Origin: Paenibacillus daejeonensis DSM 15491
Lineage (GTDB): Bacteria; Bacillota; Bacilli; Paenibacillales; Paenibacillaceae
Assembly (NCBI RefSeq): GCF_000378385.1
Contig: NZ_KB899659.1
Coordinates: forward strand, 771,418 to 835,417
DNA: 64,000 bases
Reading direction: 5' to 3'
Shown here: positions 1 through 64,000 of the stretch, in pieces
How the letters are laid out: each line of letters begins with the position of its first letter
How positions within the stretch are numbered: position 1 is the stretch's first letter
The notes under the pieces: model-generated
What the model was told of the DNA's origin: nothing
The model's input: only the letters and a program-made list of their open reading frames with translations
Databases searched by the model: none
Program-made: the position numbers and the translations under genes

Positions 1-2
1 AT

Positions 3-623
3 GCGACTGGTGAGTTATCCACATTCGACAATCATCCTGCCGATCTGGGTTCCGAAATGTTCGAACGAGGCAAGGATTTGGCGTTGCTAGAGCAGGCTGA
101 ACTGGAATTATCTCGCACAGAGGAAGCATTGCGTGCCATTCAGGAAGGCCGTTACGGTCATTGTTTGACCTGTGGAGCAGATATTCCATTTGAGCGCCTC
201 CAAGCGCTGCCGGATACCTTGTACTGCGCTGAGCATTCTCCCCGTCAACAAGTATCGGACCGCAGACCGGTGGAGGAGCAATTTTTGCAGCCCCCATTTG
301 GCCGTACGAGCCTCGATGATCAGGATGCTACCGGCTTTGATGGCGAAGACAGCTGGCAAGTTGTGGAACAGTATGGTAACTCCGACTCCCCTGCCATGGC
401 CGAGCAGGATGTGGATAATTATGAAATGGGGATGACCGATACGGATGAAGCGGACGGCTATACCGAGTCGTTCGAGGGCTTCCTCGCCACAGACATGACC
501 GGGACACAGCGCGTTTTTGTCCGCAATCATGCTTACCGCTCTTACATCAGCAGCGGGGAAGGCGATACCACTCTAACTTGGGATGAAGAAGTGGAAGATG
601 CCGAGGATGACGGGTATCAGTAA
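3..623 (+). CDS. yteA: YteA-family TraR/DksA-type zinc-finger protein, 5' truncated by window edge
   Basis: The reading frame is open from the first bases of the window, so only the C-terminal part of the gene is present. The first visible residues (TGELSTFDNHPADLGSEMFERG) read straight through to the first internal Met at position 57, which is therefore not the true start. A DksA/TraR-type finger follows: CLTCG, then YCAEH about 25 residues later. A long acidic tail follows the finger. B. subtilis YteA is a sporulation-associated protein of this type, and its function is not established. The gene ends seven bases inside the convergent DUF5665 gene. Family assignment is strong; the role is unknown. 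Confidence 0.85.
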   Translation, partial: ATGELSTFDNHPADLGSEMFERGKDLALLEQAELELSRTEEALRAIQEGRYGHCLTCGADIPFERLQALPDTLYCAEHSPRQQVSDRRPVEEQFLQPPFGRTSLDDQDATGFDGEDSWQVVEQYGNSDSPAMAEQDVDNYEMGMTDTDEADGYTESFEGFLATDMTGTQRVFVRNHAYRSYISSGEGDTTLTWDEEVEDAEDDGYQ

Positions 624-949
624 GATTTGCCCTCCAACTGATTCTGGACAATCTTGACGATATCCGCAATATAGTCACCGATAATGGGCAGATTCAGTGC
701 GCCGAGCAGCTTGAGCAGATACAGGATTGTGGCTGCAAAAAACGTGAAGCCGATTGCGATTCCGATTCCTCTCGCCGTTCCTGCCAGCAGATTGCGCCAC
801 AGGAGTGATGCCGGACGATTGAGCAGCTGCACGTAATCGGCAATCATGGAACGTTCCATATCAACGGTCACTTTTTGCAGCCGGGTTTCCAGCCCATCCA
901 GTGAGTCTCGCAACTGCTTCCAGTCTCTTGTCTCTTCGTTGTTCGCCAT
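617..949 (-). CDS. DUF5665 domain membrane protein
   Basis: This is a small protein of 110 residues. A charged, helical N-terminal half (about residues 1-50) is followed by two closely spaced hydrophobic stretches (about 58-95) that look like one or two membrane segments. The ATG at 949 is chosen because AGGAGG lies seven bases before it; the open frame extends six codons further, without a site. It resembles the DUF5665 family of Bacillota, whose function is unknown. It lies 98 bp downstream of ileS, past the ileS terminator, and its stop overlaps the convergent yteA stop by seven bases. Confidence 0.75.
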   Translation of the reverse strand: MANNEETRDWKQLRDSLDGLETRLQKVTVDMERSMIADYVQLLNRPASLLWRNLLAGTARGIGIAIGFTFFAATILYLLKLLGALNLPIIGDYIADIVKIVQNQLEGKSY

Positions 950-975
950 GATTTGCCCTCCTGTCAAGGTAATGA

Positions 976-1013
976 CAAAAACGAGCTCTTCACTTAGGTG
1001 AGAGCTCGTTTTG
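976..1013 (-). terminator. Rho-independent terminator of ileS
   Basis: An inverted repeat (AAAACGAGCTC against GAGCTCGTTTT, with a one-base bulge in the stem) is followed on the minus strand by a T run. It lies 35 bases past the ileS stop and before the DUF5665 ribosome binding site. Confidence 0.85.
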
Positions 1014-1047
1014 TTATACCGGTCTCATTAATACCAGTATATCCTCT

Positions 1048-4000
1048 TTATTGAAGGGAAATTCCAATCGTTTTATCGCCTAGATCCACGCGTTCCATAT
1101 CCTCTGCTTCCCCATAGGCAACCGAGGTGAGCAGCACGTTATCCTGCAGTACATGCTCAAACGCCGTTAGCGCTGCTTGCAGCTCATCATCCACAGCGAG
1201 TGTGAGCGCGACGCGCTTCTCGATTGGCAGGTCGCGTTTTTTGCGGGTATCCTGAACCGCCCGGATCACCTCGCGAACCCAACCTTCCTGAATGAGCTCA
1301 GGCGTGACCTCCGTGTGCAGCGCAACGGTCAGCTGATAGCCCGATGCTGCGGCATAGCCAGCCTTCGCTTGTTTCTCCACCAGCAAATCTTCTTTGTCGA
1401 TTACCAGTTCCTCGCCGGTATCCGATGTATAAGTCAGACTGCCGCTGTTAACCGCATCGCGCGTCTGGCCGGAAGAGAGCCCTTTGAGATAAGCCTGGAT
1501 TGGCCCAACCTGCTTGCCATACTTCCGGCCTGCTAGCTTGAGGTTAAGCTTAAGGGTGAAATCAACAAAGCCACTATCGCCCTGTTCTACTTCAATGGCT
1601 TTGACGTTGATTTCGTCCTTGATGATCTCTTCGTAGGCTGCGAGTTCAAACGGGCCATCGAGTGAGACGATCAGCTTGGAGAGCGGTTGGCGCGTCTTGA
1701 TGCCAGTTTCGTTGCGGACATTGCGCGCCAGCTCGACAATGCTACGAGCTGTCTGCATATCACGCTCCAGCTCACTGTCGATCAGCGATTCATTGGCAGT
1801 TGGATAATCTGTCAGATGAACGCTGCCTTCGCCTCCCAGATTACGGTGTACTTCATCGGCCAAGATCGGTGCGTACGGTGCAATCAGTCCAGCCAGAGTC
1901 AGCAGCACTTCACGCAGCGTCTGATACGCCTGCACCTTGTCGCCAGTTAATCCACTGCCCCAGAAACGGTCGCGTGAGCGGCGGATGTACCAGTTGCTGA
2001 GCTCGTCGACAAACGTTTCGATTTGCTTCGCCGGGTTCAGGAAGTCGTTGGCTTCCAGCCCCTTGCTGACCTGCTTGATCAACGTGTGGAGACGGGAGAC
2101 AATCCAACGGTCCAGCTTGTTCTCGGTTGCCTGGATTTCATGCTCTTCCGGCTTGTAGCCGTCGATTGAAGCATAGAGCGCGAAGAACGCATGGGTGTTG
2201 ACGATGGTATCAATGACCTTGGACTTCGCTTCGGCCACAATGCCTTTGGAGAACCGTTTACTGTTCCAAGGTGCACTATCAGCAAGCAAGGCCCAACGGA
2301 AAGCGTCGGTGCCATAAGCTTCGATGATCTCCCATGGATCAATAACATTCCCCTTGGATTTGGACATCTTCTGGCCGTTCTCATCCAGAATGTGCCCCGT
2401 CGAGATCACAGCTTTGTACGGTGCCTTGCCGTTGTATAGCGTCGAGACAGCCAGTAAGCTGAAGAACCAGCCACGGGTCTGGTCAATCCCCTCACAGATC
2501 ATATCAGCCGGGTACTGCTGGGCGAAGCGCTCTTCGTTCTCAAATGGATGGTGCTGTTGAGCAAAAGGCATCGAACCGCTGTCGAACCAGACATCGATAA
2601 CTTCCGACGTCCGAGTCATCTTGCCTTCCGCGCAATGCGGACAGTTCAAGTGAATCCCATCCACGTATGGCTTGTGCAGTTCGATGTCAGCCGGTACGTC
2701 CCCGACCGCCTTCTCGCGAAGATCGGCAATGCTGCCTGGTGAATATTCGCCATGGCAGCTATCGCACACCCAGACATTGAGCGGCGTGCCCCAATAGCGA
2801 TTACGGCTGATATTCCAATCAACCAAGTCCTCCAGGAACTTTCCGAAGCGCCCCTCACGAATATGGCCAGGATACCAATCAACCCCGTTATTGTTGGCAA
2901 TCAACTGCTCCTTGACAGCTGTTGTCTTGATGAACCAGCTCTCAGTTGCATAGTACAAGAGTGGGGATTTGCAGCGCCAGCAGAATGGATAGCTGTGCTC
3001 ATAACGCTCTTTGCTGAACAACAGGCCGCGCTCACTGAGCATTTTAACAATATCCACGTCACAATCCTTGACGAAACGGCCGGCCAGGTCAGTCACAGCC
3101 TCGACATAACGGCCCGTCGTATCCACGACGCTGAGCATGCTCAGTCCGTGCTGTCTCAACGCCTTGTAGTCATCCTCGCCATGCGCAGGTGCCATGTGAA
3201 CGATACCTGTACCGCTGCTATCTGTGACAAAATCAGCTGCAACCACGAGGTGCCCCTTCTCAACCGGTACATAGTTAAATGGCGGTTCATAGGTGAGGCC
3301 AGCCAGCTCGGATCCTTTGAGGGTACCGATGATTTCATGCTCGCCCTTCACTACACTCTCTACGAGATTCTCAGCTACGATGACAATGTCGCCGTCCACA
3401 CGGACCCGGCTGTAGGTGAGCTCCGGATTCACGGCGAGCGCCACATTGGCAGGCAGCGTCCATGGTGTAGTCGTCCAGGCCAGGATGGCTTCCTCCCGGT
3501 CCTTGAGACGGAACTTGACCGTCGCACTCAGATCTTTGACATCCTCGTAGCCCTGCGCCACTTCATGGGAACTGAGTGTTGTCTGACAGCAAGGGCAATA
3601 CGGACTGACCCGATGTCCGCGATAGAGCAGCCCCTTCTCATGAATAGTGGAGAGGATATGCCAGACGCTCTCGATGTAGCGGTTGTCGAGGGTGATGTAC
3701 GGCTCATCCATATCTGTCCAGTAGGCGATCGCTTCTGTCAGCTCGCGCCATTGCTTCTCATATTCGAAGACACTCGCTTTACATTTCTTGACGAATGCTT
3801 CAATGCCATAGTTCTCGATTTCCTGCTTGCCGGAGATGCCCAGTTGCTTCTCCACACCCAGCTCTACCGGCAAACCATGCGTATCCCAGCCCGCTTTGCG
3901 CACGACGCGGTACCCCGCCATCGTTTTATAACGGCAGATGAAATCTTTGATGACCCGTCCCAGCACATGTCCGATATGCGGCGCGCCATTGGCCGTTGGT

Positions 4001-4137
4001 GGCCCTTCGTAGAACACAAAGTTTGGCTTGCCCTCGCGATTTTCTACCGATTGCCGGAAGGTGTCCTCCGTTTTCCATTGCTCCAGTACCCGCAGCTCCC
4101 GCTGACGGGCGCGTTCCTTGACATCCACGCGCTGCAT
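1048..4137 (-). CDS. ileS: Isoleucyl-tRNA synthetase, eukaryotic-like (IleS2) type
   Basis: This enzyme charges tRNA-Ile with isoleucine in the cytoplasm and edits valine. It is 1029 residues long, against about 920 for the IleS of B. subtilis. Class I signatures are HIGH (residues 54-57, in GAPHIGHVLG) and KMSKS near residue 600, with the WDTHGLPVE block after the first. The text around HIGH (FVFYEGPPTANGAPHIGH) and the long C-terminal extension resemble the second, eukaryote-like IleS lineage rather than the B. subtilis type. The ATG at 4137 is preceded by AAAGGA at nine bases; the ATG at 4146 touches that site and is unlikely. It is expressed from its own promoter through a T-box leader. 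Confidence 0.96.
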   Translation of the reverse strand: MQRVDVKERARQRELRVLEQWKTEDTFRQSVENREGKPNFVFYEGPPTANGAPHIGHVLGRVIKDFICRYKTMAGYRVVRKAGWDTHGLPVELGVEKQLGISGKQEIENYGIEAFVKKCKASVFEYEKQWRELTEAIAYWTDMDEPYITLDNRYIESVWHILSTIHEKGLLYRGHRVSPYCPCCQTTLSSHEVAQGYEDVKDLSATVKFRLKDREEAILAWTTTPWTLPANVALAVNPELTYSRVRVDGDIVIVAENLVESVVKGEHEIIGTLKGSELAGLTYEPPFNYVPVEKGHLVVAADFVTDSSGTGIVHMAPAHGEDDYKALRQHGLSMLSVVDTTGRYVEAVTDLAGRFVKDCDVDIVKMLSERGLLFSKERYEHSYPFCWRCKSPLLYYATESWFIKTTAVKEQLIANNNGVDWYPGHIREGRFGKFLEDLVDWNISRNRYWGTPLNVWVCDSCHGEYSPGSIADLREKAVGDVPADIELHKPYVDGIHLNCPHCAEGKMTRTSEVIDVWFDSGSMPFAQQHHPFENEERFAQQYPADMICEGIDQTRGWFFSLLAVSTLYNGKAPYKAVISTGHILDENGQKMSKSKGNVIDPWEIIEAYGTDAFRWALLADSAPWNSKRFSKGIVAEAKSKVIDTIVNTHAFFALYASIDGYKPEEHEIQATENKLDRWIVSRLHTLIKQVSKGLEANDFLNPAKQIETFVDELSNWYIRRSRDRFWGSGLTGDKVQAYQTLREVLLTLAGLIAPYAPILADEVHRNLGGEGSVHLTDYPTANESLIDSELERDMQTARSIVELARNVRNETGIKTRQPLSKLIVSLDGPFELAAYEEIIKDEINVKAIEVEQGDSGFVDFTLKLNLKLAGRKYGKQVGPIQAYLKGLSSGQTRDAVNSGSLTYTSDTGEELVIDKEDLLVEKQAKAGYAAASGYQLTVALHTEVTPELIQEGWVREVIRAVQDTRKKRDLPIEKRVALTLAVDDELQAALTAFEHVLQDNVLLTSVAYGEAEDMERVDLGDKTIGISLQ

Positions 4138-4178
4138 TCTCGTCATTCCTTTCTGATTGTATAAGCTGTATAAAACAC

Positions 4179-4207
4179 AAAAAAAACCTCTCCCTAAAGG
4201 GACGAGG
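4179..4207 (-). terminator. T-box leader terminator
   Basis: CCTCGTCCC TTTA GGGAGAGG followed by eight T on the minus strand, between the T-box motif and the ileS start. It is the off-state hairpin of the T-box switch. Confidence 0.85.
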
Positions 4208-4336
4208 CTTGCTCGCGTTACCACCCTAATTCCGGCACACACCCAAAACAGGTGAGCCGGCGCTCTAGTCGCGGACTGTCATCCGCGCTCCATGGTAACG
4301 GTGGATACCCGGCAACACCTACTTGAAGAGCGGCGC

Positions 4337-4478
4337 ATTTGATCACGAAGTAACGCAGGGAAGTGGTTTCGACGTCGAATCTTAAGCTCAGTTGAAACTT
4401 CCGGTGCTCACGTAGGCTTACCTACGCTCCGCTCCTCATTTCCAACTTCCCTTAACCTTCTCGGTGCTGAAAACCGCC
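4337..4478. repeat. Dispersed repeat, copy A, inside the ileS T-box leader
   Basis: It shares long blocks with the copy at 56747-56912 in the same orientation: TTTGATCACGAAG, CTTCCGGTGCTCACGTAGG, CCTACGCTCCGCTCCTCAT and CTTCTCGGTGCTGAAAA, with variable sequence between them. The central CGTAGG-CTTA-CCTACG can form a hairpin. No coding potential or clear terminal inverted repeat is seen in this copy. Confidence 0.8.
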
Positions 4479-4680
4479 CTATCTTTGAATCGATTGCAAT
4501 CAATTCAAATTACCTTCGTAAACTCAGCCTAACTCTAATAGCTTCAGCGTTGCTTCTCGGAGAGGATTTTGGGCTGGGGTCTGATCATCGGCTCTCAGCA
4601 GTTGCCGACTCTCTGGAGATCATCCTTGCAGCTTACTCGTTCTCGTCATTGAAGTTATATTACATACGGTTATTGCTTTA

Positions 4681-4709
4681 GTTATATCGTGTTCCACGTC
4701 ATTTGTCAA
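4681..4709 (-). promoter_or_regulatory. Sigma-A promoter of ileS
   Basis: TTGACA, a 17-bp spacer, then TATAAC on the minus strand. The -35 hexamer overlaps the divIVA stop codon. The predicted start near 4674 leads into the T-box leader. Confidence 0.88.
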
Positions 4710-5197
4710 CGTTCGACCGCTGCCTCTTCTGGCTGTGCCGCCTCGAGGGCATCCCAATCGTCCTTACGCAGCATTTCCAGCTGAGCTTCTACCAGCATGC
4801 GGAACCGCGAACGATAGATCGACGCTTGCTTTTTGAGTTCCTCGACTTCCAGAGAGACTTTACGTGACTTCGACAAGGAATCGTTGATGATGCGGTCTGC
4901 ATTTTTCTCGGCTTCCTTGATAATCAGCTGGGCTTCCTTCTTGGCATTGCCCTTAAGCTCATCAGCCGCTTCCTGGGCGACAATGATCGTTTTGCTGAGT
5001 GTTTCCTCGATATTCGCAAAGTGATTGAGCTTCTCCTGCACGGTCAGCAGTTGAGTTTGCAATTCTTTGTTCTCTCGAATCAGTAGTTCGTAGTCCTTAA
5101 TCACTTGATCGAGGAACTCATTGACTTCATCTTCGTCGTAACCGCGCAGTCTGCGGCCGAATTCTTTGTTATGTATGTCCAATGGCGTTAACGGCAC
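4706..5197 (-). CDS. divIVA: DivIVA-domain cell division/polarity protein
   Basis: It is a membrane-curvature-sensing coiled-coil protein that localises at poles and septa and recruits partner proteins. The N-terminal DivIVA signature (PLTPLDIHNKEFGRRLRGYD) is followed by coiled coil over most of the remainder; total length is 163 residues. A GTG start at 5197 is chosen: AGGAGGT lies six bases upstream and it places PLTPLDIHNKEF at the family N-terminus. The longer open frame to 5266 would add 23 residues with no family match. It ends the ylm group, 83 bp after ylmH. Confidence 0.93.
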   Translation of the reverse strand: MPLTPLDIHNKEFGRRLRGYDEDEVNEFLDQVIKDYELLIRENKELQTQLLTVQEKLNHFANIEETLSKTIIVAQEAADELKGNAKKEAQLIIKEAEKNADRIINDSLSKSRKVSLEVEELKKQASIYRSRFRMLVEAQLEMLRKDDWDALEAAQPEEAAVER

Positions 5198-5280
5198 TGG
5201 CGCACCTCCTATCGAAATGACGATCCCCTCGTATGTACCATCAACCAATTCGACAATTAGGCGCAAAATCCTTCAAAGCG

Positions 5281-6063
5281 TCAAATAAATTTGCCCGCAC
5301 GCACACGAATGCGGCCTTTTTTGGTGGTACCTTCAACCTCCAGCAGCTTGAAGCGGCCCAGTCCCTGGATCGAGACGACGTCGCCTTCCTTCAACTGCTT
5401 GGACGGATCCTCGGTTACCTTCCAATTGACCCGGCAGCGACCTGCTCGAATCGGCTCGACGATCCGCGCCCGGCTGAACCGGTGGACATCGCTTGCGATT
5501 CCATCCAGACGCAGCGAAGCGACCGAGAGACTCATTTCCTCCAGCTCCACTAATGCAGGACGCAGGGAGCTCAGCGGCAGAACCTCGGTCAGCACATTCG
5601 CCCGGTGGACTTGCCTGAGATGAACATTCAGGTAATCAGCAATTTCATCTGTCACCAAGCAATGACAGCTATGCTCGTGCACATGAATATCACCAATGCG
5701 ATCCCGCTTGATGCCAAGGCCAAGGATGGCGCCCATGTAATCCCCGTGATCGAGCTCCAGCGGACTCCGGTCACTAGCCTCAATGGAGAGAACGGCGATC
5801 CCCATCGCTTCCGACTCCAGCGGCCGGTAATCCGGCGCAATAACCGCACGTTGCCGCTCAGCGCCCTCATAACCGCCGTCCAGCCTCACATGGACATCGG
5901 GATGCCTGTGTACCAGCGTAGTCAGGATAAACGCCTGACGGGGATCCAGAAAGTCCGTACGCTTCACTTCATGCCAGTCGCCGGCCTTGTTCACCCATTC
6001 AGATGCACGATCAACAAAGGGACGTTCGTCGGGATGAAAATGCTCATATATGTCGTGATTCAT
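5281..6063 (-). CDS. ylmH: YlmH, S4-domain RNA-binding protein
   Basis: It has 260 residues. The C-terminal S4 RNA-binding domain (about residues 180-255) contains SSLRPALVELEEMSL, SVASLRLDG and a final KEGDVVSIQGLGRFKLL block; the N-terminal two thirds is the YlmH family region. Members bind ribosomal complexes, and in B. subtilis YlmH has been linked to rescue of stalled peptidyl-tRNA. The start is ATG at 6063 with GGAG seven bases upstream. It lies between ylmG (18 bp) and divIVA, as in B. subtilis. Confidence 0.92.
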   Translation of the reverse strand: MNHDIYEHFHPDERPFVDRASEWVNKAGDWHEVKRTDFLDPRQAFILTTLVHRHPDVHVRLDGGYEGAERQRAVIAPDYRPLESEAMGIAVLSIEASDRSPLELDHGDYMGAILGLGIKRDRIGDIHVHEHSCHCLVTDEIADYLNVHLRQVHRANVLTEVLPLSSLRPALVELEEMSLSVASLRLDGIASDVHRFSRARIVEPIRAGRCRVNWKVTEDPSKQLKEGDVVSIQGLGRFKLLEVEGTTKKGRIRVRAGKFI

Positions 6064-6081
6064 AGATCGCTCCAGTCTCTT

Positions 6082-6354
6082 CTACAAGAAGAAGCTGATA
6101 ACAGCTACCAAACCAGCGGCCACGAACTGCAGTGCAAACACAGCCAGGATCGGGGACAGGTCAAGTACACCGCCGATTGGCGGAATAATCCGTCGGAATA
6201 CGGACAGATACGGCTCTACAAATTTGCCGAGCAGTTCGCCGATGAAGCTCTCCCTCAAATTAGGAAGCCAGGACATCAGCACGTAGCCAATAATCATAAA
6301 GGTGTAAATGGTTCTAATGGTTCCGATAAAATCTGCAATTGCTGCTTCACTCAA
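6082..6354 (-). CDS. ylmG: YggT-family membrane protein YlmG
   Basis: It is a 90-residue integral membrane protein with two hydrophobic segments (about residues 8-30 and 62-88). They flank the conserved region with SWLPNLRESFIGELLGKFVEPYL and RRIIPPIGGVLDLSPI. YggT/YlmG proteins lie next to sepF in many bacteria and are implicated in membrane or division organisation without a known reaction. The TTG at 6354 is the start, with GAGGTGA seven bases before it. It follows sepF by seven bases. Confidence 0.9.
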   Translation of the reverse strand: MSEAAIADFIGTIRTIYTFMIIGYVLMSWLPNLRESFIGELLGKFVEPYLSVFRRIIPPIGGVLDLSPILAVFALQFVAAGLVAVISFFL

Positions 6355-6361
6355 CGCAAGG

Positions 6362-6826
6362 TCACCTCATTTTATTGTAATCAACATCCTCTGCCATCAT
6401 TTCCGTAATGGTGCCTTGAATTTCAACAGAATCCGGCGTGCATAGGAAAATATTGGGCCCGAGCTTCGAAATGTTACCGTTCAAAGCGTATACTGTACCG
6501 CTCAAAAAGTCAACGACACGGACCGCTTGCTCTGTCCGTACCCGCTGCAGATTAACAATGACCGGGCGCCGCGACCGCAGGTGATCTGCAATCTCCTGCG
6601 CCTCGTCATAGGTGCGCGGCTCGATAAGTACAACACGGGTATTCTTCTGCGAATGAATACTGACGACATTATTGCTCTTCGCCTGCTGCTGCCTGCGCGA
6701 TTCAAAAGAATTGCTGTCTTGCTCCGATTCGTCTTGTTGAGCAGGCGTGGTGACTTTCTCTCGTTCAATCACCACTTCCTCTTCCTGCAATCCGAACAAG
6801 TTCATGATACGGTCCATAACACCCAT
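6362..6826 (-). CDS. sepF: Cell division protein SepF
   Basis: SepF binds the FtsZ C-terminus and tethers the Z ring to the membrane. It is 154 residues, the usual size. The N-terminal [13 protein letters not shown] is an amphipathic membrane-targeting helix. A low-complexity linker (about residues 20-60) precedes the conserved domain with [33 protein letters not shown] and CTPDSVEI. The ATG at 6826 overlaps the stop of the upstream ylmE gene (TAATG), suggesting translational coupling. Confidence 0.96.
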
Positions 6827-7533
6827 TACGCTTCCTCCTCCTTGCCGACCAGAACGGTACCCAGCCTCAGCCAGGTTGCCCCTTCTTCTACGGCAATCTC
6901 AAAATCGTTGGACATGCCCATGGACAACTCTTGTAAAGGCTCCGTCAGCAGAGCCGCCTGATTCAGCTCATCTCGCAGCTCGCGCAGTCTCCGGAACACC
7001 GGCCTGGTTTCCTCGGGCTCCGCTTCGTACGGCGCCATCGTCATGAGGCCTGCGGGTCTCAGGTGGGGCAGCGAGCTTAGAGAAGCGGCAAATTCACGGA
7101 GCTCCTCCGGCTGCAGCCCATGCTTTGAATCTTCACCGGACACATTCACCTGGATCAGACAAGGTACCCTGATGCCCAACTGTTCCGCCTTGCGGTTGAT
7201 TTCTTTGGCCAGGGATGGCCTGTCCAGCGAGTGGATCCACTCGAACCGGCCCACCACTTCCTTGACCTTGTTAGTCTGGAGCGAGCCGATAAAATGCCAT
7301 GTTGGTTCGAGTGCCATCTCTGACTGCACGGCTTGCCACTTGGCCTGGGCATCCTGCCAGCGGTTCTCGCCGAGCTGCAGCAATCCATGTCGGATCGCGT
7401 CAAATGTCGTGCTCTCCGATACATACTTGGTCACGGCAATGACCTTGATCTCGTCTCTGCTGCGACCGCTACGGCTGCATGCCAGCTGTATCCGTCGTTC
7501 TACTTCATCTATGCGTTGCTGCATTGTTGTCAA
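6826..7533 (-). CDS. ylmE: YggS/YlmE family PLP homeostasis protein
   Basis: It has 235 residues, the usual size of this family of monomeric PLP-binding barrels that buffer pyridoxal phosphate and affect amino-acid balance. The PLP lysine lies in [11 protein letters not shown] (about residue 31). Downstream are [25 protein letters not shown] and the phosphate-binding end [18 protein letters not shown]. The TTG at 7533 is preferred because GAGGTGA lies seven bases upstream; the ATG at 7524 is sixteen bases away. It follows ylmD by seven bases. Confidence 0.94.
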
Positions 7534-7540
7534 GCCGTTG

Positions 7541-8395
7541 TCACCTCATCTCCATGCCAATCCAGCTGGCCATCCTTCCGGTCTGGCCTCCTTCCATTCG
7601 ATGGGAGAAGAACAGATCGGTCTGACAGCCGGTACATCTCGTACTTAATTCGATATGGATCGGCAATATTCCTGCTTTTATCATAATCTGTCGGTTGATT
7701 TCTTTCAAGTTGAGCTGCGCCTTCCCGGAGTCCGCCTGCTGGATCATCGCCCGGTGGTCCGCCTTATCCTGCTGGGCCAACTCGTCAATTAATGGCACCA
7801 TTCGCTTAATGACCGGTTCATCCACTTCATAACAGCAGCTGCCGATGGATGGACCGATCGCTGCCAGTACCTCGGAGGGTTCACAGCCGTATGCCGTTTT
7901 CATCTCTTGCAGGGTAGCTGCTGCAATCTCCAGCATCGTACCTTTCCAGCCTGCATGTGCCAAGGCCATCACTTCGCGGCTCGGGTCAAAAAAGTACAAC
8001 GGCACGCAATCCGCGTACAGGGAGGTAAGCAGCATGCCCTTCTCGGCTGTGATTACCGCATCACAATCGGCGAGTGCATCTGCACGCGACAGACGTCCTC
8101 TGCCCCGCTCAGCATTCCCTACAATCCGCACAACTGCGCCGTGCACCTGTTCGCTGCTCGTCCACGACTCGGCAGGCCAGCCGATCGCCTCTGTCACCAA
8201 CTCCCGGTTGCGAACCACATCCGCTGGCTCATCTCCCACATGCAGACCGACATTGAGCGACTGCCACGGCGCGCGACTGACGCCGCCATCACGTCCAGTG
8301 AATCCGGCCGTCAAGCCCGGATAGCGTTCCATCCAGGCTTGTAATGCATATAATGAAGGGCCTGTCTTCTCAGACCAGGCTGCAAATGGTTCCAT
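7541..8395 (-). CDS. ylmD: YlmD, laccase-domain (YfiH/DUF152) purine nucleoside-processing enzyme
   Basis: It has 284 residues. Family motifs include SLNVGLHVGDEPADVVRNRE, LTSLYADCVPLYFFDP, LAHAGWKGTMLEIAAATLQEM and GPSIGSCCYEV. The conserved Cys and His residues bind zinc; members deaminate or phosphorolyse purine nucleosides, although many databases still call them polyphenol oxidases. The ATG at 8395 is nine bases after GAGGTG; the GTG and ATG just upstream overlap that site. It sits in the conserved ylmC-ylmD-ylmE order. Confidence 0.9.
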   Translation of the reverse strand: MEPFAAWSEKTGPSLYALQAWMERYPGLTAGFTGRDGGVSRAPWQSLNVGLHVGDEPADVVRNRELVTEAIGWPAESWTSSEQVHGAVVRIVGNAERGRGRLSRADALADCDAVITAEKGMLLTSLYADCVPLYFFDPSREVMALAHAGWKGTMLEIAAATLQEMKTAYGCEPSEVLAAIGPSIGSCCYEVDEPVIKRMVPLIDELAQQDKADHRAMIQQADSGKAQLNLKEINRQIMIKAGILPIHIELSTRCTGCQTDLFFSHRMEGGQTGRMASWIGMEMR

Positions 8396-8443
8396 TTCCG
8401 TCATCACCTCTGTACTAGTGTACCATAGGAAGAGCCCCTGCTT

Positions 8444-8719
8444 CTAATGATGCTCGCCTTCCTCTTCCTCATAGCGATAGGTCTTGCTGTCATCCAGTCG
8501 GACGAGCACAACATCTGCACCGATTTTGACAATATTCCGCCAGGGAATAACGACATCCGCGCCACCGCCCATCATGCCAAAAAATCGCGTATACGCTGGC
8601 ACCACAATGGAATCGATCCGCCCCTGCCGCAGATCCAGCTCCAGGTCACTCACATGTCCGAGCCGCTTGCCATCGACAATATTAATCACATCTTTGGATT
8701 GAAAATCAGATATTTTCAA
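8444..8719 (-). CDS. ylmC: YlmC/YmxH family PRC-barrel sporulation protein
   Basis: It is about 91 residues long. The PRC-barrel core reads ISDFQSKDVINIVDGKRLGHVSDLELDLRQGRI and ends in an acidic, His-containing tail. A TTG at 8719 is favoured because GGTG lies six bases before it and it aligns with the short N-terminus of B. subtilis YlmC; a GTG three codons upstream (8728) touches the ribosome binding site. Members are found in spore formers next to sigG and ylmD; the function is not known in detail. Confidence 0.87.
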   Translation of the reverse strand: MKISDFQSKDVINIVDGKRLGHVSDLELDLRQGRIDSIVVPAYTRFFGMMGGGADVVIPWRNIVKIGADVVLVRLDDSKTYRYEEEEGEHH

Positions 8720-8980
8720 GGCTTTCACCGCCTATTCAGTCTCTTCCCGCCGCCTCCGCCCTCTCCCCTGACAAGCGCTGACGACTCCCTGCTATCAGTA
8801 TATGTATCACCCTGCGAACTCGATGACTCGATACGAAGGTTGTTGAGACTATTATTCGGCATGCGAGGGTAACATCACACTGTGATTGAAGCCGATGTAA
8901 CAGCAGATTGCCCAAATTTATCACGGATGTCCATATAGCAGCCTAAATTATGCTCGTCTCCGAACTTTTACATTCTGCTC

Positions 8981-9652
8981 CTACCGCAAGCGTTGGAATC
9001 CTTCACGAGCCAGATCGGTGAGCTCATAATAGTGATACCTGTGTCGGTTGGTTTTAACGGGGGTTACAAGTTGCTTGCCTATCAGCATCACTACATATTT
9101 TCTACAGGTCACATGACTTCTCATAAGACAGAGCTCTACATCTTTTATTGTAAAGGGACGGTTTAATAACAACACATAAGATAAAATATTCTTTTCTGTG
9201 AGCGTCAGGTCTGCAAACGACTCTGCAAAAGTAGCGTTCAATCGACCCAGCAACTCATAGATACATCTACGACAAGCGTCAGTCTTCTTATCCAACTCGT
9301 CATAGCTGAACGGGACATAGATGAAGCCGTACATAGCCATGCTCCTGACGCGTGTCCGCTCGAATGCGAAGCGGTCTCTCGTAATTAATTCCGCATGAAC
9401 CACAAAGCCGTCGCATTCGAAGACAATACCAAACGGCTCATAGAAGACATCCAGATAGATTTTCACACCATTGATACCGATGATTTCATATTCCAGGTGG
9501 AAACCTTCAAAGGATTTGAATAGAGACCAGATCAGACGAAGCAATTCCTTTTCACCTGCTCCGACTTTTTCTAACCTCTCCAGACGACTGCCCTTCGCTA
9601 CACTTTTCTGCTGCTGCAAAAACTGCTCGTATGCTTCTTCAAAACTAACCAT
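8981..9652 (-). CDS. Uncharacterised protein: DUF559/Vsr-like nuclease fold plus C-terminal winged helix
   Basis: I do not recognise this 223-residue protein by name. Residues about 60-125 (LEYEIIGINGVKIYLDVFY, then IVFECDGFVVHAE, RDRFAFERTRVRSMAMYGFIYVPFSY) follow the DUF559/Vsr pattern: beta strand with Asp, ExDG, His, then an Arg-rich helix before a strand ending in F. The C-terminal third (LTLTEKNILSYVLL to the end) looks like a winged helix-turn-helix. A perfect AAAGGAGGT seven bases before the ATG at 9652 fixes the start; the open frame runs upstream to 9829 through the leader. It interrupts the otherwise conserved sigG-ylmC junction. Nuclease activity is not shown; a DNA-binding regulator is equally possible. 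Confidence 0.8.
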   Translation of the reverse strand: MVSFEEAYEQFLQQQKSVAKGSRLERLEKVGAGEKELLRLIWSLFKSFEGFHLEYEIIGINGVKIYLDVFYEPFGIVFECDGFVVHAELITRDRFAFERTRVRSMAMYGFIYVPFSYDELDKKTDACRRCIYELLGRLNATFAESFADLTLTEKNILSYVLLLNRPFTIKDVELCLMRSHVTCRKYVVMLIGKQLVTPVKTNRHRYHYYELTDLAREGFQRLR

Positions 9653-9679
9653 GTTGTTACCTCCTTTAATTTTGGACGC

Positions 9680-9713
9680 AAAAAAGCCGCATGTCTCCGA
9701 GGAAACAAGCGGC
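9680..9713 (-). terminator. Intrinsic terminator in the leader of the nuclease-fold gene (attenuator candidate)
   Basis: A hairpin with a GCCGC/GCGGC base is followed by six T on the minus strand, lying between the promoter (9762-9790) and the ribosome binding site of the gene starting at 9652. A competing stem GCGTG-AAGCA-CACGC ends two bases inside its left arm. Confidence 0.75.
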
Positions 9714-9761
9714 GTGTGCTTCACGCGTGCGAAAAGAAAATATATGTAGTGCTTACCTGAA

Positions 9762-9790
9762 ATAGTATCATACTGGTAACTACACGGCAA
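9762..9790 (-). promoter_or_regulatory. Sigma-A promoter of the nuclease-fold gene
   Basis: TTGCCG, 17-bp spacer, TACTAT on the minus strand. It gives a leader of about 100 nt that contains the terminator at 9680-9713. Confidence 0.75.
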
Positions 9791-9835
9791 TCCTAATCTC
9801 CCAAGCCAATCTCCCGTCCGCGCGCACACCTCTAA

Positions 9836-10240
9836 CGAAAGTTCTTACCTTACAGCACCCTCTCCCGCCTCACGCACACCTCTAACGAAAGTTTCTTGCC
9901 TTACAGCATCCACTCCCGCCGCACGAACACCTCCAACGAAAGTTTCTTGCCTTACAACTCCCTCTCCCGCCGCACGCACACCTCCAACGAAAGTTTCTTG
10001 CCTTACAGCGCCTTCTCCCGCCTCACGCACACCTCCAACGAAAGTTTCTTGCCTTACAGCGCCTTCTCCCGCCGCATGACCACCTCTAACGAAAGTTTCT
10101 TGCCTTACAGCACCTTCTCCCGCCGCACGACCACCTCTAACGAAAGTTTCTTGCCTTACAGCACCTTCTCCCGCCGCACGAACACCTCTAACGAAAGTTT
10201 CTTGCCTTACAGCTCCCTCTCCCGCCGACTGCCCGCCTAA
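9836..10240. repeat. Tandem array of eight 51-bp units
   Basis: Units begin at 9836, 9886, 9937, 9988, 10039, 10090, 10141 and 10192; the first is 50 bp and the last is incomplete. A partial unit lies at about 9806-9835. Each unit carries CGAAAGTTTCTTGCCTTA, with the short dyad GAAA-G-TTTC, then CTCCCGCC and CACCTC. Because 51 is a multiple of three, long open frames cross the array on both strands (17-residue periods), but neither has a ribosome binding site. I treat it as non-coding. Confidence 0.95.
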
Positions 10241-10246
10241 CCACGC

Positions 10247-10274
10247 AAAAGGACGGCGCCTGCGCGCCGTCCTT
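10247..10274 (-). terminator. Terminator of sigG
   Basis: AGGACGGCGC and GCGCCGTCCT form a ten-base-pair stem followed on the minus strand by TTTT, 19 bases past the sigG stop. Confidence 0.85.
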
Positions 10275-10292
10275 GTTGGGTGTGTCCCCTAT

Positions 10293-11075
10293 TTAGGTTT
10301 TCACATGCTTCTGCATCTGTTGGATGGCGGATTTCTCCAGCCGGGATACCTGGGCTTGGGAGATGCCGATCTCGTCGGCGACTTCCATCTGGGTTTTGCC
10401 TTCGAAGAACCGCATCGAGAGAATCATCTTCTCCCGATCGCCCAGCTTGTGCATCGCTTCGCGGAGCGCGATCTCCTCGATCCAGGTGACATCCTTGTTC
10501 TTGTCATCGCTGATCTGATCCATCACGAAGATCGGATCGCCGCCATCCTGGTAGATCGGCTCGAATAGCGATACCGGATCCTGGATAGCATCGAGAGCGA
10601 ACACGACATCTTCCTTCGGAACATTGAGTGCTTCAGAGATTTCGAAAATCGTGGGCTCGCGCGAATTCTGGTTCGTCAGACTGTCCCTGACCTGCAGCGC
10701 TTTGTAAGCAATATCCCGCAGGCTTCGCGAGACACGAATCGGGTTATTATCTCTAAGATACCGTCTGATCTCACCGATAATCATCGGCACGGCATAGGTG
10801 GAGAATTTAACATTCTGCCCCAGATCAAAATTATCGATGGCCTTCATCAGTCCGATGCAGCCGACCTGGAACAAATCATCGACGAATTCGCCACGGTTGT
10901 TAAAGCGTTGAATCACGCTGAGCACCAGCCTCAGGTTGCCATTCACCAGTTTTTCTCTGGCAGACAATTCCCCCCGGGTCTGCAATGCCGTGAACAGCTC
11001 TCTCATCTGGGCGTTGGTGAGGACAGGCAGTTTGGCAGTATCCACTCCACAGATTTCAACTTTGTTTCGGGTCAA
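10293..11075 (-). CDS. sigG: RNA polymerase forespore sigma factor SigG
   Basis: This is the late forespore sigma factor. It is 260 residues long, as in B. subtilis. The N-terminus MTRNKVEICGVDTAKLPVL is the SigG-specific segment bound by its inhibitors. Region 2 contains DLFQVGCIGLMKAIDNFDL and FSTYAVPMIIGEIRRYLRD; region 4 ends EVADEIGISQAQVSRLEKSAI. The TTG at 11075 has GGAGGT seven bases upstream. A hairpin (11105-11124) lies in the leader. It is 210 bp after sigE, the usual order spoIIGA-sigE-sigG. Confidence 0.97.
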   Translation of the reverse strand: MTRNKVEICGVDTAKLPVLTNAQMRELFTALQTRGELSAREKLVNGNLRLVLSVIQRFNNRGEFVDDLFQVGCIGLMKAIDNFDLGQNVKFSTYAVPMIIGEIRRYLRDNNPIRVSRSLRDIAYKALQVRDSLTNQNSREPTIFEISEALNVPKEDVVFALDAIQDPVSLFEPIYQDGGDPIFVMDQISDDKNKDVTWIEEIALREAMHKLGDREKMILSMRFFEGKTQMEVADEIGISQAQVSRLEKSAIQQMQKHVKT

Positions 11076-11104
11076 CGTGATTACCTCCCAAGGTGAAACG
11101 GCTA

Positions 11105-11124
11105 ACGCCGTCCTTTCACGGCGT
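11105..11124 (-). promoter_or_regulatory. Hairpin in the sigG leader
   Basis: ACGCCGT-GAAAGG-ACGGCGT on the minus strand, 30 bases before the sigG start and without a T run. A comparable hairpin limits sigG expression from sigE read-through transcripts in B. subtilis; the same role here is inferred. Confidence 0.55.
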
Positions 11125-11285
11125 AGTAAGTTTCATTCCGGAGAAATATAAGTCAGTACATGAGGCACCATCTACTGCTTACATTTCAAGGAGAAACATT
11201 ACTGTACATTATCCCCTTGGATACCCGAATTATTCCTGCTCATCCAACGTTGCATTCCGTGTTCAAATTCGTTAAAATGCTTGGT

Positions 11286-12008
11286 TCAGACCATTTTGTT
11301 GAACTCTTTGCGCAGCCGTTTGATGATGCGTTTCTCCAACCGGGAGATGTAAGATTGGGAAATGCCGAGCAGGTCTGCGACGTCTTTCTGCGTTTTCTCT
11401 TCGCCATCGGTTAGTCCGAAGCGGAGCTCCATAATAATCCGTTCGCGCTCGGTCAGCTTCTCCAGCGCCTTGTGCAGCAGCTTGCGGTCCACCTGTTCCT
11501 CAATGTTGCGATAGATCGTATCGTTCTCGGTGCCCAGGACGTCGGAGAGCAGCAGCTCGTTGCCATCCCAATCGATATTCAGCGGTTCATCAAAACTGAC
11601 CTCGGAGCGCGTCTTGTTATTGCGGCGCAGGTACATCAGAATCTCGTTCTCGATACAGCGCGAAGCATAGGTCGCCAGCTTGATCTTCTTCTCCGGGTCA
11701 AAGGTATTGACGGCCTTGATCAGGCCGATCGCACCGATGGAGACCAGATCCTCAATGTGAATGCCCGTATTCTCAAATTTGCGGGCAATGTAGACGACCA
11801 GCCGCAGATTGCGCTCGATCAGCATCGCCCGGATAGCAGCATCGCCTGTGGTTAGCTTCCCCAGCAGGTACTCTTCCTCTTCACGCGTCAGCGGCGGCGG
11901 CAGCGCCTCACTGCCACCGATGTAATAAATCTCGTTGCTTTTTAACCCGAATAAAAACAGCACACGGTAATAATATAACTGCAGGACCAATCTCCACTTC
12001 ACAACCAT
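11286..12008 (-). CDS. sigE: Pro-sigma-E, mother-cell sigma factor
   Basis: It is 240 residues long. A hydrophobic, basic pro-sequence (about residues 1-28, with [14 protein letters not shown]) tethers the precursor to the membrane until SpoIIGA cleaves it after septation. Region 2 follows ([38 protein letters not shown] is the -10 recognition block), and region 4 ends [20 protein letters not shown]. The ATG at 12008 has GGAGGA nine bases upstream. It is 28 bp downstream of spoIIGA, its activating protease. Confidence 0.97.
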
Positions 12009-12036
12009 GCGTGCGATTCCTCCCTGTCGTCAACCG

Positions 12037-12969
12037 TCATTGAGACGACGATTCCTTAGATTCTGAAATGAGCGATGGGTGAATAATAGCCTGATACACA
12101 TCGTCTGCCGACAGTTTGCCGCCATCCAGACCAATCAGCACCCGGTGCGTTTCAATCGTTCTTCCCTCCTGCTCGATCCGCACACGATCCGGTTTTAGAG
12201 CCAACATGAATTGGGTGCCGCGGTTAATCCCGCGATACGGGATCAGTCTCAAACGATCTTGCCAAATCCATGATTCTTCACCGATGCCCGAGACCAGCTT
12301 ATCAACCTCCGACTCCCGGATCCGGGCCAGCCACGAGGGCGGCAGTTCATCTTGCCATAATGCAGCTTCCATCACCATGACGGGAATGCGGGTCAGTGGA
12401 TCATAGAGATGATTGCCCGTATCGACCAGACCCGTGCAGCGGCATTCCTTATCCTCGATATACACGGTTACATCCGCCACATGCGAGATCACTTGCTCCC
12501 GCTGCCTTCGTGCAGTCAGAACGCTTTTGTAGATGAGCAATCCAGCGGCTAACAGGATGAAGAGCAGAACCAGACCAAGGTTCATCTCCAGGCCCAGACC
12601 GCCAGACCTTGTGAACCATAGCCCATTCCACAGCTCGCTAGAGCTCTGTAACAGGTAGTAGCCTCCTAGAACCGCGCCGGCAGCAGCAAAGTTAACGCCA
12701 TAAAATGCCGCCACATGCCTGGCAAACGGCTGAAGACCGCCGAATCCAAACGTCGCCCACAGCATCAGCAGGGACAATCCAACCTTCAGGGCAAACGTGA
12801 ACAGAAACGACACCGGTGGAAAAAACATCATCGCTGCATAAGATGCCCCGATCACCGCGCCGGCGAGTAAGCGCCGCTTAAGCAACCGTACGCCTCGTAC
12901 CCAGGCCGTCACAACCAGCAGTCCGCCGTCAATCACAAGATTCAACAGAAACACCAAGTCTACATACAC
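12037..12969 (-). CDS. spoIIGA: Sporulation sigma-E factor-processing peptidase SpoIIGA
   Basis: This septal membrane aspartic protease cleaves pro-sigma-E. The N-terminal half has five or six hydrophobic segments (to about residue 155). The cytoplasmic half carries the catalytic Asp in GLVDTGNHLYDP (about residue 171). It is 310 residues from the GTG at 12969. That GTG lies fifteen bases after AGGAGGT, which is too far. In the same frame CTG (12975) is nine bases away and ATT (12972) twelve, and the B. subtilis N-terminus (MKIYLD) would align with a start at the CTG. A non-canonical start is possible. It is followed by sigE. Confidence 0.94.
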   Translation of the reverse strand: MYVDLVFLLNLVIDGGLLVVTAWVRGVRLLKRRLLAGAVIGASYAAMMFFPPVSFLFTFALKVGLSLLMLWATFGFGGLQPFARHVAAFYGVNFAAAGAVLGGYYLLQSSSELWNGLWFTRSGGLGLEMNLGLVLLFILLAAGLLIYKSVLTARRQREQVISHVADVTVYIEDKECRCTGLVDTGNHLYDPLTRIPVMVMEAALWQDELPPSWLARIRESEVDKLVSGIGEESWIWQDRLRLIPYRGINRGTQFMLALKPDRVRIEQEGRTIETHRVLIGLDGGKLSADDVYQAIIHPSLISESKESSSQ

Positions 12970-13180
12970 AATCAGAACGGCTCAACCTCCTGCCTGCAGG
13001 CGAATCGGACAACCCGGTGCGCTAAAGAGGCAATCCGGAAACTCCGGCAGAGCGAGCACGCATCCAGGCCTGGGACATGACGCATGACCTCGTTGTACCT
13101 GCTATCGGATAAGCGCTCAGGAGACTTTGCTTGACGTCAATGAACCACCGGCGGTACCTCCGGCGGAAACGATTGAGACT

Positions 13181-13247
13181 AGTATAGTAAAATACTATTT
13201 CAATGTCTGTCTAAACATGCCGTCATGACCGATCTTTTTTTGTCGAG
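13181..13247 (-). promoter_or_regulatory. Candidate spoIIGA promoter with long spacer and Spo0A-like box
   Basis: On the minus strand TTAGAC (13214-13209), 22 bp, then TATACT (13186-13181): the unusual spacing matches the known Spo0A-activated spoIIG promoter of B. subtilis. TTGTCGAG, one mismatch from the 0A box TTGTCGAA, lies on the plus strand at 13240-13247, about 70 bases upstream of the predicted start. A weaker TGACGGC box lies between. The rest of the gap between spoIIGA and the ftsZ terminator (12970-13360) holds nothing else I can identify. Confidence 0.6.
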
Positions 13248-13368
13248 GAATTACCGCGTTGGATCAAAAAGGTTGTCCGAAGCACTCAAAAGCAGCCGAG
13301 TGGAGTGGATTCTGATGCACACGGAGGCGCTTCCGCCCTACTACTCCGGCACTTCTCCTCGAAACGAC

Positions 13369-13416
13369 AAAAAAGCTGTGTTTCTTCAGAACCGGGAGGT
13401 TCTAAAAAAACACAGC
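13369..13416 (-). terminator. Terminator of ftsZ
   Basis: A compound hairpin with outer stem GCTGTGTTT/AAACACAGC and inner stem AGAACC-TCCC-GGTTCT, followed by TTTTTT on the minus strand, 20 bases past the ftsZ stop. Confidence 0.88.
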
Positions 13417-13436
13417 TGCACTTCATACATAATGGT

Positions 13437-14552
13437 CTAGCGGTCGTTGCGCGGACGATTCCGAAGGAATGCCGGAATATCCAATTGGTCACTGCTAGGT
13501 TGTCCGCCATACGACTTCGGGGTAGAAGTCGGTTGACGCTGCTCGCCTGTTGACTCAGCTGCCGGCTGACCTGGCGCACGACGCACAGGATCCGGACCTT
13601 TGTGTTCGAAGCCGGTAGCAATAACGGTAACCTTGATTTCGTCCTTGAGCTCTTCGTCGATGATTGCACCGAAGATCATGTTCACCTCTGGGTCCGATGC
13701 TGCGATGACGATCTCCGCCGCTTCATTGACCTCGTACAAGGACAGATTAGAACCGCCGGTGATGTTCATGATAACGCCTCTAGCGCCATCAATGGATGTC
13801 TCGAGGAGCGGGCTCATGATTGCCTTGCGTGCCGCTTCAGCAGCACGATTCTCACCGGTAGCCACACCGATACCCATCAGGGCGGAGCCGCGCTCGGTCA
13901 TAATCGTCTTCACATCCGCGAAGTCAAGGTTGATCAGACCTGGTACTGCGATCAGGTCAGAGATGCCTTGCACCGCTTGACGCAGAACATTGTCCGCTTC
14001 ACGGAAAGCTTCCAGCATCGGAGTCTTCTTGTCGACGATCTCCAGCAAGCGGTCATTGGGAATGACGATGAGGGTATCGACCTTGTCCTTCAGTGCTTCG
14101 ATACCAAATTCGGCTTGTCCGGAACGTTTGCGTCCCTCGAAGGTGAATGGACGGGTGACGACACCTACCGTCAATGCTCCGCATTCACGGGCAATCTCGG
14201 CGATGACCGGTGCTGCACCTGTTCCTGTTCCCCCGCCCATACCAGCAGTGACGAACACCATGTCAGCGCCTTTGAGCGTGTTGGCTACGAGGTCGCGAGA
14301 TTCTTCGGCAGCTTTTTTACCTACCTCAGGATTAGCTCCTGCGCCCAAACCACGGGTGAGCTTGTCACCAATCTGCAGCTTATGCTCGGACTTGGCCAGA
14401 TGCAGAGCTTGCGCATCTGTATTGACAGTTATAAACTCGACGCCTTTGACGCCGTTGTCGATCATGCGGTTTACTGCATTGCTGCCCCCGCCGCCAACGC
14501 CGATTACTTTGATCTGCGCCAGCTGCTCCATGTCAAAATCGAACTCCAACAT
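13437..14552 (-). CDS. ftsZ: Cell division protein FtsZ
   Basis: This is the tubulin-like GTPase that forms the Z ring. It has 371 residues. Signatures are [18 protein letters not shown] (nucleotide-binding start), the tubulin motif [10 protein letters not shown] (about residues 104-113), and the T7-loop text [12 protein letters not shown] (about 205-216). The C-terminal linker (about 316-355) ends in the conserved peptide DIPAFLRNR, which binds FtsA and SepF. The ATG at 14552 is preceded by GGGGGAA; the frame opens six codons earlier. It lies 14 bp after ftsA. Confidence 0.98.
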
Positions 14553-14566
14553 TCTATTTCCCCCGA

Positions 14567-15808
14567 TCAAATAAATTCACTAAACATATTTTTTATCCGC
14601 TCAAACAGTCCGGGCTTGGAAGGCTCTGCAGGAGCCGCTTTCCGGTTGCCCGATTTCTTCGGGGCGTTGGCCGGGCGGTTGCGCATATATTTGGATACGT
14701 ACTGAATCATACCGACACCGCTGGTGAATGCCGGATCACGGACGCCGATGTAGTCCGGCACCGCGACGCGAACCGATGACTCCAGCTCGCTCTGCGCGAG
14801 CGGCAGTACGCCAGCCATGGACACCGTACCTCCGGTTAATACATACCCACCGACCTTATCACCGAAACCTAGGCGGCGCACCTCTTGCCGAACCAGATGA
14901 AAGATCTCCTGCATGCGCGGTTCGATAATATTGGCCAGGTCAACCTGGGTGAATTCCTTCTCTACGTTGCTGCCCATCCGCATGACCTTGAACCGCTGGT
15001 CATCGGCGGCGCTGTCGATCAGCGAGCAGCCGTACTTCAGCTTGATCTTCTCGGCTTGCTCCGTCTGTGTCCGCAAGCCGTAGGAAATATCGTTGGTAAC
15101 ATACTCGCCGCCGATCGGCAGCGTTGATGTGGCCACCAGACTGCCCTGTTCAAAGATGGCCAGCGTACAAGATCCGGCCCCTACGTCGACAAGTACGGTT
15201 CCCATCATTTTCTCGTCTTTGGTCAGCGCCATCTGGCCCGATGCCAGAGACATCAGGATGACGCCGGAGATATGCAGCTCAGCCTTCTCTACACACCGCA
15301 TCAGGTTATGTATCGCCGTCTTGGCCCCTGTGATGACAGTGGCTTCCACCTCAAGCCGTACGCCGATCATCCCCCGTGGGTCCGAGATGCCATCCAGACC
15401 ATCTACCAAAAATTGCTTCGGCACGAGCCCGATAATCTCCCGTTCCGGCGGCAAGGCAACAACCTTGGCAGCCTGCAACACGCGCTCGATATCGTCTTCG
15501 CCTATTTCCCGATCCTCATTGGAGACGGCAACGACGCCATGGTTGGTCGCCAGTCCGATGTGATTGCCTTGAATCCCCACATACACATCAGTAATCTGAA
15601 TACCTACCATCCGTTCCGCATGATCCACAGCATTGCGGATCGATTGGACCGTCTGGTCAATATCAACGATAGCCCCTTTCCGAATTCCTTCCGAGTCGGC
15701 AGATCCAACACCAATAATATTAATGGCACCATTTGTAATTTCGCCAATAATAGCTCGTACCTTGGATGTACCGATGTCCAAACTAACAATGATGTCGCTG
15801 CTGCTCAA
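14567..15808 (-). CDS. ftsA: Cell division protein FtsA
   Basis: An actin-fold protein that anchors FtsZ to the membrane. It has 413 residues. Phosphate loop 1 is [15 protein letters not shown], phosphate loop 2 is [16 protein letters not shown], and the adenosine motif is [12 protein letters not shown]. The C-terminal [15 protein letters not shown] is the amphipathic membrane-targeting helix. The TTG at 15808 has GGAGGTG seven bases before it. It pairs with ftsZ and is separated by 238 bp from divIB, with its own sigma-H-like promoter. Confidence 0.97.
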
Positions 15809-15870
15809 CCTGCGGCACCTCCGTTTCGTAAGAAATTGATTTTGCTCTTTTCAACACACTGAATCTACTT

Positions 15871-15897
15871 ATTCAACGCGCTTTATATTATCCCTCT
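15871..15897 (-). promoter_or_regulatory. Sigma-H-like promoter of ftsA-ftsZ
   Basis: AGAGGGATA, 11 bp, GTTGAAT on the minus strand: one mismatch from the sigma-H consensus RnAGGAnWW-N11-RnnGAAT. In B. subtilis ftsAZ also has a sigma-H promoter used at sporulation onset. Position is about 60 bases before the ftsA start. Confidence 0.6.
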
Positions 15898-16046
15898 TTT
15901 TTCAACAATATTTTTACCCAGGAACATTATGCCATCCAGACGGGTGAAACCCGCGACAGATAAGGCTTCCGCTCTCCTTCAATTGCGCGAAGAGCCTGCA
16001 AACTCCATAAATAAAATTCTACCACTCTTTAAAGGTATTGAGTAGT

Positions 16047-16805
16047 CTAATTTTCATTAGAATCTTCACTTTCTGACGGCTCCGGAACATAAGGCGTATA
16101 CGTATCCGCAAGCAGCAGAGTCAGCTTTCCGGGCTCCTGCGTCTCGACAACGGCATGAAGCGTGGACAGCTTGTCCCGCAGCAGCGAAATGGCCGTAATG
16201 ACCTCAAATTGCGTCCGCGTGTAAATTTTAATCCGATCCGGATAGGAAGTGGACGGGTAAGGGATAATTTCTGAGAAATCCGCAAGCTGCTCGGGCGGAA
16301 TCTCTCCCAGCAACCGACTCAGCTCCTGCTTATGCGGATCATCCGCTTCCCACATGGACAGCACAGGCTTGTCCACTACATACTCTCTGCCTTGCAAATC
16401 GACTTGGGCGCCCCCCGCCAGAATCGCCGTCATCTCGCCGCGCGCCGAGATTTCGAAGGCCACCGTCGGGTATTCCTGGACGTGAATACTTACCTTGCCA
16501 GGGAAGGATTTGGCCATAACTGCGCCCTGAATCGGGTCCAGACCCTCTTCAATTTGCCGGCTCACTTCGTCCGTGCTGAAGCCAAAGAACGCATCCCCTA
16601 CATGCAGCGTCGCAGCATCTAGAATCTCTTCATCGGTAACAAAATAATTGCCTGAGATAGTGATAGATGAAATTTTGCTAATCGAAGAATTAAAGAATAG
16701 AACGGATAATAAAATAAGAAATAACAGGAAGAGAACGGCTATCAGCTTGCGGTTGCTGCGGCGTCTGGCCTGTGGTTCCCGCAAGACCGGTATATGATCG
16801 GACAT
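16047..16805 (-). CDS. divIB: Cell division protein DivIB/FtsQ
   Basis: A bitopic membrane protein that forms the FtsQ-FtsL-DivIC regulatory complex of the septal synthase. It has 252 residues: a basic cytoplasmic N-terminus, one membrane helix (about residues 24-46, LIAVLFLLFLILLSVLFF), a POTRA domain (about 50-120, starting ISSITISGNYFVTDEEIL) and a beta domain, ending in a Glu/Ser-rich tail. The ATG at 16805 is chosen by fit to the family; the frame continues 103 codons further into a palindrome-rich gap. It lies between murA and ftsA. Confidence 0.93.
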   Translation of the reverse strand: MSDHIPVLREPQARRRSNRKLIAVLFLLFLILLSVLFFNSSISKISSITISGNYFVTDEEILDAATLHVGDAFFGFSTDEVSRQIEEGLDPIQGAVMAKSFPGKVSIHVQEYPTVAFEISARGEMTAILAGGAQVDLQGREYVVDKPVLSMWEADDPHKQELSRLLGEIPPEQLADFSEIIPYPSTSYPDRIKIYTRTQFEVITAISLLRDKLSTLHAVVETQEPGKLTLLLADTYTPYVPEPSESEDSNEN

Positions 16806-16835
16806 CACTCTCTCCCCCTTCTCTTCGTGATTCCT

Positions 16836-16889
16836 GCCTGCGGCAGCGCAGCGGCTGCAGAATTCTGCAATCGCTGCGCTGTCGCAGGC
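16836..16889. repeat. 54-bp near-perfect palindrome between murA and divIB
   Basis: Two 27-bp arms differ at three positions and meet at GAATTC with no loop; the outer ends are GCCTGCGGCAGCGCAGCG and the complement of GCCTGCGACAGCGCAGCG. It lies 30 bases upstream of the divIB start, inside a 208-bp gap, with no T run on either side. Confidence 0.9.
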
Positions 16890-17013
16890 CGCAACAGCTC
16901 GCCTCTCCAGCAGGAGGACTTGTCCGTCCCGCCGCCAAAAAACATCCGGCTCCTCCACTCTCGCAAGGAAACCGGCATAGTCATCCGAACTGGCGGATGT
17001 AGAAGTGCCTCTC

Positions 17014-18297
17014 TCACCCAGAGATCGACTGGCTGCCGCCAACTGAGGAGAATCTTGTAATGCGTGCTCCCAGACGGGAAAACATCGTCTCGATCCGGTC
17101 GTAGCCGCGATCAATATGATGAATCTGCTCTACAATCGTCTTGCCATGCGCAGCCAGGCCGGCAATGACCAATGCAGCACCAGCCCGCAGATCTGTCGCT
17201 TCAACGGCTGCACCATAGAGCCTCGGTACCCCCCGGATAAACGCACTGTTCAGATCCACACGGATATCTGCCCCCATCCGCGACAATTCGTCGACATGGC
17301 GGAATCTGCCTTCAAAGATCGTCTCCTTCATGACACTTACACCACTTGAGAGAGACAGTAGCACCATGACTTGCGACTGCAGATCCGTCGGGAAGGCAGG
17401 ATAAGGCGATGTGACAATTCGCTCGATTGCCTGCGGACGTCCATTGCTGGTGACCTTAATTATATCACCGTCAGCAGCCACTTCAACTCCGGCCCGGCGC
17501 AGCACATGAATAAGCGACGTCAGGTGAGCGGGGTTCGTATTGTGCAGGACGACTTGCCCTCCAGTCACCGCTGCGGCGACCATGACGGTTCCGGTAACGA
17601 TACGATCGGGAATGATTTTATAGCGGCCTGGAACGAGTGACTGTACCCCTTCGACCGTGATCGTATCTGTCCCGGCACCACTCACTTTGGCCCCCAGGTG
17701 ATTAAGGAACTGCTGCAAGTCTTGAATCTCCGGTTCTCGTGCGGCATTTGTTATGGTTGTCACACCATCAGCCAGCACAGCGGCCATCATCAGATTCTCA
17801 GTTGCTCCTACAGAAGGAAAGTCCAGATGGATATCTGCGCCTACCAGTCCTTGCGTACGACAGATGATCCGACTGCCCTGCTCCTCGATGTCCGCTCCCA
17901 GCATCTGCAACCCCCGCAGATGCAGGTCAATCTTGCGCTCTCCGATCGCACAGCCCCCAGGCTGATAGATCTCTACCTTGCCGAACCGGGCCAACAGCGG
18001 CCCCATCAGAAAAATCGATGAACGCATTTGACGCATCAGCGCTTCCGGCACGTGTGCGGAATGAGCCGAAGCCGTATCCAGCGCGACGGTGTGACCGTTA
18101 TGATCCGCACGACAACCCAGTTCGCGCAGAATCTCCAGCATCACTTCAATGTCGAGCAGCCGCGGGACATGATCAAGCGTGACAGCACCCTTGACCAGCA
18201 TACTGGCTGCCAGGATCGGCAATGCGGCATTTTTTGCGCCTTGGATTACAATGGATCCTGAGAGAGGTTTCCCGCCATCAATCACCAATTTGTCCAA
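17014..18297 (-). CDS. murA: UDP-N-acetylglucosamine 1-carboxyvinyltransferase
   Basis: It transfers enolpyruvate from PEP to UDP-GlcNAc, the committed step of peptidoglycan synthesis. It has 427 residues. The N-terminal MDKLVIDGGKPLSGSIVIQGAKNAALP and the catalytic-loop Cys in QPGGCAIGERKIDLH (about residue 118) are the family signatures; that Cys is the fosfomycin target. The TTG at 18297 is six bases after GGAGGT. Position between murB and divIB differs from B. subtilis, where murA is elsewhere. Confidence 0.97.
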   Translation of the reverse strand: MDKLVIDGGKPLSGSIVIQGAKNAALPILAASMLVKGAVTLDHVPRLLDIEVMLEILRELGCRADHNGHTVALDTASAHSAHVPEALMRQMRSSIFLMGPLLARFGKVEIYQPGGCAIGERKIDLHLRGLQMLGADIEEQGSRIICRTQGLVGADIHLDFPSVGATENLMMAAVLADGVTTITNAAREPEIQDLQQFLNHLGAKVSGAGTDTITVEGVQSLVPGRYKIIPDRIVTGTVMVAAAVTGGQVVLHNTNPAHLTSLIHVLRRAGVEVAADGDIIKVTSNGRPQAIERIVTSPYPAFPTDLQSQVMVLLSLSSGVSVMKETIFEGRFRHVDELSRMGADIRVDLNSAFIRGVPRLYGAAVEATDLRAGAALVIAGLAAHGKTIVEQIHHIDRGYDRIETMFSRLGARITRFSSVGGSQSISG

Positions 18298-18312
18298 TCT
18301 ATCACCTCCGAT

Positions 18313-19218
18313 TTACCGCTCACCCACCACCAGTACTTCCGGCACCAGCTCAATTCCGTAGCGTTCCTTGATGATGCGCTGCGTTTGCCCCATGAGGGTG
18401 AGAACATCCTCTGCGGTCGCTTGCCCTGTGTTCACGATAAAATTGGCATGCTGCTCCGATATCTCGGCCCCGCCGGAACGAAGTCCCTTGAGCCCTGCTG
18501 CTTCAATCAGACGAGCGGCATGATCCCCCGGAGGATTGCGAAACACGCTGCCACAGGTTGCACTTTTGAGCGGCTGCGTGCGCAGCCGGCGGTCCTTGTA
18601 GGACGCCATAGCAGCGGCAATCTCCTTGCGATCGCCCGCTTCCAGCTCAAAGGTCGCGCTAATGACGAGCCCCTGCTGCTCCTGCAGAATCGAGTGCCGA
18701 TAAGAGAAGCCCATTTCCTCTCGGCCGTATCGGACCAATTCTCCGTTCTTCAGTACAATTTCCGCGGATTGCAAAATACGTGACACATCCGAGCCGTGTG
18801 CGCCGGCATTCATATAGACCGCACCGCCAACTGTACCTGGAATACCCCCTGCAAATTCCAGTCCGGTCAGCCCTGCTTTTCCAGCCAACACAGAAAGTTT
18901 GATGAAGGAATGCGCAGCGCCGGCATGAACCAGATTCCCGTCAAATCGGGCATAGTCCAGACCCGCGCCTGGCTTCACGACGACGCCGCGAATGCCACGG
19001 TCACTGACCAGCATGTTGGAGCCGCGCCCCAAAGCAGTCCAAGACACGCCGTGCTTATGAAGCAGCCCGATTACGGACGTAAGCGCCTCTGCGCTGGAGG
19101 GAATGATCAGCAGATCCGCCGGTCCGCCAATTTTCCATGTCGTATGGCTGGCCAACGGCTCTTCGCGTCTGACTTCTCCCCAGTCGTTGTCTTCGATTAG
19201 TTGAATGATCTGCTGCAT
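18313..19218 (-). CDS. murB: UDP-N-acetylenolpyruvoylglucosamine reductase
   Basis: An FAD-dependent enzyme that reduces the MurA product to UDP-MurNAc with NADPH. It has 301 residues. The FAD-binding text is LGRGSNMLVSDRGIRGVVV and LEFAGGIPGTVGGAVYMNAGAHG. The active-site Ser/Cys region is CGSVFRNPPGDHAARLIEAAGLKG, and SYRHSIL is also conserved. The ATG at 19218 has AGGAGGT upstream. It is 15 bp before murA and 189 bp after murG. Confidence 0.97.
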   Translation of the reverse strand: MQQIIQLIEDNDWGEVRREEPLASHTTWKIGGPADLLIIPSSAEALTSVIGLLHKHGVSWTALGRGSNMLVSDRGIRGVVVKPGAGLDYARFDGNLVHAGAAHSFIKLSVLAGKAGLTGLEFAGGIPGTVGGAVYMNAGAHGSDVSRILQSAEIVLKNGELVRYGREEMGFSYRHSILQEQQGLVISATFELEAGDRKEIAAAMASYKDRRLRTQPLKSATCGSVFRNPPGDHAARLIEAAGLKGLRSGGAEISEQHANFIVNTGQATAEDVLTLMGQTQRIIKERYGIELVPEVLVVGER

Positions 19219-19407
19219 AAGCTGTACCTCCTTCTTGCTGTTAAGCTATACGGCATAAGTAACCGGTGCGGGCAATTGCCGTGCTCCGACTCTCGGATGT
19301 AACAACCGGTACGCTTCCTGAACACGCATGTTCAATCTTAGAAGCGATCGCGATTATACCCCATCTTATGCCTGGTGTCATAGTAGTGTGACAATCGCCC
19401 ATTACCG

Positions 19408-20517
19408 TCATGGACGCGCGCTCAGGCGTTGCAGTTCGGCCGCAATTCGGATGGCGGCTTCCGGCATGCCGAGCCCCAGGGAGGCCTTGCCCATCTCCGA
19501 GAGGCGTGAAGCATCGGAGGTAATGGTGCGGATACTCTCCAGCAGTGCAGAACCGCTGAGATCGCGCTCCAGAATCATTACCGCGGCTCCGGCATCTACG
19601 AGACTGCGGGCGTTGGCCTCCTGATGATTGGCCGTCACATTGGGTGAAGGCACGAGGATCGATGGCAGCCCGAGCGCCGTAATCTCAGCTAGCGAGGACG
19701 CCCCCGAACGGCTGATGACCAGCGAGGTATCGGCCAGCACCTCGGCCATATTATGAATATAAGGCCGGACATGAAGATTGCTTGGCATACCGCCCTGCCG
19801 GGCTTCCAAGCGCTGCATGGTTTGCTCATAATAGATTTCGCCAGTGGCAAATACCAGCTCTACTTCGGGCAGACTAGCCAACTGATCCGCCATGTCGATG
19901 ATGGATTCATTGAAGACCTTCGCCCCTCGGCTGCCCCCCACGCAGAGGACCAGCTTCTTCCCCGGACGCAGCCCTAGCGAGGCTAATCCCCGCCCCCGCT
20001 CTGCTTGCAGGACTGCCGTGGCACATGGATTGCCAGTGTACACAACCTTCGCCTGATCCCCGAAGCGCGGCTTCGATGCTTCGAAGCTGACAGCAACCAC
20101 CGAAGCATAGCGACTTAGAAATTTATTGGTCAGTCCCGGATCTACATTCTGTTCATGAATCAGCGTCGGGATACCAAGTGCAGCCGCGGCATAGACGACG
20201 GGCCCGCATACATAACCGCCGGTTCCTACAACCGCATCAGGCTTGAAGGAACGCAGCAGCTGCTTGGAGCGACGAACTCCGCGGAGAAACCGCAGTACCG
20301 TCTTGACATTGTCCAGCGACAGCTTGCGCTTGAAGCCGGTAATGTCGATGGCCTCGAACGGCAGCCCCGCCTCAGGAACAATGCGGCTCTCCAAGCCGCG
20401 CTCGGTCCCAATATAGAGCAGTGCGCTGCCCTGGTCGGACTGCTGCACCTGCCTGCCGATGGCCAGCGCCGGGTAGATATGCCCACCGGTGCCGCCTCCG
20501 GTCAATACAATACGCAT
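19408..20517 (-). CDS. murG: Undecaprenyldiphospho-muramoylpentapeptide beta-N-acetylglucosaminyltransferase
   Basis: A membrane-associated GT-B enzyme that turns lipid I into lipid II. It has 369 residues. The N-terminal Gly-rich loop is LTGGGTGGHIYPALAIG; the donor-binding C-domain shows VGGSRGAKVFNESI and SRSGASSLAEITALGLPSILVPSPNVTANHQ. The ATG at 20517 lies nine bases after GAGGTG; a GTG four codons upstream overlaps the site. The start is eight bases after the SEDS gene stop. Confidence 0.97.
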   Translation of the reverse strand: MRIVLTGGGTGGHIYPALAIGRQVQQSDQGSALLYIGTERGLESRIVPEAGLPFEAIDITGFKRKLSLDNVKTVLRFLRGVRRSKQLLRSFKPDAVVGTGGYVCGPVVYAAAALGIPTLIHEQNVDPGLTNKFLSRYASVVAVSFEASKPRFGDQAKVVYTGNPCATAVLQAERGRGLASLGLRPGKKLVLCVGGSRGAKVFNESIIDMADQLASLPEVELVFATGEIYYEQTMQRLEARQGGMPSNLHVRPYIHNMAEVLADTSLVISRSGASSLAEITALGLPSILVPSPNVTANHQEANARSLVDAGAAVMILERDLSGSALLESIRTITSDASRLSEMGKASLGLGMPEAAIRIAAELQRLSARP

Positions 20518-20525
20518 GTTAGGAA

Positions 20526-21623
20526 TCACCTCGAATATCGGGATATATTAAGCAATATGCCAAGTGCCGTCAGCAGCAGGGTCAGCGAGGATCCGCCATA
20601 GCTGACCAATGGCAGGGTAATGCCCGTAACCGGCATCATGCCGATGACCACGCCAACATTAATTAGGACCTGCACGCCGACGATGCCGGTGATGCCGGTG
20701 GCCAGGAGACTCCCGAACGCATCCGGTGCGGTGATGGCCGTTCGGATGCCACGCCACACAACGATAAGGAACAGCAGAATGATCGTCGTACCGCCAATGA
20801 AGCCCAGCTCCTCGGCAATGATCGAGAAGATAAAATCGGTCTGTGGCTCAGGCAGATAGCTGTACTTCTGCCGGCTCATCCCCAATCCCAGACCAACCAA
20901 GCCGCCCGGCCCGATCGCATACAGGGACTGAATGATCTGATAGCCGGAGCCCAGCGGATCGCTCCAGGGATCTAGGAATGAAGTAATGCGGGCCATACGG
21001 TAAGGGGCTGCCAGCACCAGGCCTACCAGACCAAGCAACCCCGTCAATGCCAGCGAGCCTAGATGAGCCAGCCGAGCGCCTGCAGCGAAGATCATCAGCA
21101 TACAAGCGCCCATCATGACTGTACCCGTTCCCAGATCGGGCTGTAGCATGATTAGACCGAATGCAGCCCCCAGCATCCCCAGCGGCGGCAGCAAGCCTGT
21201 GGTGAACGATGTAATCTTGTGCTGCCGGTCAGACAGAAACTTGGCCAGGAAGATGACCATGGCCAGCTTCATAAATTCCGAGGGCTGGATGCCAAAAGAG
21301 CTGATGCCCAGCCAACTGCGAGCGCCGCCGCGTACGATGCCAACCCCCGGGATCAACACCAGTACCAGCAGCACAAAACAGAGAATCAGGCCCGGCTTGG
21401 AAAACTTCTTCCACACAGTGTAATCCGTATTCATCGTCAGAAACATGGCCCCTAGGCCGAGTATGGCGAATAACAGCTGGCGCTTCACATAATAGAAAGC
21501 ATCGCCGAACTCATTGAAGCTGAGCACGGCGCTAGCGCTGTACACCATAACCAGGCCAATGGAGAGGATCACTACAATGGCTGCGATCATCCACAGATCG
21601 GGAGCAGAACGGGCTTTTGTCAT
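20526..21623 (-). CDS. spoVE: SEDS-family glycosyltransferase, SpoVE/FtsW type
   Basis: A polytopic membrane peptidoglycan polymerase that works with a class B PBP. It has about 365 residues and ten predicted membrane segments. Conserved text includes YRMARITSFLDPWSDPLGSGYQIIQSL, GLGMSRQKYSYLPEPQTDFIFSIIAEELGF and, near the end, MMPVTGITLPLVSYGGSS. Position between murD and murG is that of spoVE in B. subtilis, but it could serve as the vegetative FtsW. The start could be ATG 21623, GTG 21626 or a TTG further up. Confidence 0.9.
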   Translation of the reverse strand: MTKARSAPDLWMIAAIVVILSIGLVMVYSASAVLSFNEFGDAFYYVKRQLLFAILGLGAMFLTMNTDYTVWKKFSKPGLILCFVLLVLVLIPGVGIVRGGARSWLGISSFGIQPSEFMKLAMVIFLAKFLSDRQHKITSFTTGLLPPLGMLGAAFGLIMLQPDLGTGTVMMGACMLMIFAAGARLAHLGSLALTGLLGLVGLVLAAPYRMARITSFLDPWSDPLGSGYQIIQSLYAIGPGGLVGLGLGMSRQKYSYLPEPQTDFIFSIIAEELGFIGGTTIILLFLIVVWRGIRTAITAPDAFGSLLATGITGIVGVQVLINVGVVIGMMPVTGITLPLVSYGGSSLTLLLTALGILLNISRYSR

Positions 21624-21669
21624 CACGCACAACACCCTTTACATGAAGAAGTAGGGACAGGCCCTCTTC

Positions 21670-23100
21670 TTACAAGGTATGCGCCGAATCTTTAAACATG
21701 CGCCCGCGATGCTCGTAGGACGGAAACATATCCCAGCTTGCGCAGGCCGGCGACAACAACACAATATCACCGGCTTCGGCAGCTGCGGCGGCGATCCTGA
21801 CAGCGGTGCGGAGCGTAGCTTCGGCATCCTCTTCAGGTTCGACCGTTTGGATGCTTGCTAAACCTGCCTGGGCGGCAACTCCCGCCAGCTTGTCGCGCGT
21901 CTGCCCGATGGCGACAAGCGCCTTGACACGATCCCGAAACAGCGGCAGCAGCTCCATATAATCGGAGCCCCGGTCAAGTCCTCCGGCAATTAGAACAATC
22001 CCACCTTGCAGGGAACCGACAGACATGGTGGTCGCTGTCGGATTGGTTGCTTTGGAATCATTGTAGTAGCGGACATCCTTATGGGTGCGTACGTATTCCA
22101 GCCGGTGCTCGACGCCGTGAAACTCGCGCAACGGCAGCTCCAGTTGCTCCGGCGCAGCGCCGGCAGCAATCGCAGCTGCGGCCGCGGCCATAGCGTTAGC
22201 CGCGTTGTGACGCCCCGGAATCCCCAGTTCATGCACGCCAACCAGTCGATGGTCACGACCGTTCGCGTCCCGCCACACAAGCTCGCGTTCGGTTTCGTCT
22301 GCTTCGCCAAGAGCAGTCTGCGGATACGGAGGGCGCACGAACACGCCTTGCTCCAGCTCCTGCTTCGTTGAAAAGGGCAGCACGCGGGCAGCGGTTGCTT
22401 CCGCCATGGCGCGGCAGATCGGATCATCCCAATTCAATATGGCGATATCATCTGCCGTCTGATGGGCAAGCAGTTTTTGCTTGGAAGCGATATAATCCTC
22501 CATCGAGCCATGATAATCCAGATGGGTTTCGACGAGATTCAGCATCAGGCTGATCTTCGGCCTGAAGGCGCTTGTCCCTTTCAATTGAAAGCTGCTAAGC
22601 TCGGCGACAATCCAGTCGTCCTTGGCTGCCTCAACCGCCGCTTCGCAAAGGGGGCGCCCGATATTGCCTGCAACGAGCGGACGCATACCAACAGCCGCCA
22701 GCATGTCGCCAATCCAGGTCGTTGTTGTTGTCTTGCCATTGGAACCGGTGATGCCGATCATCGGCGCCACTGACAGATGCCAGGCCACCTCTACCTCGGT
22801 GACGACCTCGATCCCCAGCTCCGCTGCTTGCTGCAGCGGATGGATGTGATAGGGAATGCCTGGATTTTTTACAACAAGTGCGGTCTCGGAAGTAATCAAG
22901 TCCTCCGGGTGATGTCCACAGATGACGGGAATCCCCAACGCTTCCAGCTCCGCCGCCTCCGGCGACTCCTCCCGGCTCTTGCGGTCATTGACCGTTACGA
23001 AGGCTCCCAAATCATGGAATATTCTGGCGACGCTCACGCCGCTCTTGGCCAGACCCAGTACGACAACCGGTCGCTGGGCATAGGCTGACGGATGGTTCAT
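21670..23100 (-). CDS. murD: UDP-N-acetylmuramoylalanine--D-glutamate ligase
   Basis: A Mur ligase that adds D-Glu to UDP-MurNAc-L-Ala. It has 476 residues. The Rossmann N-terminus VVVLGLAKSGVSVARIFHDLG is followed by the ATP loop ITGSNGKTTTTTWIGDML (about residues 117-134) and HNAANAMAAAAAA. The C-terminal domain has the Asp/Ser motif YYNDSKATNPTAT. The ATG at 23100 follows AGGAG. It lies between mraY (49 bp) and the SEDS gene. Confidence 0.97.
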   Translation of the reverse strand: MNHPSAYAQRPVVVLGLAKSGVSVARIFHDLGAFVTVNDRKSREESPEAAELEALGIPVICGHHPEDLITSETALVVKNPGIPYHIHPLQQAAELGIEVVTEVEVAWHLSVAPMIGITGSNGKTTTTTWIGDMLAAVGMRPLVAGNIGRPLCEAAVEAAKDDWIVAELSSFQLKGTSAFRPKISLMLNLVETHLDYHGSMEDYIASKQKLLAHQTADDIAILNWDDPICRAMAEATAARVLPFSTKQELEQGVFVRPPYPQTALGEADETERELVWRDANGRDHRLVGVHELGIPGRHNAANAMAAAAAAIAAGAAPEQLELPLREFHGVEHRLEYVRTHKDVRYYNDSKATNPTATTMSVGSLQGGIVLIAGGLDRGSDYMELLPLFRDRVKALVAIGQTRDKLAGVAAQAGLASIQTVEPEEDAEATLRTAVRIAAAAAEAGDIVLLSPACASWDMFPSYEHRGRMFKDSAHTL

Positions 23101-23149
23101 GATGCATACACTCCTCTTTCAATTATCTGCACTGCATGAATGTTTACGT

Positions 23150-24112
23150 TCAGAAGCCTCTGTGCAGCAGCAGACCGATTGCCGCCAGAATCAGCCCTAC
23201 GAACCAGAAGCTCGTGACGACGCGCCATTCCGACCAGCCGGACAGCTCAAAATGATGATGGATCGGACTCATCTTGAAGATCCGCTTGCCGCGGAGCTTG
23301 AACGAGCCGACCTGAAGAATAACGGACAGCATTTCAATGACGAACACGCCACCGATGATGACTAGCAGTAATTCAGACTTGGTCAGAATTGCTACAGCAG
23401 CGAGACCGCCTCCGATCCCCAGTGATCCGGTATCCCCCATGAACACCTTGGCTGGATGTTTGTTGAAGACCAGGAAGCCGAGTACCGCCCCGATCATGGC
23501 AGCGGAGAAGATGGCGCTCTCCTGCTCAAACAACTGCATAGCGATAAGTGCATAAGCTCCAAATGCAAGTGCGCTGGTCCCTGCCAACAGCCCGTCTACC
23601 CCGTCCGTGAAATTCACCGAGTTGCTCGTGCCGAACATGATAATGATCACCAAGCCGTAGTAGAACCAGCCCAGATCCAGCTCCCAGGACGTGCCCGGCA
23701 CGAGCAGCGCGGTGCTGTGATCCATCATATAGAGCAGCACGCAGACGATAATAGAAAACAGCAGTTGCCCGGCCAATTTTTGGCGAGCCGTAAGTCCCAG
23801 CGAGCGTTTCAAAGCAATTTTGATATAATCATCCAAAAATCCGACCAGACCAAAGCCCAGCGATGCGGTTAATAGCACCCAGAAAGCTAATGATTTGTCG
23901 GAGAACTTCAAAAATGAAATAAACAGCGCAAGCATAATAATAATGCCGCCCATTGTAGGTGTGCCTTTTTTCTTCAGATGGCTTTGCGGCCCGTCGGTGC
24001 GGATTTCCTGTCCGAATTTCAATCGACGAAGCAGCGGAATGAACAAAGGCCCGATAATAACTGCAAGTAGAAATGATGCGCCAATCGCTAGCAAAATGGC
24101 CTTCATGTCCAT
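23150..24112 (-). CDS. mraY: Phospho-N-acetylmuramoyl-pentapeptide-transferase
   Basis: An integral membrane enzyme that makes lipid I from undecaprenyl phosphate. It has 320 residues and ten hydrophobic segments. Signature loops are KKGTPTMGGI, GFLDDYIKIALKRS (catalytic Asp pair), NSVNFTDGVDGLLAGTSALAFG and PIHHHFEL. The ATG at 24112 has GGGGG seven bases before it; the open frame extends upstream inside murF. It is 13 bp after murF. Confidence 0.97.
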   Translation of the reverse strand: MDMKAILLAIGASFLLAVIIGPLFIPLLRRLKFGQEIRTDGPQSHLKKKGTPTMGGIIIMLALFISFLKFSDKSLAFWVLLTASLGFGLVGFLDDYIKIALKRSLGLTARQKLAGQLLFSIIVCVLLYMMDHSTALLVPGTSWELDLGWFYYGLVIIIMFGTSNSVNFTDGVDGLLAGTSALAFGAYALIAMQLFEQESAIFSAAMIGAVLGFLVFNKHPAKVFMGDTGSLGIGGGLAAVAILTKSELLLVIIGGVFVIEMLSVILQVGSFKLRGKRIFKMSPIHHHFELSGWSEWRVVTSFWFVGLILAAIGLLLHRGF

Positions 24113-24125
24113 CAGCTCACCCCCT

Positions 24126-25532
24126 TCATCGATGTTGTATCGCCTGTACGATTTGTTCCATACGTGTTCCACGCGAGCCCTTGACCAGCACCAGATCCTC
24201 CGGCGCCAGCTGCGAACGCAGCCAGGTCGCGAGCTTCTCTTTGTCATCAAAGGCTTTCACTGCTTCCGGGTCGGCATGAAAGGCAACGGCCGCTCCTTCA
24301 GCGATATAACTTCCCAACTGACCGAACGTTAGCACCTGATCCGCCTTGACCGGTGTGATGTAACGCCCCACCCCGCGATGCAGCTCTTCTTCCTGATCAC
24401 CTAGCTCTAGCATATCGCCAAGGACCAGCCATTTATGCCGATAACCTTGCAGCTGCTCAACGAGATCGATAGCCGCGCGCATAGCTGTTGGATTCGCATT
24501 GTACGCATCATTAAGCACCGTTGCGCCATTGAAGGCCTCGCTTCTCTCGATGCGCATCGCACTCAGCTCCATGCCTGCCAAGCCTGCCGCAATCTGCTCG
24601 TAAGGCACGCCTAGCTCCAGAGCGGCAGCAACGGCGGCTGTGGCATTCATCATGTTATGAATTCCTGCGGCTGGCACAGACAGCTCGGTTAGCATTCCGG
24701 CACGGTCGTGCAGACTGAATGAAGACGAAGCCGCATCCATGCGCTGTGGCAGCACAACATAGTCATTGCCAGGCTGGCGTCCGAAACGAAGTACCTGTAT
24801 CCCGGCTGGCAGCGAGACGGCATCTTCAGCCAGGAGTGCTTCATCCCCGTTAAGCAGCAGTGTGCCGCCCGGCTTCAGTCCCTCGGCAATTTCCAGCTTG
24901 GCCTTGGCTATCCCCTCGCGCGATCCCAACTGCTGCATATGCGCATCTCCGATATTGGTAATAATCGCTAGATCCGGTCTAGCAATTTCCGAGAGCAGCT
25001 GAATCTCGCCATAGCCGCTCATGCCCATTTCCAGCACGGCAGCCTCCGTCGTCTCATCCATCTCCAGTACAGTGAGCGGCAGCCCGATATGATTGTTCAG
25101 ATTGCCAGCGGTCTTATGGACACGAAAAACGGTGGCGAGCGCGGCTGCCACCATGTCCTTGGTCGTCGTCTTGCCGTTGCTGCCTGTAATGCCTACGATG
25201 CGCACCGACAGTTCGCTGCGGTATGCAGCAGCCATCCGCTGCAGCGCTACCAGTGTGTCCTCGACGAGGATCACAGGCCAGTCCGCCAGCGCGGCAGGGA
25301 GCTCATGGTCCTCCTGCCACAGCGCAGCTGCCGCTCCACGTTCGCGGGCAGCCACCGCATACGCATGACCGTCAAAGCGATCCCCGATCAGCGGGACGAA
25401 CAGCTGACCGGTCGCAATCGTGCGTGTATCTGTACTAACGCCGGCGATTCGCTCTTGGCCCGCTCCGGCATGGGCGGTGTGAAGCCGGCCTCCGCACAGG
25501 GCAGCCAGCTCTGCAATGGATTTATGTATCAC
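24126..25532 (-). CDS. murF: UDP-N-acetylmuramoyl-tripeptide--D-alanyl-D-alanine ligase
   Basis: Adds D-Ala-D-Ala to complete the UDP-MurNAc pentapeptide. It has 468 residues. The ATP loop is GITGSNGKTTTKDMVAAALA (about residues 114-133), then HIGLPLTVLEM, HNMMNATAAVAAALELG and the C-terminal NDAYNANPTAMRAAID. The GTG at 25532 overlaps the murE stop (GTGA), so the pair is probably translationally coupled. It precedes mraY. Confidence 0.97.
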   Translation of the reverse strand: MIHKSIAELAALCGGRLHTAHAGAGQERIAGVSTDTRTIATGQLFVPLIGDRFDGHAYAVAARERGAAAALWQEDHELPAALADWPVILVEDTLVALQRMAAAYRSELSVRIVGITGSNGKTTTKDMVAAALATVFRVHKTAGNLNNHIGLPLTVLEMDETTEAAVLEMGMSGYGEIQLLSEIARPDLAIITNIGDAHMQQLGSREGIAKAKLEIAEGLKPGGTLLLNGDEALLAEDAVSLPAGIQVLRFGRQPGNDYVVLPQRMDAASSSFSLHDRAGMLTELSVPAAGIHNMMNATAAVAAALELGVPYEQIAAGLAGMELSAMRIERSEAFNGATVLNDAYNANPTAMRAAIDLVEQLQGYRHKWLVLGDMLELGDQEEELHRGVGRYITPVKADQVLTFGQLGSYIAEGAAVAFHADPEAVKAFDDKEKLATWLRSQLAPEDLVLVKGSRGTRMEQIVQAIQHR

Positions 25533-27019
25533 GATTTTTGGCTCCTTATCAGTTGTTCGGCGATTTCACGGTCATCAAACACAGAGGTCTCGGCTCCGAT
25601 GATCTGATAGGTCTCATGACCTTTCCCCGCAATCAATACTACATCGTCAGAGCTTGCCATATCAACCGCTTTTTTGATGGCTTTGCGGCGGTCAACCTCC
25701 AGGACGTAACGGGATTCGGATACACCTGCTTCGACAAGCCCCGCCTTGATGTCCTCCAGAATTCGCTGAGGATCCTCGCTGCGCGGATTATCCGAGGTGA
25801 CCACGACATAGTCAGCATGGCTGGCGGCAATTTGACCCATCATCGGCCGTTTGGTGCGGTCACGGTCACCACCGCAGCCAAAGACACAGATGACGCGGCC
25901 TTTCGCGATTTCTTTCACGGCCTTCAGCACATTGTCCAGACCGTCCGGCGTATGCGCATAGTCAACGATAACCGCGTAAGGCTGACCGGCATCAACCGCT
26001 TCAACACGACCGGGCACCCCCGAGATTTGCTCCAGACTCTCCCGAATGCCATCCAGCTCCAGTCCTTCTACCAGTCCAGCAGCTACTGCAGCCAGCGCAT
26101 TGTAGACGTTGAACTTGCCGACCAGCCGCATGTGCACCTGACAAGCACCACGGAAGGTTGTCAACCGGAACGAAGTACCTTTGGCTGAAATCGTGATTTC
26201 CGAGGCCCGTACATCGGCTTGTGATTCAATGCCATAGGTAATAACTTCCGTTGCTGCCGAACGGGCAAGCGTCGCGCCATACGGATCATCCACGTTGATA
26301 ATGCTGTAGCTGCGCTGTGTCTCTTCCGCCGCATAGCTATTGCCAAGCCGCGAGAACAGCAGGCTCTTGGCCGCTGCGTAGTTGTCCATCGTCTCATGGT
26401 AATCGAGATGATCCTGTGTCAGATTCGTGAAAATGGCGCTCCGGTATCGGCAGCCTTTGACCCGCCCCTGCTCGAGTGCGTGGGAAGACACCTCCATGAC
26501 GCAGTAGCCCATGCCCGCTGCTGCCATGTCTGCCAGCGATTGCTGCAGATCCAGTGATTCCGGCGTTGTTCCGGACATCGGCAATGAGCGTCCGCCATAG
26601 CGCATTTCGATCGTGCCGATGACGCCCGCGCGATGGCCTGCGTCTTCCAACAGTCGTTCAATCAGATACGTGGTTGTTGTTTTGCCGTTGGTTCCCGTGA
26701 TGCCAATCATCCGCATCTGCTCGCTCGGATAGCCGTAGTAGTGGCTCCCCAGGACACTCATAGCAAGACGACTGTCTTTGACAACCAGCTGTGGCAATTT
26801 CACGGGCAGTGGCCGTTCGACGATGAGTGCTACAGCGCCGCGCTCGGCAGCCTGTGCCGCATAATCGTGTCCATCTACCGTATGACCGGGCAGACAGATG
26901 AACAGATCCCCTGGTTCGACCTTTCTGGAGTCGATCCGGATGCCGCTGATGGTGACCCCCTCCCCACTACCGTGCCACTGGGAGGTCAATAACAGAGACG
27001 CCAGTTCATCCATACGCAT
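25529..27019 (-). CDS. murE: UDP-N-acetylmuramoyl-tripeptide synthetase, meso-diaminopimelate type
   Basis: Adds the third stem-peptide residue. It has 496 residues. The ATP loop is GITGTNGKTTTTYLIERLL, and the Lys-region and HNA-like block (FNVYNALAAVAAGL) follow. The motif TSDNPRSEDP holds the DNPR signature that selects meso-diaminopimelate rather than lysine. The ATG at 27019 is nine bases from AAAGGA; the ATG at 27028 touches that site. It is 34 bp after spoVD and overlaps murF by four bases. Confidence 0.97.
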   Translation of the reverse strand: MRMDELASLLLTSQWHGSGEGVTISGIRIDSRKVEPGDLFICLPGHTVDGHDYAAQAAERGAVALIVERPLPVKLPQLVVKDSRLAMSVLGSHYYGYPSEQMRMIGITGTNGKTTTTYLIERLLEDAGHRAGVIGTIEMRYGGRSLPMSGTTPESLDLQQSLADMAAAGMGYCVMEVSSHALEQGRVKGCRYRSAIFTNLTQDHLDYHETMDNYAAAKSLLFSRLGNSYAAEETQRSYSIINVDDPYGATLARSAATEVITYGIESQADVRASEITISAKGTSFRLTTFRGACQVHMRLVGKFNVYNALAAVAAGLVEGLELDGIRESLEQISGVPGRVEAVDAGQPYAVIVDYAHTPDGLDNVLKAVKEIAKGRVICVFGCGGDRDRTKRPMMGQIAASHADYVVVTSDNPRSEDPQRILEDIKAGLVEAGVSESRYVLEVDRRKAIKKAVDMASSDDVVLIAGKGHETYQIIGAETSVFDDREIAEQLIRSQKS

Positions 27020-27053
27020 ACCGCTCATTCCTTTCTATTGGTCATTATTGCCA

Positions 27054-28991
27054 TTAATTATGGTCATGATGCTCTTCCTTGCCCAGGTAGACCCGGATGG
27101 TCGAGCCTTTATCCACCCGGCTGCCTGCCGCTGGCGCCTGACGAATCACAACATTGCCAGTGCCGGCCGTAGCCAGGTTAAAATTCATGTTTAAATCTTC
27201 ATACAGCTCTGACACCGTACGGCCTACCAGGTTAGGAACTTGAACAATCGGCGTCTCGCCATATTTATATTCCTTGCTGATCTGCTCCTTGCGCGGTTCT
27301 ACCCCCATATGCACTAGCGAATCAGCCATAATGTTCCGGACAATTGGAGCGGCCACGACACCGCCGAACTGAATCCCCTGCGGATTGTCGACTGCAACAT
27401 AGACGACGATCTTCGGGTCATCTGCCGGTGCAAACCCGATGAACGAGACGATGTGTTCATTGGGCGAGTAGCGACCGTTGATCACTTTCTGCGCGGTGCC
27501 CGTTTTGCCACCTACCCGGTATCCGTCAATAAAAGCATTGCCCCCGGTCCCCTTGGCAACGACACTCTCCAGCGCCTCGCGCACTTGCTTGGAGGTTTCC
27601 TCCGAGATCACCCGGCGCACAGGCTCGGGCTCAATCTCCTCCACCATCATGCCGGATACGGGATCAATCCAGCCCTTGGCCACGTGTGGTTTGTAGAGTG
27701 TACCGCCGTTGATCGCTGCCGAGATTGCAGTAATCTGCTGGATCGGTGTGACCGATACGCCTTGCCCGAAGGCTGTTGTAGCCAGCTCAACGGGACCGAC
27801 ACGATCAAGCTTGAACATAATGCCGTTTTCTTCGCCGCCCATATCGATCCCCGTTTTTGTGCCGAATCCGAAGTCCTTGATGTATTGAAAGAGCTTCTCC
27901 TTGCCTAGTCGCTGACCCAAGGTGACAAACCCGGGGTTACAGGAGTTCTCGACAACCTCCAAGAAGGTCTGTGAGCCATGGCCGCCCCGCTTCCAGCAAC
28001 GAAGCCGGGCACCGCCGACTTCAATCGCGCCGGGATCAAAAAAATGCTCCTTGTGCAAGTCGACCTTCTTCTCTTCCAAAGCAGCTGAGAGAGTAATGAT
28101 CTTGAAGGTCGAACCGGGCTCATAAGTCATCCAAATGGGCAAGTTCCGATTATATACTTCGCTAGGAACCTCCCGATATAAGTCCGGCTGATAGGTAGGA
28201 TGGCTTGCCATGCCGAGAATTTCGCCAGTTGATGGGTCCATGGCAATGGCCATGATACTGTCAGGCTGCAATGACAGCATGGTTTGCTCCAGCTCACGCT
28301 CCATAATGGTCTGAATCTGCTTATCAATCGTTAACTGCAGATTCAGGCCGTCACGAGGCTGGTTGAACGTGTCGGACGCACCTGGCATCAGCCGACCAGC
28401 TGCATCGGATAGGAACGAAATGCTGCCGTTAATGCCGTTCAACCGCTGGTCATACGTCAGCTCCACGCCAGTCAGTCCCTGATTGTCGATACCTGTGAAG
28501 CCCAGTACATGGGCTGCCAGCGTACCAAACGGATAGTAGCGCTTGTTGTCTTCGGCGACCACGATCCCCGGAAGCAACAGGCTGCGGATCTCTTGAGCCT
28601 TCTCAGGCGTAATTTTACGCCCGCCGGGCTGCAGCTTCACAATCCGCTCACGCTTTGTGATCAGGTTCTCGATCTGTTCCGCACTCATGTCCATATGCAA
28701 GGCCAGTTGCTGCGCCGTATGCGGCGCATCCTTTATCTGAGCCGGAATCGCCATGACGGTTGGTGAGCTTACATTATAAGCCAGTTTCGTCCCATTACGG
28801 TCGAGGATTTCTCCCCGCTTCGCTGAAAACGGAATTTCGCGGCGCCAAGAATCCTCCGCCCGATCAGCCAACTCATTTCCTTGAACAAGCTGGACATATG
28901 CCAACCGTACGCCAAGAGCGGCAAATCCGGTGATGGCCAGAATCAATACGACAAAGAGTCTTCGTCTTACCGTAACATTCGATATTTTCAC
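27054..28991 (-). CDS. spoVD: Class B penicillin-binding protein SpoVD (single PASTA)
   Basis: A transpeptidase required for spore cortex synthesis in B. subtilis. It has 645 residues. One N-terminal membrane helix (about residues 11-33) is followed by the dimerisation domain. The transpeptidase domain has the active-site Ser in PGSTFK (about residue 294), SCN in VENSCNPGF, and KTGTA in VGGKTGTAQK. A single PASTA domain follows (VQVPNLVGRTVSELYEDL to the end). The GTG at 28991 lies after GGGGGG. It comes 95 bp after pbpB, the arrangement seen in B. subtilis. Confidence 0.95.
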   Translation of the reverse strand: MKISNVTVRRRLFVVLILAITGFAALGVRLAYVQLVQGNELADRAEDSWRREIPFSAKRGEILDRNGTKLAYNVSSPTVMAIPAQIKDAPHTAQQLALHMDMSAEQIENLITKRERIVKLQPGGRKITPEKAQEIRSLLLPGIVVAEDNKRYYPFGTLAAHVLGFTGIDNQGLTGVELTYDQRLNGINGSISFLSDAAGRLMPGASDTFNQPRDGLNLQLTIDKQIQTIMERELEQTMLSLQPDSIMAIAMDPSTGEILGMASHPTYQPDLYREVPSEVYNRNLPIWMTYEPGSTFKIITLSAALEEKKVDLHKEHFFDPGAIEVGGARLRCWKRGGHGSQTFLEVVENSCNPGFVTLGQRLGKEKLFQYIKDFGFGTKTGIDMGGEENGIMFKLDRVGPVELATTAFGQGVSVTPIQQITAISAAINGGTLYKPHVAKGWIDPVSGMMVEEIEPEPVRRVISEETSKQVREALESVVAKGTGGNAFIDGYRVGGKTGTAQKVINGRYSPNEHIVSFIGFAPADDPKIVVYVAVDNPQGIQFGGVVAAPIVRNIMADSLVHMGVEPRKEQISKEYKYGETPIVQVPNLVGRTVSELYEDLNMNFNLATAGTGNVVIRQAPAAGSRVDKGSTIRVYLGKEEHHDHN

Positions 28992-29086
28992 GCGTATCCC
29001 CCCGAATGGCAGAGTTGGCCGCGTTGTTGCCGGGGCAGCCTTCTTGTTTCAGCCTATTCGCGGGGGAACGGTGATAGAACAAGCTG

Positions 29087-31393
29087 TTAACGCTCGTCCG
29101 CTGGAGCTTCCTCTGATTCATCGTTGTCAGCGTCAGTCGTGTCCGTTGATTCTTCGCCTGTGTCCGTTGTCTCCTCAGACGCCTCTTCGCCCTCGACGAC
29201 AGTCTCGCCGTCATCTTCCGGCTCTCCTGGCGGCTGCAGCACCAGCTTGATTACGTCTTCGCCGTCAAGCTTGGCTTGCATTTGTGACGTCACATAGCCT
29301 TCTCCTTCAGAGATACACCGCATGTCGAGCAGGGAGCATACCTCAAGCGCGTCCCGCAAAGACAAGCCTCTCATATTGGGCACGGTGAGCTGGCTCCGTT
29401 CCTCCGTTAATAAATAGATGCGCTGCGAGGAGGGTACCGAACTTCCCGCTTTTGGAATTTGCTTGATGACCGTCGTGCCGCTGCCCAGCAGCTCATAGTT
29501 TAGTCCACGCGCCTGCAGCTCAGTTTGCGCCTGCGGGATTTGCAGCTCCTCCAGGTCCGGAACATCAACGATCTTGGTCTGCAGGCCATTGATCTCTTTC
29601 ACCTGTGCATCCACTGTGGTGGGGGCTACGCCCATATGCAGTAGGCTTTTTTCCACAATCTCGCGGAAGATCGGAGCCGCGACCGAACCGCCGCCAACTG
29701 ATCTCCCATCGATTTCTTGAGGCTCATCCACGACGACGTAGACGACAATTTTGGGGTCCTCGACTGGCGCATAACCGATAAATGAAACCAGATACTTATT
29801 AGCTGAATAGCCTTTTTGTCCGGGTCCGGCCGCTTTTTGAGCCGTACCGGTCTTGCCGGCAATCCGATAACCATCAATATAGGCATTATGGCCCGTTCCG
29901 ATTTTCTCATCCGATACGACCTGCTCAAGATATTCGCCGACCTTGCGTGAGGTTTCTTCCGAAATGACCTGCCGCTCCAGCTTGGGTTCAACCACGGTAA
30001 CAGCGCCTGTCGTCGGATCTTCAATTCGTTTAACCAGATGCGGCTGCATCAGATTACCGCCATTAGCAACCGCGGCAACTGCTGCAAGCTGTTGAATCGG
30101 AGTGACCTGCAGTACCCCTTGTCCGTAAGTAACGGTCGCAACCTCTACCGGTCGATTCCAGTTGAAATTCACTTGACCGGCAACCTCGCCAGGCAGATCA
30201 ATTCCCGTTGGTTTGCCGAAGCCAAAAGCCGAAATATAATTATTCAGTTTTTCTGCACCAAGACCCTCTGCGCCCATCTTGACGAAGGCCACGTTACTGG
30301 AATGCTTTAGTCCATCAAGGTAAGAAATCTGTCCCCAGCCTTCTCGCTTGTGATCACGAAGACGTGTATTGCCGACCATAATGGAGCCGGACATGTACGT
30401 AGCGTTGGGATCGAACTTTCCTTCTTCTACAGCAGCTGCCAGCGTAACAATCTTGAAGGTCGAGCCTGGCTCGAACAACTGTCTCACACTGTGATTATAG
30501 AAATCCCCCTGGTCGGTTGTTTCCCAGTATTCATTAGGATCATAGTTGGGATAACTGCCCAGCCCGAGAATCTCCATCGTATTAGGATCCGCAGCAATTG
30601 CGGTGATGCTTTTTGGATTATATTCCTTGCTTGCCGCCTTAATAGCCGCCTCTATATAGGACTGTATTTCGGTATCAATTGTCAACGTCAAATTATTCCC
30701 ATCATGAGCTGGCGTATATTCTACTTCGCCGTCCACCAGCTGTACCCGCTTGCCGTCTTTCTCGTATTTGAGAGAGCCCTGCGTCCCCCGCAGCATCTCA
30801 TCATAATACTGCTCCAGACCATATACCGCCTTGCCTTCGTTCTTCTCGATATACCCTAGCAGATGGGAGGCCATACTAAAGCGCGGGTAATAGCGCTTCT
30901 GGTCATCCATCAAATAGATTCCGACATCGTCGCGATCCAACTCTTTGCGCAATTCGTTGCGGAATTCACTGACTTGATCCGCTAGATCCTTGTCAATTTT
31001 CCATCCGCCGTTGCGAACTTCGCGATTAACCAGAAAATCACCGTTCTCTCGTTTAGCTGTTACATCTTTTTGGAGCTGCTCTCGTTTCGTGCCCAACAAC
31101 TCATGCAGCCGATCAACAATACGATCTTCCAATTTCAGCTTATTGATAACCTCTGGATTGACAGCCACCGTATAGGCCGCCGCGTCCATGGCCAGAATAT
31201 TGCCGTTGCGGTCGGTAATCGTACCTCTGACAGGATTGATCTGTTTGGAAGCCGACCAGATATTTTTGGCCAACGAAAGATAGTGATCTCCATGTACGAC
31301 CTGCACGAAGTAGACTCGGCCCATCAGGACAACAAAAAGGAGGGTTATGAGCCCTCCGACCAGTAGTGCGCGAAGTTTTATCCGTCTCGTCAT
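29087..31393 (-). CDS. pbpB: Class B penicillin-binding protein 2B (FtsI-like, two PASTA domains)
   Basis: The division-specific transpeptidase. It has 768 residues: membrane helix (about 10-30), dimerisation domain, transpeptidase with PGSTFK (about residue 311), SSN (LKHSSNVAFV) and KTGTA (IAGKTGTAQK). Two PASTA domains begin VDVPDLEELQIPQAQTEL and LTVPNMRGLSLRDALEVC. It ends in an unusual acidic Glu/Thr/Asp-rich tail of about 45 residues after the last PASTA domain. The ATG at 31393 has GGGGG upstream. It lies 12 bp after ftsL, its partner. Confidence 0.96.
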   Translation of the reverse strand: MTRRIKLRALLVGGLITLLFVVLMGRVYFVQVVHGDHYLSLAKNIWSASKQINPVRGTITDRNGNILAMDAAAYTVAVNPEVINKLKLEDRIVDRLHELLGTKREQLQKDVTAKRENGDFLVNREVRNGGWKIDKDLADQVSEFRNELRKELDRDDVGIYLMDDQKRYYPRFSMASHLLGYIEKNEGKAVYGLEQYYDEMLRGTQGSLKYEKDGKRVQLVDGEVEYTPAHDGNNLTLTIDTEIQSYIEAAIKAASKEYNPKSITAIAADPNTMEILGLGSYPNYDPNEYWETTDQGDFYNHSVRQLFEPGSTFKIVTLAAAVEEGKFDPNATYMSGSIMVGNTRLRDHKREGWGQISYLDGLKHSSNVAFVKMGAEGLGAEKLNNYISAFGFGKPTGIDLPGEVAGQVNFNWNRPVEVATVTYGQGVLQVTPIQQLAAVAAVANGGNLMQPHLVKRIEDPTTGAVTVVEPKLERQVISEETSRKVGEYLEQVVSDEKIGTGHNAYIDGYRIAGKTGTAQKAAGPGQKGYSANKYLVSFIGYAPVEDPKIVVYVVVDEPQEIDGRSVGGGSVAAPIFREIVEKSLLHMGVAPTTVDAQVKEINGLQTKIVDVPDLEELQIPQAQTELQARGLNYELLGSGTTVIKQIPKAGSSVPSSQRIYLLTEERSQLTVPNMRGLSLRDALEVCSLLDMRCISEGEGYVTSQMQAKLDGEDVIKLVLQPPGEPEDDGETVVEGEEASEETTDTGEESTDTTDADNDESEEAPADER

Positions 31394-31405
31394 GGTCTTA
31401 ACCCC

Positions 31406-31810
31406 CTAATCCTTAAGAGCCATCTGGCTTCTGGTTTCGCCAACCTGCAGCGAAATCCGGTGATCCGACTGGACCATGCCTTGCGCCATGGCTTTCTCAC
31501 GAATCAGATCGGGCGAGCTGAGCTGCTCCACCTTGCGCTGCATCTCCTTGATCTCGACGTTTAGTGTCTCATATTGACTAGTCATCTCTTGTACTTGCAG
31601 ATTGGTCTGATAGACCTCAGCATACCGAAAAATAATCACGCACGACACGATAACACATACAAGGACCGTGACCAAATAAAGGAGTTTCTCCTGTACCGGC
31701 AACGACTTGCGGCGAACGACTACGTGTTTCTTCTCTCTGTACGAATGCTGCTGCTCTTCTTCGGGACGCTTCTTCGGCTGAAGCGCCAAATTGCCGTGCA
31801 TATAGGCCAT
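31406..31810 (-). CDS. ftsL: Cell division protein FtsL
   Basis: A small bitopic protein of 134 residues: a basic cytoplasmic N-terminus (HVVVRRK), one membrane helix (about residues 43-64, LLYLVTVLVCVIVSCVIIF) and an extracellular leucine-zipper-like coiled coil (about 70-110). It bridges DivIB/DivIC to PBP2B and the SEDS synthase. Sequence conservation in this family is low; size, topology and the position between rsmH and pbpB make the assignment. The ATG at 31810 follows GGAGGGAG. Confidence 0.92.
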   Translation of the reverse strand: MAYMHGNLALQPKKRPEEEQQHSYREKKHVVVRRKSLPVQEKLLYLVTVLVCVIVSCVIIFRYAEVYQTNLQVQEMTSQYETLNVEIKEMQRKVEQLSSPDLIREKAMAQGMVQSDHRISLQVGETRSQMALKD

Positions 31811-31834
31811 GTATGCTTCTCCCTCCGGTTCTTT

Positions 31835-32785
31835 CTATAATTTCTCCGCGACGCGCAGCTTGGCTGAACGAGAGCGCGGATTGTGCTCAAGCTCTGTCTC
31901 TCCGGGTACAATGGGCTTGCGATTAACCAGCTTCAGAACCCCTTCATTGCCACATACGCACATCGGAAAATCCGGCGGGCACGTGCACTTTCGCAAATAT
32001 TGCGCAAAGGTCTGCTTGCAGATCCGGTCCTCCAACGAGTGGAAGGTAATGACCGAGACTCGTCCACCAGGTGCAAGACAGCGCACGGATTGGAGCAATG
32101 CTTGTTCTTCAGCTCCCAGCTCATCATTGACTGCAATGCGCAGCGCCTGGAATGATCTTTTGGCTGGATGCGGTCCACTTCTGCGGGTAGCAGCAGGAAT
32201 CCCTTGCTTGATTAACTCGACTAGCTCGCCTGTTGTTGCAATCGGCTGCACTGCTCTTGCTTTACCGATCTGACGAGCGATCTGACGGGCGAACCGTTCT
32301 TCTCCATACGTGCTCAGAATCCGTGAGATTTCTCGTTCATCCCATGTATTGACGATCTCATGGGCAGTCAGATCACTCTGCTGATCCATTCGCATATCGA
32401 GCGGGGCATCATGATTGTAGCTGAACCCACGCTCAGCCTCGTCCAATTGAGGGCTTGACACCCCCAGATCGAACAAAATCCCATCGACTTGCGGCACGCC
32501 ATCCGTCTGTGGCACACCTTGCTCGCGGAGGACTTCCTCCAAATACCTAAAATTGCTGCGGACCAACCTAACTTGGTTTATGTAAGGTGCCAGCCGATTG
32601 CGCGCATTGTCCAGGGCCCAATCATCCTGATCCAGCGCAATCAACAAGCCGTCTGGGCCGAGCCGTGAAGCGATTAGCTCGCTGTGGCCGGCCCCGCCCA
32701 GCGTGCAGTCCACGTAGATGCCGTCCGCCTTGATGTCCAAGCCGTCAACCGCTTCTTCTTTGAGTACGGTAATGTGATCAAACAC
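31835..32785 (-). CDS. rsmH: 16S rRNA (cytosine(1402)-N(4))-methyltransferase
   Basis: Methylates N4 of C1402 in 16S rRNA using SAM. It has 316 residues. The SAM loop is [19 protein letters not shown], preceded by [38 protein letters not shown] and RAFQALRI-type text ([15 protein letters not shown]), then [13 protein letters not shown], are family signatures. The GTG at 32785 follows AGGAGGA. It sits between mraZ (43 bp) and ftsL (24 bp). Confidence 0.97.
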
Positions 32786-32828
32786 GCGTTATCCTCCTGG
32801 GTTCGATGCTATGTTTCTCGTGATGGGA

Positions 32829-33266
32829 TCAAAAATTGAAATCAAGGTCGACCAGCTTCTCTGCAATCTCATTAAACGTTTCTTCGGATTGCTGGAAATA
32901 ACCCTCCCAGATAGCCTTGCTCCAGATCTCGACCCGGTTGGTAACACCCAGGACGATACATTCTTTGTCGAGCTTGGCATAATCTCGCAGATTGGCGGGT
33001 ACGTTTACTCTTCCCTGCTTGTCCAACTCGCATTCGGTTGCACCGGAGAAGAAAAAACGGGTGAAAGCACGCGCATCTGATTTCATGAGGGGCAAGCTTT
33101 TCAGCTTCTGTTCGAGAATCTTCCATTCACTATCGGGGTAGACGAACAAACAGTTGTCTAAACCGCGGGTAACTACAAACTGGGGTCCGAGCTCCTCACG
33201 GAACTTGGCGGGGATGATGATCCGGCCTTTATCGTCGATGCTATGCTGATGCTCTCCCATAAACAT
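32829..33266 (-). CDS. mraZ: Transcriptional regulator MraZ
   Basis: An AbrB-like DNA-binding protein of 145 residues that represses the dcw cluster in several bacteria. Both half-domains carry the DxxGRxxxPxxxR motif: [18 protein letters not shown] (about residues 8-25) and [17 protein letters not shown] (about 82-98). The ATG at 33266 opens [11 protein letters not shown], the family N-terminus, with AGGTGGG eight bases before it; the open frame reaches 33365 through the operator region. It is the first gene of the cluster. Confidence 0.96.
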
Positions 33267-33280
33267 ACGGCCGTCCCACC

Positions 33281-33330
33281 TCTCTACCCTTTTACACCAC
33301 TTTCCCCCACTTTGCACCACCACTTTTGAA
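33281..33330 (-). promoter_or_regulatory. MraZ operator: repeated AAAGTGG boxes
   Basis: Directly upstream of mraZ, the minus strand carries three AAAGTGG boxes about ten bases apart (AAAGTGGTG, AAAGTGGGG, AAAGTGGTG), followed by AAAAGGG and GAGGTGGG. Known MraZ proteins bind repeats of this kind and autoregulate the dcw promoter. Confidence 0.75.
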
Positions 33331-33439
33331 AATATTCGCCACGCACGCTTAAACTCCTTCTTCAATCTCCTTTAAAATAACGATTTATTAATGGGATGAA
33401 TGATTTCTAATCCTGAAGCCCCGATTCTAAAATTTTGCT

Positions 33440-33472
33440 AAAAAAAAAGCACCTCTCCGAGAGGAGAGATGC
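33440..33472 (-). terminator. Terminator of ahcY
   Basis: GCATCTCTCC-TCTC-GGAGAGGTGC followed by nine T on the minus strand, 16 bases after the ahcY stop. Confidence 0.9.
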
Positions 33473-33488
33473 GTAAATTCTTAAAAAA

Positions 33489-34751
33489 TCAATGTTCTGT
33501 CCAGCTGTCCAGGTACGACCGCTGTTCTTCGCTCAGCTGATCAATACCCGTTCCAAGCGACTCCAGCTTATAACGAGCCACCTGCTCATCGAGCTCATAA
33601 GGGACATTGAGAACCTTGCTGCCAATCGATTCATATTGTTCATTCACGTACTTGAGCGACATCGCCTGCAGAGCAAAGGTCATATCCATAATCTCTGCTG
33701 GATGGCCATCACCTGCAGCCAGGTTGACCAGACGCCCTTCGGCCAGCAGGTAAATGCTGCGTCCGTCCTTCAACTGATACTCTTCAATGTTGCGTCGCAC
33801 CGTGCGCTTACCCGTACTCAGTGCATCCAACTCCGGCTTATTGACCTCGACGTCAAAGTGTCCGGCATTGGAGAGAATGGCTCCGTCCTTCATGACCTCG
33901 TAATGCTCGCCACGGATGACATCGCGGTTGCCGGTGACGGTGACGAAAAAATCACCTTGTTTGGCTGCTTCGAGCATTGGCATAACGGCAAAACCGTCCA
34001 TGTAAGCTTCAACTGCCTTAATGGCATCAATCTCGGTCACGATGACGTTTGCTCCGAGACCTTTGGCACGCATGGCTACGCCTTTACCACACCAGCCATA
34101 CCCGACCACAACGACCGTCTTGCCGGCAACGACCAGGTTCGTGGTGCGATTAATTCCATCCCATACCGATTGTCCAGTACCATAACGGTTGTCGAACAGG
34201 TATTTGCAGAATGCATCGTTAACGGCCACAACCGGGAACTTCAACTCGCCTTCCTTCTCCATTGCCTTCAGACGCAGGATGCCAGTCGTAGTTTCCTCCG
34301 CTCCTCCGCGCACCTTGGAGAGCAGATCCGGACGCTCAGAGTGCAGGATCGTGACGAGGTCTCCCCCGTCGTCGATGATGAGGTCAGGACCTGTCTCCAG
34401 AGCTTTCACCATCAACTCTTTATATTCAACCGGGTCAGGATTGTACTTGGCGAATACAGTGATTCCGTCTTCCACCAGCGCCGCACATACATCGTCTTGC
34501 GTAGACAGCGGATTGCTGCCTGTGATGGCTACTTCTGCGCCGCCAGCTTTAATTACTTTGGCCAGGTAAGCCGTTTTTGCTTCCAAATGCAAGGAGATGG
34601 CAACCTTCAAACCTTTGAATGGCTGCTCACGCTCAAACTGTTCGCGAATCCGGTTTAGCACGGGCATATGCGCCTGTACCCAGTCGATTTTCAAATGTCC
34701 TTCAGGAGCCAGCGACAGATCGCGGACGATACTATTTTCTTTAACACTCAT
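33489..34751 (-). CDS. ahcY: Adenosylhomocysteinase
   Basis: Splits S-adenosylhomocysteine into adenosine and homocysteine with bound NAD. It has 420 residues, close to the usual size for enzymes lacking the plant/mycobacterial insert. The NAD loop is [27 protein letters not shown] (about residues 211-237). Active-site text includes [31 protein letters not shown] and [10 protein letters not shown]. The ATG at 34751 follows GGAGGA. B. subtilis lacks this gene and uses Pfs/LuxS instead. It has its own terminator and an odd structured leader. Confidence 0.95.
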
Positions 34752-34783
34752 AATGATAATTCCTCCATTATATATAGGTTCAC

Positions 34784-34993
34784 TAGGCTGCCTTTTAAAA
34801 GCAAGCCTACAGTCACGGATCGATCTTACGATCGCTGTTGTCCCCAGATTTCTTGATTGTTAACCGCTCTAGCGGTTGAAATCCGGGGACAAAGGCGAAC
34901 GCTTCGCAGCATATGCTCCCGAAGTCGCTTTCTTTCAGAAAGCGTTGACCAGATTCAATTCCGTGCCTCTCCGGCCGTTTCTAGGGCAGCCTA
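34784..34993 (-). repeat. 210-bp inverted-repeat-bounded structured element in the ahcY leader
   Basis: It is bounded by a perfect nine-base inverted repeat, TAGGCTGCC at 34784-34792 and GGCAGCCTA at 34985-34993. Inside are nested dyads: GTCCCCAGATTTC against GAAATCCGGGGAC around AACCGC-TCTA-GCGGTT, CGCTTTC-TTTCA-GAAAGCG, and GATCGATCTTACGATCG. No coding frame is seen. It could be a small non-autonomous mobile element or a structured leader RNA; it matches no riboswitch consensus I can recall. Confidence 0.7.
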
Positions 34994-35028
34994 ATACAGT
35001 TAGTTAATACGCTATGCTTATAACTATT

Positions 35029-36678
35029 CTATAAATACACTAAGCGGTGTTTGCCACTCGGATCAAACGGTATCCGCAGCAGCTGTTGGAGCCAATCTCC
35101 GCCGTATTTGTTCCAATACAGGGTGAAATTCAGGACACGCTCCTGCGGGATGCCTCCAGGATAGAGCATCAGCCGGATCCGCTCGAGCTGATTTAACGAA
35201 ACCTCATGCTTCCGCTTCAACTCATCGTCTACCCGGCGTCGCATGAATGCAATGTGGGCGGAGAACAGCTCCCGGTTTTTGGCCGTGAGTGCTGCCAAAC
35301 CAGGCATCCGAGCTGCAACATCCTTCAGTAGCGGATCGTAGAGCGCCAGCATTTGCTGTTCTGCCACATCAAACTGATTCCCCAGTTGATCTCTATCTTG
35401 CGCCGCTAACCACGTATCCCGGAATTCCTCAAACCGGAACATCACATCTTCGATGGTGAGCGCATACTTCTCCATATGCTTGGCCGTTGTCTCGTCAATC
35501 AGCGTAAAGGACATGCGCGGTACGACGATTGGCATCTCCATGCCCATGACTTGAAATGCGCGACCGGTGATGCCCCAATAGCCTATCTCTCCGGGACCAA
35601 GCACAGTCGCCAGCACCGGGAGCACATAATCCTGCATCATTGGGCGGCTCAAGACATTATTGCTGAACTGCTCTGGCTCGGCTGCAGCCGCAGCAATGGC
35701 TTCCGCTGTCGATAACCGGATCAGCCCACGACGGTCAGCGAAGCCCTGTTCTGTCCGATAGAGCTTGGTTCGCTCCCCGGCTCCCGGAGCGCGAACATCC
35801 TTCCTATAATAAAACAGGTTGGCGCTATCGGTCTCTGCTTCTGCTTGAAGCTTATATCCCCAAGCTTCCACATCGTCAGAGACGGAGCGGAACGACTCTT
35901 CCAGCTGCCGGTTATCCACCAGCATCCGCTGCAGCATGGGCGATTCCAGACGGCGCAGCTCTGGATCGTCCGCATCCAGCAGCACAAGTCCTTCATTAGC
36001 AAACAGCCAGCTGAGTACCGATGCGAGCAACTCGGACAAGGTGACACTGCGTGCTGCCATTGCCTCCAGCTGCCGTATTAGCCCAGGCTTATGTAAGGTG
36101 TCCGGAAGCAAGGTAGCTAATGCACCCAACTGCTCCGTCCAAATCGCCTGTTCAACTGGAGTACGGCTCACCGAGGTTCTGGGCCCGGCGGGACGCGCGA
36201 TTGCCAGCTTCTGAAGCCCTCCCTCACCAGGCAAATACGTGTGGCAGGCTTCTTCCCAATCGTGATCCTCGCCTGCAATCCAAAAAACCGGAACCACCGG
36301 CCTTCTTAATCTCTGCTGAGCATCACGCGCAGCGTTGATTACGGTTACGGCCTTGTGGAGAATCATGAGTGGCCCGCCCCATAGTCCTGCCTGCTGACCG
36401 CCTACAATAACAAGTGCACCATCAGCCACACGGCTTATCGCTTCCATTGTCTGTGCAGAAGCGCCGTTACGGCGATTATAATTCTCCAGCACAGCTGCCA
36501 GAGCTATAGCATCCACCCGCTCAGAGGCTCGGCTATCGAGATACGAAGCCCTGCGCTCCCAGTCCCGCTCATCCTGCGGATGATAGGGGAATAATCCCTC
36601 AATCCTTGAGTCTGTACGATGCACGTACGCGTCGGTCAAGGTCGAGCCGGGCGACCTCTCCAGTACTTGCGTCTTCAT
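35029..36678 (-). CDS. bshC: Bacillithiol biosynthesis cysteine-adding enzyme BshC
   Basis: The last enzyme of bacillithiol synthesis, adding cysteine to GlcN-malate. It has 549 residues. Family text includes VIVGGQQAGLWGGPLMILHKAVTVI, PVFWIAGEDHDWEEACHT (HIGH-like nucleotide-binding region of the Rossmann core), GEIGYWG and VVPRMSFTLID, followed by a coiled-coil arm and the C-terminal LRIPFDPSGKHRLVYL. The ATG at 36678 is used, with its own sigma-A promoter 43 bases upstream. Confidence 0.93.
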   Translation of the reverse strand: MKTQVLERSPGSTLTDAYVHRTDSRIEGLFPYHPQDERDWERRASYLDSRASERVDAIALAAVLENYNRRNGASAQTMEAISRVADGALVIVGGQQAGLWGGPLMILHKAVTVINAARDAQQRLRRPVVPVFWIAGEDHDWEEACHTYLPGEGGLQKLAIARPAGPRTSVSRTPVEQAIWTEQLGALATLLPDTLHKPGLIRQLEAMAARSVTLSELLASVLSWLFANEGLVLLDADDPELRRLESPMLQRMLVDNRQLEESFRSVSDDVEAWGYKLQAEAETDSANLFYYRKDVRAPGAGERTKLYRTEQGFADRRGLIRLSTAEAIAAAAAEPEQFSNNVLSRPMMQDYVLPVLATVLGPGEIGYWGITGRAFQVMGMEMPIVVPRMSFTLIDETTAKHMEKYALTIEDVMFRFEEFRDTWLAAQDRDQLGNQFDVAEQQMLALYDPLLKDVAARMPGLAALTAKNRELFSAHIAFMRRRVDDELKRKHEVSLNQLERIRLMLYPGGIPQERVLNFTLYWNKYGGDWLQQLLRIPFDPSGKHRLVYL

Positions 36679-36720
36679 GGCACTCCCCTAACCTCCTGTA
36701 CATTTGCACTTCTAGTTTTG

Positions 36721-36749
36721 ATTGTACACAACCTGATTGAACCCGTCAA
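36721..36749 (-). promoter_or_regulatory. Sigma-A promoter of bshC
   Basis: TTGACG, 17-bp spacer, TACAAT on the minus strand, between the DUF3397 terminator and the bshC start. Confidence 0.85.
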
Positions 36750-36781
36750 AAGGTGAAATAGCTCTTCACGTGCGAATAGGT

Positions 36782-36815
36782 TAAAAGCAGCTTTTCTCCG
36801 GAAAGAAAAGCTGCT
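36782..36815 (-). terminator. Terminator of the panE-DUF3397 pair
   Basis: AGCAGCTTTTCT and AGAAAAGCTGCT form a twelve-base-pair stem with a short T run on the minus strand, 16 bases after the DUF3397 stop. Confidence 0.85.
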
Positions 36816-36831
36816 CCATTAAAGGACTGGT

Positions 36832-37230
36832 TTAACTGGCCAGCAAAAAGGTCTGTCCCATGCCGAGCACCATCAGTACGACATACAGCATCGACATTAC
36901 AAAAAAACTGATCCGCCAAACGGCTCTAAAGATCCGTTTGGTATCGATTCGTCCTTTGGTCCGATATTGCAGGTTGCCCAGCAACCCCGCACCGATTAAT
37001 AACAACAGCAAGATGCCGTAAAATCCGAAGCTGCTGCCGAAGATTCGATTGAACAAAACCGTGACACAGCCGATCAGAAGTGCTGTCGTAATATCCATAG
37101 CCAAGCGGAAGGCTTTCTTACGGTCCCCGAAATAAGCACTGTAGCCCAGATAGATCAAGATAAACGGCACAACGGGTATAACGGCAAGAAAAGCGTAAAC
37201 TTGCTTGGCGCTCTCCCACAACACCTGCAC
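36832..37230 (-). CDS. DUF3397 family membrane protein
   Basis: 132 residues with four hydrophobic segments (about residues 13-30, 44-60, 67-86 and 105-130) and a short basic loop KGRIDTKRIFR between the last two. This matches the DUF3397 family of Bacillota membrane proteins, of unknown function, usually next to bshC and panE. The GTG at 37230 follows GAGGGG by ten bases and lies 18 bp after panE. Confidence 0.85.
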   Translation of the reverse strand: MQVLWESAKQVYAFLAVIPVVPFILIYLGYSAYFGDRKKAFRLAMDITTALLIGCVTVLFNRIFGSSFGFYGILLLLLIGAGLLGNLQYRTKGRIDTKRIFRAVWRISFFVMSMLYVVLMVLGMGQTFLLAS

Positions 37231-37248
37231 GCGGCTTCGACCCCTCTC

Positions 37249-38190
37249 TCACCTGTTTGCATCCAATAACGTTATCCGTTCCACAACCTCCTCATTGCAT
37301 GGCGCAGCAAGTCCAAGCCGGTTAGCCAATGCAACGACACCCCCATTGATCCAGGCCAGCTCTGTCGGACGCCCTGCCCGGATATCCCGAAGCATGGAGG
37401 ATTCGTTCTTTGCCGTAAGGCGGCACAATTCCAAGACATGATTCCACTCATCGCCAGACAGCTCCAGTCCCGCTGCGTGAAGAATCGCAGCTGTCTCCTC
37501 ATGAATGGCCTTCATATGGGCCAGACGCGCTTCATCTGCTGGCAGCTCTCCGTTCTTTACGCCGTAGAGCGCTGTCAAAGGATTAATCACACAGTTTAGC
37601 AGTAGTTTCCGATACATGCGATCCTCCATTTGATTCGACAAAAAGACGGTAATTCCTGCCTTTTTCATTGCAGCGAGTAACATTTTTTGATGATTAGTCT
37701 CCCTGCTGCCACTGGGAGTTCCTTCTTCTAACCAGAGTTCGCCAGCTCCGGTATAACGCACGCTGCTCGGACTGCTCCGGAGCGCAGCCTCAGTGGTGCT
37801 GGCGGCCAGTACCTGCAGGCGCGGCCAACAAGCCTGAAGCCGGGTGAGATGACCTATTCCGTTCTGCAGACAATAGACGGGCGTTTGCTCTGGCAATACT
37901 CTCCCTACCTGCTCGATCAAGTCTTCTGTAATCTGATATTGCTTCACCGTCAGCATGACGACTTCCGGTCTGTAATTCCGCAACGATCCTATGGAGTCTG
38001 GCTCCATGGCGTAGGCCTTAACCGGCAGCCGCGCTTCCCCTGCGTCGGTTATAAGCCCGATGCCTTCGCGGCTCAGCAGCGCTGCCTGCTCAGTTGTTCT
38101 CGTACCTACGCACACAGACTGATCTCCACTAGCCAATCTCGCGGCATATAATAATCCGATCGCTCCGCCTCCGATAATCAGCCATCTCAT
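37249..38190 (-). CDS. panE: 2-dehydropantoate 2-reductase family protein
   Basis: NADPH-dependent reduction of ketopantoate to pantoate, for coenzyme A synthesis. It has 313 residues. The N-terminal nucleotide loop is LIIGGGAIGLLYAARLASG, the catalytic Lys lies in LLLNCVINPLTALYGVKNGEL (with the preceding MYRKL), and the C-terminal domain ends with PTELAWINGGVVALANRLG. The ATG at 38190 follows GGGGGA. Assignment to the family is firm; some members act on other substrates. Confidence 0.9.
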   Translation of the reverse strand: MRWLIIGGGAIGLLYAARLASGDQSVCVGTRTTEQAALLSREGIGLITDAGEARLPVKAYAMEPDSIGSLRNYRPEVVMLTVKQYQITEDLIEQVGRVLPEQTPVYCLQNGIGHLTRLQACWPRLQVLAASTTEAALRSSPSSVRYTGAGELWLEEGTPSGSRETNHQKMLLAAMKKAGITVFLSNQMEDRMYRKLLLNCVINPLTALYGVKNGELPADEARLAHMKAIHEETAAILHAAGLELSGDEWNHVLELCRLTAKNESSMLRDIRAGRPTELAWINGGVVALANRLGLAAPCNEEVVERITLLDANR

Positions 38191-38260
38191 AACCTGGTCC
38201 CCCTACGGCATCTATTTTCTACATCTTATCAAAATGCCAGAGGCCCGTTAAGACCAAAAC

Positions 38261-38313
38261 AACCGTCTCGCATGCGCGGATGTTCATCCTTCGCATGACA
38301 AGGCGGTTGTGCG
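38261..38313 (-). terminator. Terminator of rsfA
   Basis: A long hairpin whose base is ACAACCG/CGGTTGT, followed by TTTT on the minus strand, just past the rsfA stop. Confidence 0.7.
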
Positions 38314-38320
38314 GTGACCT

Positions 38321-38959
38321 CTATTCGATTCGTTCCAGGTTGCCGTTGGCATCCATTTTGAAGCGTGGCTTTAATTCTTCCTCTTCACTCAGTGTCGCAA
38401 GCTTCCGGGCCCTGTCCATGATCTGAATCAACGTTTTGTAATCATCATTGACGGCCCGATAATCCGTTTGCGCATTATTGACCTCGCGCGAGAGCTTCTC
38501 GTTTTTCACTCTAAGCTCGAAAATCTCTTCATCTTTTTCTTTTAGATCCTTCTCCAGCGTTTTGATATGCCGGTTTAACTCTTGATAATGGCCCCGCCAG
38601 CTTCTCAAGAATCGGATAATCGCTTCGACGGATAACTCTTCCACGCCGGACTTGCCGGCCTCTTCCCCCGTCTCGGCTGTCGCTACCGCCGATACCTGCG
38701 GTACACTTGCAAAACTTTGTTTTCTCAGATAATTCCGTTTTTGCCGCTGCTGCTTGGCAAGTTGGATTCCTTCTTCATGGCGCTTGCGCACACAGCTGTT
38801 CCAGCGGAACCCGCATGCCGCCGATGTGCGGCCGATCCGTTCGCCAACCTCCTCAAAGGCTGCCAATTGGGTACTACCCTCCCGAATGTGCCGCAAAGTC
38901 ACCTCTGCCAGCATCAAGTCGTCATCCGCACTCCACGCATCTTGTCTTACTGCTGTCAT
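38321..38959 (-). CDS. rsfA: RsfA-family prespore transcriptional regulator
   Basis: 212 residues. The N-terminal Myb/SANT-like domain (about residues 1-50: RQDAWSADDDLMLAEVTLRHIREG, then GRTSAACGFRWNSCVRKRHEEGI) is the RsfA signature. The middle is variable and the last 80 residues form a coiled coil (LNRHIKTLEKDLKEKDEEIFEL). RsfA modulates sigma-F genes in the forespore. The ATG at 38959 follows AGGAGGT by ten bases; a TTG three codons upstream is less likely. It is divergent from the DUF2626 gene. Confidence 0.9.
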   Translation of the reverse strand: MTAVRQDAWSADDDLMLAEVTLRHIREGSTQLAAFEEVGERIGRTSAACGFRWNSCVRKRHEEGIQLAKQQRQKRNYLRKQSFASVPQVSAVATAETGEEAGKSGVEELSVEAIIRFLRSWRGHYQELNRHIKTLEKDLKEKDEEIFELRVKNEKLSREVNNAQTDYRAVNDDYKTLIQIMDRARKLATLSEEEELKPRFKMDANGNLERIE

Positions 38960-39181
38960 GCTTCCCAAAACCTCCTAACATAAAGGGCGCTCCATTTATC
39001 TTTATGCCCTTGGTAGAGTTCATAGAATCTATCGGATACTAAAATGTATATCCATTTTCACAACCACTCATACATGACTGGCAGGTAATCTGAACATACT
39101 ATGTTCAAAATCAACTGGCATCGGACCCTTTGACCTCGTGCAAATGCGGCAGAAAGTTTGCCATTTCGTCACGGATTCAGG

Positions 39182-39210
39182 TTTACAGTAAGAAGGGCCC
39201 AAGGTATAAT
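39182..39210 (+). promoter_or_regulatory. Sigma-A promoter of the DUF2626 gene
   Basis: TTTACA, 17-bp spacer, TATAAT, 45 bases before the start codon. Confidence 0.88.
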
Positions 39211-39254
39211 GTTGAATAGTATTGGGATGCGACTGACGGAAGGGGGATGGAAGT

Positions 39255-39491
39255 ATGGCACGTATGTTTCGGGTACTAGGCTTCTGGACGCTCGTTATCG
39301 GGCTCATGGCATATGCTGGTCATATGTATGAAATGGCGATTTTGTTCTTTGCCCAGACCGCAGTGTTCGTCCTGTTGGGTTACCTCAATTTCTCCGAGAG
39401 AACATACATAATGATGTTCTGGGGATACATGGTCGTTGCATTTGTGGGATTCACATACTGGTCCGTTTTCGAGATGGGCTTGCCTTTCTAA
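39255..39491 (+). CDS. DUF2626 family small membrane protein (YqgY-like)
   Basis: 78 residues with three hydrophobic segments (about residues 6-26, 29-45 and 52-72), ending MGLPF. It resembles the DUF2626/YqgY family of short Bacillota membrane proteins with no known function. The ATG at 39255 has GGGGG upstream. It forms its own unit, with a promoter at 39182-39210 and a terminator at 39532-39562. Confidence 0.85.
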   Translation: MARMFRVLGFWTLVIGLMAYAGHMYEMAILFFAQTAVFVLLGYLNFSERTYIMMFWGYMVVAFVGFTYWSVFEMGLPF

Positions 39492-39531
39492 TAACGAACG
39501 GTAGAGAAAGAAAAACGACTAGCAACGACGA

Positions 39532-39562
39532 ACAGCCGGGACAAGCGTCCGGCTGTTTTTCT
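39532..39562 (+). terminator. Terminator of the DUF2626 gene
   Basis: ACAGCCGG and CCGGCTGT stem followed by TTTTTC on the plus strand, 40 bases past the stop. Confidence 0.88.
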
Positions 39563-39670
39563 TTGTCGCATGATCTGTTGTCTCACGCATATATTGGTGT
39601 GAGGGACAGGTTTCAAAACCAGAATCTACGGCTAAATCATATTTAAATACATAAGGAGGCGAAGCCGTCA

Positions 39671-40753
39671 GTGACCATAAAACGCAGACCCGTTCTGTGG
39701 GCAGCCGTCGGCCTGTTGCTGCTGGGGCTGCTCCCCTCTCCCGCCTCTCTGGCTCAACCTACCGAGGAAGAAACGCGCCAACTCCTGGAAAAAAGCCTAT
39801 CCGTCATCGAGATCGACAAAGAAATCGAACGGGTTGCCCAGCAGCGTGTGGCCTTGCAAGACACGATCGATGCGATGACGTTGGACATGTCTGATAAGGA
39901 AAACGAAGTTGAAATGCAGCGCGAAGAAGCCGGCAAGGTGCTGCGCGCCTATTATACCGGAGAGAAGCAATCTCTGCTGATGTCTATTTTTTCATTTAAC
40001 AGCTTCAAAGATTTATTTGCTGTGCTGGACTACTATGATTATATTATGGCCCGGGACAAGCACACCTTGGATACCCTGCTGCTTCAACAGACTGAACTGG
40101 CTTCAGGGCGGGAGCGGCTGCATGCGGAACAGCAACAGCTGGATGAAATTAACCGCAATCTGCAGTTGCAACGGGCGCGGCTTGTCCTGCTCCAACGGGA
40201 GATTGACAGCGAAATGAGCACGCGCAGCGATAGTGACCGAATCAAGCTGATGATGGATGAAATCGCCAGCTTTTGGGAGAGCGTCGGCATCTATGAAGTC
40301 AAGCAATATTTCCGTGCACTTGCAGGTGCCATGGGCGAGCTGCCCGGGTGGTTGCAAGAGAATACGCAGTACATGACCTTGCGGGGTTTGGAGTATACGA
40401 TTGAACTTCCGGAGGAGGCACTGAATACTTTTTTGCGGGAACAAAATAAGTTATTCAACAATTTTGCGTTTTCATTTAAAGATGACCAAGTCATTGTCGA
40501 GGGTCAACGTGAGGGCATGCAGGTTTCCATAAGTGGTCATTATACACTGGAGAAGGAGCCGCGCAACGCTATCCTCTTCCATGTGGACAATCTGGTCTTC
40601 AACGGGTTATCTTTGCCTGACACCACCATGCGAGCCTTGGAAGAGGAGTTTGACCTGGGATTTTATCCTCAGATGATCGTGTCGCTCGTCGAAGCCAAAT
40701 CTGTCTCGGTCCGCGACGGCTATCTAACAGTCAAGCTGGGGTTGTCTCTATAA
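39671..40753 (+). CDS. Secreted coiled-coil protein of unknown function (PcsB/CwlO N-domain-like)
   Basis: 360 residues, not recognised by name. A signal peptide (about residues 1-29, hydrophobic core LWAAVGLLLLGLLPSPASLA) precedes a coiled coil (about 33-190). This has the two-helix pattern of PcsB/CwlO N-terminal domains, including VLRAYYTGEKQSLLMSIFSFNSFKDLFAVLDYYDYI, close to the loop seen in those proteins. The C-terminal half (about 210-360) has no hydrolase motif; it is mostly beta-rich by eye. The GTG at 39671 lies eleven bases after AAGGAGG. It converges on the solute-binding gene. A regulator of a cell-wall hydrolase is possible but inferred. Confidence 0.8.
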   Translation: MTIKRRPVLWAAVGLLLLGLLPSPASLAQPTEEETRQLLEKSLSVIEIDKEIERVAQQRVALQDTIDAMTLDMSDKENEVEMQREEAGKVLRAYYTGEKQSLLMSIFSFNSFKDLFAVLDYYDYIMARDKHTLDTLLLQQTELASGRERLHAEQQQLDEINRNLQLQRARLVLLQREIDSEMSTRSDSDRIKLMMDEIASFWESVGIYEVKQYFRALAGAMGELPGWLQENTQYMTLRGLEYTIELPEEALNTFLREQNKLFNNFAFSFKDDQVIVEGQREGMQVSISGHYTLEKEPRNAILFHVDNLVFNGLSLPDTTMRALEEEFDLGFYPQMIVSLVEAKSVSVRDGYLTVKLGLSL

Positions 40754-40766
40754 TCAAATACATTCG

Positions 40767-42062
40767 CTATGGGAGTCTGCGCTCCGGCAGCAATATGGCC
40801 TCCAGTGAGGCGCGGTACTCCTCCTCGATCTCTGCACCGGAGTCCCATTGCAGCCATAGGGCGTGAATGTCATCCAACTCTATATGAGATAGCGGACCAG
40901 GCGTCCATACGGATGGATGGGATAAGGCATTCGGCAGCCATGATGGAAGGATTGAACCCTTATTCACTTCAGTTGCATTCAGCGAGCTGCGGGCAGGCAG
41001 TGTTCCTCTGTTGCTCCAAGCAGCTTGCTGCACCTCGGGAGAGGCTGCTGCAGCCACCCAGGCATGCGCTAGCTCCTTGTCGTTTGTCCTGTCCGAGACC
41101 ACATAACTGCTGCCTTCCGCACCGAATAGACGCTCTTCTTGCAACGAGAGCATCCATGAGGTGCCGCCTGCTTCTCTGGAGATTTCAACATACTCCGACC
41201 AGCGCATGACAGACGATAAGAGATTCCCCTGATGCAAATCGGTTGCGATATCGTGCAAATCCGCGTTGTCAGTCAGCCTAAATCGTCCCTGTGCGTTGGA
41301 GCCGTAAAGGAACTGCCACAAGGTCTCAGGTAAATTTGACGGCGCCGCTATCTCTTCATTGCTGCTATCATGCACCAGAGCCGCAAGCCATGCCAACCAG
41401 ACCTTGCTGTCATTATCACCTGCCAACCAAGGCCGGATAGCCCCTTCAGCAGCCTCTTCTAGCTGCAGCACCTCCGTCAGTGCAATGAGCTGCTCCCATC
41501 CATCCGGCGGCTCCTGCAGCCCGCCCTGCGCCAGCAAGAGCCGACTCCACACGGTAACGTAAGGGTCAGCATAAAGCGGCATCCCCCACATATACCCATT
41601 CCACTTGACTGGCTGCAATAGAGATACCGGATGATCAGCCAAGGATTCAGCAGTATACAGATCATCCAAGGGGTCCAGGTATCCGCGCGCAGCAAATTCT
41701 TGCACCCAGGAATTGTCCAGGAGCATGATATCCGGCAGCTCGCCAAGCACGGCTTCTTGTTTCAACTGATCGTAAAACTCTATGTATGGCAAATTGCGAA
41801 AGTTCACTTCAACACCTGGAAACCGGGCGGCAAACCGCTCGCTCACCTCCTGAAGAGCTGCGAGCTCGTTCTCATTTATGGAAACGGTTACATTAAGGGT
41901 TTTAAGAACCAGTTCTTCCTCCGTATCCGGATCGGGCTCCCAGCTCCAATCCTTACCTTCAGCATCTTGATGCAACGATCCAGGCAGCATAAGCAGGGGG
42001 ATGAATATGATCAGCAAGAAGACCAATCCAAGTAGAAGCATGGTATATCGACGGCGAGACAT
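40767..42062 (-). CDS. Membrane-anchored extracellular solute-binding protein (family 1)
   Basis: 431 residues. A hydrophobic N-terminal segment (about residues 7-27) follows MSRRRYT; there is no lipobox Cys, so anchoring by an uncleaved helix is likely. The rest matches sugar-type binding proteins: LNVTVSINENELAALQEVSERFAARFPGVEVNFRNL, PDIMLLDNSWVQEFAARGYLDPLDDL, WGMPLYADPYV, and the C-terminal AWVAAAASPEVQQAAW. No permease or ATPase gene is adjacent. The ATG at 42062 is eight bases after AGGGAG. Ligand unknown. Confidence 0.85.
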   Translation of the reverse strand: MSRRRYTMLLLGLVFLLIIFIPLLMLPGSLHQDAEGKDWSWEPDPDTEEELVLKTLNVTVSINENELAALQEVSERFAARFPGVEVNFRNLPYIEFYDQLKQEAVLGELPDIMLLDNSWVQEFAARGYLDPLDDLYTAESLADHPVSLLQPVKWNGYMWGMPLYADPYVTVWSRLLLAQGGLQEPPDGWEQLIALTEVLQLEEAAEGAIRPWLAGDNDSKVWLAWLAALVHDSSNEEIAAPSNLPETLWQFLYGSNAQGRFRLTDNADLHDIATDLHQGNLLSSVMRWSEYVEISREAGGTSWMLSLQEERLFGAEGSSYVVSDRTNDKELAHAWVAAAASPEVQQAAWSNRGTLPARSSLNATEVNKGSILPSWLPNALSHPSVWTPGPLSHIELDDIHALWLQWDSGAEIEEEYRASLEAILLPERRLP

Positions 42063-42193
42063 CGGGATGGCTCCCTTCACTTGTTTACCTTTCTCTCCTT
42101 ATCATAACAAGAATGCACACGTTTGTCTTGCTTCATTACGAGAACGAGCTCAGGAGCGCCTCCTGCGACGCTCCTGCCCATTCCCTTTACCGA

Positions 42194-43525
42194 TTAGAGC
42201 AAGTCTGTTGCGAGCTGAGCCAGTCTTGAGCGCTCCCCTTTTTCCAGCGTGATATGGCCACTCAGCCCTTCCTGCTTGAAGCGTTCCATAATGTACGTCA
42301 ATCCATTGCTTACTGCATCCAGGTACGGATGGTCGATTTGCTCGGGATCTCCCATCAGAATGATTTTACTTCCTTCCCCTACACGAGAAACGATCGTTTT
42401 CACTTCATGCTTGGACAAGTTCTGCGCTTCATCGATGATGATGAACTGTCCTGGAATGGACCGGCCTCTGATGTACGTCAAGGCTTCCACTTGAATACTT
42501 CCCAGACCCATCAGGATCTTATCAATATCGCCAGCTTTTTTGGTGTCAAAGAGGTATTCCAGATTGTCATAAATGGGCTGCATCCACGGTCTCAGCTTTT
42601 CATCCTTCTCACCGGGCAAATAACCGATATCTTTCCCCATAGGGACCACAGGCCTGGCGATTAAAAGCTTCTTATATTTGTGCTCGTCTTCAACCTTGAG
42701 CAGTCCGGCGGCCAGCGCAAGCAGGGTTTTGCCTGTACCGGCCTTGCCGCTTAAGGTAACGAGTGGAATGTCATCATTGAGCAGCAATTCCAGCGCCATC
42801 CGCTGCTGGGCATTGCGCGCCGTAATGCCCCATACGGGATCATTGCTCAAGAAGAGCGGCTCCAGCTTGCTCCCGTCTTGAGATACTTTAAGCAGCGCAG
42901 ACTTGGAGGTTCCCATTTCATCCCGCAAAATAACAAACTCATTGGGGTGCAGCTTGGTTTTGATGGACAACGATTTGACCGATAGGAAGCGATAAGAATA
43001 AAACTCATCTATAACCGCCGGATGGACGTGGATGGTCAAGTTGCCGCTGTAAATATCCGATGCTTCCACTGTCTGATCAGACAGGTAGTCCTGTGCTTCA
43101 AGACCGAGCACATCCGCCTTGATCCGCACGAGCACATCCTTGCTGACAATCACGACCTGCCTTGGCGTTTCCTTCTCTTGTTCTTCCAGCGAGTAATTAA
43201 GGGCCACCGCCAGAATCCGGTTGTCATTGGACATGTCCCCGAACATTTCTTGCACCCGCACGAAGCTGCGATGATTCAGCTCAACCTTGAGCACTCCCCC
43301 CCTCTCTAGCACGATTCCCTCATGAAGATGACCCTGCTCCCGCAAACCGTCCAATAACCGTGAGACCGACCGGGCATTGCGCCCCAATTCATCAGCCAAA
43401 CGCTTCTTGGAATCAATCTCTTCTAGGACCACGGCCGGGATGACCACCTCATTATCTTCAAAAGCATAGATGGCTTGGGGATCATGCAGAAGCACATTGG
43501 TATCGAGCACGAATATTTTTTTCAT
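42194..43525 (-). CDS. phoH: PhoH family protein with N-terminal PIN domain (YlaK type)
   Basis: 443 residues in two domains. The PIN-like nuclease domain (about residues 1-150) starts KIFVLDTNVLLHDPQAIYAF and carries the acidic residues expected. The PhoH ATPase (about 225-440) has Walker A GKAGTGKTLLALAAGLL and Walker B FIIIDEAQNLSKHEVKTI. Such PIN-PhoH proteins are linked to RNA processing or toxin-antitoxin-like functions; the role here is unproven. The ATG at 43525 follows AGGAGGG. It is divergent from the YlaJ-like lipoprotein, as in the yla cluster of B. subtilis. Confidence 0.93.
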   Translation of the reverse strand: MKKIFVLDTNVLLHDPQAIYAFEDNEVVIPAVVLEEIDSKKRLADELGRNARSVSRLLDGLREQGHLHEGIVLERGGVLKVELNHRSFVRVQEMFGDMSNDNRILAVALNYSLEEQEKETPRQVVIVSKDVLVRIKADVLGLEAQDYLSDQTVEASDIYSGNLTIHVHPAVIDEFYSYRFLSVKSLSIKTKLHPNEFVILRDEMGTSKSALLKVSQDGSKLEPLFLSNDPVWGITARNAQQRMALELLLNDDIPLVTLSGKAGTGKTLLALAAGLLKVEDEHKYKKLLIARPVVPMGKDIGYLPGEKDEKLRPWMQPIYDNLEYLFDTKKAGDIDKILMGLGSIQVEALTYIRGRSIPGQFIIIDEAQNLSKHEVKTIVSRVGEGSKIILMGDPEQIDHPYLDAVSNGLTYIMERFKQEGLSGHITLEKGERSRLAQLATDLL

Positions 43526-43664
43526 CGTGTAACCCTCCTGGCGTAGGTAGTTGAGCGGGGCGGCCCAGGCCATATCCGGCTCTCTCGTACATAGCTTCCA
43601 TCCATTGCGGACAGACTAGGCATGGGAATTGCCAACACATGCAGGTAGAAAGGTTGAATGTGAG

Positions 43665-44234
43665 ATGAGACAGCTGCTCCTATTTCTGTCGATCCTGAGT
43701 ATAGTTCTGACCGCAGGATGCGCGACTACAAATGAAACATCACCCTCTCCTGAGAATAATCCGCAGGTTCGTGTACAGCAGAGTATGCCCGAAAACAGCG
43801 GATATGATCAATCCGGGGAACTTGTTGAACATTTGGAAAACCTTGCTGCCAATGTTCCGGGGGTACAATCCGCTCATTGTGTACTGTTAGGGAACACAGC
43901 GGTCGTCGGAATTAACGTGGACGCCGATATGGAACGCTCACGTGTAGGAACCATCAAGTACTCGGTGGCCGAGGCGCTGCGCAAAGACCCCGATGGTGCC
44001 AATGCGATTGTTACTGCTGATCTCGACATGACCGAACGTCTACGCGAGATGGGAGACGATATCCGCGGCGGCCGGCCGGTTGCGGGCTTCGTCGAAGAAC
44101 TGGCCGATATAATCGGTCGCATTATTCCACAGCTGCCGATGGATGTGGTTCCTCAAGACGACATTCAAGAGGATAGGAATGAGACAAATTCCGGCATCAA
44201 TCCGAATGGCGCTGCCTCACCCGACAATCGCTGA
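43665..44234 (+). CDS. ylaJ: YhcN/YlaJ family sporulation lipoprotein
   Basis: 189 residues. A signal peptide ends in the lipobox LTAGC (Cys about residue 20). The YhcN/YlaJ domain follows, with LVEHLENLAANVPGVQSAHCVLLGNTAVVGINVDADMERS and AEALRKDPDGANAIVTADLDMTERLREMGDDI. Members are spore membrane or cortex lipoproteins. The ATG at 43665 is chosen because it opens the signal peptide; AAAGG is eleven bases away. It is divergent from phoH and ends at a bidirectional terminator. Confidence 0.88.
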   Translation: MRQLLLFLSILSIVLTAGCATTNETSPSPENNPQVRVQQSMPENSGYDQSGELVEHLENLAANVPGVQSAHCVLLGNTAVVGINVDADMERSRVGTIKYSVAEALRKDPDGANAIVTADLDMTERLREMGDDIRGGRPVAGFVEELADIIGRIIPQLPMDVVPQDDIQEDRNETNSGINPNGAASPDNR

Positions 44235-44265
44235 CACGTCAACCCAACAGTCCCCAAAAATCAGC

Positions 44266-44296
44266 AAAAGCCTAGTGGCATAGCCACTAGGCTTTT
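44266..44296. terminator. Bidirectional terminator between ylaJ and the PNPOx-like gene
   Basis: AAAAGCCTAGTGGC-ATA-GCCACTAGGCTTTT is a perfect fourteen-base-pair stem with T runs on both strands. It overlaps the end of the PNPOx-like gene, so both convergent genes can use it. Confidence 0.92.
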
Positions 44297-44739
44297 CTCA
44301 TCGCATCAAATACTTGTCCGTCGAGCTTGTCAGCGGCACGCTGATCATAGGTTTTCTCGGACACTGGAGCGGCAGCGAGACGAGAACCGGCATACATCGC
44401 ATTTCGCCAGGAGTCGATCTCGATGTCGAAGCATGATACCTCAAACGGCACATCTTCGAGCACAGGTACTACCCGTACGGCTCGGCCATGTACAGTATAC
44501 ACCCCACCGGAAGCAAAAACAGTCACGCAAACATGCGGATTGGCCTCCAGGTTCTCGGACAGGCTGGACCGAGTGTCGATCGCAAAGCGCAGTTTGTCGC
44601 GAGTTGGTGCATAGATCCAGGAAATTGCGCTGGACGTGGGGCGTCCAAGCTCGGCATCCGTTGTATGAAGCAGGACGAAAGATTGCTGTTGCAAATGCGT
44701 GAACAATTCATCATTCAATGCGGTCATCGTTTTGGACAT
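44287..44739 (-). CDS. Pyridoxamine 5'-phosphate oxidase-like FMN-binding protein
   Basis: 150 residues with a split-barrel fold pattern: FVLLHTTDAELGRPTSSAISWIYA, LRFAIDTRSSLSENLEANPHVCVTVFASGGVYTVHGRAVRV. This matches the PNPOx-like flavin-binding family rather than true PdxH, which is longer and carries extra PLP-binding residues. The substrate is unknown. The ATG at 44739 is seven bases after GGAGG. It lies 80 bp after the LCP gene and ends inside the bidirectional terminator. Confidence 0.85.
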   Translation of the reverse strand: MSKTMTALNDELFTHLQQQSFVLLHTTDAELGRPTSSAISWIYAPTRDKLRFAIDTRSSLSENLEANPHVCVTVFASGGVYTVHGRAVRVVPVLEDVPFEVSCFDIEIDSWRNAMYAGSRLAAAPVSEKTYDQRAADKLDGQVFDAMRKA

Positions 44740-44818
44740 CCCTTGGCCTCCCCGCGCACTCCATGGTAGTTGCCGTTCATAGCTCCATTATAGCATATGC
44801 CAATAGCTTCTCCAATCG

Positions 44819-45862
44819 TCACTCTGCCAATTTCGCCTGAAGTGCGGCGCTTGCGGCACTCACTTCTTCATTCGTCACATGAATGTAAGGCGACCGCCAT
44901 GTGCCTTCCAAGCCGATGGATTCAATACCGGAGCTGCTGATGGAGAAATAAGTTGTGCCCAGGTTCTCAATTTCCTTCCAATGCATATCCGATTTGATGT
45001 TATCGCCTACAGCCTCAATGACGCTGCCCAGTTTGGTGACGCCGCTGAACGACATCATCCGGTCGGCGATGGCACCGATGACCTGAGTCTGGCGAGCATT
45101 GCGCTCGACGTCATTGGACTCCCTTGTCCCATCGTTAGACTTGCGGTACCGAACATAGTCCAGCGCATTCTTGCCGTCCAGACGCTGCATACCGGCCGTC
45201 AGATTGATGTTGGTGCCGTCCGCATTATCGACGTAGCGCATATCCATGTCTACATCAACATCGATGCCGCCGAGCGCATTCACAACATCAGTGAAACCGT
45301 CAAAATTAATGACCACCGTGTAGTCAATCGGCACATCGAAATATCGACTGAACAGCAATTTTGTCTCTCGTCTCGCTTCGGCACGGGCTTCATCTGCACT
45401 CATGCCATTTTCACGTGCTTGACTGAAAAATCTAGCATAATAAGCATTGGCTTTATTGCTCTTGTACCCGTCCAGTTCAATCCTGGTGTCACGGGGAATA
45501 GAAACAATCGTCGAAGTCTTGCTGTTCGGGTTAAGTGCAGCCACCTTGATGACGTCGGTATTGAGTCCGCCACCTTGGGCTCTGGCGTCCAACCCCAGAA
45601 TCAGGATTGTCGTCGGCTTGACACTTACTGACTCCTCCGGCGCGACCTCCGTAACGGTCTCATCGCCGATGGCCTTCAGCGCGCCCTTGGTCTGGTAGAC
45701 CAAATACCCCAAATACCCAGCAGCAGCCAGCATTAGGATAAGCAGCGCCACCATAATGCGAATCCCCCAGCGGGGCTTCTTCTTGGGTGGGGGAGCGGCA
45801 GGCGCCCGGCGCCTGCGTGGCGCCATGCCTGCCGAGCTCTGGTCTCTCGTATAGGTACTCAT
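44819..45862 (-). CDS. LCP (LytR-CpsA-Psr) family cell-wall ligase
   Basis: 347 residues: a basic, Pro-rich cytoplasmic N-terminus (about 1-30, RRRRAPAAPPPKKKPR), one membrane helix (about 33-53) and the extracellular LCP domain. Conserved features are TTILILGLDAR, IVSIPRDTRIELDGY, NFDGFTDVVNALGGIDVDVD, and LDGKNALDYVRYRKSNDG, which bind the polyprenyl pyrophosphate. Members attach teichoic acids or other glycopolymers to peptidoglycan. The start at 45862 is four bases past the ylaH stop, so it is cotranscribed with typA-ylaH. Confidence 0.93.
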   Translation of the reverse strand: MSTYTRDQSSAGMAPRRRRAPAAPPPKKKPRWGIRIMVALLILMLAAAGYLGYLVYQTKGALKAIGDETVTEVAPEESVSVKPTTILILGLDARAQGGGLNTDVIKVAALNPNSKTSTIVSIPRDTRIELDGYKSNKANAYYARFFSQARENGMSADEARAEARRETKLLFSRYFDVPIDYTVVINFDGFTDVVNALGGIDVDVDMDMRYVDNADGTNINLTAGMQRLDGKNALDYVRYRKSNDGTRESNDVERNARQTQVIGAIADRMMSFSGVTKLGSVIEAVGDNIKSDMHWKEIENLGTTYFSISSSGIESIGLEGTWRSPYIHVTNEEVSAASAALQAKLAE

Positions 45863-45866
45863 AGTC

Positions 45867-46202
45867 TCACCTGTTATCCGTTGGATTCGGGGTCGCCTGG
45901 GATGCTCCGTTACCCGAAGACGTATCGTCTCCGGAGCGCCCTTTCATCTTGTCGTAGAATTGGCGGGCACGCCAGATCATCATCATCAGTACGGCAACAC
46001 CCATACATTGGATAATGGGCAGCTTATCAATCTGCAGGACCAGCAGCACAAGCGCGCCGAAGGCCATCAGCAGATGAACCATAATTTCCTTAATAATTGG
46101 CATCCGCTTTTGTACACGGAACACCTTGTTGAAGATGTAGATGGTACAGCCCAATATGAGCACATAAGAAACGAGCGGATGGTTACTTAGCCAGTCCTGC
46201 AT
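45867..46202 (-). CDS. ylaH: YlaH-like family membrane protein
   Basis: 111 residues. Hydrophobic segments are at about 9-25, 40-58 and 62-78, separated by short basic loops, and the C-terminus is a polar Ser/Asn/Thr tail. It fits the YlaH family, with no known function, which follows typA in Bacillus and Paenibacillus. The ATG at 46202 is after AAGGAGGA, 17 bp downstream of typA. Confidence 0.85.
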   Translation of the reverse strand: MQDWLSNHPLVSYVLILGCTIYIFNKVFRVQKRMPIIKEIMVHLLMAFGALVLLVLQIDKLPIIQCMGVAVLMMMIWRARQFYDKMKGRSGDDTSSGNGASQATPNPTDNR

Positions 46203-46219
46203 CGTGAGTTCCTCCTTGC

Positions 46220-48061
46220 TTAGACGCCCGCTTGCGACATTTTGCGATGTTTCTCCGCACGCTCCCGCTCACTTTTGTTGAGGATCTTCTTGCGCAGACG
46301 AATGGACTTAGGCGTCACTTCGCAATATTCGTCGTCGTTGAGATACTCAAGCGCTTGTTCCAGCGAAAAGATGATCGGCGTCTTCATTTTGACGGTGTCG
46401 TCCTTCGTTGCGGAACGAACGTTCGTCAGTTGTTTTTCTTTGCACAGGTTGACAATGATGTCGTTGTCGCGATTATGCTCGCCGACAATCATGCCTTCAT
46501 ATACTTCTGTACCGGATTCCAGGAACAGCACGCCGCGATCCTCTACTGACAACATACCGTAGAACGTTGTCGTGCCTTGTTCACTAGCGATGAGTACGCC
46601 TTGACGACGTCCACCTACACCTGCTCCCGCCAACGGCCCATAGCTATCAAAAGCATGGTTCATGATGCCGTAGCCTCTGGTCAGTGTCAAGAAGTAGGTC
46701 CGGTATCCAATCAAGCCGCGTGCAGGAATAATAAACTCCAGCCGCACTTGTCCGCTGCCATTGTTAATCATGTTGACCATCTCGGCTTTACGCGCACCGA
46801 GGCTCTCCATGACAGATCCCGTGCTATCTTCCGGTACGTCGATCATTAGACGCTCGTAAGGCTCCGAACGGACACCGTCGATTTCTCTTGTAATAACCTC
46901 AGGCTTGGAAACCTGCAGCTCAAAGCCTTCACGGCGCATATTCTCGATCAGGATACCCAAGTGCAGCTCACCGCGGCCAGCCACTACAAACGCATCCGGG
47001 CTGTCCGTCTCATGTACACGCAGGGCAACGTCCGTCTCGATCTCTTTCATCAAGCGCTCACGCAGCTTGCGTGACGTAATCCATTTGCCCTCACGGCCAG
47101 CGAATGGGCTGTTGTTGACCAGGAACGTCATCTGCAGTGTCGGTTCGTCGATGGTCAGTACAGGAAGCGCCTCAGGATTCGCAGGATCGGCAATCGTCTC
47201 GCCGATATTGATATCCTTGATGCCTGCGATTGCAACAATATCGCCTGCACCCGCCTCAGGAATTTCAATCCGCTTCAGTCCCTGGAAGCCGAACAGCTTC
47301 TCGATACGCGCTTGCTTGATGCCGCCCTCGCGGTTAATAACAGCGACAACCTGTCCCTGCTTAATGATCCCGCGGTTTACGCGTCCGACAGCAATACGGC
47401 CCAGGTATTCGTTGTAATCCATCAGGGTCACAAGGAATTGAAGCGGCTCTTCGACATTCTCGGTAGGCGAAGGGATATGACCGACAATCATTTCATAGAG
47501 CGCCTGCATATTATCATCCTGCTGGTCCGGGTTATTGCTCGAAGTTCCCATCAGAGCAGAAGCATAAACGACAGGGAACTCAAGCTGCTCGTCATTGGCA
47601 CCCAGCTCAATGAACAGATCGAGCACCTCGTCCACTACTTCGGAAGGACGTGCATTTGGACGGTCAATCTTGTTCAGAACAACAATCGGCGTCAAGTTCT
47701 GTTCGAGCGCTTTGCGCAGCACGAACTTGGTCTGTGGCATACAGCCTTCAAAAGCATCGACAACCAGTAGTACGCCGTCGACCATTTTCATAATCCGTTC
47801 AACCTCGCCGCCAAAGTCGGCATGGCCTGGTGTATCCACGATATTGATCAGGAATTCCTTGTAGTTAATCGCTGTATTCTTGGCTAGAATCGTAATTCCG
47901 CGCTCGCGCTCCAGATCATTGGAATCCATCGCCCGCTCCTGAACCTGTTCGTTCTCACGGAACGTACCGGATTGTTGGAGCAGCTTATCCACCAAGGTGG
48001 TTTTGCCGTGGTCGACGTGGGCGATAATCGCGATATTGCGCAGATGTTCTCTTGAATGCAT
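46220..48061 (-). CDS. typA: Translational GTPase TypA/BipA
   Basis: A ribosome-associated GTPase involved in stress and 50S assembly. It has 613 residues. G motifs are [15 protein letters not shown] (about residues 12-26), [23 protein letters not shown] and [10 protein letters not shown], followed by EF-G-like domains and the BipA C-terminal domain ([14 protein letters not shown]). The ATG at 48061 starts [12 protein letters not shown]; the open frame runs 39 codons further with no family match. It starts 23 bases after the membrane-protein gene. Confidence 0.96.
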
Positions 48062-48084
48062 GGTTTGTTTAATCCCTTCTGATT

Positions 48085-48582
48085 CTAAAATTTGGTGCGT
48101 TTTCCCAGCAACTGTCGTCCGAAGACCAACCAAGCGCCTCCCAGAATCAGGAGTGCAGCCAGCAGGTATATGCCCCATGTCCAGAGCAGAACTGCTGTAA
48201 AGCAGCAGGCGGCTACAATCGCCAGTATCATCGCTGCAATCATCGGACCGCGCGGACGCGGCACTTCAAACAAATGGTATTCGTACAGGCCGACAGCAAT
48301 ACCAAAAATAAAAAACGGCCATATATGCTGCAAGTTCTCCCAGCCAAACAATGTACAGTACAGGAAAACGAGCGAATATACCGTCAGGATGCCACCCGGA
48401 ATGAGAATGGCAGCCGGCAGAATCCGTCCGAAATACAAGACATGCATTAATATGCCGGGGATCAGCAGGAACAGCGGCCAGAAGATGGTCCCGATAAAAC
48501 TGAATATACCAAGTTTTCCAAGCAAAATAATAGCGCCGGCAATCAGCATCAGAACGCCGACGGTATATTGATTTTTGGACAT
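48085..48582 (-). CDS. LiaI/LiaF-like transmembrane protein
   Basis: 165 residues, almost entirely hydrophobic, with about six membrane segments beginning YTVGVLMLIAGAIILLGKLGIFSF and a repeated pattern of IFWPLFLLIPGI and HIWPFFIFGI. This WP-containing repeat is typical of the LiaI-LiaF-like transmembrane region. No soluble domain is present. The ATG at 48582 follows GGGGGAA. It is directly upstream of typA. Function is not known; envelope-stress sensing is only suggested by the family name. Confidence 0.8.
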   Translation of the reverse strand: MSKNQYTVGVLMLIAGAIILLGKLGIFSFIGTIFWPLFLLIPGILMHVLYFGRILPAAILIPGGILTVYSLVFLYCTLFGWENLQHIWPFFIFGIAVGLYEYHLFEVPRPRGPMIAAMILAIVAACCFTAVLLWTWGIYLLAALLILGGAWLVFGRQLLGKRTKF

Positions 48583-48788
48583 CCGGTTTCCCCCGTTTCT
48601 TGCACCGCCAACCGTATCCCTTGACGAAAGACGACACGCTTTTACCTCTAGTGTAATTGAAGTGAAGGGAAAAAACCAGTGCGTATGAAAAATAGCCATA
48701 AAATTTCCCCACAAAGTGGAGCCTGTTCTTCGAAGCTTAGCCAGAACCTTTGCGGGGGGCCCCGAGAACCTCTATACGTTATAATAAC

Positions 48789-48819
48789 AAAAAACGCCGC
48801 TTATAAATTATAAACGGCG
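48789..48819 (-). terminator. Terminator overlapping the end of the TerC gene
   Basis: CGCCGTTTATAA pairs with TTATAAGCGGCG, followed by TTTTTT on the minus strand. The TerC stop codon TAA lies inside the stem. Confidence 0.85.
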
Positions 48820-49470
48820 CCACAGCAAGGCTAATGAAATGACAAACGGAATGGCCAGCAGCGGGATGGCCTCCATCGCTGTCTGGGATCCATGAAACAG
48901 ATGCCGGTCGAGTCCTGGATCATGCACAAGCATCTTGCCAGCCGCATATCCAAGCAATCCCGCACCAAGGTAAACCAATGATGGAAGCTTGCGCAATGCA
49001 CGGCTAAGCAGTTGACTTCCCCAGATGATGATGGGGATGCTGAGGCCGATGCCAAGCAAAATTAACAGAATCTGTCCCTCGGCAATTGCGGCGATAGCAA
49101 GCACATTATCCAGACTCATTACAAAATCGGCGGCCACGATGGTCCATACCGCCCCCGCCAAAGTCGTGGTCACGCGTCCTTTGCGCTGTCCTGACGAATC
49201 ATGCTCCGACGCCCCTAGCAGCAATTGCACGGCTATGATGAACAGCAAGACGGCTCCGGCAGCCTGCAGGTACGGAATATGCAGCAGACTGATCGCCACC
49301 AAAGTCAGCACACATCGCAGGCCAATCGCACATGCCGTCCCCCACACAATCGCTTTCTTGCGGGCTTGCGGCGGCAAATGCTGGCTGGCCATTGCAATAA
49401 CCAATGCATTGTCTCCGCTGAGCAGCAGGTTGATAAACATAATTTGCAGGAAAATAATCAGGCTTTCCAT
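48808..49470 (-). CDS. TerC family integral membrane protein
   Basis: 220 residues with seven membrane segments. The two conserved acidic motifs of the family are present: LLLSGDNALVIAMAS (about residues 17-31) and FVMSLDNVLAIAAIAEGQ (about 108-125), thought to bind Mn or other metal ions. Homologues export manganese or act on secreted metalloproteins; B. subtilis YjbE is similar. The ATG at 49470 follows GAGGGGG. It forms a single-gene unit between thiI and the typA group. Confidence 0.9.
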   Translation of the reverse strand: MESLIIFLQIMFINLLLSGDNALVIAMASQHLPPQARKKAIVWGTACAIGLRCVLTLVAISLLHIPYLQAAGAVLLFIIAVQLLLGASEHDSSGQRKGRVTTTLAGAVWTIVAADFVMSLDNVLAIAAIAEGQILLILLGIGLSIPIIIWGSQLLSRALRKLPSLVYLGAGLLGYAAGKMLVHDPGLDRHLFHGSQTAMEAIPLLAIPFVISLALLWRRL

Positions 49471-49572
49471 CGGACTCGCCCCCTCACCATTTATGTATGT
49501 GAGGATGCGGCCTGTTATGTCCAAGCCATGCAATTGTTCTTGTTCGTTCTGCTAACCCATTATTCTCTTTGC

Positions 49573-50796
49573 CTAAAACCAGTCTTCCTCATCTGGAGAT
49601 GTCAGCTGCACCTGATGTTCCGGTTCCAGGATCATCGTCTCTGCCTTCGACACCGCTTCCTCTAGCAATCGGTCATACTCCGGCACAAAGCTCTCAACCT
49701 TCTCAACAACCCGTAGATTGGGATTGGTGCTTGGCGACTTTGGTACAAATAACGTACAACAGTCCTCATAAGGAAGAATCGAAACAGGGTAAGTCCCGAT
49801 CGCTTCCGCTCGTTCGATAATCTCCTGCTTATCCATCATGACGAGCGGTCGCAGCAATGGCAGCGAAGCAGCGCGGCCAATTACATTCATGCTGCCAAGT
49901 GTCTGACTGGCGACTTGGCCGAGACTGTCTCCGGTAATCATCGCCAGAGCTCCGTGCTGCTCGGCCAGGCGTTCCGTAATTCGCAGCATGGCCCTTCTCA
50001 TCATTGTAATGACGAGGGGGTCCTGCTTCATGCTTGCAAAAGCCGTCTGCAGCTCCGTGAACGGCACCAAATGCAGCTTCAGCTGCCCGCCGGCAAACCG
50101 GGAGAGTCTGCTTGACAGAGCAATGACCTTGTCACGGGCCTGCTCGCTCGTAAAGGGATAGCTGTAAAAATGTACGGCTTCAACCTCCAACCCTCTACGC
50201 ATCGCATGCCAACCAGCAACAGGACTGTCGATTCCTCCCGAGAGCAACAGCATCGCTTTGCCGTTGGTTCCGTACGGGAACCCGCCCACGGTCCGGATAA
50301 CCTCACAATAGACGAGGGCAAAGGCCTCTTGAATTTCCACCCGCAGTTCAATCTGAGGCTGATGGACATTGACTTTGAGCAGCGGGTGGTTTCGCAGCAC
50401 ATGGCCTCCAACGAGATGATTCATCTCTTGCGAGGTATGGGGAAAGCCTTTCCAGGCTCTTCTGACCGTAGCCTTGAACGTGCGCTCCTTGCTGTCATAG
50501 GACTCCATCACTTGCAGGGATGCCGTCTGGATGGGAATTAGCTCTGGAGGTACCGTAAGCGCCGGACTGATCGATGCAATGCCGAAGATATCTCGGACCT
50601 GTTCGATAATCGGGCCATGCTCATGTCCGTTGAGATACACATAGATTCGGCCAAAGGTACGCTGCAGCTTTAAATCAGTATAGCCGGTCAGCGCCTGACG
50701 GACATGTTCCATCAGTCGTTTTTCAAAGCGGTTGCGATTCTTGCCTTTTATGGTGAATTCTCCGAACCGCAAGATTAGCATATCGTAACGAATCAT
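49573..50796 (-). CDS. thiI: tRNA 4-thiouridine synthase ThiI (no rhodanese domain)
   Basis: Makes 4-thiouridine at position 8 of tRNA. It has 407 residues: N-terminal ferredoxin-like and THUMP domains (about 1-165) and the PP-loop ATPase with KAMLLLSGGIDSPVAGWHAMRRG (about residues 180-200). It lacks the C-terminal rhodanese domain of E. coli ThiI, as usual in Bacillota, so sulfur must come from a dedicated desulfurase. The ATG at 50796 overlaps the stop of the upstream desulfurase gene by one base, consistent with such a partnership. Confidence 0.95.
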   Translation of the reverse strand: MIRYDMLILRFGEFTIKGKNRNRFEKRLMEHVRQALTGYTDLKLQRTFGRIYVYLNGHEHGPIIEQVRDIFGIASISPALTVPPELIPIQTASLQVMESYDSKERTFKATVRRAWKGFPHTSQEMNHLVGGHVLRNHPLLKVNVHQPQIELRVEIQEAFALVYCEVIRTVGGFPYGTNGKAMLLLSGGIDSPVAGWHAMRRGLEVEAVHFYSYPFTSEQARDKVIALSSRLSRFAGGQLKLHLVPFTELQTAFASMKQDPLVITMMRRAMLRITERLAEQHGALAMITGDSLGQVASQTLGSMNVIGRAASLPLLRPLVMMDKQEIIERAEAIGTYPVSILPYEDCCTLFVPKSPSTNPNLRVVEKVESFVPEYDRLLEEAVSKAETMILEPEHQVQLTSPDEEDWF

Positions 50797-51941
50797 TAGT
50801 TTCTCCCTTTCACAATCGGCCTTAGAGAAGTTACCGCACGTGCCAAGTGCTCTGCCAGCCGATGGATATCCTCTTCCGTATGTTCATCGCCAAAACTGAT
50901 GCGGAGACCGCTCTCGGTCAGTGTGCGCTCCATTCCCATGGCCTGAAGCACTGGACTTGGCTGACCCGACTTGGAAGAGCAAGCGGACTGGGTAGAAATA
51001 TAGATTTCTTCTTGCTCCAACATATGCACCACAACTTCCGGTTTCAGACCAGGACAGCTTAAATGCACAATGTGCGGAGCAGCCGGACATTTCGTCAGCA
51101 CGATCCCTTCGACATCGGCAAGCGATTCCCGTAGCAGCCTGCCCAGCCCCGTCATGCGCACCTGGCGCTCCACTTGCTTCTCCACTGCCAGCCGTATCGC
51201 CTTAACCGATGCAACAATGCCAGGGACGTTGGATGTGCCTGACCGTCTTCCCGCTTCCTGCCCCCCGCCATAAACGAGCGGCTGCAGGCGCACGCCTTCT
51301 CTTACATACAATAGGCCTACCCCTTTTGGGCCGCGTAGCTTGTGAGCAGAAACAGTGAACATATCGATCCGCCAGGCCCTCAGCTTAACCGGAAGCTTGC
51401 CGACGCTCTGGACACCGTCTACATGAAAGAGAATCCGTGGATGGTGGGACAGCACACTAGACAGTTCCTCCAGGGGTTGAATAGCCCCTGTCTCATTATT
51501 CACATGCATAATACTGACGAGTATTGTATCCCCTCGGATCGCCTCTGCCAGAGAATCCGACCTCACACATCCTTGCTCGTCTACCGGAAGCCATGTCACC
51601 TCATACCCTTCCTGTTCGAGCTGCCGGAACGCCTGTACGACACTCGGATGCTCTATCTTGCTTGTAATCAGGTGCTTGCCACGCGACTGCATGGCGCGGG
51701 CGGCCCCCAGAATGGCCAGGTTATTACTTTCTGTGCCACCAGAGGTGAAGACCCACTCGGAGGCAGAGACCCCGAACTGAGCAGCAAGCACTTCACGTGC
51801 CCGATGCAGCAGGCGGTCCGCGTCGAGGCCTGCCCGATGCAGCGAAGACGGATTGGCATAATGGCGCGTCATCACTTCCATCATCGTCCGCACCACATCC
51901 TCATGCGGGGGCGCGGACGCGCTATGATCAAAATAAAGCAA
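50796..51941 (-). CDS. Cysteine desulfurase (NifZ/NifS-type partner of ThiI)
   Basis: PLP-dependent desulfurase of about 381 residues. The N-terminal LYFDHSASAPPHEDVV, the aminotransferase V text FTSGGTESNNLAILGAARA, the PLP Lys in VSAHKLRGPKGVGLLYV and the catalytic Cys in STQSACSSKSGQPSPVL (about residue 324) are visible. The TTG at 51941 is chosen because GAGGG lies seven bases upstream; an ATG nine codons earlier (51968) has no ribosome binding site. Coupling to thiI suggests it supplies sulfur for tRNA 4-thiouridine, as B. subtilis NifZ does. Confidence 0.92.
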   Translation of the reverse strand: MLYFDHSASAPPHEDVVRTMMEVMTRHYANPSSLHRAGLDADRLLHRAREVLAAQFGVSASEWVFTSGGTESNNLAILGAARAMQSRGKHLITSKIEHPSVVQAFRQLEQEGYEVTWLPVDEQGCVRSDSLAEAIRGDTILVSIMHVNNETGAIQPLEELSSVLSHHPRILFHVDGVQSVGKLPVKLRAWRIDMFTVSAHKLRGPKGVGLLYVREGVRLQPLVYGGGQEAGRRSGTSNVPGIVASVKAIRLAVEKQVERQVRMTGLGRLLRESLADVEGIVLTKCPAAPHIVHLSCPGLKPEVVVHMLEQEEIYISTQSACSSKSGQPSPVLQAMGMERTLTESGLRISFGDEHTEEDIHRLAEHLARAVTSLRPIVKGRN

Positions 51942-52047
51942 AGCCGTTCCCTCGCCTTCTGTATACATAGTAAAAGGACCACAGACAAGCCTCCGTCCAA
52001 TACCATACTGGAGGCATAAGTCGTGATCCTTGCATGTTCTGGAGCCT

Positions 52048-52776
52048 TTAGCTGAACATCCGTAATGCATCCGTTACCTTGTCGACATATTTCTGTGTCT
52101 CCAGTGGTAGCGTGCTTCGCTTCGCAACCAGATCGGCTTCGGTCCGGATACCCAGCCTGTCAACCCGACCCGGGCCAGCGTTATAAGCGGCTAGCGCTAC
52201 TTGCAAGTGACCGTCATACTTGCGCAGCAAGTACCCTAGATATTTGGTGCCGCCCTCAATATTCTGAGCGGGATCAAAGGAATTGGTCACTCCGAGCCCG
52301 CGAGCTGTCCCGTCCATCAGTTGCATCAAGCCTTTGGCGCCTGCCGAGGATTCCGCATTGGGCCGGAAGCCGGACTCCGTCTGAATCACAGCCTTGACCA
52401 GTGACGGATCAACGCCATGCTTGTCTGCAGCCATTGTAATGAGTTGTTCATAAGAGGAGTCACCGACAGGAGCACGGGAATTCTCCATTTCTGCAGCAGT
52501 ACTCACAGCTTCCGTCAGACTGACACTAAGCGGTGCCAAGCCCGGCAGAACCGTCCCTTTCTGAGGCGGGGCAGCCAGATAGCCCTCCAGCGTCGCAGGA
52601 CGGTAAGACGAGTCCGTTAACGCTGCCTTTTCACTGTCCATCATTTGGTCTAGCATCGTGTCGAACAGCGATGAGACGGAATCATTTCCTGAGGACTGCC
52701 CTTCTAATCCGATCGGCTGCGACCATTGCAGCTGAAGAATGGTTTTCATCGTACGGGGGTCGATTGCCATGGTCAT
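52048..52776 (-). CDS. Lytic transglycosylase (SLT family) without signal peptide
   Basis: 242 residues. The C-terminal half is a Slt/GEWL domain: LITMAADKHGVDPSLVKAVIQTESGFRPNAESSAGAKGLMQL with the catalytic Glu in QTESGF, then ALAAYNAGPGRVDRLG. The N-terminal half (about 1-110) is polar and has no signal sequence or membrane helix, like B. subtilis YjbJ. The ATG at 52776 has GGAGG seven bases upstream. It lies 106 bp before the desulfurase start. How it is exported is unclear. Confidence 0.88.
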   Translation of the reverse strand: MTMAIDPRTMKTILQLQWSQPIGLEGQSSGNDSVSSLFDTMLDQMMDSEKAALTDSSYRPATLEGYLAAPPQKGTVLPGLAPLSVSLTEAVSTAAEMENSRAPVGDSSYEQLITMAADKHGVDPSLVKAVIQTESGFRPNAESSAGAKGLMQLMDGTARGLGVTNSFDPAQNIEGGTKYLGYLLRKYDGHLQVALAAYNAGPGRVDRLGIRTEADLVAKRSTLPLETQKYVDKVTDALRMFS

Positions 52777-52934
52777 GTCTAATGCCTCCAAACAGGTTCA
52801 CATCATTTGCTTTCATTGTACACGTTTTGTCCGCGGCGGGCTAGTCCCAATTCCAGCATTAACCTGAGGAGACTTCTCTATTCATCAGAGCAAAGGCTGC
52901 TTCTGGCGAGTACCACCGGAAGCAGCCTTTGGCT

Positions 52935-53315
52935 CTAAGATAAGGTGTAGTAATACAAAGGAAGCAATGCAAGATAGGCCGCCAGAGCAACCAGGCCAAT
53001 GACAATTGACCAGATGCCCAGCGTCTTGCTGCCTTGCCGATAAGCAAACCAGCCCAATAACGCCGAGGCTGCACCCATCAGTACAGGCCAGAGAAACCAA
53101 GAAGCAATCGCAAATGCGAGTGCGGTCCATCCAATCACTCGGCCGGCGGCTGCATCAGCCCGTTCCATATCCTCATGATGACCGTATGCAGGCACATCTG
53201 CACTCAGCTCTGCGGATAACTCGGTATCCCGTTTTTCTTTTCTTGCTTTGGCTTGCTGGCGTTTTTTCGGCAGGACCTCACTGGCCCAGCCATCTTCGTC
53301 TTTTTGGCGTCTCAT
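52935..53315 (-). CDS. Small membrane protein with charged N-terminus
   Basis: 126 residues, not assigned to a named family. The first 60 residues are hydrophilic (MRRQKDEDGW, then KKRQQAKARKEKRD and an acidic stretch). The rest holds two or three membrane segments (about 63-90 and 98-123) with a Gly/Ala-rich turn, reminiscent of DUF4190-type proteins. The ATG at 53315 follows AAGGAG. It starts four bases past the DUF1540 stop and is probably cotranscribed. Confidence 0.7.
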   Translation of the reverse strand: MRRQKDEDGWASEVLPKKRQQAKARKEKRDTELSAELSADVPAYGHHEDMERADAAAGRVIGWTALAFAIASWFLWPVLMGAASALLGWFAYRQGSKTLGIWSIVIGLVALAAYLALLPLYYYTLS

Positions 53316-53319
53316 GAGC

Positions 53320-53532
53320 TCACTCCTTCGGTTTGAAGGTGTGGCAGCATGTGACGGACGAATCTTCAGCTTGATCCTTGTGGTTCGCGCCGAGCTCGCC
53401 TTCGCCGAACTCAGTGTCGAGGCGCTGATGCGCATGCTTGTCGACATCAATCATAATCTGGTCAGCATTGCAGTTGTTGCCCTGCTCCCAAAAGGTGCAA
53501 TTGGCCACGCTGCACTTTACGCCATCTGGCAT
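53320..53532 (-). CDS. DUF1540 domain protein (Cys-rich, likely metal binding)
   Basis: 70 residues. Cys residues in VKCSVANCTFWEQGNNCNADQI and TCCHTF match the DUF1540 pattern, thought to bind a metal and common in spore formers; the function is unknown. The ATG at 53532 is preceded by GGGGGTGA, which lies inside a strong hairpin (53540-53573). It is followed by the membrane-protein gene and is downstream of ypuI. Confidence 0.88.
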   Translation of the reverse strand: MPDGVKCSVANCTFWEQGNNCNADQIMIDVDKHAHQRLDTEFGEGELGANHKDQAEDSSVTCCHTFKPKE

Positions 53533-53539
53533 AACAATC

Positions 53540-53573
53540 ACCCCCACTAACAAGTTGCCCGTTAAGTGGGGGT
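53540..53573 (-). promoter_or_regulatory. Hairpin burying the DUF1540 ribosome binding site
   Basis: ACCCCCACTTAAC pairs with GTTAGTGGGGGT (one-base bulge) on the minus strand around GGGCAACTT. The right arm contains the GGGGGT Shine-Dalgarno sequence of the DUF1540 gene. No T run follows, so a terminator is unlikely. Confidence 0.75.
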
Positions 53574-53605
53574 GTTATGCTGATAAATAGTGGCTAAACC
53601 ACACC

Positions 53606-54103
53606 TTACTTCTGCCGCTGCATCCGGACATGCGTCATGTAGTCAGTCTCATAATAACCGAGATCGTCCCGCAGCTCCTCAAAAATCTTGGAATGCGTCA
53701 ATACGATATCGCGTGCTGGCTCGACTGGCTTGAACAGGAAACGAATCGCGTCCCGTCCGGTATAAGCGTAACGGCCATCCTCGGAATAGCCTTCATTTTT
53801 AGGGTAAAAGTACGCGTTTACGCATTGATGATATACCTCATACAGCGTGCGCTCTGCAGCGTCCGTATCAAAGTTCGGGCGACGCAGCAAGGCGCCGAGC
53901 TTCTCATAGGCCACTTCACTGAAGACGAGCAGGTGGCGAAGATCCGACAACAAACCTTTATAGAAAGCTGTCTGGTCCTCACTGTCCAGCTCGGTTAGCT
54001 GAGGCACAGCATATTGGTTTAAGAATTCTTCCAGTTGGCTAATCGCCGTTTTCAATTTTTCATGGGTAGATTCGCTTAATTGTTTCACATTTGAGGCTGG
54101 CAT
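53606..54103 (-). CDS. ypuI: YpuI family protein (DUF3907)
   Basis: 165 residues, soluble and helical: SESTHEKLKTAISQLEEFLNQYAVPQLTELDSEDQTAFYKGLLSDLRHLLVFSEVAYEKL, then YHQCVNAYFYPKNEGYSEDGRYAYTGRDAIRFLFKP. This is the YpuI/DUF3907 family of unknown function found in Bacillales. The ATG at 54103 is eleven bases after AAGGGG; two further ATG codons at 54124 and 54127 lack a site. It is divergent from the subtilase gene. Confidence 0.88.
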   Translation of the reverse strand: MPASNVKQLSESTHEKLKTAISQLEEFLNQYAVPQLTELDSEDQTAFYKGLLSDLRHLLVFSEVAYEKLGALLRRPNFDTDAAERTLYEVYHQCVNAYFYPKNEGYSEDGRYAYTGRDAIRFLFKPVEPARDIVLTHSKIFEELRDDLGYYETDYMTHVRMQRQK

Positions 54104-54278
54104 TAGTTGATTGTCCCCTTTCATCATTCCACCGAAAAAACATTTTTACATTCCAACAACATGGTACCACAAATTACTTGGAAGTGGTACTGCCTATTGC
54201 GGAGGGGTGGCGTATATTTTGTGCCTTGCTTCCTTACCCTAACGCTACTTACATCAATAGCACTGGAGGTTGTCTACA

Positions 54279-56180
54279 ATGCGTTCTCGCCGCTCGCATG
54301 TCGCGATTATGCACGCGATTGCTCTGATTGTGCTGGTTGCCTCTGTCGCCGGCTGCACCTCTGCTCCAGAGAATTCGGAGAACTCTGCTGCCCAGGAGGA
54401 GACCCGGCTGAAGCAATATACGGTCCTGCGGGACGTCAAAGCCACCGAGCAATTATCGAAACTTGATTGTGAACGAGAACTGCAAGCACTGCTCTCCAAC
54501 TCGCAGCAGGAGGAGAAACGGGAGCATCAAATTCAAACGCTTCTGGCCAGTCATCCCCATATTGTACGGCTGGAATGGATTACATCCGATGAGCAGTCCG
54601 CTGCTAAACCAACTGACAAGCTGGAGCCGGCGGTTGCCGAGCAGCTAAAAGGTGCAATGGATCGAGCCCGTGCCAAGCTCGCTAATGGCGAATCCTTTGA
54701 CTCAGGAAACCTGCATCGCAATGAAACCGATTATACGGTTCTGGCTGTACCTTCTCCGGAGCACAAGGGCGAAGGCTTGATCAGCGTGCTGGACCATCGC
54801 ATTCTCGGTGATGTACAGCGACATCAGCGCAGGAATATGAGACTCGTCCCTTATCCTGCCGAAGGCCGTTACCGCACCGAATCCGTCGTTCCGAATACAA
54901 CTCACGATGTGACGGTAACAGATGGTGAAGCTAATGGTGATGTCAGCCATTATCATACGAATGAGGTCGTCGTTCGTTTTACCAAGGATCCAGATGCAAA
55001 GGGTATGGACCAGATCCAGCGCGAGATCGGCGTCAAGGATGTCCGCAAGCTGGGGTATACGTTTGTGTTTCGATCCCATACCATGAGTACACAACAATTA
55101 ATGGCTTACTTTGAACGCAACTGGCAGCCGATCTATGTAGAGCCCCATTATTTATATATAACCAATATGCGCAGGGTTGAAGAAAGCTCCGGTTCTGCTG
55201 ACCTGGGGGCCTCAAGTCTGGAATTGGAACCCATCATTCCAAATGATGCCCTCTATTCGGATTATCAATGGAATCTGAGCAACATTATGACGGAGACCGG
55301 CTGGAATGTATCCAAAGGCGGTGAAGATGTGATTATCGCCGTTCTCGATACCGGCGTTCAATCAGACCATCCCGACCTGGCAGGGCAGTTAACTACCGGT
55401 TACAATGTCATTGATGGCAGCCAGTCCTCCGAGGACGACGTTGGACACGGTACCCATGTCGCCGGTATTATTGGTGCTGCGGTCAACAATAATGAAGGTG
55501 TAGCCGGCATTTCGTGGTACAACAAAATTATGCCGGTCAAGGTTCTCGATAGCTCCGGGGCCGGTACCACTTATTCTGTTGCCGAAGGGATCATTTGGGC
55601 AACGGACAACGGAGCCAAGGTCATTAATATGAGTCTTGGCAATTATGCCTCCGCTCAGTTTCTTCATGATGCCATAAGGTACGCATATGACCGTGACGTT
55701 GTTCTGATTGCTGCCAGCGGGAACGATAATACCTCCCGCCCGGGATATCCGGCAGCCTATCCGGAAGTGTTTGCCGTTGCAGCGACAGACGCGCATGAAG
55801 CCAGAGCTCCTTTTTCCAATTATGGCGATTATATTGATGTGGCTGCACCTGGTGACGGGATTGCGAGCACTTATCCAGGCAGTCAGTACGCTGCTTTGTC
55901 GGGCACCTCAATGGCTGCACCGCATGTCGCTGGCCTAGCCGGCCTGATTCGCACCAAGAATCCGCTGCTTACGAATGAGGAAGTTATGGAGGTCATGCGC
56001 AGTACGGCGAAGGATCTCGGCAAGCGGGGCAAGGATGAGGATTTTGGGTATGGTCAGATTGACGTCATTCAGGCGTTGCAAGCCGCCAGCGGCAGCTCCT
56101 ACGAATCTATGCAAGAGGCACACCCGCTTCGTTCGGTAAGTGACATCTTGGACTACTTGGCAAGTTTACTCCGATTAAGA
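54279..56180 (+). CDS. Lipoprotein subtilisin-like serine protease (S8 family)
   Basis: Secreted protease of about 634 residues. The signal peptide ends in SVAGC, a lipobox with Cys about residue 26, so it is probably a membrane-anchored lipoprotein. A long pro-region (about 30-340) precedes the catalytic domain. The triad is Asp in IIAVLDTGVQSDHPDL, His in GHGTHVAGII and Ser in LSGTSMAAPHVAGLAG; the oxyanion Asn is in ASGNDN. The ATG at 54279 has GGAGGT eight bases upstream. Its stop codon is TAA at 56181-56183 and a terminator follows. Confidence 0.95.
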
Positions 56181-56191
56181 TAAGGCAATAC

Positions 56192-56241
56192 ACAAAAGGC
56201 TGTCCCAGGATCGGAATAACCGATTACGGGACAGCCTTTTG
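56192..56241 (+). terminator. Terminator of the subtilase gene
   Basis: AAAAGGCTGTCCC and GGGACAGCCTTTT flank a short inner loop, with a T run on the plus strand, eight bases past the stop codon. A T run also exists on the minus strand, so it may act on rnpB read-through. Confidence 0.85.
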
Positions 56242-56284
56242 TCCTGCAGATCACTGCAGATTGCTAGGTTACAAATGTTCGTTA

Positions 56285-56690
56285 CGGAAAGCCTGCCATA
56301 AGCCGGGTTCTGTGCTTCTGGTGGTCCAAACGGGAACGACCCTCCCACTAATGAAGCGACAATCATCTATCTAGACAAACCATTGCTGATTCGTTCAAGC
56401 GACCAACCCGAATGCACTCCGGTGCCAGAGCTGCGTTGCCGCTGCATTCTCTTCGGTCTTGCTCCAGATGGGGTTTACCAGCCGCTATGTCACCATAGCC
56501 GCTCGTGGTCTCTTACACCACGGTTCCACCCTTGCCTGTGCAGGCCTTGCGGCCAGCCATCGGCGGTCCATTTCTGTGGCACTATCCTTCGGCTCGCGCC
56601 GACTGGACGTTATCCAGCATCCTGCCCTGTGGAGCCCGGACTTTCCTCTCGCAGCGCGAAGCTGCCAGCGATTGTCTGTCAAACTTTCCG
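56285..56690 (-). ncRNA. rnpB: RNase P RNA, bacterial type B
   Basis: The catalytic RNA subunit that matures tRNA 5' ends. The minus strand shows the universal blocks GAGGAAAGTCCGGGCTCC near the 5' end, AAGGGTGGAACCGTGG-type text, GGTAAACCCCATC and, near the 3' end, AGAACCCGGCTTATGGCAGG. The P1 helix CGGAAAG/CTTTCCG joins 56690 to 56285, giving about 406 nt, the type B size. The promoter at 56702-56730 predicts a start near 56695. Confidence 0.95.
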
Positions 56691-56701
56691 GTGTATCCAA
56701 T

Positions 56702-56730
56702 AGTATACTAAATATCGCCCTAAACCACAA
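56702..56730 (-). promoter_or_regulatory. Sigma-A promoter of rnpB
   Basis: TTGTGG, 17-bp spacer, TATACT on the minus strand, placing the start within a few bases of the P1 helix. Confidence 0.85.
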
Positions 56731-56746
56731 TGTTCAACATAAGGAT

Positions 56747-56912
56747 GTTCAAAAGGCCACTTTTGATCACGAAGCAATCCAGAGAAGCTTACTCGACTTC
56801 GAATCTTGAATTCAGCCGAAACTTCCGGTGCTCACGTAGGTACACCTACGCTCCGCTCCTCATTTTCTACCTTCATTCAACCTTCTCGGTGCTGAAAAGC
56901 AACCTTTTGAAC
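56747..56912. repeat. Dispersed repeat, copy B, upstream of rnpB
   Basis: A 166-bp element bounded by a perfect ten-base inverted repeat, GTTCAAAAGG at 56747 and CCTTTTGAAC ending at 56912. It shares its core with copy A in the ileS leader, including CTTCCGGTGCTCACGTAGG and CCTACGCTCCGCTCCTCAT; the core hairpin is CGTAGGT-AC-ACCTACG. It lies between the Nif3-family gene stop and the rnpB promoter. Confidence 0.85.
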
Positions 56913-56935
56913 TTTTAATAAAGTAGTTGATCAAA

Positions 56936-58051
56936 TTACACAAAACGGAAAATCTCCGTATCCACCGCAGAGGCGACAACTTCGGTTTGGGATTTCTGAT
57001 CCCGAAGTCGGGCAGCCAGCCATTCGGCGACGCGCGGCTTCATGAGCTTCTCGATATTATGGCCCGGGTCAATGATGAACAGGCCTTCGGCCAGCGCATC
57101 CTGGGCAGTGTGGTAATCGATGTCCCCAGTAACCAGCACGTCCGCCCCCTTGAACAACGCATGGCGCACATAACGGCCGCCAGAGCCACCCAGAACGGCG
57201 ACCTTGCTGACGTCCGCCGAGAGATCACCGACAACCCGCACAGCCGGCACTTCGAATGCCTGCTTGACCTGCTCCGCCAGCTCTGCCAGCGTAAGAGAAG
57301 CTGGCAATCTGCCTACCCGGCCCAGTCCCAGTGACGGACCTTTCTGATCCAACAGATACAGATCATAAGCCACTTCTTCGTAAGGGTGGCTCTTGATCAT
57401 GGCCTGCACGACCCGGCGCTTCTGCTGAGCCGTCACTACGGTTTCAATCTTGACTTCGCGTACGCGCTCCAGCTTGCCTTGCTGTCCGATATGCGGTTGT
57501 GTCCCGGCTCCGGGCAGGAATGTCCCTGTTCCCTCCGAATTAAAGCTGCAGCAGCTGTATTCTCCGAGGGCACCGCCCCCGGCCCGCCAGATCGCTTCGC
57601 GTACTTGTTCCTGACTGTCTTCCGGAACAAACACGACCAGCTTGTACAGATCCTCTGTATAGACAGCCTCCAGTGAATCCCGGCCTTCGAGCGCAAGCAG
57701 CTCCGCCATCCATTCGTTAATACCTGGCGCTGCCACATCCAGATTGGTATGCGAAATATAGACAGCGATATCATGCTTGATCAGCTTTTCGTACAAGCGT
57801 CCAGCTGGTGTAGTGAAGTCAAGCTTGGCGAGCGGCCTAAATATAATGGCATGATGTGCAATAATCAGATTGGCTCCGACCGTAATTGCCTCTTCTACGA
57901 CCTCATCATTCACATCCAGAGCAATCAGTACTTTGGTAATGTCCTTTTGCAGCGTCCCCAATTGCAGTCCGATCTTGTCGCCCTCAACTGCATAGCGCTT
58001 GGGGGCAAGCTGCTCCATCAAGCCAATGACGGCTTGTCCGTGGGTATACAT
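56936..58051 (-). CDS. yqfO: Nif3-like dinuclear metal centre hexameric protein (YqfO)
   Basis: 371 residues. The two halves of the NIF3 domain flank a PII-like insert (about residues 125-230, containing LYKLVVFVPEDSQEQVREAI and HPYEEVAYDLYLL). Metal ligands are visible in LIIAHHAIIF, ISHTNLDVAAPGINEWMA and IIDPGHNIEKL. The fold binds two metals and forms a hexameric toroid; the biochemical role is unsettled. The ATG at 58051 follows GGAGGT and overlaps the trmK end by 34 bases, as in the sigA-trmK-yqfO arrangement of Bacillus. Confidence 0.94.
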   Translation of the reverse strand: MYTHGQAVIGLMEQLAPKRYAVEGDKIGLQLGTLQKDITKVLIALDVNDEVVEEAITVGANLIIAHHAIIFRPLAKLDFTTPAGRLYEKLIKHDIAVYISHTNLDVAAPGINEWMAELLALEGRDSLEAVYTEDLYKLVVFVPEDSQEQVREAIWRAGGGALGEYSCCSFNSEGTGTFLPGAGTQPHIGQQGKLERVREVKIETVVTAQQKRRVVQAMIKSHPYEEVAYDLYLLDQKGPSLGLGRVGRLPASLTLAELAEQVKQAFEVPAVRVVGDLSADVSKVAVLGGSGGRYVRHALFKGADVLVTGDIDYHTAQDALAEGLFIIDPGHNIEKLMKPRVAEWLAARLRDQKSQTEVVASAVDTEIFRFV

Positions 58052-58791
58052 GACAGCACCTCCCTGATTTCATTCATCTCGTTTTCCAGCGCATTCCGGC
58101 GCACAAGAGAGGACTCCAGTTCGGAAGCCGCCATCTGCCGCCAGATGCGTTCCATGTTCTGCAGCTCACGCTGCCACTTCTTATGCCATACAGGCGAAGC
58201 CTCCAGGATCAGAAACGGGCCCATCTGATATAATCGGTCTGCCGTAACTTTGCAACCGATGGTCGCCTCGAAACGCGCGGTTTCATACAGGCTGACAGCG
58301 TCCGTGCTAGGAGCTGAAGCGCTAAGGATTTCATAGATTTTACCATCCTCTTCGAGAATGTGTTCGGCGGTTAACTGCCAGCCATGCTGGTCGAGCCACC
58401 TCCGGAGAGAATCCTCTCCAACATTCGGCTGCAGAAGAAGCTGCCTGACTCCCGCCAGCTTGCCCTCAAGTCTGCCCGCCTCCAGAATATCCCGAATCAG
58501 TGAGCCCCCCATACCCGCAATCGTCACCGCATCGATCTCACCCGGGGAGATGACAGCCAGTCCATCCCCCTTTCGGACTTGTATCTTAGCTTGCAGTCCG
58601 GCATCTCTTACACCCCGTTCAGCTGCTGCCAGCGGGCCTTCTGCGACCTCACCAGCTACAGCTTGCGAAGCGATGCCCTGCTGAATCAGATATACCGGCA
58701 GCAGCGCATGGTCGGAGCCGATGTCAGCTACACGGCTGCCCGGTATAATTTGTCTGGCAATACATTGCAATCTTCTAGATAATTTAATCAT
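58018..58791 (-). CDS. trmK: tRNA (adenine(22)-N(1))-methyltransferase TrmK
   Basis: Methylates A22 of tRNA in Bacillota. It has 257 residues. The SAM motif is VADIGSDHALLPVYLIQQGIA (about residues 21-41), followed by DAVTIAGMGGSLIRDILEAG and QLLLQPNVGEDSLRRWL, then a C-terminal helical domain. The ATG at 58791 directly follows the TAA of the membrane-protein gene (TAAATG). The C-terminal end overlaps the next gene. Confidence 0.94.
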   Translation of the reverse strand: MIKLSRRLQCIARQIIPGSRVADIGSDHALLPVYLIQQGIASQAVAGEVAEGPLAAAERGVRDAGLQAKIQVRKGDGLAVISPGEIDAVTIAGMGGSLIRDILEAGRLEGKLAGVRQLLLQPNVGEDSLRRWLDQHGWQLTAEHILEEDGKIYEILSASAPSTDAVSLYETARFEATIGCKVTADRLYQMGPFLILEASPVWHKKWQRELQNMERIWRQMAASELESSLVRRNALENEMNEIREVLSCIPTDKPSLA

Positions 58792-59622
58792 TTATGCTAC
58801 CCACGCAATCCATTTTTTTCGTAAAGTGTACAACAGCAGACCAGCAACCACCAATTTGGCGATTAGCTGAAGCTGCAGCATGACCGGTTCCTCCACCAAC
58901 ACAGCGTGATAGACCTCTGGCATGAACCACAAGAGCAGTGCCCCAACAAATAGAATCGAGGAGGCCTGCTTGCTGAGTCGTTGTACAAGCCAGCTTGCCC
59001 AAGCGAATAAACAAGCGACGGGCACCCAGAACAACTGAATATCGTACCAAGCAGGCTCTTCCGTAAGGCGATACAGCAACAGGGCATATACCATCATCGC
59101 GGCCGCCCAGCCACATAAATGCAACAAAGGAATCGCTGTTGCCAAGCCATAGATAATCCAGAACACGGCGCATAACCCGAGAAAGCCCGCCAGCCACATC
59201 CATGAGCCATCGGTATGCCTGTCCAGCACGTATAACCCGCCACCCAGCATAAGCAGCATAGCTGCTGCAATCCATGCCAGCCCAACCGACTCTTTTTGGG
59301 CTTTGCGTTTGCGGTGACCCACCCGGAGTAGAGCCGCAACACCAAGTCCAATGACCGGGATTTGCAAAACCGAAGGGAAATCGTTAAAATAAAGGACAAT
59401 CATACAGATCAAGGAAATTAACCCAATGGTGTACACCCATTGGATGCCGCGGGAGCGCTGCACCATGGCTGCCGTTTTGCCCGCAATTGAGGACGGCGTA
59501 CGCTCTGTGCCATCATCCAAGTACAAATTCAGCAAGAAATCGCAATACTGATCGGGAAGCAGCTTGCTCCGCTGCCAGTGCTCGATCTCTCTGATTATTA
59601 CTTTCCGGCGTTCCTGATCCAT
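58792..59622 (-). CDS. Polytopic membrane protein, DUF2157-like
   Basis: 276 residues. A short cytoplasmic N-terminus (about 1-60, EIEHWQRSKLLPDQYCDFLLNLYLDDG) resembles the start of DUF2157 proteins. It is followed by seven or eight membrane helices with few charged residues between them. No catalytic motif is seen. The ATG at 59622 follows GGGAGAG. It is inserted between sigA and trmK, which are usually closer in Bacillus. Confidence 0.75.
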   Translation of the reverse strand: MDQERRKVIIREIEHWQRSKLLPDQYCDFLLNLYLDDGTERTPSSIAGKTAAMVQRSRGIQWVYTIGLISLICMIVLYFNDFPSVLQIPVIGLGVAALLRVGHRKRKAQKESVGLAWIAAAMLLMLGGGLYVLDRHTDGSWMWLAGFLGLCAVFWIIYGLATAIPLLHLCGWAAAMMVYALLLYRLTEEPAWYDIQLFWVPVACLFAWASWLVQRLSKQASSILFVGALLLWFMPEVYHAVLVEEPVMLQLQLIAKLVVAGLLLYTLRKKWIAWVA

Positions 59623-59673
59623 CTCTCCCGTTCCCTTCGGTCAGACTTAATTTTCTACGAACTACAGCATGAA

Positions 59674-59709
59674 GAAAAAAAGACCTTGCTGCAGGGGCTG
59701 CAGAAGGTC
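59674..59709 (-). terminator. Terminator of sigA
   Basis: GACCTTCTGCAG pairs with CTGCAGCAAGGTC (one-base bulge), followed by seven T on the minus strand, eight bases past the sigA stop. Confidence 0.9.
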
Positions 59710-59716
59710 CAATGGC

Positions 59717-60844
59717 TTACTCGAGGAAATCCTTTAGCCGTTTACTGCGGCTCGGGTGGCGGAGCTTCCGGAGCGCTTTGGCTTCGATCTGCCGGATTCT
59801 TTCACGCGTTACGCCAAATACCTTGCCCACTTCCTCCAACGTACGGGTGCGACCGTCATCCAGTCCAAAACGCAGCCGGAGCACATTCTCCTCGCGTTCT
59901 GTCAGAGTGTCCAGCACATCCTCCAGCTGCTCCTTGAGCAGCTCGTAGGCAGCGGCATCCGCTGGCGCCAATGCTTCCTGATCCTCAATGAAATCCCCCA
60001 GATGTGAATCATCTTCTTCACCAATCGGCGTTTCAAGCGAGACAGGCTCTTGGGCAATTTTCATAATCTCTCTGACTTTATCTGTGCTCAGATCCATCTC
60101 AGCGGCAATCTCTTCAGGCGTGGGTTCGCGCCCCAGTTCCTGCAAGAGTTGACGGGATACACGGATCAGCTTGTTAATCGTCTCCACCATATGAACCGGA
60201 ATCCGGATCGTACGGGCTTGGTCCGCAATCGCCCGCGTAATCGCCTGACGGATCCACCATGTCGCATACGTACTGAATTTAAATCCTTTATCATGGTCAA
60301 ATTTCTCAACCGCTTTGATCAAGCCCATGTTGCCCTCCTGAATCAAATCCAGGAAGAGCATACCGCGTCCAACGTAACGCTTGGCGATACTGACGACCAG
60401 ACGAAGGTTGGCTTCCGCCAAACGGCGTTTGGCCTCTTCATCACCCTTCTCAATCCGTTTCGCCAGCTCGACCTCATCATCTGCAGAGAGCAGCGGGACA
60501 CGGCCGATTTCTTTGAGGTACATCCGTACCGGGTCATTGATCTTAATGCCGGGAGGAAGCGCCAGATCATCGTCGAAGCTGAAATCGTCATGCTCGCGGT
60601 CATGATCCTCACGGGCACCGAGCGGCAGCTCTTCCTCTCGCTCATTTGTGACCTCGATTCCCAGATCGTCGAGCTGCTCGAAGAACTCGTCGATTTGCTC
60701 CGGGTCCTGCTCAAAAGGGGCCAGCTTCTCCATAATCTCTTTGTATGACAAAGCCGATCTTTTTTTACCCTGCTCGATCAGTTGATCCTTGACCAGTTCC
60801 AGCTTCTGTTCTGTTTCTAGTTCAGTATGTTGATCATTCGCCAT
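59717..60844 (-). CDS. sigA: RNA polymerase primary sigma factor SigA/RpoD
   Basis: The housekeeping sigma factor, 375 residues. Region 1.1 occupies about 1-90. Region 2 holds [37 protein letters not shown]. Region 3 includes the [30 protein letters not shown] block, and region 4 has the -35 recognition helix in [33 protein letters not shown]. The ATG at 60844 follows GGAGGAGGG. It is 28 bp after dnaG in the macromolecular synthesis arrangement. Confidence 0.98.
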
Positions 60845-60872
60845 ATTCCGACTCCCTCCTCCCTAGAAACGT

Positions 60873-62711
60873 TCATCCAAAACCAACTTTCAGCTGTCTT
60901 TCTAGGGCATTAATCTCAATCAAGATTTGTGCTGCCAGAACGGGCTCACCGGCTCGTTCGGCCCGCACCCACTCTTCTTTGCGTTGTTGCAATTCTCTAC
61001 GTTTGCTTTCTTGCTGTATAACATGAATATACGCTTCCATCAGCTCAGGCCCGAACGGTGAATAGTCATCCGTCATCAGGATCGAGCTTGCCGTTCGCTC
61101 CAGACGGTCATCCTGTAGCGTGCTCATGAATCGGCTGACGTCCGGCTCGTTGCCCTGCGCGTAATAGGCATATAAGTAAGCAGCAAGCGCTGCGTGATCC
61201 TCTACGATGAATGCATCGCCCAAGCGGTCGTACACCATGCCGGCGACCTCGCCATCCTGAAGCATCGTATACAGCAGGTGGCGTTCCGCCTTGTGATAAG
61301 CCGGGAGCACACTCTGCGCGCGCGACGGGCGCGGTTTTTCATTCATACCATTATTCCACGGATTTTCGTTATTATCCCCTGCAGGCTTGTTTTTTTGGCG
61401 CTGCAGTTGGATTTGGCTGCACTGATGCTTCAACGTGTCGAGGGAAAAACCGAATTCGGTTGCCAGTTCCTTCAGATAGAACTCTTTCTCCACTGCAGAC
61501 TCAACTTCAGCGATCAGGTTAACAGCAGCCATGACATAGTTTTTGCGGCCCTCTTCTTCTAGCAGTATATGGTTTTTCCGCAAATATAGTAGTCTAAATT
61601 TCATCGTTGAAACGGTATGGGACATCACTTCTCGAACAAAGCTCTCCGGCCCTTTGGCTGTAATATATTCATCCGGATCCATTCCTTGAGGCAGCAAGGC
61701 CACGCTTGTCTTGACTCTTGCTTTGGCGAACATCGGAATCGTCTTCATTGCTGCAGCCTGTCCCGCCTGATCCCCGTCGTAACAGAGTACAACCTCGGAG
61801 GCGTTGCGGCGAATCAGCTCCACATGCTCATCCGTCAGCGCGGTCCCCATCGTGGCTACCCCGTTATGAACACCAGCGCTCCAAGCCTTGATCACGTCCA
61901 TATACCCTTCAAACAACACGATCCGGCCGGATTTGCGAATCTCGGGCCTGGCCGCATGGAAGTGGTATACGCTTCTTCCTTTATGGAAGAGAGGCGTTTC
62001 TGGCGAGTTCAAATACTTGGGCTGGGTATCGCCGCTGCTCCTGCCCGCGAATCCGATGACCTTGCCCTGCCTGTCCCACAGCGGGAAGATGATTCGCTCC
62101 CGGAATCGGTCGACATACCCGCTGCCGTCTTGCTTGGCAGATAGCAGCCCGCCCTTTTCCATTAGGCTCAAATCGTATTCGCGCTTCTGCAGAAAGTTGA
62201 CTAGCGTGTCCCAACGTCCAGGCGCATAGCCGATCATGAACTGATCAATGAGCTTGTCCGTCAGTCCACGGTTGCGCAAGTAAGCCATGGCCGGCTGGCC
62301 GAACTCCGTGTTCTTCAGAATATAATGATAGAACTTGGCCGTGTAGTCATGTGCCGCCAGCAGCGTATCCCGTTCTTTCTGCTGCTCGGTTGGCTGGGCA
62401 GGCGCTTGTGACCACGTAATCGGGATTCCGGCATCTTCAGCCATGGCCGATACAGCTTCCGGAAAGGAGTAGCCCTCCATTTCAGCCACGAACTTAATGA
62501 CATCGCCGCCTTGACCACAGCCGTAACAATGAAAAATCTGTTTCTCTGGCGTGACGGTAAACGATGGCGTCTTTTCGGAATGAAACGGACATAGCCCCTT
62601 CATATATTTGCCTTGTTTGGATAGATGAACGTATTTGCCTACTGTTTCCACAATATCATGATGTCTGAGGACGTCTTGGATGACTGATTCTGGAATTTTG
62701 CCGTAAGACAT
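60873..62711 (-). CDS. dnaG: DNA primase
   Basis: Makes RNA primers for replication. It has 612 residues: an N-terminal zinc-binding domain with CPFHSEKTPSFTV and HCYGCGQGGDVI (about residues 41-66), the RNA polymerase domain with the TOPRIM core (RIVLFEGYMDVIKAWSAG, about 262-279, and VVLCYDGDQAGQAAA), and a C-terminal helicase-binding domain. The ATG at 62711 follows GAAGGTGA. It comes between the UPF0178 gene and sigA. Confidence 0.97.
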   Translation of the reverse strand: MSYGKIPESVIQDVLRHHDIVETVGKYVHLSKQGKYMKGLCPFHSEKTPSFTVTPEKQIFHCYGCGQGGDVIKFVAEMEGYSFPEAVSAMAEDAGIPITWSQAPAQPTEQQKERDTLLAAHDYTAKFYHYILKNTEFGQPAMAYLRNRGLTDKLIDQFMIGYAPGRWDTLVNFLQKREYDLSLMEKGGLLSAKQDGSGYVDRFRERIIFPLWDRQGKVIGFAGRSSGDTQPKYLNSPETPLFHKGRSVYHFHAARPEIRKSGRIVLFEGYMDVIKAWSAGVHNGVATMGTALTDEHVELIRRNASEVVLCYDGDQAGQAAAMKTIPMFAKARVKTSVALLPQGMDPDEYITAKGPESFVREVMSHTVSTMKFRLLYLRKNHILLEEEGRKNYVMAAVNLIAEVESAVEKEFYLKELATEFGFSLDTLKHQCSQIQLQRQKNKPAGDNNENPWNNGMNEKPRPSRAQSVLPAYHKAERHLLYTMLQDGEVAGMVYDRLGDAFIVEDHAALAAYLYAYYAQGNEPDVSRFMSTLQDDRLERTASSILMTDDYSPFGPELMEAYIHVIQQESKRRELQQRKEEWVRAERAGEPVLAAQILIEINALERQLKVGFG

Positions 62712-62753
62712 GCTTGATCACCTTCATCCTTGTAACACGTAGATAACTATTCG

Positions 62754-63203
62754 CTATGGTTCCTTAATCTCCTGCCGCATTTGCAAAACTTTTGTCAGCT
62801 TTTGTTGAAACCGGACGCGGTCCTCACCGGACATCGCGCGCGGCCCCTTTGCTCGTCCGCCGCCTCTCCTGATCTTTGCCTGCTCATGCCGACGCTCCAT
62901 CAAAAAGTCAATGGTCGCATCGTCATAGCGCTGACCTCTGTTGGATAGCACCGTTGCCCCCTTGGCCAGGGAAATGGTCGCCAGACCAAAGTCCTGGGTC
63001 ACGACAATGTCGCCCCGCCGGATGTGATTGGCGATATACAAGTCGACCGATTGACTGCTACGGTCCACTTGAACCACGCGTACACCTTCCTCTTCCTGAA
63101 GCCGGTGATCGTATGAGGCCACCAGAAGCACGGGCACGGAAAACAGTCGGGCGGTTATCGCGATCTCGGATTTGACAGGACAGGCATCAGCATCGACAAC
63201 AAT
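62754..63203 (-). CDS. yqxD: UPF0178/YaiI/YqxD family protein with no canonical start codon
   Basis: The family core IVVDADACPVKSEIAITARLFSVPVLLVASYDHRL is in frame from an ATT at 63203, and the protein then runs 149 residues, the family size. It continues with HIRRGDIVVTQDFGLATISLAKGATVLSNRGQRY. No ATG, GTG or TTG exists between the in-frame stop (TGATGA, 63233-63228) and the core; the first GTG (63137) would remove the conserved DADACP. An ATG with a good site at 63231 is out of frame. Either ATT (weak AGGT six bases before it) is used, or there is a frameshift. The PIN-like fold suggests nuclease activity, unproven. Confidence 0.8.
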   Translation of the reverse strand: MVVDADACPVKSEIAITARLFSVPVLLVASYDHRLQEEEGVRVVQVDRSSQSVDLYIANHIRRGDIVVTQDFGLATISLAKGATVLSNRGQRYDDATIDFLMERRHEQAKIRRGGGRAKGPRAMSGEDRVRFQQKLTKVLQMRQEIKEP

Positions 63204-63351
63204 CGTTGGACCTGCGTATTCGATAGATCATCACCGCAATCCTCGTAAACTTCCGTATTATAATATACGATGCCAGAACTTAAAATCCTGCCTGATTCCT
63301 ACGCGAAATACGGATTTCGCATTTTTTTTCGTCGAAAAAAAACGAATCGCA

Positions 63352-63999
63352 TCAATTTCGTATATGTTCCAGGATCAAACTGGCGGTTTCTTCGACTGCG
63401 CGATGCGACACATCAATCACCTTGCAGCCAATTTGCTTCATGATATCTTCTGCGTATTTAAGCTCCCGCTCAATTCGCTCCGTTGTTGCATAGGAGGCAC
63501 TATTGGGCAGGCCCAGTGCCTTTAGTCTTTCCTTGCGGATGACATTCAAATAATGGGGACCGATTGTGAGCCCCACCACCTTGTCAACAGGGAGTCCAAA
63601 CAGCTCATCCGGCGGCTTGATCTCAGGGACCAGCGGGACATTGGCTACCTTAAATTTTTTGTGAGCCAGATACATGGATAACGGCGTTTTGGACGTGCGG
63701 GATACGCCGATCAGTACAATATCTGCCTTGAGGACACCGCTTGTATCCTTGGCATCATCGTACTTGACGGCGAATTCCACAGCTTCAACCTTGCGGAAGT
63801 AGTCTTCGTCCAGCACATGATTCAGTCCGGGCTCATTGCGGGAGCTGCGGCCAATTCGCTGCTCCATGCTGGTAATCAGGGTGCCGAGCAAATCAATGGC
63901 CATGATTCCATACTCCTCGCACAGGCGGGCGATATACTCGCGCAAATGCGGGATAACCAGCGTGTACAGAACGATCGCCTGGTTCTGCTTGGCCAGCTT
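63352..63999 (-). CDS. ppsR: Pyruvate phosphate dikinase regulatory protein (DUF299), 5' truncated by window edge
   Basis: Bifunctional kinase/pyrophosphorylase that controls PEP synthase or pyruvate phosphate dikinase. The frame is open to the window edge (KLAKQNQAIVLYTLVIPHL and on), so the N-terminus lies outside. The kinase-type phosphate loop GVSRTSKTPLSMYLA (encoded near 63720-63675) and KVANVPLVPEIKPPDELF are present, with GLTIGPHYLNVIRKERL near the end. It is the B. subtilis YqfL equivalent, upstream of yqxD-dnaG-sigA as there. Confidence 0.92.
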   Translation of the reverse strand, partial: KLAKQNQAIVLYTLVIPHLREYIARLCEEYGIMAIDLLGTLITSMEQRIGRSSRNEPGLNHVLDEDYFRKVEAVEFAVKYDDAKDTSGVLKADIVLIGVSRTSKTPLSMYLAHKKFKVANVPLVPEIKPPDELFGLPVDKVVGLTIGPHYLNVIRKERLKALGLPNSASYATTERIERELKYAEDIMKQIGCKVIDVSHRAVEETASLILEHIRN

Positions 64000-64000
64000 C

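Follow-up and report, generated by a model that had tools for sequence, protein, structure and literature searches.

What kind of sequence occurs twice in this 64,000-nucleotide stretch of DNA (the whole of it is called the window here) and has one of its copies inside the leader of ileS? The preliminary description of the window saw in it a dispersed repeat family that could be either a small mobile element or a structured RNA module. Our analysis found both mobility and compensatory change, a combination that fits both proposals at once, and the explanation that we favor, with a probability of roughly 0.45, is a non-autonomous transposon of the MITE type with a structured-RNA body. The features on which this reading is built are collected in Table 1.

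Table 1. Coordinates, in the window, of the two copies of the element, their parts, the interrupted T-box leader and an unoccupied site
Feature	Position	Strand	Basis or remark
Copy A, structured core	4327-4481	minus	Covariance model built with copy A; 141 bits as L001
Copy A, most conserved hairpin and internal loop	4402-4437	minus	GAGGAGCGGAGCGUAGGUAAGCCUACGUGAGCACCG on the RNA strand
Copy B, entire element including its ends	56741-56918		End definition from the family comparison
Copy B, structured core	56751-56906	minus	Covariance model, G000:C1:828168-828323, 164.8 bits
Copy B, left end AAGGATGTTCAAAAGG	56741-56756	plus	Family consensus GAGGTTGTTCAAAAAG
Copy B, right end CCTTTTGAACTTTTAA	56903-56918	plus	Family consensus CTTTTTGAACACGCAC
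ileS T-box leader, 5' half (Stem I and first Stem II strand)	4470-4658	minus	RF00230, 56.9 bits
ileS T-box leader, 3' half (second Stem II strand with AGUA, antiterminator/terminator)	4195-4340	minus	RF00230, 51.8 bits; relatives' alignment
Empty site	42078-42195		Intergenic; G003 has two tandem copies there, the window none

The kinship of copies A and B is real. A search of the window with copy A returned copy B at 56762-56898, aligned over 137 bases at 82.5% identity (136 bits, E 6e-35), against 28.3 bits for the best chance match of copy A in 50 dinucleotide-shuffled windows. The two copies do contain exact blocks in common, which by eye reach 22-23 bases, slightly above the 19-20 bases first given, and the ten-base inverted repeat said to bound copy B was recovered as GTTCAAAAGG / CCTTTTGAAC. 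The RNA strand is the minus strand of the window in both copies. The central hairpin had been called compensated between A and B; this was a mistake, because A and B have the same stem, CGTAGG/CCTACG, and differ in the loop alone. True compensation occurs elsewhere in the family and not between these two copies, and the conclusion drawn from the hairpin, that structure is under selection, is supported although that specific argument was wrong. Likewise, the count of two copies is correct for the window and not for the genome, which has dozens, and these further copies have a common fold. Rfam searches gave no family covering copy A, copy B or the element; the matches seen were RNase P and a split T-box, which adjoin the copies, and two lncRNA families at chance level (E 7.7 and 3.2). 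The bacterial RNase P RNA gene occupies window positions 56284-56687 on the minus strand, with copy B ~53 bases upstream of the RNase P 5' end.

The source genome (G000; other genomes and single loci are given G and L numbers) belongs to the Paenibacillales and has 7,464,058 bases. The 48 matches of a DNA search in this genome correspond to 41 copies, including one that is truncated; both ends of the unit were recognised in 40. A search by ends added five core-bearing copies of a divergent subfamily (L212, L213, L219, L228 and L230), bringing the core-bearing copies to at least 46, and also gave copies that are ends-only or mostly deleted (L215, L221, L223, L225 and L235). Core-bearing copies are mostly 170-220 bp long and ends-only copies <100 bp. 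Inspection of copies A and B agrees with the preliminary description that no reading frame is conserved. Identity to the nearest neighbour is 85-98%, and 39 of 40 copies have such a neighbour over most of their length. Several loops of the body have received extra hairpin modules of ~32-40 bases, often with GTTTCC..GGAAAC and GCTTCGTAAGCAT (L012, L034, L035, L212, L213, L230 and L322-L325); these modules differ between orthologous copies. Head-to-tail arrays of at least two elements at ~185-base spacing were seen at L052 (G022), L057/L074 (G018), L068 and L115, and in G023, G235 and G237; where they were read (for example L052 and L115), the tandem units hold the duplicated target bases in common.

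The ends have the consensus GAGGTTGTTCAAAAAG ... CTTTTTGAACACGCAC and form imperfect 16-bp inverted repeats, GAGGTTGTTCAAAAAG and GTGCGTGTTCAAAAAG agreeing at 13 of 16 positions; by eye, both matched ends are present in 20 of the 40 copies of the source genome. We compared the flanks of 106 copies from G000 and its relatives, a set that includes at least one element, L073, twice, once for each strand, and found agreement of 0.71, 0.70, 0.68, 0.58 and 0.65 at five positions, where 0.65, 0.42, 0.34, 0.42 and 0.60 were expected. Among the 45 copies agreeing in the middle three positions, agreement in the outer two is 0.91 and 0.89 against an expectation of 0.80 and 0.76, and the next positions outside the five are at chance level. 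Because the excess of agreement is limited to five positions, we define the element as GAGGTTGTTCAAAAAG ... CTTTTTGAACACGCAC with a 5-bp duplication TWWWA in a preferred CTWWWAG. With a stricter end definition and each element counted once, the 5-mers are identical in 49 of 113 copies with both ends (mean 5.0 and maximum 13 in 2000 shuffles), the left borders being TTATA in 15, TATAA in 11, TTTTA in 11 and others in the rest. This count replaces a looser one (187 Paenibacillales pairs, 44 identical) whose loose end patterns admitted chance pairs. Identical 5-mers also occur in 16 of 34 copies from the distant genomes G175 and G165 (3.9 when shuffled, maximum 11), and in 8 of 14 entries from bins labelled Burkholderiales and UBP9 (0.6 when shuffled, maximum 5 of 1000), these 14 entries being 13 elements, one of which was entered with two possible ends. 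Target-site duplications, which had been named beforehand as something to look for, were thus found in three sets of genomes.

Copy B has no recognisable target duplication at its borders, and the mobile ends of copy A have decayed, being near-intact in the orthologous copy of a same-genus relative (L329/L191). Occupied and unoccupied sites can nevertheless be compared directly in the window. The intergenic site listed last in Table 1 is empty here and filled in G003, with an assembly gap lying between the two tandem G003 copies, and at the site of copy A five same-genus relatives (L192, L193, L194, L196 and L197) have a short loop instead of the element. The family is a mobile DNA element, and we regard this as practically certain.

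A DNA search found the element in 19 of 58 relatives, G000 included, and the covariance model found it in 52 of 118 genomes of the taxonomic family, representing 12 of 19 genera. The distribution is patchy, also within the genus: G000 and G003 have many copies, G006 has one, and G001, G002, G004 and G005 have none. Orientation with respect to the flanking genes, which were approximated by long reading frames, is random for 40 copies of G000 (both genes opposite in 12, both the same in 12, mixed in 9 and 7). A regulatory RNA at a fixed place was rejected as a general reading because orientation is random and distribution patchy. Some copies lie close to the end of a long reading frame, within ~10 bases as measured from the edge of the match (L009, L015, L022, L024 and L035 in G000), as do L287 and L289/L303 in G175 and L295 in G165; certain G175 copies are flanked by genes that look, by eye, like rpiB, glyA and upp.

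The compensatory changes proposed as a check on the fold are present in the family alignment, which contains 59 copies from several genera and was tested with a seven-helix structure of 43 pairs, 90.6% of its cells being paired. Both sides have changed in 27 of the 43 pairs (shuffled mean 17.6; slid controls 11-17), double changes occur in 201 cells (48.5 shuffled; 27-59 slid) and the covariation score is 0.276 (0.116 shuffled; 0.039-0.076 slid), with the qualification that these sequences themselves helped to define the structure, so that the slid control is generous to it. None of 500 shuffles matched any of these values. The fold also has a preferred strand. On the minus strand there are 179 G-U pairs and 38 A-C mismatches (84 and 38 without the two pairs where G-U is most frequent). 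The consensus fold calculated with RNAalifold has -22.9 kcal/mol on the window-minus strand, compared with -9.5 for its complement, and the window-minus strand is also the better folder in 57 of 63 single copies. Stability itself is not striking: three single copies folded on both strands (six folds) gave z-scores of -1.0 to -2.3 against shuffles. Because single-copy folds are only 1.0-2.3 standard deviations below shuffles, the case for structure rests on covariation and not on stability. From the comparison of sequences we consider it very probable that the body is under selection as a folded strand.

Bacterial MITEs are usually seen as passive remnants of insertion sequences, and the element could be an ordinary one of these, an internally deleted insertion sequence whose body is functionless and whose folding is an accident of shared descent and recent spread. 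The size, ends and target duplication are typical of MITEs, and the close identity of the G000 copies to their nearest neighbours, the modest z-scores and a set of ends-only copies with a common junction in G175 (see below) all agree with such an origin. We think it unlikely, as it is strained by compensatory changes far above both kinds of control, by the strand-specific excess of G-U and by the presence of the hairpin in other phyla, where the ends are unrelated.

Strand asymmetry alone does not separate RNA from folded single-stranded DNA. The attC sites and the ends of IS200/IS605 are recognised as folded DNA strands, and if the body of the element were recognised in this way during replication, tolerance of G-T wobble would yield the same asymmetry. 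A weak bias in G030, which is a single contig, goes in that direction: the exact left end GAGGTTGTTCAAAAAG occurs 19 times on the plus and 8 times on the minus strand in the first half of the chromosome and 10 times on the plus and 15 times on the minus strand in the second, the halves being taken without locating the origin. Against this, a 5-bp duplication with inverted ends suggests double-strand DDE chemistry, and the long internal-loop motifs of the element are conserved as in RNAs. A functional fold in DNA and not in RNA seems improbable to us.

The insertion of copy A provides a closer view of one element in place. At the gathering score, Rfam yields no T-box in the window; with an E-value threshold two partial matches to RF00230 were found, both below the gathering score of 93, and the one of 51.8 bits, which spans 4195-4454, threads through the insert. 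Copy A occupies the terminal loop of Stem II, preceded by the GAA strand and followed by the AGUA strand, and both strands of the stem are present. The split match, together with the short loop of the five relatives, bears out the placement of copy A inside the ileS T-box leader, and G003 has the element with near-intact ends at the same place. Judged by its sequence, copy A appears to lengthen Stem II of the ileS T-box, giving this riboswitch-like leader an extra arm, and the recognisable T-box parts remain. The leader probably still works, and copy A, lying inside a T-box leader, would be transcribed. In G014, which belongs to a different genus, a copy (L205; contig 4, 242062-242199) lies outside the T-box, a short distance upstream of the leader of ileS.

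The comparison of 19 G003 regions gave seven insertions common to G000 and G003. At these orthologous sites, 290 pair comparisons with letters comprised 219 unchanged and 71 changed pairs; among the latter, 10 were compensated (0-3 in slid controls), 17 were kept by a one-sided change and 44 were non-standard in at least one genome. Five of the ten compensated pairs belong to the T-box copy. This mixture of compensated or kept pairs with non-standard ones indicates that the fold is partly kept and partly lost in place. It bears on a further explanation, in which the body is an RNA module useful to the host (a UTR element, a terminator or a stabiliser) that the transposon spread and host use has kept, in the manner of MITEs that function within mRNA. 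The retention of copy A in two species with its five compensated pairs speaks for a host role, as do the seven common insertions and the several copies within ~10 bases of a gene end. The 44 non-standard pairs among the 71 that changed do not suit it, nor do the random orientation to flanking genes and the presence that is patchy even inside the genus, and we consider a host-maintained module rather unlikely.

Copies reduced to their ends are informative on whether the body is needed for the spread of the element. The 16 ends-only copies of Paenibacillales (<100 bp) have identical 5-mers in 6 cases (shuffled mean 0.6), and because all 16 interiors are unrelated to one another they look like separate deletions and not like short elements that multiply; the G030 regions were likewise selected by their ends, and loss of a helper may have preceded the deletions. 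The 16 ends-only copies of G175 have identical 5-mers in 11 cases (shuffled mean 2.7) and all differ as exact strings. With slightly looser end patterns, G175 has six 41-bp copies with one junction within two changes, and five ends-only copies of 38-39 bp resemble one another as well. This likeness means either that one deletion between the arms happened repeatedly or that short elements multiplied there without the RNA. Because these short copies have a common junction, the argument that the body is needed for spread is weak, and a requirement for the RNA in the element's own spread is possible and in our view somewhat doubtful.

A helper transposase with matching ends, also anticipated in the preliminary description, was sought and none was found in the genome parts read. 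G000 has 46 left-end places, and the 30 that were read for a matching right end within 1.5 kb gave no coding element. By eye, G049, G023, G012 and part of G030 have no facing pair of ends 0.7-5 kb apart, and 40 scanned regions of G030 contain no autonomous partner. A full listing of the ends in G175 and G165 gave five facing pairs <5 kb apart in G175, which hold no transposase, one of the five having been read without its first 640 bases; the genes between them are, by eye, what we take to be of the housekeeping type (trigger factor, clpP, glyA, upp and others). PF01609 had no match at E 1e-5 in G030. The IscB domain PF14239 was present in 1 of 23 element-bearing genomes (G175) and in 0 of 17 without the element, and a link to IscB was rejected since this domain is not associated with the element. 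The HEARO / IscB omega RNA is a structured RNA dispersed with a mobile element, some of its copies being without the protein gene; our element differs in having inverted ends and 5-bp duplications, and it has no Rfam HEARO match.

The Tn3 transposase domain PF01526 was found in 8 of 23 element-bearing genomes and in 0 of 17 without the element (Fisher p 0.006, the test having been run after the groups were chosen by presence of the element). Tn3-family transposases and the miniature elements derived from Tn3 (TIMEs) make 5-bp duplications, and the element could be a TIME moved by transposases of that family. Ten transposase loci were examined, and Tn3-type ends were recognised at two of them (L330 and L331), neither matching the ends of the element; PF01526 had no match in G030, a genome with 169 end matches. 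The general description of TIMEs as elements with inverted ends and no transposase applies to our element as well (PMC4133298). Taken with the mismatch of the ends, we find a Tn3 derivation highly improbable.

How far the element extends was followed beyond the family. A sample of 149 genomes of the phylum gave five matches, three in the element's own family and two in the distant genomes G165 and G175, the latter being the one matched genome of a class that has four in total. In both, the whole unit is recognisable, with the ends GTGTTCGAAAAGG ... CTTTTCGAACATCCTC, the same body and an outer stem in which one change has been compensated. At least 115 stretches in GTDB contigs matched a pattern for the central hairpin; they come from Paenibacillus, Cohnella and Fontibacillus and from bins labelled Burkholderiales, UBP9, 'bacterium' and Polyangiaceae. 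In the bins with these four labels the covariance model fits the hairpin region and not the whole unit. The Burkholderiales/UBP9 unit has 177-218 bp and unrelated ends (CCTGAATCCGCCGCC ...), again with 5-bp duplications. Contamination of bins could blur the names of the hosts, not the existence of variant ends.

The bases of the lower hairpin stem differ by lineage. The six pairs next to the loop motif are standard in 457 of 540 cases in Paenibacillales, 6 of 6 in G165, 59 of 72 in G175 and 46 of 54 in Burkholderiales/UBP9, sums that were made without a shuffle control and that exclude the Polyangiaceae copies, which the stem-pair pattern missed. Pairing is least complete at pair -2/4 in Burkholderiales (4 of 9) and at pair -5/7 in G175 (4 of 12), the two pairs further out hold in Burkholderiales and mostly fail in Bacillota, and the internal loop of the hairpin covaries as G-C, U-A and C-G. 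The element core was found on three plasmids, all of Paenibacillus, and no Burkholderiales or G175 version was found on plasmids; there were 0 exact core matches in viral contigs and 0 in phages. A paper on small RNAs of Thalassospira gives in its Table 5 a putative small RNA of Thalassospira lucentensis, TTCGGTGCTCACGTACTTTTAG, from two places in the genome (PMC6413936, as far as seen); this RNA has 13 bases in common with the central hairpin, with which it shares CGGTGCTCACGTA. The recurrence of the hairpin across phyla, with unrelated ends and 5-bp duplications, raises the idea of a transposon superfamily defined by its RNA and not by its ends or its transposase. Such an RNA-dependent DNA transposon would have carried one folded RNA from phylum to phylum, the RNA being part of the transposition machinery together with a protein partner; we put this forward as an unlikely extension of the main reading.

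In kind the element is a MITE, and the known system closest to it in the way it works is the bcr1 repeat of the Bacillus cereus group. In the portions of the bcr1 papers available to us (PMC6542083, PMC3446304, PMC2267715), bcr1 is dispersed and MITE-like, reaches up to 130 copies per genome, is often in UTRs, is described as restricted to the B. cereus group and has a mobility associated with 5-base TTTAT repeats; conserved secondary structure was scored in PMC2267715. By description alone, the two are alike in their MITE-like nature, 5-base borders and conserved folding; they differ in that our element duplicates TWWWA and not a fixed TTTAT, so that the TTTAT border rule is not followed. Copy A had no match at E 1e-5 in B. 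cereus plasmids. The CIR repeats of Caulobacter and other alphaproteobacteria, which are intergenic, ~110 bp long and highly conserved between species, and whose RNA folds keep phylogenetically conserved features in Caulobacter and Brucella, are by their description a precedent for a repeat fold kept beyond one genus (PMC2229807). Their two-armed fold around GANTC sites is unlike that of the element, and the passage on them in PMC2229807 describes no compensatory change, target duplications or occurrence in other phyla.

Bacterial MITEs in general, as characterised in the parts of PMC10969869 and PMC2229807 consulted, resemble the element in being short and non-coding, with inverted ends, target duplication and AT-rich intergenic targets, and their folded transcripts would have a counterpart in it; these parts report no body conserved by compensatory change across distant lineages with unrelated ends. 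The REPs moved by RAYT are 20-40 bp long and have GTAG/CTAC at the base of a hairpin, as the central hairpin of the element does, and they differ from it in that the element has inverted ends and 5-bp duplications (PMC3733652, in part). The tandem repeats of 20-21 and 52 nt that are abundant in Paenibacillus (PMC8161180, in part) are a different thing. Our literature search, within the extracts it returned, gave no description of this element.

The favored reading, a MITE-type transposon with a structured-RNA body, joins these results to a proposed mechanism. The element inserts as a unit with imperfect 16-bp inverted ends and duplicates 5 bp of the target; its anatomy suggests that a DDE-type transposase acting in trans would cut these ends with a 5-bp stagger. 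The body folds preferentially on the window-minus strand, and compensatory changes have kept this fold; the whole unit occurs in distant Bacillota, and other phyla have the central hairpin, there joined to unrelated ends. The folded RNA or single strand might, more speculatively, aid multiplication, perhaps by attaching to a host factor or to the machinery of transposition. A folded RNA that aids spread would explain why the body is conserved despite random orientation, patchiness and partial decay in place.

In distant Bacillota the middle of a MITE-like element has been preserved as a folded strand, and the hairpin in it has been preserved outside the phylum too. If the RNA takes part in the spread of the element, RNA would have a role in DNA transposition that is new. 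Alternatively, the RNA may serve the host, or the parasite may protect itself by being a well-folded insert, for which the copy in the ileS T-box leader is an illustration.
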